DNA of 20,339 nt. Origin: a virus. The translations under genes and the position numbers were made by a program. The notes under the pieces are model-generated. The model made no database searches and had not been told where the DNA came from. It was given only the letters and a program-made list of their open reading frames with translations. Location: the IMG/VR virus record IMGVR_UViG_3300030085_001506, positions 1,453-21,791 of that record; one strand, given 5' to 3'. The first letter of the stretch is position 1. Each line of letters opens with the position of its first letter. This document shows positions 1 to 20,339 of this stretch, piece after piece.

Positions 1-2
1 GG

Positions 3-221
3 ACCTCTTCTATTGGAATCATTGGTCTTGCTCTCAATCTTCGTGCTTACGATTTTGTATCACAGGAAATTCGTGCAGCGGAAGATCCAGAGTTTGAAAC
101 GTTCTATACGAAAAACATCCTCTTGAATGAAGGTCTTCGTGCATGGTTAGCACCAGTCGATCAACCGCATGAGAACTTTGTATTCCCTGAGGAAGTTCTT
201 CCAAGAGGAAACGCACTGTGA
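3..221 (+). CDS. psbD: Photosystem II D2 protein, C-terminal part (5' end outside window)
   Basis: This is the last 72 codons of a photosystem II D2 reaction-centre protein. The frame is open from the left edge and stops with TGA at 219-221. The translation ends in the D2 signature [19 protein letters not shown], and further upstream it has the typical D2 stretch [16 protein letters not shown]2 pairs with D1 in the thylakoid photosystem II core and binds the cofactors of charge separation. Cyanophages commonly carry psbD and psbA, and in the family this is understood to keep photosynthetic electron flow going while host synthesis is shut down. The C-terminus shows no internal stop or frameshift. 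The next gene starts on a GTG that overlaps the stop (GTGA), so the two are probably co-translated. Only the C-terminal part is visible, so intactness of the whole gene cannot be judged. Confidence 0.96.
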
Positions 222-430
222 ATCACTACCTTGTCTTTGTATATGGGGTGTGTTTTGCTCTCATTGGAGGTGCTGCTTTTGCGATGATGTGGTCTAATAT
301 TCAATCCATTAATGTGGAAATGAATAAACCAAAACCACGTCATCCAGAGGCCCCTGCCCCCGGTGATGAGGTCATGTATGTTGATCTTACAAAAGAAAGA
401 CTAGAAGACCTTTACAACAAAGAAAAATAA
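218..430 (+). CDS. Small single-pass membrane protein, function unknown
   Basis: A 70-aa protein starting at GTG, which overlaps the psbD stop by 4 bases. Residues about 3-25 form one hydrophobic segment ([20 protein letters not shown]). This is followed by a polar, proline-rich region (residues 37-48, with [10 protein letters not shown]) and a charged C-terminal tail. The most likely topology is one membrane anchor with a short soluble tail. It is the last gene before the terminator at 442-466 and is translationally coupled to psbD, so it is expressed with the photosynthesis gene. A role in the thylakoid or cell membrane is only inferred from that. I recognise no named family. Confidence 0.7.
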
Positions 431-440
431 GTGATATAAT
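411..440 (+). promoter_or_regulatory. Candidate sigma70-like promoter for talC
   Basis: TTTACA at 411-416 and a perfect TATAAT at 435-440, with an 18-base spacer, lie inside and just after the end of the preceding gene. The predicted transcription start near 447 falls inside the left arm of the terminator hairpin at 442-461. A transcript started here would therefore lack most of that arm. The box sequences are seen directly; activity is inferred. Confidence 0.5.
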
Positions 441-441
441 T

Positions 442-466
442 AGAGGAGTATGCACTCCTCTTTTTT
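442..466 (+). terminator. Rho-independent terminator between the psbD unit and talC
   Basis: An 8-bp perfect stem (AGAGGAGT at 442-449 with ACTCCTCT at 454-461), loop ATGC and six T residues (461-466). It closes the psbD transcription unit. The talC ATG at 468 comes one base after the T-run, and a TATAAT box ends one base before the stem. Transcripts coming from psbD would fold the hairpin, while transcripts begun at the adjacent promoter would not. Confidence 0.8.
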
Positions 467-467
467 A

Positions 468-1112
468 ATGAAAATTTTTCTGGATACGGCAGACACGGAT
501 ATTATTTCCAAATACTTCAGTACAGGACTTGTAGATGGTGTAACAACCAACCCTACGCTGATTATGAAAAGTGGAAAGAATCCAGAAGATGTCTATCAAA
601 CAATCAAAGATATTGGTGTCAGAGACATCAGTATGGAGGTCGTCGGATCTGACCTGGAAATGTATGATGAAGGTTTGAGACTTTACCAAAAGTTTGGTGA
701 TGTTGCCACCATCAAAGTTCCTTGCACACGCGAAGGTCTGATCGTCTGTAAGCGACTCTCCGAACAAGGTATCAAAGTTAATGTCACATTAATCTTCAGT
801 GCCGCTCAGGCAGTCCTCGCAGCAAAGGCCGGGGCAACATACGTTTCTCCCTTTGTAGGACGCTTAGACGACCAGTCAGTGGCAGGCCTGGAGGTTGTCA
901 GAAGTATCTCCGAACTGTATCGTATTCATGGTATTAGAACACAAGTTCTTTCTGCATCTATTCGTAGTGTGCAACGTGCTGTGAGGTCATGGTATAATGG
1001 TGCTGAGATCTGCACAATGCCACCTAAAGTATTGGATCAGATGTATGATCACATTCTTACAGACAAAGGTCTGGAAATTTTTGACAACGATTGGAAACAG
1101 GTACAACAATGA
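468..1112 (+). CDS. talC: Transaldolase, small TalC/fructose-6-phosphate-aldolase type
   Basis: A 214-aa protein of the short TalC family. It transfers a three-carbon dihydroxyacetone unit between sugar phosphates in the pentose phosphate pathway, through a Schiff base on a lysine. Visible features are the N-terminal MKIFLDTADT, the substrate loop GLVDGVTTNPTL (residues 20-31), the Schiff-base lysine in ATIKVPCT (about K83), NVTLIFS and the TYVSPFVGRLDD motif. Length and motifs match the full family. I chose ATG 468 because family members begin MKIFLDTA. An in-frame ATG at 450 sits in the terminator loop and would add six unconserved residues. There is no Shine-Dalgarno sequence at normal spacing from 468. 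The stop overlaps the glutaredoxin start (ATGA). Cyanophage talC is thought to direct carbon through the pentose phosphate pathway to make NADPH and ribose for phage DNA. Confidence 0.95.
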   Translation: MKIFLDTADTDIISKYFSTGLVDGVTTNPTLIMKSGKNPEDVYQTIKDIGVRDISMEVVGSDLEMYDEGLRLYQKFGDVATIKVPCTREGLIVCKRLSEQGIKVNVTLIFSAAQAVLAAKAGATYVSPFVGRLDDQSVAGLEVVRSISELYRIHGIRTQVLSASIRSVQRAVRSWYNGAEICTMPPKVLDQMYDHILTDKGLEIFDNDWKQVQQ

Positions 1113-1345
1113 CATTTATAGTATATTCTAAGGATGGATGTCCCTATTGCTCTAAGGTAGAGCAGGTGTTACAGTTAGCAGAACTCAAGCATGTCATATA
1201 TAAACTTAATCGGGACTATACTCGCGAGGAGTTTTATGATAAGTTTGGTCAGGGATCAACCTTTCCAAGAGTTGTCAAAGACGATGAACTCATTGGTGGT
1301 TGTACCGAAACTGTAAAATATTTGCGGGAGCAGAAATTAGTCTAA
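1109..1345 (+). CDS. Glutaredoxin
   Basis: A 78-aa classical dithiol glutaredoxin. It has the active site CPYC at residues 11-14, the cis-proline motif TFPRV at about 52-56 and the glutathione-binding GGCTE at about 63-67. It would reduce disulfides using glutathione in the cytoplasm. A likely phage use is re-reduction of ribonucleotide reductase, although that enzyme is not in this window. The start was placed at ATG 1109, which overlaps the talC stop as ATGA; an upstream in-frame start at 1091 would lie inside talC. It ends TAATG with the next gene. A degenerate relative lies at 4222-4458. Confidence 0.92.
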   Translation: MTFIVYSKDGCPYCSKVEQVLQLAELKHVIYKLNRDYTREEFYDKFGQGSTFPRVVKDDELIGGCTETVKYLREQKLV

Positions 1346-1704
1346 TGGAACAAAACCTCATCGACATATACGATCTTGTTGAACATGCAATTGACAATGC
1401 CTTTGGGGGACAAATGAATTTAAAGTTTTACGATTATCTTAAAGATAGTAAAACTAAAAAACATGAGATAGATCAATTCATCTCAAGCCCTACCACAAAT
1501 GAAATCGGTAGTCTTATTTTAGATCTTGATGAATATATTAAAGGTGGGTCTGATGATGAACACAAACAACTGCGTGAAGGTTACGGCCATATTCCTAAAC
1601 CTCAAGCAAGAAAAATTAGAAACTACTTAGAAAGTTTCATAAATGATGCAGAAAGGTATAGTTATGACCGAAGGCCTGGACGAAGAAAAAAGCAATCTAA
1701 ATAA
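1345..1704 (+). CDS. Conserved-looking cyanophage protein, function unknown
   Basis: A 119-aa soluble protein starting at the ATG that overlaps the glutaredoxin stop (TAATG). It is acidic in the first two thirds (DLDEYIKGGSDDEH) and very basic at the C-terminus (RRPGRRKKQSK). The basic tail could contact nucleic acid, but this is only inference. No membrane segment or known motif was seen. An upstream in-frame start at 1300 would run through the glutaredoxin gene and was not used. The tight overlaps place it in the talC-glutaredoxin operon. Confidence 0.75.
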   Translation: MEQNLIDIYDLVEHAIDNAFGGQMNLKFYDYLKDSKTKKHEIDQFISSPTTNEIGSLILDLDEYIKGGSDDEHKQLREGYGHIPKPQARKIRNYLESFINDAERYSYDRRPGRRKKQSK

Positions 1705-1870
1705 TCAGGAAACCCACATCAATCGTGGGGTTGAATTATTACTACGTAATAGGAGGAGGAAACCAGAACCACCAAAAACTTTTCAGGTAAAGTTTGGCAA
1801 GATGGTCTCTCTCTTTCGTCGAGAGATTGTATTTCACTTAAACTTCTATCTGGATATTAGAAAGAAATAA
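1664..1870 (+). CDS. Small basic protein, function unknown
   Basis: A 68-aa protein. ATG 1664 is preferred because GAAAGG at 1651-1656 gives a suitable ribosome site; an in-frame start at 1643 lacks one. It overlaps the preceding gene by 41 bases in another frame. The N-terminus is acidic (MTEGLDEEK). The middle is strongly basic (LLLRNRRRKPEPPK), and the C-terminal part alternates hydrophobic and basic residues (FRREIVFHLNFYLDIRKK). It could be an amphipathic or membrane-surface helix. I do not recognise a family. Confidence 0.6.
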   Translation: MTEGLDEEKSNLNNQETHINRGVELLLRNRRRKPEPPKTFQVKFGKMVSLFRREIVFHLNFYLDIRKK

Positions 1871-1888
1871 TCTCTGGAGGCACAGAAG

Positions 1889-2110
1889 ATGTTAGCAGTA
1901 ACCTTGACCATAGGAACATTAGTTTCAATTATGTTCTTTTTTGTAGGAGGTGTGGTAGGATGGTTAGCAAAGGATCATGTATACCAAACTCAACCCGTTT
2001 ACATGCATCCAGAGATGTTTGATGAAAACGGAAATGTATTACCTGATGAAATTTTAGCAGTACGATTTGAAAACGATTATGAGCCCGACGAAGACAGCGA
2101 AGACGACTAA
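1889..2110 (+). CDS. Small single-pass membrane protein with acidic tail
   Basis: A 73-aa protein with a good ribosome site (GGAGG at 1876-1880). Residues about 2-26 form one hydrophobic helix (VTLTIGTLVSIMFFFVGGVV), followed by GWLAKDH. The rest is soluble and ends in a run of acidic residues (YEPDEDSEDD). The layout suggests an N-terminal membrane anchor with a cytoplasmic acidic tail. It overlaps the next gene by 32 bases. Its function is unknown. Confidence 0.72.
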   Translation: MLAVTLTIGTLVSIMFFFVGGVVGWLAKDHVYQTQPVYMHPEMFDENGNVLPDEILAVRFENDYEPDEDSEDD

Positions 2111-2639
2111 GAAAGAAGTCCTTCCACCAAACCCATTTGTATTTGAGATTTTGGAACTTGCAAGTAAGCAAAGGTCCAAAGCAAAAAAAGTTGAGGTTCT
2201 TCAGGAGTATGAACATCACTCTCTTAAGGCAATCTTTATTTGGAACTTTGATGATACCGTTATCTCAATGGTTCCTGAGGGTGAAGTTCCTTACGGAGAC
2301 ATTGAAGATCAATCGGTTTACAGTGGAAGTTTGTCTGAAAACCTAGAGAAAGAAATGAAAGGTGGTGAATCTGCTACCGGGCAAGATCTAGATGGTAGAG
2401 GTAAAACTTCCCTTCGTAGAGAATGGGCAAACCTTTACCACTATGTAAAAGGTGGTAATGACTCACTGAACAAAACTCGCAGAGAGATGATGTTTATTAA
2501 TCTCTTGCGAGGACTTCATCCGAAAGAGGCACAAGTTGTCTGTCTCGTTAAAGATAAAGTTTTGCAAACTAAATATAAGATAACTAAAGATATTGTTGAA
2601 ACAGCATACCCAGATATCCAGTGGGGAGGTCGCGGATGA
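2079..2639 (+). CDS. Phage protein of unknown function, possibly DUF6433-like
   Basis: A 186-aa soluble protein. ATG 2079 was chosen over an in-frame TTG at 2067. It begins with a Lys/Thr-rich leader (PTKTAKTTKKEVLPPNPF), continues with a helix-rich segment (FEILELASKQRSKAKKVEVL), and has an INLLRGLHPKEAQVVCLVKD stretch near the C-terminus that looks strongly conserved in type. The arrangement recalls a family of T4-like cyanophage proteins that I tentatively associate with DUF6433; a profile search would settle it. It overlaps its upstream neighbour by 32 bases and the next gene by 4 (ATGA). No catalytic motif is evident. Confidence 0.7.
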   Translation: MSPTKTAKTTKKEVLPPNPFVFEILELASKQRSKAKKVEVLQEYEHHSLKAIFIWNFDDTVISMVPEGEVPYGDIEDQSVYSGSLSENLEKEMKGGESATGQDLDGRGKTSLRREWANLYHYVKGGNDSLNKTRREMMFINLLRGLHPKEAQVVCLVKDKVLQTKYKITKDIVETAYPDIQWGGRG

Positions 2640-2974
2640 CAGTAGCAGTAGAACAGGAAAAGGAAATGGCCGAGTTTGGATCAGATGTTAATGAAGTAAA
2701 TCCATCTGATTATAGTTGCCAGATTCTCCTTGAGAAAACTACTCTCGAAGCAGCAAACGATACATCTTTCCCAAACGATGCCAGATTAGTCTGGTATGTA
2801 GTTGATGGTAAAGAGTATATCGATCTTACAAGATGCAGTAAGGTTGTTAAATTATTTGATATGTACTATGACAAGTATGGTAAAGGTGCTGTCCAAAAAA
2901 TAGATTTTGGATACGGCACGATGAACCCAAAACTGTGGGGGCAGAAACCAAAGAAAGAAAAGAAAAGAAAATGA
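2636..2974 (+). CDS. Protein of unknown function with basic C-terminus
   Basis: A 112-aa protein starting at an ATGA overlap with the gene before it, downstream of a clear purine-rich ribosome site (GGGGAGG). The N-terminal third is acidic. The middle contains DARLVWYVVDGKEYIDLTR, which reads like a small beta-rich domain. The C-terminus is strongly basic (KLWGQKPKKEKKRK). The spacing indicates operonic expression from the talC side. The family is not recognised. Confidence 0.72.
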   Translation: MTVAVEQEKEMAEFGSDVNEVNPSDYSCQILLEKTTLEAANDTSFPNDARLVWYVVDGKEYIDLTRCSKVVKLFDMYYDKYGKGAVQKIDFGYGTMNPKLWGQKPKKEKKRK

Positions 2975-3249
2975 ACGACGAAGATCTTAGGTCTCAAATT
3001 AACTCTCTGATCCGAGATGAAATTCAAGAAGACATCAACGACTATGTTGATGCTGTGGAAGAAACAAAAAAAGCAGGTCTTGGATTTTTTTCTAATGATG
3101 ACTCAGATAAATTAAAAGTTAAAATCTCTCAAAAAGAGATTGATAAAATTATCAAGGAATATAAAAAGGTAAAAAAGAGTGAGCGATCCAACCTCTCTCA
3201 CATCAAAAAACTTGGACTTGTCGATAAGAATGGTAAACCATTAACTTGA
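2971..3249 (+). CDS. Charged, probably helical protein of unknown function
   Basis: A 92-aa protein starting at the ATGA overlap with the preceding stop. It is very rich in Lys, Asp, Glu and Ile, with heptad-like stretches (KISQKEIDKIIKEYKKVKKS) that suggest helix or coiled coil. It is the last gene before the promoter at 3246-3274. No catalytic motif or transmembrane segment was seen. Confidence 0.68.
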   Translation: MNDEDLRSQINSLIRDEIQEDINDYVDAVEETKKAGLGFFSNDDSDKLKVKISQKEIDKIIKEYKKVKKSERSNLSHIKKLGLVDKNGKPLT

Positions 3250-3274
3250 CACCAAAAGTAAATAGTACTATGCT
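3246..3274 (+). promoter_or_regulatory. Sigma70-like promoter
   Basis: A perfect TTGACA at 3246-3251, a 17-base spacer and TATGCT at 3269-3274. The start would be near 3281, leaving a leader of about 16 bases without a Shine-Dalgarno sequence before ATG 3297. It lies in one of the few real intergenic gaps and probably drives the small-gene cluster to 4458 early in infection. Confidence 0.6.
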
Positions 3275-3296
3275 TTAACCATGTATCATTAATATC

Positions 3297-3491
3297 ATGT
3301 ATAAACCATACTCACCAGAGTGGACTCGCAGAAGGTATCTAAAAGAATCACTAGATCTATACTTTGACAACTATGTTGAGGCTGATGTGATTTATACAGA
3401 TCTTATGGATATTATTCATGAACGATCTGAAGATGCCTACGCAGAATTTCAAAAAGCAACAGATTTAGAATCTAAACTCCGAAAGAAGTAA
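3297..3491 (+). CDS. Small protein of unknown function
   Basis: A 64-aa protein beginning MYKPYSPEWTRRRYLKESL. This start looks like that of a small cyanophage-conserved family, although I know no function. It is mostly helical in composition and rich in Tyr, Asp and Glu (YFDNYVEADVIYTDLMDII). There is no membrane segment. It is first in the cluster behind the promoter at 3246 and has a short leader without a ribosome site. The next gene starts one base after its stop. Confidence 0.72.
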   Translation: MYKPYSPEWTRRRYLKESLDLYFDNYVEADVIYTDLMDIIHERSEDAYAEFQKATDLESKLRKK

Positions 3492-3492
3492 C

Positions 3493-3807
3493 ATGCTCTC
3501 TACTCAATACCGACTTAGACTAGAGTCAATTTGTAGATGTATTGCCAATAAAGAACAAGTTCCTCTAGAGGATATGATTTGGGCAGAAAAACTTGCTAAG
3601 GCACATACTCTGGCAAGAGATTGGTTGCAGAAAGCAAGACGCCAGGCCTCTCAGGATATCCAGGAAGGTAGTATGGATGATTTTATGAATAGGATGGGAA
3701 TAGGAGACCCCGACCCATCCAATCACAAGACGGGGTTTGATGGCGCAGATGAAATTGTAGACTGGTTCCAAAGAGATAAACCTGATGATTGGAGACAACG
3801 CGATTGA
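3493..3807 (+). CDS. Protein of unknown function
   Basis: A 104-aa soluble protein. The N-terminal half is helical and mixed in charge (EDMIWAEKLAKAHTLARDWL) and contains two cysteines. The C-terminal half is acidic and Gly/Asp-rich (GIGDPDPSNHKTGFDGADE) and ends WFQRDKPDDWRQRD. It follows its neighbour by one base and overlaps the next start as TTGA. The family is not known to me. Confidence 0.7.
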   Translation: MLSTQYRLRLESICRCIANKEQVPLEDMIWAEKLAKAHTLARDWLQKARRQASQDIQEGSMDDFMNRMGIGDPDPSNHKTGFDGADEIVDWFQRDKPDDWRQRD

Positions 3808-4100
3808 AGCAACTTTTTCTTGTTGATATTGGGGATGGTAGATGCGTCATGCATGATGGATACATTCAACTCGGTATCTTTTCTCATTCTGCTGAAAAAC
3901 ATATTGAGTTGAGTAATGCTATCTGTGGTGATGATCCAATTGATTGGCAAGTGACATATTGGATGCCTGATCCATTCTGTATCAGGTATAAGAGAAATAA
4001 CTTCCAGAAGACTATGAAGGCGAATGAAGGTTCACCCAAGACTGATAATTCAGTAGGTTATCCTAATCAAGCAGAAACTAGATTAAATAGAACAGTATGA
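3804..4100 (+). CDS. Protein of unknown function with probable TTG start
   Basis: A 98-aa protein. The best start is TTG 3804, which overlaps the previous stop as TTGA and has GGAG at 3791-3794 at suitable spacing. A TTG at 3789 is the other option. No in-frame ATG precedes the ordered part. The N-terminal half alternates hydrophobic and polar residues (QLFLVDIGDGRCVMHDGYIQ), suggesting beta strands. The C-terminus from about residue 70 is polar and probably disordered (NEGSPKTDNSVGYPNQAE). The stop overlaps the next ATG (ATGA). Its function is unknown. Confidence 0.65.
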   Translation: MKQLFLVDIGDGRCVMHDGYIQLGIFSHSAEKHIELSNAICGDDPIDWQVTYWMPDPFCIRYKRNNFQKTMKANEGSPKTDNSVGYPNQAETRLNRTV

Positions 4101-4222
4101 CTGAAAAGATTACTCCTGAGACATACGAAAAGATGAATAAAGAGTTTGAGGAAGAAGGTATGGCTTTCCGAATCATTGTTCCTACACAAAAAGAAATCGA
4201 TAAATGGAGAAATAAAGAATAA
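4097..4222 (+). CDS. Very small protein of unknown function (41 aa)
   Basis: A 41-codon gene linked at both ends: ATGA with the gene before it and TAATG with the glutaredoxin-like gene after it. It is highly charged (EKITPETYEKMNKEFEEEG) and then has AFRIIVPTQKEIDKW. The coupling at both ends, and the lack of space for another signal, argue that it is translated. Confidence 0.6.
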   Translation: MTEKITPETYEKMNKEFEEEGMAFRIIVPTQKEIDKWRNKE

Positions 4223-4458
4223 TGCAAGCATCAATTTATTCTAACGGTAACCAAGAATGTGAGAGAGCATCGTCTCTTCTGAGGGCAGTTCATCTTGACG
4301 AAGTAGTTGTGTACAAACTTGATAAGCATTTCACCGAAAAGCAATTCAGAGATGAGTTTGGTGATGAGGGAGAATACCCTATGATTTCTATTGGTATGTT
4401 TCGAGGCACACTAAAGGAAACCCTCAACCATATGAGTAAAGAAGGAATGTTTTTGTAG
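4222..4458 (+). CDS. Glutaredoxin-like protein with a degenerate active site
   Basis: A 78-aa protein that aligns end to end with the glutaredoxin at 1109-1345: IYSNGNQEC against VYSKDGCPYC, YKLDKHFTEKQFRDEFG against YKLNRDYTREEFYDKFG, and EYPMI against TFPRV. The cis-proline is retained, but the first active-site cysteine is Asn (NQEC instead of CPYC), and the GGC of the glutathione site has become FRGT. It cannot act as a normal dithiol glutaredoxin. The single cysteine could be used in a monothiol fashion, or the fold may serve as a binding domain. It starts at a TAATG overlap and is the last gene of the small-gene cluster. Confidence 0.82.
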   Translation: MQASIYSNGNQECERASSLLRAVHLDEVVVYKLDKHFTEKQFRDEFGDEGEYPMISIGMFRGTLKETLNHMSKEGMFL

Positions 4459-4476
4459 CACAAGTTACAAAACTGC

Positions 4477-4505
4477 TTGACTATATAATGTATGTGGTCT
4501 ATAAT
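4477..4505 (+). promoter_or_regulatory. Strong sigma70-like promoter upstream of the riboswitch
   Basis: TTGACT at 4477-4482, a 17-base spacer and a perfect TATAAT at 4500-4505. The predicted start at about 4512 coincides with the first bases of the riboswitch, so the RNA would begin almost directly with the aptamer. This is the best consensus promoter in the window. Confidence 0.7.
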
Positions 4506-4512
4506 TAGACCT

Positions 4513-4565
4513 GTCGTTCATCCCTTCGGGGACGCAAGTAAGTCGCGGAACGGAGCGTTCATCCC
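4513..4565 (+). ncRNA. Glutamine-II (downstream-peptide) riboswitch
   Basis: The leader between the promoter and a very small gene carries the core of the downstream-peptide (glutamine-II) motif: CGTTCATCCC at 4515-4524, GGACGCAAGTAAGTCGCGG across about 4530-4548, and GGAACG at 4547-4552. Pairing supports it. P1 is CGTTC (4515-4519) with GAACG (4548-4552), and a UUCG-capped hairpin is CCC (4522-4524) with GGG (4529-4531). The likely ribosome site GGAG (4552-4555) lies just 3' of P1 and 10 bases before ATG 4566, so control is probably translational. The class binds L-glutamine and is known from cyanobacteria and cyanophages upstream of short reading frames, which is what follows here. Recognition is from memory of the motif, not from a covariance-model search. 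Confidence 0.82.
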
Positions 4566-4727
4566 ATGTTTGATCTATTACTTTATGCTGATATCAATTG
4601 CACTGATGCTGCTGAAATAATCAGTCGTCTCGATGCTCATGATCATATGAGTAATGAAATCAAGGTAGAACTTGTTGAAACTATTCAAGAAGCAACACCT
4701 CATTGTCCATGGGACGCAAACGACTAA
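4566..4727 (+). CDS. Small riboswitch-controlled 'downstream peptide' (53 aa)
   Basis: A 53-aa protein directly behind the glutamine-II riboswitch. It begins MFDLLLYADINCTDAAEII and ends ATPHCPWDAND. It is acidic, has two cysteines (residues 12 and 47) and no membrane segment. Short proteins of this type follow the downstream-peptide motif in marine picocyanobacteria and their phages, which gave the RNA its name. In freshwater cyanobacteria a related glutamine riboswitch controls a glutamine-synthetase inactivating factor. By analogy this protein may adjust nitrogen assimilation in the infected cell, but it has no visible similarity to such a factor. The ribosome site is GGAG at 4552-4555. 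Confidence 0.78.
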   Translation: MFDLLLYADINCTDAAEIISRLDAHDHMSNEIKVELVETIQEATPHCPWDAND

Positions 4728-4769
4728 AGGAACGGGCCTAAAAATCCAACTACTTTAGGAGTACCTACA

Positions 4770-4937
4770 ATGAATACACTCAATCTGATTAAAAAGCAGA
4801 TCAAAAAAGCTGCTGCACTTCACGACGCTCAGATTTCTCACACCTCATATCGTGGTGTTGAGTATGACACACGTTGTGTAGAGAGTAAGGAAACCCACGG
4901 TACATTCTGCTATCGCGGTAAGACTTATACTAAGTGA
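4770..4937 (+). CDS. DUF4278-like small protein (55 aa)
   Basis: A 55-aa basic protein with a good ribosome site (AGGAG at 4757-4761). The C-terminal part contains two YRG motifs (SYRGVEYD at about residues 26-33 and YRGKTYTK at 48-55) typical of DUF4278, a small domain of cyanobacteria and their phages with no established function. The N-terminal 20 residues form a Lys/Ala-rich helix (LIKKQIKKAAALHDAQ). It lies 42 bases after the riboswitch-controlled gene with no promoter or terminator visible between, so both probably share the transcript. Confidence 0.75.
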   Translation: MNTLNLIKKQIKKAAALHDAQISHTSYRGVEYDTRCVESKETHGTFCYRGKTYTK

Positions 4938-4965
4938 TTGACTTACGACTATAATATGATAGAAT
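4938..4965 (+). promoter_or_regulatory. Candidate promoter for the 4989 gene and thyX
   Basis: TTGACT at 4938-4943 and TAGAAT at 4960-4965 are 16 bases apart. A TATAAT at 4950 and a TATGAT at 4955 also lie here, so the exact -10 is uncertain. The start would fall at about 4967-4972, within the left arm or loop of the terminator hairpin that follows. Confidence 0.45.
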
Positions 4966-4988
4966 GGGAGGGTAACCTCCCATTTTTT
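4963..4988 (+). terminator. Rho-independent terminator directly before a start codon
   Basis: A 9-bp perfect stem (AATGGGAGG at 4963-4971 with CCTCCCATT at 4976-4984), a GTAA loop and a six-T run (4983-4988). The next base begins ATG 4989. It would end the riboswitch/DUF4278 transcript. Its position relative to the promoter and start codon copies that of the terminator at 442-466. Confidence 0.8.
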
Positions 4989-5168
4989 ATGGATAGAGAT
5001 AAACTAAAGCTAATAGTTAGAAACTTAAAGCTTCTTGTCGATGCTCTTGAATCAGAGGTATACTCTGATGTGGATGCATACAAGGCAGAGAACTTTGATG
5101 ATCCTCCAACAAACTACATAACCGATTACGACGAAGTATTTGATGACGATGACGGATACCCTGATTAA
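4989..5168 (+). CDS. Small acidic protein of unknown function (59 aa)
   Basis: A 59-aa protein. I chose ATG 4989 because the longer frame (from TTG 4938) would run through the promoter and the terminator hairpin. The first 25 residues form an amphipathic helix (KLKLIVRNLKLLVDALESEV). The rest is very acidic (TDYDEVFDDDDGYPD), so it resembles a small nucleic-acid mimic or an adaptor, though that is only a guess. It overlaps thyX by 20 bases. No ribosome site is present at normal distance. Confidence 0.6.
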   Translation: MDRDKLKLIVRNLKLLVDALESEVYSDVDAYKAENFDDPPTNYITDYDEVFDDDDGYPD

Positions 5169-5793
5169 ACTGATTAGCGTCACCCCTGACGCAGAGAAGC
5201 ATATGGCTTACTGTGCCCGTGTGAGTAATCCAAACAACCAGGAGAATGAGAAGTTCTCTGGTTTGCTCAAGTATTGTGTGAAGCATCAGCACTGGAGCAT
5301 CTTCGAGCAAGCATTCATGACCCTGGAGATCAATACCACCAGGGGAGTGGCGGCTCAAGTGCTTCGTCATAGGTCCTTCACGTATCAAGAGTTTTCCCAA
5401 CGCTATGCTGATTCTTCCCTACTCGCGGAGACGATCCCTTTACCTGAACTACGCAGACAAGACACCAAGAATCGTCAGAATTCTATTGATGATATTGACC
5501 CGTTTGTCCGTCAAGAGTTTCAAATTAAGATGAAGAGACACTTTGATGAGGGAATGAAACTCTACAAAGAGATGCTTGATGCATCGATCGCAAAGGAGTG
5601 TGCTCGTTTTGTGCTTCCTTTAGCAACTCCCACAAGAATCTATATGACGGGCTCTGTAAGATCATGGATCCATTATATCGATTTGCGCTCTGCTAACGGT
5701 ACACAGAAGGAGCACATGGACATTGCTCTGGGTGCTAAGAAGATTTTTATCGAGCAATTCCCTGCTGTCGCTGAGGCGATGGAATGGGTTTAA
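5149..5793 (+). CDS. thyX: Flavin-dependent thymidylate synthase
   Basis: A 214-aa ThyX. It methylates dUMP to dTMP using methylene-tetrahydrofolate, FAD and NADPH. The signature is RHRSFTYQEFSQR at residues 73-85, matching the RHRX7S motif with the serine at 83. FVLPLATPTRIYMTGSVRSWIHYIDLR in the C-terminal half (written here in pieces: FVLPLATPTRIY, then SVRSWIHYIDLR) holds the Arg that binds dUMP, and EIN and QEFSQRY are also typical. The length is normal for the family. The start is either ATG 5149 or ATG 5143, both inside the preceding gene; neither has a strong ribosome site, so translation is probably coupled. It supplies dTTP for phage DNA, a common function in cyanophages. Confidence 0.95.
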   Translation: MTDTLIKLISVTPDAEKHMAYCARVSNPNNQENEKFSGLLKYCVKHQHWSIFEQAFMTLEINTTRGVAAQVLRHRSFTYQEFSQRYADSSLLAETIPLPELRRQDTKNRQNSIDDIDPFVRQEFQIKMKRHFDEGMKLYKEMLDASIAKECARFVLPLATPTRIYMTGSVRSWIHYIDLRSANGTQKEHMDIALGAKKIFIEQFPAVAEAMEWV

Positions 5794-5799
5794 TAAATA
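5793..5799 (+). promoter_or_regulatory. T4-late-like promoter box (ATAAATA)
   Basis: ATAAATA overlaps the thyX stop codon. It resembles the T4 late box TATAAATA, here in a TAATAAATAA context. A start near 5806 would leave a short leader containing AAAGG (5809-5813) before ATG 5824. It may provide late expression of the phoH to gp32 block in addition to readthrough. Confidence 0.4.
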
Positions 5800-5823
5800 A
5801 AGTTAAGTAAAGGTGATTCAAGT

Positions 5824-6069
5824 ATGGCAACATACCCCGTTAAACATGTAAAGACTGGCGAAACAAAAGACGTGAAGATGAGTATTCACGACTGGGACCA
5901 GTGGAAAATTGATAACCCAGAGTGGGAAAGATATTTCACAGCAGAAAACGCACCGAACTTTGGAGAGGTGGGTGAGGTTTACGACAAACTTAAGAAATCT
6001 CACCCCGGCTGGAACGATGTCTTGCGAAAGGCATCGAAAATGCCAGGTTCCAATGTCCGCCCTGTTTGA
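5824..6069 (+). CDS. Small phage protein, FmdB-like without cysteines
   Basis: An 81-aa basic protein starting MATYPVKHVKTGETKDVKMS. The N-terminus (MATY followed by a short beta-rich stretch), then WDQWKIDNPEWERYF, GEVGEVYDKLKK and the C-terminal HPGWNDVLRKASKMPGSNV match a small protein frequent in tailed phages and sometimes labelled FmdB-like. The zinc-ribbon cysteines of true FmdB are absent: there is no cysteine at all. It lies just upstream of phoH, five bases from the phoH ATG. The function is unknown, and the FmdB link is a resemblance only. Confidence 0.65.
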   Translation: MATYPVKHVKTGETKDVKMSIHDWDQWKIDNPEWERYFTAENAPNFGEVGEVYDKLKKSHPGWNDVLRKASKMPGSNVRPV

Positions 6070-6074
6070 TTCTT

Positions 6075-6830
6075 ATGCCAGCAAAAAGAAAGTCTCAGTC
6101 CCCTATCGTTCCATTCGGAATGAGTAACAAGCATATGAAAAGAAAGAAACCACTAAACACAGACTTGATGAAAAACATCGAGCCTCTGACACAGAATCAG
6201 GAAGAACTTTTTAGATGCTACAAGAATGATCAAAATCTTGTAGCATATGGATGTGCTGGTACGGGGAAGACCTTCATCACACTCTACAATGCTCTCAGAG
6301 ATGTCTTTGACATGAAGACACCCTATGAGAAGATTTACATCGTCAGATCGCTTGTGGCCACCAGAGAGATCGGTTTCCTACCTGGAGATCATGAGGATAA
6401 ATCCTCTCTCTATCAAATTCCATATAAGAATATGGTGAAGTTCATGTTTGAACTTCCAACAGAAGGAGATTTTGAGATGCTGTATGGCAACCTCAAAGCA
6501 CAAGGAACGATCTCTTTCTGGTCTACGTCATTCATCCGTGGAACCACACTTGATAATGCAATCATTATCGTTGACGAATTTCAAAACTTAAACTATCATG
6601 AACTTGATAGTATAATCACAAGAGTAGGTGAGAACAGTAAGATTATGTTCTGCGGTGACGCAACACAATCCGACCTTCTCAAAGATAGAGAGAGAAATGG
6701 TATCGCAGATTTTATGAAGATCTTGCGTGTTATGCCATCAGTTGATATCATTGAATTTGGAGTAGATGATATTGTTCGCTCTGGTCTTGTTAAAGAATAT
6801 CTACTCGCTAAACTAGAAATGAATCTCTAA
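6075..6830 (+). CDS. phoH: PhoH-like P-loop ATPase
   Basis: A 251-aa PhoH family ATPase. Walker A is GCAGTGKT at residues 59-66, Walker B is AIIIVDEFQN at about 162-171, and a sensor-like CGDATQSD lies at about 193-200. The N-terminal 35 residues are basic and precede the ATPase core. The length is normal for the family. ATG 6075 was chosen over an in-frame TTG at 6066. PhoH is very common in marine phages; its biochemical role is not settled, and RNA or nucleotide-related functions have been suggested. The TAATG overlap with the next gene couples it to the nuclease. Confidence 0.95.
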   Translation: MPAKRKSQSPIVPFGMSNKHMKRKKPLNTDLMKNIEPLTQNQEELFRCYKNDQNLVAYGCAGTGKTFITLYNALRDVFDMKTPYEKIYIVRSLVATREIGFLPGDHEDKSSLYQIPYKNMVKFMFELPTEGDFEMLYGNLKAQGTISFWSTSFIRGTTLDNAIIIVDEFQNLNYHELDSIITRVGENSKIMFCGDATQSDLLKDRERNGIADFMKILRVMPSVDIIEFGVDDIVRSGLVKEYLLAKLEMNL

Positions 6831-7513
6831 TGAATTTTATTCATCATAATTATCTCGGTGATCTTGAATTAAACAAAAAAGAAACCAATGGCATCCGTCT
6901 CTACAACCTTCCTAGTGGAGATTGGGTGCCTTCTATTACGTCTGTAACTTCATTTTATAACAGAGAAATCTTTGTGAAGTGGAGAAAGAGAGTTGGTATT
7001 GAAGAAGCCAATCGTATTACGAAGAAAGCAACTGCTCGTGGAACAGACTTTCACGCAGCAACCGAACTCTACATGTTGAACAAAGAAATTAATTGGGACG
7101 AATTTCGGCCCTTGACTAAGTTCATGTTTCACCATGCTAAACCATATCTGGACAAGATAAATAATATACACGCTATAGAAAGGACTCTGTACTCAGAGTA
7201 TCTTGGACTAGCAGGTAGAGTTGACTGTATCGGAGAGTACGAAGGCGAACTCGCAGTCATCGATTTCAAGACATCCGAAAAAATTAAACCAGAAGAGTGG
7301 CTAGAGAACTATTTTGTTCAGGAAACTTTCTACGCTGCTGCATACTATGAGTTGACTGGTATCCCTGTCAAAAAACTTATCACTATCATGGTTACTCCTG
7401 GTGGTGAGGTCGAAGTATTTGACAAAAGAAACAAAGGGGATTATATTAAATTATTAGTTCGGTATATTAAAGAATTTGTATCTCACAATCTTAGGTCAGA
7501 GAATGGAGAATGA
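6830..7513 (+). CDS. RecB-like PD-(D/E)XK exonuclease
   Basis: A 227-aa nuclease of the PD-(D/E)XK superfamily. Motifs in order are ARGTDFHAATEL at about residues 69-80, AGRVDCIG at about 128-135 with the metal-binding aspartate, and AVIDFKTS at about 142-149 with the D-x-K core; a conserved Gln (FVQETFYAAAYY) follows at about 164. This matches the phage and mitochondrial MGME1-like single-strand exonucleases. It probably acts in recombination or end processing, which fits its place next to the gp33-gp59-gp32 replication cluster. The start overlaps the phoH stop by one base and the end overlaps gp33 by 11 bases. Confidence 0.88.
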   Translation: MNFIHHNYLGDLELNKKETNGIRLYNLPSGDWVPSITSVTSFYNREIFVKWRKRVGIEEANRITKKATARGTDFHAATELYMLNKEINWDEFRPLTKFMFHHAKPYLDKINNIHAIERTLYSEYLGLAGRVDCIGEYEGELAVIDFKTSEKIKPEEWLENYFVQETFYAAAYYELTGIPVKKLITIMVTPGGEVEVFDKRNKGDYIKLLVRYIKEFVSHNLRSENGE

Positions 7514-7760
7514 ACTAGAAAAAGTATTAGAGAGTAAGTTCTTTTGTCCATCCCGTTTTGCACAGGAAATCGAATCTCTTGTGCAACACAATGAAGGAAT
7601 GAACTACATCGACGCAATTATTCACTTCTGTGATCAACAAAACATTGACGTAGAATCTGTTCCTAAACTTATTTCTAAACCTCTCAAAGAAAAACTTAAA
7701 TATGAAGCAATGGAACTAAACTTCTTGAAGAGAAGTTCCAGGGCAAAACTACCTTTGTAA
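7503..7760 (+). CDS. 33: gp33-like late transcription coactivator
   Basis: An 85-aa protein at the position of T4 gene 33, between the nuclease and gp59. T4 gp33 binds RNA polymerase and the sliding clamp and, with the gp55 sigma factor, switches on late transcription. Similarity is modest, but the helix layout fits: NYIDAIIHFCDQQNIDVESVPKLI matches the T4 pattern of a helix, a short turn and a second helix (YLEATTAFLEENSIPETQFAKFI). It ends in SSRAKLPL, which is hydrophobic but basic, where T4 ends in an acidic LDFLL clamp-binding tail. ATG 7503 is used; an upstream start at 7476 lies in the nuclease gene. Confidence 0.8.
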   Translation: MENELEKVLESKFFCPSRFAQEIESLVQHNEGMNYIDAIIHFCDQQNIDVESVPKLISKPLKEKLKYEAMELNFLKRSSRAKLPL

Positions 7761-7776
7761 TTTTTATATCTTCGTG

Positions 7777-8364
7777 ATGCCTTTTGATGCCTATAAACAA
7801 TACCTCTCTTTAAAGAATCACTTTACTAAAGAGAAGTATGACTACCACAAGTATTGTGGAAAGAGTCGTGCGACTGTACAATCTTTCTACAAGAGAAAGG
7901 ATCGCTTTTGGTTTGAAAAATTAGCAAGAAATAAAAACGATAAAGAAGTTATTGAGTTCTTTGTATCTAACTTTATCACCTGCACTGATCCGAGTAAGCT
8001 TTGGATAGGAGAAATGATACGCGAAGGTGAGGGTAGATATACTTCATGGAAGAAAAGAACCCAGTCTCTTTCATACGTTTTTAAAGAAGAGATGGAAAAA
8101 ATTCTTGCAGGAACTGATTTAGATTCTGCATTTACAAGTTCTACTGGACATCCACCAGTATTGAAGAAGTATTTAAGTGGTCAAATCTCCATTGAGACTC
8201 TGGTTATATGTGATAAAATTCTTGGATATCGAACTGACTATGACAAAAAACTAACAGACCCAGTATGGGAAACTGTTAGTCTGCGAATGAAGAAGTATTC
8301 TCCATTCCTAAATATCGATGTATTCCGTTACAAAAAAATCTTGAGGGAGGTCGCGTTACAGTAA
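7777..8364 (+). CDS. 59: gp59-like loader of the replicative helicase
   Basis: A 195-aa protein similar to T4 gp59 (217 aa), which binds forked DNA and gp32 and loads the gp41 helicase. Matching stretches include YLSLKNHFTKEKYDYHKY with T4 YLMIKQHMNGKYDVIKY, KRKDRFWFEKLARN with KRRDKYFFQKLSEK, and the C-terminal LRMKKYSPFLNIDVFRYKKI with IKLKAYRKILNIDSQK. The protein is all-helical and basic, as expected. GTG 7774 is immediately followed by ATG 7777; ATG is used. The stop overlaps the next start (TAATG). Confidence 0.92.
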   Translation: MPFDAYKQYLSLKNHFTKEKYDYHKYCGKSRATVQSFYKRKDRFWFEKLARNKNDKEVIEFFVSNFITCTDPSKLWIGEMIREGEGRYTSWKKRTQSLSYVFKEEMEKILAGTDLDSAFTSSTGHPPVLKKYLSGQISIETLVICDKILGYRTDYDKKLTDPVWETVSLRMKKYSPFLNIDVFRYKKILREVALQ

Positions 8365-8708
8365 TGAGTTTCTTTGACTCTGAGGTTGTCCGTGCTGAGA
8401 TGACCGAAATAAGTGAGCTACAGGAAGATGTTTACCGTAACGTCTTCAAATTTCCTACAATGGACAGAGAAGAAAAACTTTTTCATGTTGGACTTCTGGA
8501 AAAACTCATAGAGAAACAAAAAGTTCTCTATACTCGTCTGAGTTTATCTGATGATCCAGAAGCAAAACTTATGAAAAAGAATATCATCGATTCTGCTCAA
8601 ATGATGGGTCTCTCATCAGAAGTTGATATGAATGTTGTTTTCTCAAACATGTCACAAATGCTTGAAGTGATGAGAAGTCAGATTGACAAAGGTGACCCCA
8701 GCCTTTAG
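8364..8708 (+). CDS. DUF1825-like protein of cyanobacterial type
   Basis: A 114-aa, mostly helical, acidic protein. Its start MSFFDSEVVRAEMTEI and the following helices (KLFHVGLLEKLIEKQKVLYTRLSLSDDPEA) resemble DUF1825, a family found in cyanobacteria and in cyanophages. The C-terminus is rich in Met (NMSQMLEVMRSQ). No activity is known. T4 has no equivalent between genes 59 and 32, so this is a cyanophage addition inside a conserved block. It is coupled to gp59 by TAATG and is followed by a 48-base leader before gp32. Confidence 0.75.
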   Translation: MSFFDSEVVRAEMTEISELQEDVYRNVFKFPTMDREEKLFHVGLLEKLIEKQKVLYTRLSLSDDPEAKLMKKNIIDSAQMMGLSSEVDMNVVFSNMSQMLEVMRSQIDKGDPSL

Positions 8709-8756
8709 AATACACGGGTACACAAAAGCCAAATACGTACAAACACAACGAATCCT

Positions 8757-9269
8757 ATGTCTTTCGCAAATCTTAAAAAGCAATCCTCTCTTGGATCTCT
8801 GACCTCTAAACTGGTCAAGGAAGTTGAGAAGATGAACAATACTGGTGGCGGTGGAGATGACCGTCTCTGGAAACCTGAAATGGATAAGACTGGCAACGGT
8901 TATGCAGTCATCCGTTTCCTGCCTGCCCCTAATGAAGAAGAACTTCCTTGGGCAAAGATGTACTCCCATGCCTTCCAAGGCCCTGGTGGTTGGTACATTG
9001 AGAATTCATTGACCACTATCGGTCAGAAGGATCCTCTTGGTGAATACAACCGTGAACTTTGGAACAGTGGTAACGAGACCGATAAGGACACTGTTCGCAA
9101 GCAGAAGCGCAAACTGTCTTACTACAGCAACATCTATGTTGTGCAGGACAAGGCAAACCCTCATAACGAAGGTAAAGTCTTCCTGTTCAAATATGGTAAG
9201 AAGATCTTTGACAAGATCATGGAAGCAATGCAACCTGAGTTTGAGGATGAGACTCCAATCAATCCTTGA
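8757..9269 (+). CDS. 32: gp32 single-stranded DNA-binding protein, N-terminal part of a disrupted gene
   Basis: The first 170 residues of a gp32-type SSB, which coats single-stranded DNA during replication and recombination. Conserved stretches include ERHEAD-equivalent LWKPEMDKTGNGYAVIRFLP (here residues about 37-56, T4 WKLKLDNAGNGQAVIRFLP), WYIENSLTT, KQKRKLSYYSNIYVVQDKANP and NEGKVFLFKYGKKIFDKI. The T4 zinc-finger cysteines are absent, as far as I know a usual trait of cyanophage gp32. After DETPINP the frame hits TGA at 9267-9269. In T4 the OB-fold continues with a WEGANFVLKVKQVSGF-type segment that is missing here, and the C-terminal part resumes in the +1 frame at 9268. The upstream leader is A/C-rich with no ribosome site, and T4 gp32 is translationally self-regulated from such a leader. 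Confidence 0.85.
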   Translation: MSFANLKKQSSLGSLTSKLVKEVEKMNNTGGGGDDRLWKPEMDKTGNGYAVIRFLPAPNEEELPWAKMYSHAFQGPGGWYIENSLTTIGQKDPLGEYNRELWNSGNETDKDTVRKQKRKLSYYSNIYVVQDKANPHNEGKVFLFKYGKKIFDKIMEAMQPEFEDETPINP

Positions 9270-9582
9270 CGATGCTCTTGAAGCCCTGTGGAAAAAAGAG
9301 TACTCGCTTACTGCCCTGACTGCTGCAGATCAGTTCAAGTCCTATGAGCAACTGGAGAATCGTCTGAAGATGGTTCTTGGTCAGAAGGCTCCTTCCCGTC
9401 CTCGCTTTGAGGAAGATCTGGAAGATGAGTCTGAAGGTCGTGGATCTTTCACTCCTGACTTCAAGTCAAAGGCACCTGAACCTGCTGCTGACTTCAATGC
9501 ACCAGACATCACTCCTGCTAAGTCTGCTGACTCTGATGAGGATGATGCTCTGTCTTACTTCCAGAAACTCGCTGAAGAGTGA
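9247..9582 (+). pseudogene. 32: gp32 C-terminal fragment in the +1 frame
   Basis: This frame carries the rest of gp32: DDALEALWKKEYSLTALTAADQFKSYEQLENRLKMVLG, seen here as DDALEALWKKEYSL followed by QFKSYEQLENRLKMVLG (T4 DKFKSFEELNTKFGQVMG), then a Pro/Ala-rich linker and the acidic tail DSDEDDALSYFQKLAEE. The tail in T4 binds other replication proteins. The coding match resumes at 9268, one base into the stop codon of the N-terminal frame. An in-frame ATG at 9247 lies inside the N-terminal part and is probably not a genuine start. About 35 residues that join the two parts in other gp32 proteins are missing. Confidence 0.75.
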
Positions 9583-10251
9583 TTAGTTATAAATTCTGAT
9601 ATTATCTCCAGTTTTCAAGGATTCAGTCTTATATTGACTGGATCCTTTTCTGTATACCATCATTTCCTCCATATCATCGCGAACAATATTAAGGTATCTG
9701 GACTTCAGTAAGAATATATTTCTTTTATCATCTTCAAGTTGAGATTCATACTCATAGTTAGTGACTTCCTTTGCAATGTTAGATAACTCAACTATGGTAT
9801 CACTTTGGGTATCTGTATATTTGAATGCAAATGTAGAGTCGGTTCTGAGACCGGAGGGCATCATAATAATGCCTTTACTATCTTTTATTTCAATGGTCTC
9901 ATAATGATGCACTCCATTGAAAAGGGTATCATAGTCTCCATACTTCTCAAGCATGTAACGATCAAAGTCTGTTTGCTTCAATGGCCACTCTGTTTGAACG
10001 TTAATGATGTTATTACATGTAAGAACTAACCAATCTAAGTTAGAGTCTTGATAGAAATCAAATGCGACATTATCTGGTCTATCATCACCTCTGATCTGAT
10101 ACTTTTCAAAGACAGCAACACTCTGAAAGATATCTTCTCTGAGTTTTCCTTTCTTAAATAAATTTTTTACTTGAATAAAGTCAGAAATCTTCGCATCAGG
10201 AAGTCTGCTAACATATTCAAAATCTGGAACTTGACTGAAGTAATTTGACAT
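9583..10251 (-). CDS. 53: gp53-like baseplate wedge protein
   Basis: A 222-aa protein of the T4 gp53 type (196 aa in T4), which joins the baseplate wedge to the central hub and triggers wedge association. The match is clearest in the N-terminal half: KYQIRGDDRPDNVAFDFYQDSNLDWLVLTCNN against T4 YYIKGSPRPEELANAIYGNPQLYWVLLMCND (given here as RPDNVAFDFYQDSNLDWLVL and following residues). The C-terminal half has KRNIFLLKSRYLNIVRDDMEEMM, like the T4 tail IKIIAKSDINSFMNDLIRIME. It follows gp48 by one base and is the last gene of the minus-strand group. Its stop abuts the gp32 stop, and its 3' codons contain the terminator hairpin at 9617-9649. Confidence 0.88.
   Translation of the reverse strand: MSNYFSQVPDFEYVSRLPDAKISDFIQVKNLFKKGKLREDIFQSVAVFEKYQIRGDDRPDNVAFDFYQDSNLDWLVLTCNNIINVQTEWPLKQTDFDRYMLEKYGDYDTLFNGVHHYETIEIKDSKGIIMMPSGLRTDSTFAFKYTDTQSDTIVELSNIAKEVTNYEYESQLEDDKRNIFLLKSRYLNIVRDDMEEMMVYRKGSSQYKTESLKTGDNIRIYN
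9617..9649 (+). terminator. Terminator-like hairpin downstream of gp32, inside gp53
   Basis: A 12-bp stem (AAGGATTCAGTC at 9617-9628 with GACTGGATCCTT at 9636-9647; one T-G wobble), a 7-base loop TTATATT and a short T-run TTTT (9646-9649). It lies 35 bases after the gp32 stop. Plus-strand transcripts would see it as a terminator. It is at the same time coding sequence of the convergent gp53 gene. The T-run is short, so efficiency is uncertain. Confidence 0.6.
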
Positions 10252-10252
10252 T

Positions 10253-11548
10253 TTAGAAACCTATAGTAGCATCATTGTCCTGAGCATAATCATTATTGAA
10301 TACGGGTTCGAGTTCACTAAACTGTAGTGTGAGTTCGTATGATGTCATTGCACCATCATCAAAGGTTGCATAATTTCCTTCAGGAGTGTAGTTCACTGCT
10401 ACAGATTGCAGGGCACACTCTTTTATTTTATTCATGAAAGGATTGTCCTCACCACCTGGGCCCCTATGGAGGTATTGAATCTGGAAAGTGTGAGGAGATT
10501 TCAGGAAGAGGTGAGAATTACTTTTTTGTGGTGCAGATCCTTGCTTGAAGAATCTAATAATCTTTACAATCTCTGCACTTTCTAATCTTTCTCTTGCATT
10601 CATTTTGAATTGAAAAGAGAATGTCCTAAGTGAAGGACCAGAGAACAAAAGTTCAAGGTTGGGGTTGATGACTGCACCAGTGGTTCTTGTTAATAACTGC
10701 CCACCAGTTCCTGATGCAGCACCAGCAAATGCGGTCGCAACAGCAGTTCCAACTTCACCAGAGTTTGATGCTATTTTATCTGCAACGTCTTTTACGCCAC
10801 CAAAGAAACCATCTGCACCTTTAGTGATTCCCCTCAATGCAACATCTGCCAACGCTGCTTCTGCAGCATTCATGTTTTGACCTGCCCACTGAACAGAGTT
10901 AGTGTCTTGAATACCACCAGGGATTGGAAGAACAACAGTTCCTATGCCTTTTCTATCCTCTGCTCTATCACTAAATCCAAAATTACTTGTATTAAGATCT
11001 TTTGGAACATATTCAAGCATTGTGAATCGAATCACATCTTGTTTTGTCTTTCCAAGATCTAATGGGTAAATACAGTCTGGAAATTGTTTTCTTGTGTCTG
11101 ATTTGTCTGCGACTGTAAGAGATTGAGAAGCAGGAGCAGTGTTGAGAGATTCTAATGTTTGAACTTCATTTAGAGCAGCATTACCAGACCCAAGTGCAGC
11201 TTTATCAAGGGTTGATTTTGTTACACCATCAATATTATTTTCCGCAAGTTCTCCGGCAGCATTGTTAACTTGATTTTTTATTCCTTGTCTTAATTGAGAT
11301 TTTGGATTTCTTAGATCTCTTTGTTCATTGACAGTTGCGTTCGATGACACTTCATCTTTAGTAACAGTTCCTTCACTATTGACAGTGACACTTTGAATTC
11401 TTACGCTGTTATTTCCTTGAGCATCAGTTCTATATGTTTCTCTTTGAACCGATCCATCGGCAAGAGTAGTTACATCGGTCTTATAGTAGCTCTTTCCACC
11501 AGCGGTTCCCCTGTCAACTACACTTACTTTTGATGTTTTCGATGCCAT
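10253..11548 (-). CDS. 48: gp48-like baseplate tail-tube cap protein
   Basis: A 431-aa protein, a little longer than T4 gp48 (364 aa). gp48 sits on the baseplate and starts the tail tube. The C-terminal domain (about residues 298-425) is the recognisable part: INPNLELLFSGPSLRTFSFQ, then a long helix ERLESAEIVKIIRFFK, then the strand-rich HTFQIQYLH and SVAVNYTPEGNYATFDDGAM. It is the tube-like fold shared by gp48, gp54 and gp19. The N-terminal 150 residues are Ser/Thr/Asn-rich, and an Ala/Gly-rich stretch lies at about 235-290. It follows the previous gene by 15 bases, and a CTAAATA late box lies just upstream on the minus strand. gp48 is favoured over gp54 from size and from being next to gp53. 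Confidence 0.78.
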   Translation of the reverse strand: MASKTSKVSVVDRGTAGGKSYYKTDVTTLADGSVQRETYRTDAQGNNSVRIQSVTVNSEGTVTKDEVSSNATVNEQRDLRNPKSQLRQGIKNQVNNAAGELAENNIDGVTKSTLDKAALGSGNAALNEVQTLESLNTAPASQSLTVADKSDTRKQFPDCIYPLDLGKTKQDVIRFTMLEYVPKDLNTSNFGFSDRAEDRKGIGTVVLPIPGGIQDTNSVQWAGQNMNAAEAALADVALRGITKGADGFFGGVKDVADKIASNSGEVGTAVATAFAGAASGTGGQLLTRTTGAVINPNLELLFSGPSLRTFSFQFKMNARERLESAEIVKIIRFFKQGSAPQKSNSHLFLKSPHTFQIQYLHRGPGGEDNPFMNKIKECALQSVAVNYTPEGNYATFDDGAMTSYELTLQFSELEPVFNNDYAQDNDATIGF

Positions 11549-11563
11549 CAGATATGGTGGTTT

Positions 11564-11914
11564 TTATTTATTTAGCACAAATTTTCCATATTGTAATGAG
11601 AGTAAATCGTCAAGTTCAGTTCTATTGACTATGTATACCTGAGTTCCTAACTCTTCCCATGTATATTGTCTATACTCTCCGTAGTGAAAGTTAATTCCAC
11701 GAAACCCCCAGTTGAACAATTCAGTTACAGCAACTAATGGGTTTTGATCATACTCAATATTGGGAGTCTTTGCATAATATTTAAAAGTACAAATGTTTCC
11801 CTCTTCAGGTATTGGTGTTACAGTATCATTCAGTGCATACATTATCAATTCCATTCTGTCATCAACATTAGACTCGGATTGAATGTCTTGTCTTATCGAT
11901 TCGATACGGTTCAT
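11564..11914 (-). CDS. Conserved-looking protein of unknown function in the baseplate operon
   Basis: A 116-aa acidic protein between gp4 and gp48. It contains aromatic-rich strands (CTFKYYAKTPNIEYDQNPLV and WGFRGINFHYGEYRQYTWEE) and ends LLSLQYGKFVLNK. I believe similar proteins occur in other T4-like marine phages at the same place, but I know no function. The position suggests a small structural or assembly protein. The start overlaps the gp4 stop by 4 bases (ATGA). The gp48 late box lies in its last codons. Confidence 0.72.
   Translation of the reverse strand: MNRIESIRQDIQSESNVDDRMELIMYALNDTVTPIPEEGNICTFKYYAKTPNIEYDQNPLVAVTELFNWGFRGINFHYGEYRQYTWEELGTQVYIVNRTELDDLLSLQYGKFVLNK
11569..11575 (-). 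promoter_or_regulatory. Late promoter box CTAAATA for gp48-gp53
   Basis: On the minus strand the sequence reads CTAAATAAATAAAAA just upstream of gp48. CTAAATA is a variant of the T4 late box TATAAATA and also appears before gp26 at 13218. The predicted start is about 15 bases before the gp48 ATG. It overlaps the 3' end of the 11564-11914 gene. Confidence 0.5.
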
Positions 11915-12354
11915 TTGATACCTAACTCGTCCTCTGTGATGATTTTGAATTCAATTCTTCTGTCCTCACAAAACTCTTGAGCAGCTCTCCATTTTGCCTT
12001 GTTAATTTCCCAAGTAGTGCATTCGTAAATGTATGACTTTGTTTGTCTCTTGGGTTTCTTTGGTGCTTTAGTTTGTTTCTTAGGTTTCACCTCAATTACG
12101 TAAGTTTTAATTTCACCTGTGCTCTCTCGCACTTTTATAATGAAGTCTGGGAAATACTTATGTACTCTTCTGTCAACTGGGGAGACATACGGAATATGAA
12201 ATTCCTCACTACCCCACTGTAAAATATTTTCATTCAAGTCGCACCAACGACAAAACTTGCGTTCCCAACTACTTCGACATATAATATTAGTGGGATCACC
12301 TTTATATTTACTTGGATATGATGGTCTATACTTACTCTTGATGCTTTCTGCCAT
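11911..12354 (-). CDS. 4: gp4-like head completion protein
   Basis: A 147-aa homologue of T4 gp4 (150 aa), which acts after DNA packaging to make heads able to receive tails. Matching stretches are KYRPSYPSKYKGDPTNIICR with T4 KYKPKNPEKYRGNVNNIIYR, SSWERKFCRW with SSWEFKVMRW, IPYVSPVDRRVHKYFPDF with IPYVSPIDGRRHRYYPDF, and VIEVKPKKQTKAPKKPKR with the T4 EVKPKKQTIPPKKPKR. The pattern PD (69-70) ... EVK (88-90) is that of TnsA-like PD-(D/E)XK nucleases, so an activity on DNA ends is plausible. It is first in the minus-strand operon behind a perfect late box, with no clear ribosome site. Confidence 0.93.
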   Translation of the reverse strand: MAESIKSKYRPSYPSKYKGDPTNIICRSSWERKFCRWCDLNENILQWGSEEFHIPYVSPVDRRVHKYFPDFIIKVRESTGEIKTYVIEVKPKKQTKAPKKPKRQTKSYIYECTTWEINKAKWRAAQEFCEDRRIEFKIITEDELGIK

Positions 12355-12377
12355 ACATAATATATAAGGTTAAAAAT

Positions 12378-12385
12378 TATTTATA
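12378..12385 (-). promoter_or_regulatory. T4 late promoter box TATAAATA for gp4
   Basis: The minus strand carries an exact TATAAATA, the T4 late consensus, 23 bases upstream of the gp4 start. The start point would be near 12372. In the same 32-base gap the plus strand has TATATAAG (12361-12368), a possible late box for the 12387 gene, so the gap may be a divergent late promoter pair. Confidence 0.6.
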
Positions 12386-12386
12386 G

Positions 12387-13211
12387 ATGCCTACTCCAAG
12401 GTCTGTATCAGACATTAAATCAGCATTACTAAGACCTGCCCTTACCTCTCACTTTGAGGTGCAACTTTCTTTCCCTCAAGCGATTAGAAGTTTTCTTGGT
12501 GTGAATCAAGATAATGTAAATTTGGCATGTTGTGAGGCAAGTCTTCCTGGATCACAATTAGCAACTCTTGAAAATAATAATGATCGCACTGGTGTAACTG
12601 AAAAGCACGCATATAGAAGACAGTTTGATGATAGGATTGATCTGACTTTCTATGTTGATGCTAAGAACTACACAGCTATCCGTTTCTTTGAGGGATGGAT
12701 TAGTTACATCATGAATGAAGATCAGGATAACAACCCATTCTCAGCAGGAACTGGTCCTACTCAAGATGCACCACCAAGTCTTGCATCAAGAGAATATAAT
12801 TATAGGGTAAAGTATCCCAATGATTATATTGCTGATCAGGGATTGAAAGTGATAAAGTTTGAAAGGGATTATCAACAACAATTAACTTATGAGTTCGTCA
12901 GATCATTCCCCTTGAGTATTTCATCAATGCCAGTTTCGTTTGATTCATCATCTCTTTTGAAGGTCACTGTATCAATGAGTTATATCAGGTATATTGTGCT
13001 GAAGACTCCAAGTAAAACTGGATCAGGTGGAGGATCTAATCCAGCGGAAAGATTTAATCCATCGAGTCAAGCAAATTCAAATTCTCAACAATTGTCAAAT
13101 CTATATAATCCGTCTGTTAACCCTGACTCATCCTTCAGAAGAAATATAAACAGAGTTACTCCAGATGATGCCCGTCTAATTCAAGAAGAAGCAAATTTCA
13201 CACTTCTGTGA
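12387..13211 (+). CDS. 54: gp54-like baseplate/tail-tube initiator protein
   Basis: A 274-aa protein with the tail-tube type fold of gp19/gp54. The features are an N-terminal HFEVQLSFPQ strand, CCEASLPGSQLATLE (the loop with conserved LPG), DRIDLTFYVDAKNYTAIRFFEGWISYI, EYNYRVKYPNDYIAD, and YEFVRSFPLSISSMPVSFDSSSLLKVTVSMSYIRYIV. The C-terminal 60 residues are Ser/Asn/Pro-rich and probably disordered. T4 gp54 (320 aa) connects the tube to the baseplate, and its neighbour in this window (gp48) fits that role. A second tube-type protein such as gp19 cannot be excluded. It is divergent from gp4 and upstream of gp26. Confidence 0.7.
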   Translation: MPTPRSVSDIKSALLRPALTSHFEVQLSFPQAIRSFLGVNQDNVNLACCEASLPGSQLATLENNNDRTGVTEKHAYRRQFDDRIDLTFYVDAKNYTAIRFFEGWISYIMNEDQDNNPFSAGTGPTQDAPPSLASREYNYRVKYPNDYIADQGLKVIKFERDYQQQLTYEFVRSFPLSISSMPVSFDSSSLLKVTVSMSYIRYIVLKTPSKTGSGGGSNPAERFNPSSQANSNSQQLSNLYNPSVNPDSSFRRNINRVTPDDARLIQEEANFTLL

Positions 13212-13217
13212 ACCCAT

Positions 13218-13224
13218 CTAAATA
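13218..13224 (+). promoter_or_regulatory. Late promoter box CTAAATA for gp26
   Basis: CTAAATA lies 7 bases after the preceding stop and 30 bases before the gp26 ATG. It has the same sequence as the late box before gp48 on the other strand. The leader contains no Shine-Dalgarno sequence. Confidence 0.5.
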
Positions 13225-13253
13225 AAATTACTGAAAAAATTCTATAAGACATC

Positions 13254-13973
13254 ATGCCTTTACCAAAGATTGCCACACCGGTATATGAACTTGAACTACC
13301 TTCAACAGGACAAACGATCGAGTACAGACCTTTCCTTGTAAAAGAAGAGAAAGTTCTTGTGATTGCATTGGAGAGTGAAGATACCAAGCAAATCACAACT
13401 GCAATCAAAAACGTCATCAAGAATTGTATCAAGACGAAAGATATCAAAGTAGAAAATCTTCCTACATTTGATATTGAATTTTTGTTCTTGAACATTCGTG
13501 GTAAGTCCGTTGGTGAAGAGATTGAAGTTACTGTAACTTGCCAAGATGATGGTGAGACACAAGTTCCTGTCAAGATTAATCTGGATGATATTAAAGTTCA
13601 GAAAAACGAAGATCACACGAACAGGATTAAAGTTGATGATAGTATCATGATGGAGATGAGGTATCCATCTCTTGATCAGTTCATCAAAAACAATTTTGAT
13701 TTCACTGAACAAAATGCCATGGAGCAATCATTTGATTTGATTGCAACTTGTATTGATAAGATCTTCACTGAAGATGAAGTTTGGGCAGTAGAGGATTGTT
13801 CAAAGAAAGAAATTGTAGAATTCCTTGAGCAGATGAATTCCTCTCAGTTCAAGGAGATTGAAAAGTTCTTTGATACTATGCCTAAACTTTCGCATAAAAT
13901 CAAAGTAAAGAATCCAAAAACAAAGAAAGATAATGAGGTGGTAATTGAGGGTCTTGCGGGTTTTTTCGCGTAG
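13254..13973 (+). CDS. 26: gp26-like baseplate hub assembly protein / tail chaperone
   Basis: A 239-aa protein resembling T4 gp26 (208 aa), which is needed to assemble the baseplate hub around the tape measure. The N-terminus (YELELPSTGQTIEYRPFLVK, then ERKVLVIALESED-like EEKVLVIALESED) matches the T4 pattern HEVLLPSQNRYVTIKNLTVLDGKNLLTALKSED in outline. The T4 zinc-type CxxC pair is not kept (only one Cys in TVTCQDD). The 3' end has the heptamer GGGTTTT, followed by the stop codon and a hairpin, so a fraction of ribosomes may shift to -1 and make a 301-aa gp26-gp51 fusion. The late box is at 13218. Confidence 0.82.
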   Translation: MPLPKIATPVYELELPSTGQTIEYRPFLVKEEKVLVIALESEDTKQITTAIKNVIKNCIKTKDIKVENLPTFDIEFLFLNIRGKSVGEEIEVTVTCQDDGETQVPVKINLDDIKVQKNEDHTNRIKVDDSIMMEMRYPSLDQFIKNNFDFTEQNAMEQSFDLIATCIDKIFTEDEVWAVEDCSKKEIVEFLEQMNSSQFKEIEKFFDTMPKLSHKIKVKNPKTKKDNEVVIEGLAGFFA

Positions 13974-13994
13974 CCATGATCCATATGGATCTGG
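13958..13994 (+). promoter_or_regulatory. Probable -1 programmed ribosomal frameshift signal (gp26/gp51)
   Basis: The slippery heptamer G-GGT-TTT lies at 13958-13964, in exact register with the gp26 codons (GCG GGT TTT TTC). A 9-base spacer that includes the TAG stop follows. Then comes a hairpin at 13974-13994: CCA(T)GATCC, loop ATAT, GGATCTGG, that is 8 bp with one bulged T. After a -1 shift the frame is open through TTT CGC GTA GCC and into the gp51 ATG codon. All three elements are visible; use of the site is inferred from the resemblance to tail-chaperone frameshifts. Confidence 0.75.
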
Positions 13995-14158
13995 AGAACT
14001 ACTACAGACTTAACTTTGCTTTGATACAGTACCATAAATATTCATTAACTGAGATTGAAAACTTGATGCCTTGGGAACGAGACATCTATGTTGCGCTACT
14101 ACAACAGCATCTTGAGGAAGAAGAATTAAAACAAAAGCAAAGGAATGCCATCAAGTAA
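13976..14158 (+). CDS. 51: gp51-like small hub assembly protein
   Basis: A 60-aa protein (ENYYRLNFALIQYHKYSLTEIENLMPWERDIYVALLQQHLE, seen as NFALIQYHKYSLTEIENL and the following residues). This helix-turn-helix-like layout with Trp is typical of the second reading frame of tail-assembly chaperones and of cyanophage gp51-like proteins. T4 gp51 acts in hub assembly. The start may be ATG 13976 or 13985; neither has a ribosome site, because the upstream region is the slippery T-run. Translation is therefore most likely as a -1 frameshift extension of gp26. It overlaps the following tape-measure-like gene by 14 bases. Confidence 0.68.
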   Translation: MIHMDLENYYRLNFALIQYHKYSLTEIENLMPWERDIYVALLQQHLEEEELKQKQRNAIK

Positions 14159-16379
14159 ATTCGGTTCTAAATTCTTAGGTAAAGAAAGATATCAGCAGTA
14201 TGTTGAAGAACTTACTGCTGAAGGAACCATTGGTGGTGAGCAATTATCTCCCGAAGAGAGAAAGGAAGGATTTAAGAAGAGAAACGATAGGATAGGATTT
14301 GAGGATTTTGTAGATAAAGTATTAGATAAAAAACAATCAGCAACAATTTCAAAAGGACCAAAATCTTTACCAGGTAAAGGTCGTGGCGGTTCCCTGGTAA
14401 AAAGACAACCGGGTGCTCTTGTAAAATCAGATAACGTAAGTAAAGCAGTCCCTCAAGAAGGTAGTAACATACTTGAGGAGATTCTAAAGATTGTCACATC
14501 GATTCGTGATACTCTTATAAAACAAAATGAGTTTGATAAGAAACAAGACAATCAACAAAGACAATCTTCCGAGAGAAGACAGAGAAAGAGTAGAGAAGAA
14601 AAATTAGAAGGCAATGTCTTCAAAGGTTTAGCAAAGGCAGCAAATAAAGTTCTTGGTCCAGTCAAATCTTTATTTGATAAAGTATTTGATTTTATAAAAA
14701 CAATTTTAATTGGTAGATTCCTTGTCAAACTAATTGATTGGATTGGTAATAAAGATAATCGGGAGAAACTCACTGCCATAGGTAAGTTTTTATCCAAAAC
14801 ATGGCCAGCAATTCTTGCTGCATACTTATTGTTTGGTAATTCCTTAGGTAGATTCATCACCAACTTGATCGGGATGACTTTAAAGTTCATCCCTAAGATC
14901 GCGATGACTATTGCAAGACTTGCTGCTGCTCACCCATTAGCGGCTGCTGCGATTGCAGGTGCTGGATTATTTGTTGCTGGTGCGGTAATTCCTAAGTTAA
15001 TGCCAGGAACAGTTGATGAGCAGGAAAGAAAAACTGCTGCAGCACCTGGAACGACTGCAGAAAAAATTAAAAAACTTGAAGAGCAGAAAGCAAATTTAAA
15101 CTTCCTTCAGAGAATGCAAGGAGTTGGTGCAGAGATTGATGAGCAAATAAAATTCTTAGAGACTGGACAGACTGCTGCATATTCTGGTGGTGGATTAGTA
15201 CAAGGATTCTCTGGTGGTGGCATGGCGCGTGGAACTGATACTGTTCCTGCCATGCTCACTCCTGGTGAGTTTGTTATGTCTCGGGGAGCAGTTAATAAGT
15301 ATGGAGTTGACACTCTTGCATCAATGAATGCTGCAGGTGGTGGAACTAATAGACCCAGAATGATAGGTGGATCTGTTTATGCTCAAGGTGGTGGACATGT
15401 TCATAAGAGTGAAAGAAAATTACAGGGTGATAGTGAAACAGATAATGCTGACATAGATCCAGAGTCTGGTTTACCCATGAAGAAACCAGCAGCAGTTCCG
15501 AGTGTAACACCAACACAACCTATCATTCCATCATCTAATAAATCCAGTACGGCAAAAAATCCCATCGTTGCATCTATGGGATTCTCTCAGGAAGATTTTG
15601 ATGTCTTTAGAAATGTAGTTGCATCTATTGAATCGGGAGGAAAATATGATATTGCAGGTGGAAGTGGTGGACATTATGATGGCAGATATCAACTTGGTGC
15701 GGCTGCAAAGACTGATGGTGCCAGATATGCAGGAGTAGAGGATCCTGGACACACTCCAGAAGCAAGAGAAGCATTTAGAAAAAATCCACAATTACAAGAG
15801 GCTTTATTTGCCGGATTTACTAAGGCAAATCATACTTATTTGATGGGAAATACTGAATATAAAAATGCAAATCCAAGGAGAAAACTTCAAATTCTTGGAT
15901 ACGCTCACAATCAGGGTATGGGTGGCGCTGAAAAATGGATGACGACTGGTGTTGTTGGTTCTGATGGATTTGGTACTAAAGGTACAAAGTATACTGATGC
16001 AATCGCTGCAGCATTTAAAACTGGAAAAGTACCATCAGTCTCTGCACCAAGTAGTTCTGGACCTATGATTGCTTCTGACAGTAGTTCGAGTTCTTCATCT
16101 AATGGTAGTAGTGGTGGTGGAACAACATCATTTGATAAGTCTCTATTAGGGACTTTTGATTATAATAAGGTGAGACAACAACTTGGAGTAAAAACTTCAT
16201 CAATATCCAAACCTTCGAGACCATCTTCTTCTACTGCTGCTTACAACCAAATGCAGCAGCAGACCCAACAGCAGGGTCAACAACAAACAGAGCAACCACA
16301 AACCTCAGATATTCCTGCGTTTGATGCCGCTGCAATGTCTTCTCCTAAGAAGATAAAAACTTTAGGGATAACGGTATAA
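14145..16379 (+). CDS. Tape-measure-like tail protein with transglycosylase-like domain
   Basis: A 744-aa protein. Regions in order are a basic N-terminus, a charged coiled-coil-like region (130-160), hydrophobic membrane-type helices (about 180-200 and 222-283, AAHPLAAAAIAGAGLFVAGA), a coiled coil (303-340), a Gly-rich motif with GTDTVPAMLTPGEFVMSRGA (363-382), and a C-terminal lysozyme or soluble-lytic-transglycosylase-like domain (about 476-630). The last has FRNVVASIESGGKYDI with the probable catalytic Glu 496, YDGRYQLG and GYAHNQG. The tail is Ser/Gln-rich (QMQQQTQQQGQQQTEQ). TPGEFV-type motifs and hydrophobic stretches are typical of phage tape measures, and the place right after the gp26/gp51 chaperone pair fits the usual gene order. 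It would cut peptidoglycan during DNA entry. T4 gp29 identity is not demonstrated. Confidence 0.72.
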   Translation: MPSSKFGSKFLGKERYQQYVEELTAEGTIGGEQLSPEERKEGFKKRNDRIGFEDFVDKVLDKKQSATISKGPKSLPGKGRGGSLVKRQPGALVKSDNVSKAVPQEGSNILEEILKIVTSIRDTLIKQNEFDKKQDNQQRQSSERRQRKSREEKLEGNVFKGLAKAANKVLGPVKSLFDKVFDFIKTILIGRFLVKLIDWIGNKDNREKLTAIGKFLSKTWPAILAAYLLFGNSLGRFITNLIGMTLKFIPKIAMTIARLAAAHPLAAAAIAGAGLFVAGAVIPKLMPGTVDEQERKTAAAPGTTAEKIKKLEEQKANLNFLQRMQGVGAEIDEQIKFLETGQTAAYSGGGLVQGFSGGGMARGTDTVPAMLTPGEFVMSRGAVNKYGVDTLASMNAAGGGTNRPRMIGGSVYAQGGGHVHKSERKLQGDSETDNADIDPESGLPMKKPAAVPSVTPTQPIIPSSNKSSTAKNPIVASMGFSQEDFDVFRNVVASIESGGKYDIAGGSGGHYDGRYQLGAAAKTDGARYAGVEDPGHTPEAREAFRKNPQLQEALFAGFTKANHTYLMGNTEYKNANPRRKLQILGYAHNQGMGGAEKWMTTGVVGSDGFGTKGTKYTDAIAAAFKTGKVPSVSAPSSSGPMIASDSSSSSSSNGSSGGGTTSFDKSLLGTFDYNKVRQQLGVKTSSISKPSRPSSSTAAYNQMQQQTQQQGQQQTEQPQTSDIPAFDAAAMSSPKKIKTLGITV

Positions 16380-16382
16380 GAC

Positions 16383-18944
16383 ATGGCAATTGCTTCTCAA
16401 AAGTTATTACCTCAAAGTAGAAGTGGGGCGATGGTCCCGATAAAGAAAACTGCTATCACAAGAATTACACCGATAGCAAAGAAGAAAGCAGTTTCTGCAA
16501 AAGAAAATAAAGATACACTTGTTGTTATAAAAGAAAGATGTATTGAGATTAATACTCTTCTTAAAGGATCTCTTGCACTGGATAAAATTAGAGCAGATAG
16601 AGAGAGAAAGAAAGCACAACAACAGAGACGTGCTGGTCAAGAAGATAAGTTAGAGTCTAAGAAGAAAGGTAAGGAAGAAAAAGGTCCTGGACTGAAGATG
16701 CCTAAGATCGGATTCCTTGATAGGATGAAGAACTTTATTAAAAATGTTTTACTTGGATTTATTATTGTTCGACTTCTTGAATTTGCCCCTATATTAAAGA
16801 AGATAATACCGGTAATTGCTGGTGTAATTGAGTTTATATCTAATGTTTTCCTTGGGATTATAGATGGTCTTGGAACTTTCCTGTCCTGGGGATTCATGGC
16901 ATGGGAAAGCAGTGAGAAAAAATTAAAAGAATGGGGCGGTGATGAAGCAGTAGCAAGGTTCAATGCACTTGGTGATGCGTTAGGAAATTTATTCAATGCC
17001 ATCCTTATTGTTGGCATGACCACTGCAAAACTGAATGGTGGGAAAAAACCTGGAAGAAAACCTGGAACAAAACCAAGCGGAAAACCAGGTGGAAAACCTG
17101 TAGTCAAACCAAGAACTGGTATGAGTCCGACAGGTCCGCGAGGTGCATCAAGAGCCATTCAACTGAAGCATGGACCTGAGGCAAGACAGATTTATGATAA
17201 TGCAAGGGCGAATGGTAAGAGTGTTGCTCAAGCAAAGGCAGCAGTCAATAGAGCACTGAAAAGTGGAAAGATTGTTTCTAAACCACAGACAGGAACACTG
17301 AGAGGTAATGTTGGCACACCTAAGGGTGCTGTAATGAAGAAGGGTCTTGGTGGTGCAGGAAAGAGAGCAGGACTCAAACTCTTTGGTAAAGCAGGTGTCA
17401 AGATGGCAAAGAGTGTCTTTGGTAGGATCCCCATCATGGGTCCTCTTATCGTTGCCGTTGCGTCATTGCTTGGTGGAGAACCAATAGGTCAAGCATTATT
17501 CAAAGGTGTTGGTGCAGCACTTGGTGGATTACTTGGATCATTCATTCCCATCCCTGTAATCGGAACTCTACTTGGTGAGACTCTTGGTGTCTTTGTTGGA
17601 GATCTTCTCTACTCACTCATTCTTGGTGGCGGTCCTGACGAGGCCCTTAGAAAATTACAAGACGCAATCAAGACTGCTATGGATGTAGGTGGTCTTGTTA
17701 TTGATTTCTTCAAAGAGGGATTTGGTAGATTCTTTAAGGACTTCCCAACAGTTGATGTTCCTGAAGTTATGAAGTCTCCTTTGGGAGCACTATTTCCATT
17801 CTTAGCAACTGATGGTGCGAAGGGATTTTTTGGCGAAAAGCAAGTAACAAAAATGCCAAACCTCAGCATACTCTTCAACCCATTTGCAATGCTCACTGAG
17901 TTGATACCTCATGCTGCAAAATCATTCTTCCCAGCAATATTTGGAGAAGGTGGAACCGCATTTGGTGGATCAAGTTCTGTAACAGTCACCTCAGGAGCAC
18001 CAGTACAAAAATCCTCTTCACAACCAAATGTAAATCCATCGGTGCCCGGTGGTGGTTACAGCACTACTCCTGCAAATGTTGATAATTTACCAGCAAGTAA
18101 AAAAGGAAAAATATACTTGCACTGGACTGCTGGTAGTGGAGGAACAGCTTATCCTAATAGATACCATACAACAATTCTTGCTGATGGTAGTAAAGTTCAG
18201 CAAGTTCCTTACACGCAATTTAATACACCTGGAGGACACACTGCATATAGAAACAGTCAAGGTGTTGGACTTGCAATCGCGGCGATGGCAGGTTGGAATT
18301 GGTCTTCGATTAAACCAGAACAACTTGATGCATTAACTTCTGAAGCAGCAAAAATTGCAAAAGACATGGGTTATAGTAAGTCTATGATCAATGTAAGAAA
18401 TGTTGCAACCCATGCTGAAGTTGGATCGATGAAAGATGGTGGAAAAAATACTCCACCAATGGCAGGAGCAAAAACAGATCCAGATAACTATGGACCTGCA
18501 TGGCCAGGTTGGGGTGGTGATGGAACAAGATCTGACTTTATTGATATTAATAAAGCAGATTACAACGCACAAAAAGGTGTTGGTGGTGACAAACTTCGTG
18601 CTATGATCAAGGCTAAGATGAGACTTGGTGGACCTACCATGGGAAGAGGACTTTATTTGATGGGTGAAGAGGGTAAAGAATTTGTCATAGATGCAGATTC
18701 TACCAGAGCACTACAAGGAACTTTCCCTGGATTACTTAAAGCATTGAATAAAGCAGATGGTGATGAAGCAATTGCCATATTAAAATCATATGCTGACTAT
18801 GAAATGGGTGAAGTTATTCCCGTCCCAGTTCCTGTTAAACAACCCATGCAAAATGTAGGTGGATATAATGAAAGTAAAAAACTCTCTGTTAATGTTGCCA
18901 CGTCTAAGAAAGAGTCATTCAGTGACATTCTTTATATGCGTTAA
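16383..18944 (+). CDS. Second tape-measure-like tail protein with amidase-like domain
   Basis: An 853-aa protein 3 bases after the previous gene. In order it shows a basic coiled-coil-like N-terminus (68-100), hydrophobic helices (110-165 and 343-413), a Lys/Pro/Gly repeat (about 220-243), and a Ser-rich linker (530-560). An N-acetylmuramoyl-L-alanine amidase / PGRP-like domain spans about 575-725: LHWTAGSGG with His 580, RYHTTILADG with His 595, and ATHAEV with His 677, then RSDFID. The C-terminal LYLMGEEGKEFVIDADSTRA resembles the TPGEFVMSRGA motif of the preceding protein. The zinc ligands of amidases are two His plus Cys/Asp; His 580 and 677 and Asp 717 are the likely set. It is probably a tail protein that digests peptidoglycan at infection. 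One of the two is the tape measure; I cannot say which. Confidence 0.7.
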   Translation: MAIASQKLLPQSRSGAMVPIKKTAITRITPIAKKKAVSAKENKDTLVVIKERCIEINTLLKGSLALDKIRADRERKKAQQQRRAGQEDKLESKKKGKEEKGPGLKMPKIGFLDRMKNFIKNVLLGFIIVRLLEFAPILKKIIPVIAGVIEFISNVFLGIIDGLGTFLSWGFMAWESSEKKLKEWGGDEAVARFNALGDALGNLFNAILIVGMTTAKLNGGKKPGRKPGTKPSGKPGGKPVVKPRTGMSPTGPRGASRAIQLKHGPEARQIYDNARANGKSVAQAKAAVNRALKSGKIVSKPQTGTLRGNVGTPKGAVMKKGLGGAGKRAGLKLFGKAGVKMAKSVFGRIPIMGPLIVAVASLLGGEPIGQALFKGVGAALGGLLGSFIPIPVIGTLLGETLGVFVGDLLYSLILGGGPDEALRKLQDAIKTAMDVGGLVIDFFKEGFGRFFKDFPTVDVPEVMKSPLGALFPFLATDGAKGFFGEKQVTKMPNLSILFNPFAMLTELIPHAAKSFFPAIFGEGGTAFGGSSSVTVTSGAPVQKSSSQPNVNPSVPGGGYSTTPANVDNLPASKKGKIYLHWTAGSGGTAYPNRYHTTILADGSKVQQVPYTQFNTPGGHTAYRNSQGVGLAIAAMAGWNWSSIKPEQLDALTSEAAKIAKDMGYSKSMINVRNVATHAEVGSMKDGGKNTPPMAGAKTDPDNYGPAWPGWGGDGTRSDFIDINKADYNAQKGVGGDKLRAMIKAKMRLGGPTMGRGLYLMGEEGKEFVIDADSTRALQGTFPGLLKALNKADGDEAIAILKSYADYEMGEVIPVPVPVKQPMQNVGGYNESKKLSVNVATSKKESFSDILYMR

Positions 18945-18948
18945 ATAG
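18941..18948 (+). promoter_or_regulatory. Possible late box TTAAATAG
   Basis: TTAAATAG overlaps the stop of the 853-aa gene and lies 19 bases before the gp27-like start, with AAGAGG (18953-18958) as ribosome site. The first base departs from the CTAAATA boxes seen elsewhere in the window, so this is a weak call. Confidence 0.35.
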
Positions 18949-18966
18949 AAATAAGAGGTAATACAC

Positions 18967-20339
18967 ATGGCAGATACTAAAGTAACAGGTGCTCAGTCCA
19001 CTCCTGCTTTTATTGAGAGACTGGATGTCTTTTCAAATAAAGATCAGGGTAAGACTGTATCTATCGTAAATGGTGCGGCACAACTAATGTATTATGAGAG
19101 TCTTCTACAGGACTCTGTGATGGCAACTGTTACCTTCTCCGACTCAGGAAATTCAATTGATGAGAAGAGTGCCTTAGAGGGTTTACCTATTGTAGGAACA
19201 GAGAAAGTAATCTTCAAAATCAAAGATAATAATGAAGAGCAAATAGAATTTACTTTCTATGTTAACAAGGTAACTCCTGTGTCAGACCAGACAACAAAAG
19301 GGATGGTTAATCTACATTTGGTATCAAAAGAATATATTCTTAATGATGAAGTTAGAATCAATAAAAGATTTGATGGTAAGGCATCAGAAACAGTCAAAGA
19401 AATACTAACTAACTTCTTAGAAACAGATAAAGATATCACTGACATTGAGGATGCAACCGAACTAAATGAGATCCCTGGACAATGGAAACCATATTACACA
19501 TTGAATTGGTTATCTAAAAAGTGTGCTCCCTCGGATGTAACACCTGGTAAGACTGCAGGATTTTTCTTCTATGAAACTGCAAAGGGATATCACTTCAAAT
19601 CAATTGATACTCTACTGAGTCAGGAGAAAAAGAAATCAATTATCTACAATGAAACTCCCGACTCAAGAGGTGCTAAAATCCCAGAGGGATATGATATGAA
19701 AGCATTGACATTTTCCAAGGATAATCGTATCAATGTTCAAGAGAAAATGCAGGCAGGATTTCAGTCAACACGAATCGTTCTATTTGATCCATACACCTGT
19801 AAGTATGAAGTCTTAAATCCAAAGGCTACGGGAGATGATGGAGTCGAGGATTCTCTGAAGAAAGGTGGAAAGGAATTACCAGTTATGAATCCAGAGTTTA
19901 ACCGACAAGGAGAGAATAAACAATTTTCAAGAACAACTTATATTGTTAAAGACACTGGAACTCTACCATCAGGAACAAGCAAGCAGCAGATTGAAAAGTC
20001 AAAGGATCCAAACTTTAGACCTGAACTGATTACCAATCAGGCAATCATGCGTTATAATCAACTGTATGCTTCTGAGATTGAGATTACTATTCCTGGTGAC
20101 TTCTCTCTACATGCAGGTGATGCGATCTATTTTGATGCTCCATCAGCACAGAAGGATACAAAGAATGACGATGTTGACCGTCAAATTGGTGGTCTATATA
20201 TTATATCGGCATTGTGCCATTTGGTTAACGCCAAAGGAACTTATACTAAACTAAATCTGGTAAGAGATTCCTTCGGTAGAACTGGAAAGGCAAGAGAGGG
20301 TAAAAATGAGTCTGGTAAACCAGCAACTCCAACACAAAC
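18967..20339 (+). CDS. 27: gp27-like baseplate hub protein, 3' end outside window
   Basis: An open frame of at least 457 codons running off the right edge. It begins MADTKVTGAQSTPAFIERLDVF, with a good ribosome site. The first half is beta-rich with a repeated hub-type pattern (IERLDVFSNKDQGKTVSIVN, QDSVMATVTFSDSG, FTFYVNKVTPVS), followed by SETVKEILTNFL and the later FEISGHAGD-type LHAGDAIYFDAP. This is the fold of phage hub proteins such as T4 gp27 (391 aa), and it lies downstream of the tape-measure genes. The later part (VYNQLYASEIEITIPGDF) reads as the second tube-like domain. The visible part already exceeds T4 gp27, so a C-terminal extension is likely. Identity rests on fold-like features, not on strong sequence identity. 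Confidence 0.65.
   Translation, partial: MADTKVTGAQSTPAFIERLDVFSNKDQGKTVSIVNGAAQLMYYESLLQDSVMATVTFSDSGNSIDEKSALEGLPIVGTEKVIFKIKDNNEEQIEFTFYVNKVTPVSDQTTKGMVNLHLVSKEYILNDEVRINKRFDGKASETVKEILTNFLETDKDITDIEDATELNEIPGQWKPYYTLNWLSKKCAPSDVTPGKTAGFFFYETAKGYHFKSIDTLLSQEKKKSIIYNETPDSRGAKIPEGYDMKALTFSKDNRINVQEKMQAGFQSTRIVLFDPYTCKYEVLNPKATGDDGVEDSLKKGGKELPVMNPEFNRQGENKQFSRTTYIVKDTGTLPSGTSKQQIEKSKDPNFRPELITNQAIMRYNQLYASEIEITIPGDFSLHAGDAIYFDAPSAQKDTKNDDVDRQIGGLYIISALCHLVNAKGTYTKLNLVRDSFGRTGKAREGKNESGKPATPTQ

Follow-up and report, generated by a model that had tools for sequence, protein, structure and literature searches.

A putative double glutamine riboswitch, nested and closed round small genes, in cyanomyovirus genomes

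The window considered here, i.e., the whole analysed stretch of 20,339 nucleotides from IMG/VR virus record IMGVR_UViG_3300030085_001506, is a cyanomyovirus fragment, Kyanoviridae-like, in which neighbouring genes match those of Kyanoviridae, namely talC, nrdC, thyX, phoH and T4-like tail genes. The original prediction placed a 53-nt class-II glutamine aptamer at 4513-4565 and a promoter at 4477-4505 starting RNA right at it. Both Rfam glutamine families do match at this place, and the features assigned to the locus by the present analysis, all on the plus strand, are as follows.

4455-4468, +: NtcA-type box GTAGCACAAGTTAC (GTA-N8-TAC), conserved in relatives.
4477-4505, +: promoter, TTGACT (4477-4482) and TATAAT (4500-4505), their position relative to CGTTC being fixed among relatives.
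4496-4511, +: palindrome GGTCTATAATTAGACC overlapping the -10 box; 81% of relatives have arms of at least 5, compared with 18% of shuffles.
4515-4519, +: outer P1, 5′ strand CGTTC, complementary to 4730-4734 and covarying with it (C-G or T-A).
4521-4532, +: outer P2 hairpin TCCC-TTCG-GGGA, with covariation between its strands in both the compact and the gene-bearing form.
4533-4540, +: outer J2/3 CGCAAGTA, class-I loop-E-type strand, as aligned with the consensus of RF01739 in L093, a relative without ORFs.
4541-4545, +: P3, 5′ strand AGTCG, common to both predicted aptamers, pairing with 4721-4725.
4548-4560, +: inner P1, composed of GAACG (4548-4552), loop GAG (4553-4555) and CGTTC (4556-4560), based on covariation.
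4562-4568, +: inner P2, 5′ strand TCCCATG, which includes the embedded gene's start codon and pairs with 4708-4714 across the ORF.
4566-4727, +: embedded gene in the inner P2 loop, encoding a 53-aa two-cysteine small protein (phrog_504).
4708-4714, +: inner P2, 3′ strand CATGGGA, encoding the C-terminus of the protein and pairing across the ORF.
4715-4720, +: inner J2/3 CGCAAA, conserved in 242 loci.
4721-4725, +: P3, 3′ strand CGACT, covarying with AGTCG.
4724-4728, +: switching strand CTAAA, which includes the stop codon and can pair alternatively with 4754-4758.
4726-4728, +: outer J3/1 AAA (mostly GAA in relatives), overlapping the stop codon TAA at 4725-4727.
4730-4734, +: outer P1, 3′ strand GAACG, based on covariation and on RF01739 alignment of an ORF-less relative.
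4754-4761, +: TTTAGGAG, competing strand TTTAG (4754-4758) overlapping the Shine-Dalgarno sequence AGGAG (4757-4761).
4770-4937, +: downstream gene of 55 aa, DUF4278-like (phrog_545; PF14105, E 8.8e-5, 23.2 bits, cut-off 25.3).

The second half of the element was spotted by eye, with CGTTCATCCC immediately 5′ of the ATG of the 53-aa ORF and GGGACGCAAACGACTAAAGGAACGGG at the ORF end. DNA resembling this locus is present in about 440 cyanophage records, and the full element was found in more than 240 distinct loci and in each of the 15 isolates inspected, whose hosts are Synechococcus or Prochlorococcus, so that an assembly error is dismissed. Relatives retrieved via the embedded protein alone, with RNA ignored, have identical flanks wherever the contig extends far enough. 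Spacing between the halves is bimodal in 304 distinct units, corresponding either to a short hairpin or to a gene of about 50-75 aa. Classified by gene content, 238 distinct loci comprise 169 where the second hairpin alone contains a gene, 57 with genes in both hairpins, 1 with a gene in the first alone and 11 with none, these proportions not being population frequencies since the loci were collected mostly by sequence pattern.

Four strands alternate along the element in the order CGTTC (4515), GAACG (4548), CGTTC (4556) and GAACG (4730). The original prediction paired the first of them with the second; covariation gives another arrangement. Strands 2 and 3 are complementary in all 245 loci, including 66 where they read CAACG and CGTTG, a matched flip from G-C to C-G that preserves 2-3 pairing and breaks both 1-2 and 3-4. 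Strands 1 and 4 match each other in every one of the 227 loci scored, five of which combine CGTTT with AAACG (T-A), again with 1-4 pairing preserved. On the gene tree, the flip accounts for 24 state changes on each side, and supported independent changes agree 7 to 0 (p = 0.016), with the caveat that short genes yield weak trees and that phage recombination can inflate such counts. The halves are linked by P3, which is represented by AGTCG/CGACT in 212 loci, AATCG/CGATT in 14, ATTCG/CGAAT in 3 and AGTCG/CGATT in 6, its second pair being G-C in 219 cases, A-T in 14, G-T in 6, T-A in 3 and unpaired in none. Matched flips and P3 covariation across the halves therefore argue for a nested fold consisting of outer P1 (1-4), P2, P3, inner P1 (2-3) and inner P2. 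As shown by covariation, the predicted outer aptamer encloses a circularly permuted second copy, with P3 common to both. Under energy rules without ligand, the double aptamer is less stable than other folds, reaching -28.0 versus -35.2 kcal/mol in L093 and -62.5 versus -68.2 kcal/mol in the window.

Two other arrangements were tried and rejected. A single 53-nt aptamer fails as the partner of strand 1 (4730-4734) sits past the ORF. Tandem class-II pseudoknots with CTRAA/TTYAG as class-II P2 fail as matched flips fit nested pairing alone; the first clue here came from five apparent exceptions, and a wider sample then showed the matched flips. A second type of linker, CGCAAGTAAGCCGACTC / CGCAAAAGCCGACT, was observed in P-SSM4, MED4-213 and S-SSM7 (L383, L384 and L380), slightly different in S-SSM7, and may represent a longer P3 with two C-A mismatches.

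Attribution of the element to one of the two known classes of glutamine aptamers was addressed using covariance models and the letters of individual segments. In the window, RF01739 (class-I, glnA) aligns to 4513-4556 with 25.7 bits (cut-off 35), covering the half-site only, and RF01704 (class-II, Downstream-peptide) to 4512-4559 with 23.4 bits (cut-off 33); the single-family RF01739 search of the 21.8-kb virus record gave E = 2.4e-5. Thus, the Rfam check suggested along with the original prediction returned both families at the site, with neither score passing its cut-off. Scores are low because the 162-nt ORF splits the element in two, and this split, gene-bearing architecture explains the poor performance of standard models. 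ORF-less relatives, aligned to RF01739 across both halves, score 43.6 and 38.4 bits against the cut-off of 35, the first value belonging to L093 (no genes in loops; E = 1.3e-8), where the alignment includes P3. The cut-off of RF01704 is passed, among ten relatives scanned, by L113 only (34.0, gene-less inner half). The contig of L093 with its ORF-less double glutamine aptamer at 8338-8450 also carries a PhotoRC-II RNA (RF01717, 57.1 bits) at 1021-1116.

The outer path, CGUUCA-P2-GACGCAAGUA-P3-RAA-GGAACG, reproduces the order of the class-I glnA aptamer. Its P1 strands CGUUC and GAACG are those complementary in all scored loci, T-A variants included; the P2 hairpin, covarying in compact and gene-bearing forms, comes straight after CGUUCA; and the covarying P3 has the loop-E-type flanks AAGUA and GAA, with J2/3 represented by CGCAAGUA and J3/1 by GAA in 164, AAA in 77 and CAA in 1 of 242 loci. 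J2/3 reads CGC here versus CGG in class I. The inner part follows the permuted order GGAACG-loop-CGUUCA-P2-CGCAAA, meeting the other end of P3. As for class-II traits, the pocket strands of the solved class-II RNA (CGUUC, CGC and GAACGG) occur in both halves, and the base pair flipped in phages is the one found less conserved in the paper describing that RNA (PMC6698751). Control of DUF4278 genes or other short ORFs also finds its counterpart, as the downstream ORF matches PF14105 just under the cut-off, while the class-II pseudoknot, pairing CGUUC with GAACG of the same half, is mismatched in 66 loci. The outer structure is that of a class-I (glnA) glutamine aptamer, with glutamine binding predicted from its letters. 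Of the complete 53-nt class-II aptamer proposed originally, the glutamine type is supported, whereas completeness and class are not, the 3′ strand lying 210 nt downstream, past a gene. The 53-nt RNA is only a part of the element, and a binding test on it addresses the wrong pairing.

By covariation, the inner P2 helix, and in many relatives the outer one as well, is closed across a whole gene. The outer P2 loop is occupied by a gene of 65-75 aa in 57 of 238 relatives, and the first five pairs of gene-spanning P2 are formed in 88.7% (outer) and 95.4% (inner) of cases, as compared to 26-63% for registers slid by 1-3 bases; cognate strands out-pair 2000 of 2000 shuffles. Pair 3 of the first hairpin is C-G in 25 loci and T-A in 11, with 0 mismatches; either side of the gene tree shows 7 changes of this pair, and in 3 of 3 supported cases they occurred jointly. 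The stop codon of the outer gene sits inside the outer P2 helix, its partner strand being upstream of the start codon, and the two match each other: TAA goes with TCTT (8/8), TGA with TCTC (7/7) and TAG with TCC (16/16). Since the choice of stop codon is neutral for the protein, this correspondence is strong evidence for a role at the RNA level. Where the genes start and end likewise conforms to the helices. For inner P2, covariation is weak within the main gene family alone. Coding constraint as the sole cause of conservation in the 3′ half was considered and rejected, given that the core is invariant though the stop precedes it in most gene-bearing outer aptamers.

The embedded gene, having its likely Shine-Dalgarno sequence GGAG (4552-4555) within inner P1, evolves under purifying selection (median dN/dS 0.32; 0.32 and 0.13 for the genes), with third codon positions varying most. 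Its products have exactly two cysteines in 210 of 210 cases, 34-40 residues apart, and a hydrophobic N-terminus, and 208 of 210 fall into one linked cluster. Both embedded families, inner and outer, are predicted to form two-helix hairpins, with a weak resemblance between them (profile E = 0.001, probability 22%). The inner-gene profile had no match in hosts, and the outer-gene profile gave one clear genome (G187) and one marginal match. G187 contains two copies of the outer family (L390 and L392 around 1456; E 3.5e-20), which have a signal-peptide-like start and are not accompanied by any glutamine aptamer in their vicinity, and the aptamer is therefore no by-product of the coding sequence. 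The pattern of the phage junction found 0 matches across 201 host genomes, and matches from a loose-pattern scan of bacterial genomes were mostly due to chance; the host search was centred on one Synechococcus MAG, itself among the loose-pattern matches.

Upstream of the element, both parts of the promoter proposed originally are conserved before CGTTC in 134 distinct relatives, the -35-like motif at -39 to -36 (107 matches) and the -10-like motif at -15 to -13 (102 matches), this conserved sigma-70-like position implying an RNA start no more than a few bases away from the aptamer. The inverted repeat at the -10 box keeps its position and varies in sequence among relatives, and is possibly an operator with varying specificity; in P-SSM4 and S-CAM22 NtcA-box-like repeats are seen at this site. 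Of 135 distinct relatives, 98 have GTAN8TAC upstream of the aptamer at a distance of at most 100 nt, as against a mean of 7.5 and a maximum of 16 in shuffles. NtcA sites in cyanophages were reported earlier in general terms (PMC3037559). The phage boxes are mostly about -53 to -61 from the aptamer, upstream of -35, versus about -19 in hosts, where the box is found in 31 of 31 loci examined. Such a shift from the host-like overlapping to the upstream position suggests activation instead of repression.

On the other side, the downstream gene, whose equivalent in phage P-TIM40 is annotated as DUF4278, appears to be exposed to a competing helix. CTRAA, combining the P3 end, the stop codon and J3/1, is complementary to TTYAG located just before GAG. 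CTAAA occurs only with TTTAG, while CTGAA is found with TTCAG or TTTAG, and the combination of CTAAA with TTCAG was never seen among the relatives compared. R-Y covariation of this helix on the tree is expressed in supported independent changes agreeing 9 to 0 (p = 0.004). The competing helix and the predicted aptamer are mutually exclusive. Folding calculations gave no clear change in access, the downstream Shine-Dalgarno sequence being unpaired with 0.35 in the free state versus 0.38 with aptamer strands taken, and a local CCTAAA/TTTAGG hairpin in the window could mask it in both states. A subset of loci (L002 1792-1860, L007, L016, L029, L055, L062 and others) contains, between GGAACGG and TTYAGGAG, a hairpin insert of the type ACGGATCC-hairpin-GAGAAGGTT or its variant CGGATCAC...AAAGGAG; this insert, flanked by the outer P1 strand on one side and the Shine-Dalgarno sequence on the other, may be another RNA element. 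At 4938-4990, 3′ of the DUF4278-like gene, promoter-like TTGACT...TAGAAT is directly followed by a terminator-like hairpin TGGGAGGGTAACCTCCCATTTTTT.

In cyanobacterial hosts, RF01704 is present in 126 of 201 Cyanobiaceae genomes, and DUF4278 genes sit behind compact class-II riboswitches of ON-type (type-2), i.e., glutamine switches them on (PMC6316151). The link to small proteins and nitrogen state, anticipated originally, is thus borne out in the phage by the NtcA box and the DUF4278-like gene; the permuted aptamer, the loop gene, the helix that competes at the ribosome site of the downstream gene, and the box itself had been missed.

Taken as a whole, the locus is best described as a double glutamine riboswitch around one or two small genes, with a class-I outer and a permuted inner aptamer having P3 in common, to which we assign a probability of about 0.75. 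Both halves would bind glutamine, since each contains the known binding-site bases. In the glutamine-bound state, CTRAA would be held by P3 and J3/1, blocking the competing CTRAA/TTYAG helix, which otherwise would mask the Shine-Dalgarno sequence of the DUF4278-like gene; this gene would then be on, its sign being presumed from host genes turned on by glutamine. The same closed fold would trap the embedded gene's start region within inner P1 and P2, switching this gene off. A ribosome on the embedded gene would in turn unfold the sensor and stop inside the switching strand, so that translation and glutamine sensing are proposed to be mutually exclusive. The chances are about even that the complete scheme holds, namely, that two aptamers, one permuted inside and with a helix in common, close round whole genes, that the ligand joins start to stop, turning the embedded gene off and the downstream gene on, and that translation of the loop gene erases the sensor.

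The nested RNA might be real and regulate translation without glutamine sensing, responding to another ligand, to a protein or to coupling by the ribosome only. CGC in place of the class-I CGG in J2/3 and a half-site under both Rfam cut-offs in the window speak for this, as does the placement of a stop codon and a Shine-Dalgarno sequence in competing helices, enough alone for translational coupling; we nevertheless regard it as unlikely, as the class-II pocket strands are kept in both halves (PMC6698751), ORF-less relatives exceed the class-I cut-off, and gene content together with the NtcA box points to nitrogen. Less probable still are two independent tandem aptamers (1-2 and 3-4) with class-II-like pseudoknots, the second one split by the gene. 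Each half alone scores weakly for RF01704 and RF01739, host aptamers before DUF4278 genes are class II, and the canonical letters are compatible with such pairing in 179 loci; in the 66 others, however, both P1 helices would acquire C-C and G-G mismatches where nested pairing is perfect, P3 covariation joins the halves, and the class-I model spanning both of them scores far higher. That the repeated junction serves mainly as a recombination handle for swaps of small genes, with the RNA fold as by-product, is the most doubtful of all: near-identical flanks do enclose gene variants of differing length and sequence, and outer genes are present in some loci and absent from others, but a DNA handle needs no compensatory changes at five helices, matched stops or a helix competing for a Shine-Dalgarno sequence, and the embedded proteins hold together as one cluster with invariant cysteines.

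The double riboswitch favoured here may be set against systems already known. Group I introns are structured RNAs carrying a gene in a peripheral loop; the phage element is without splicing, and its start and stop codons are parts of helices. With class-I glnA (RF01739) it has in common the order and letters of P1, P2, J2/3 (AAGUA), P3, J3/1 (GAA) and GGAACG, differing in that P3 holds a permuted second aptamer, P2 loops hold whole genes, J2/3 has CGC instead of CGG, and the ends in the window are about 200 nt apart. Pocket strands and the downstream DUF4278 gene, glutamine-ON in the host type (PMC6316151), are those of class-II (RF01704), whereas the supported phage fold has no pseudoknot and host copies span 60-70 nt with no gene inside. 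Tandem riboswitches (glycine; tandem glnA, PMC2864571) likewise have two aptamers per leader, which may steepen the response; these are consecutive, while the phage ones are nested with a common helix. In the literature outside Klahn 2018 and Ames and Breaker 2011, we encountered neither a riboswitch aptamer described as containing a gene nor a glutamine aptamer permuted in nature.

The element described here would be a natural aptamer that is both permuted and nested. The usual description of a riboswitch aptamer is that of a compact leader ahead of a gene; here the putative aptamer contains the gene, and this is repeated across hundreds of abundant ocean viruses. Small-protein genes of phages, along with a relative of cyanobacterial glutamine-synthetase inactivating factors, would thus be tied to two nitrogen signals, 2-oxoglutarate via NtcA and glutamine via RNA, and the part played by nitrogen sensing during cyanophage infection becomes directly testable.
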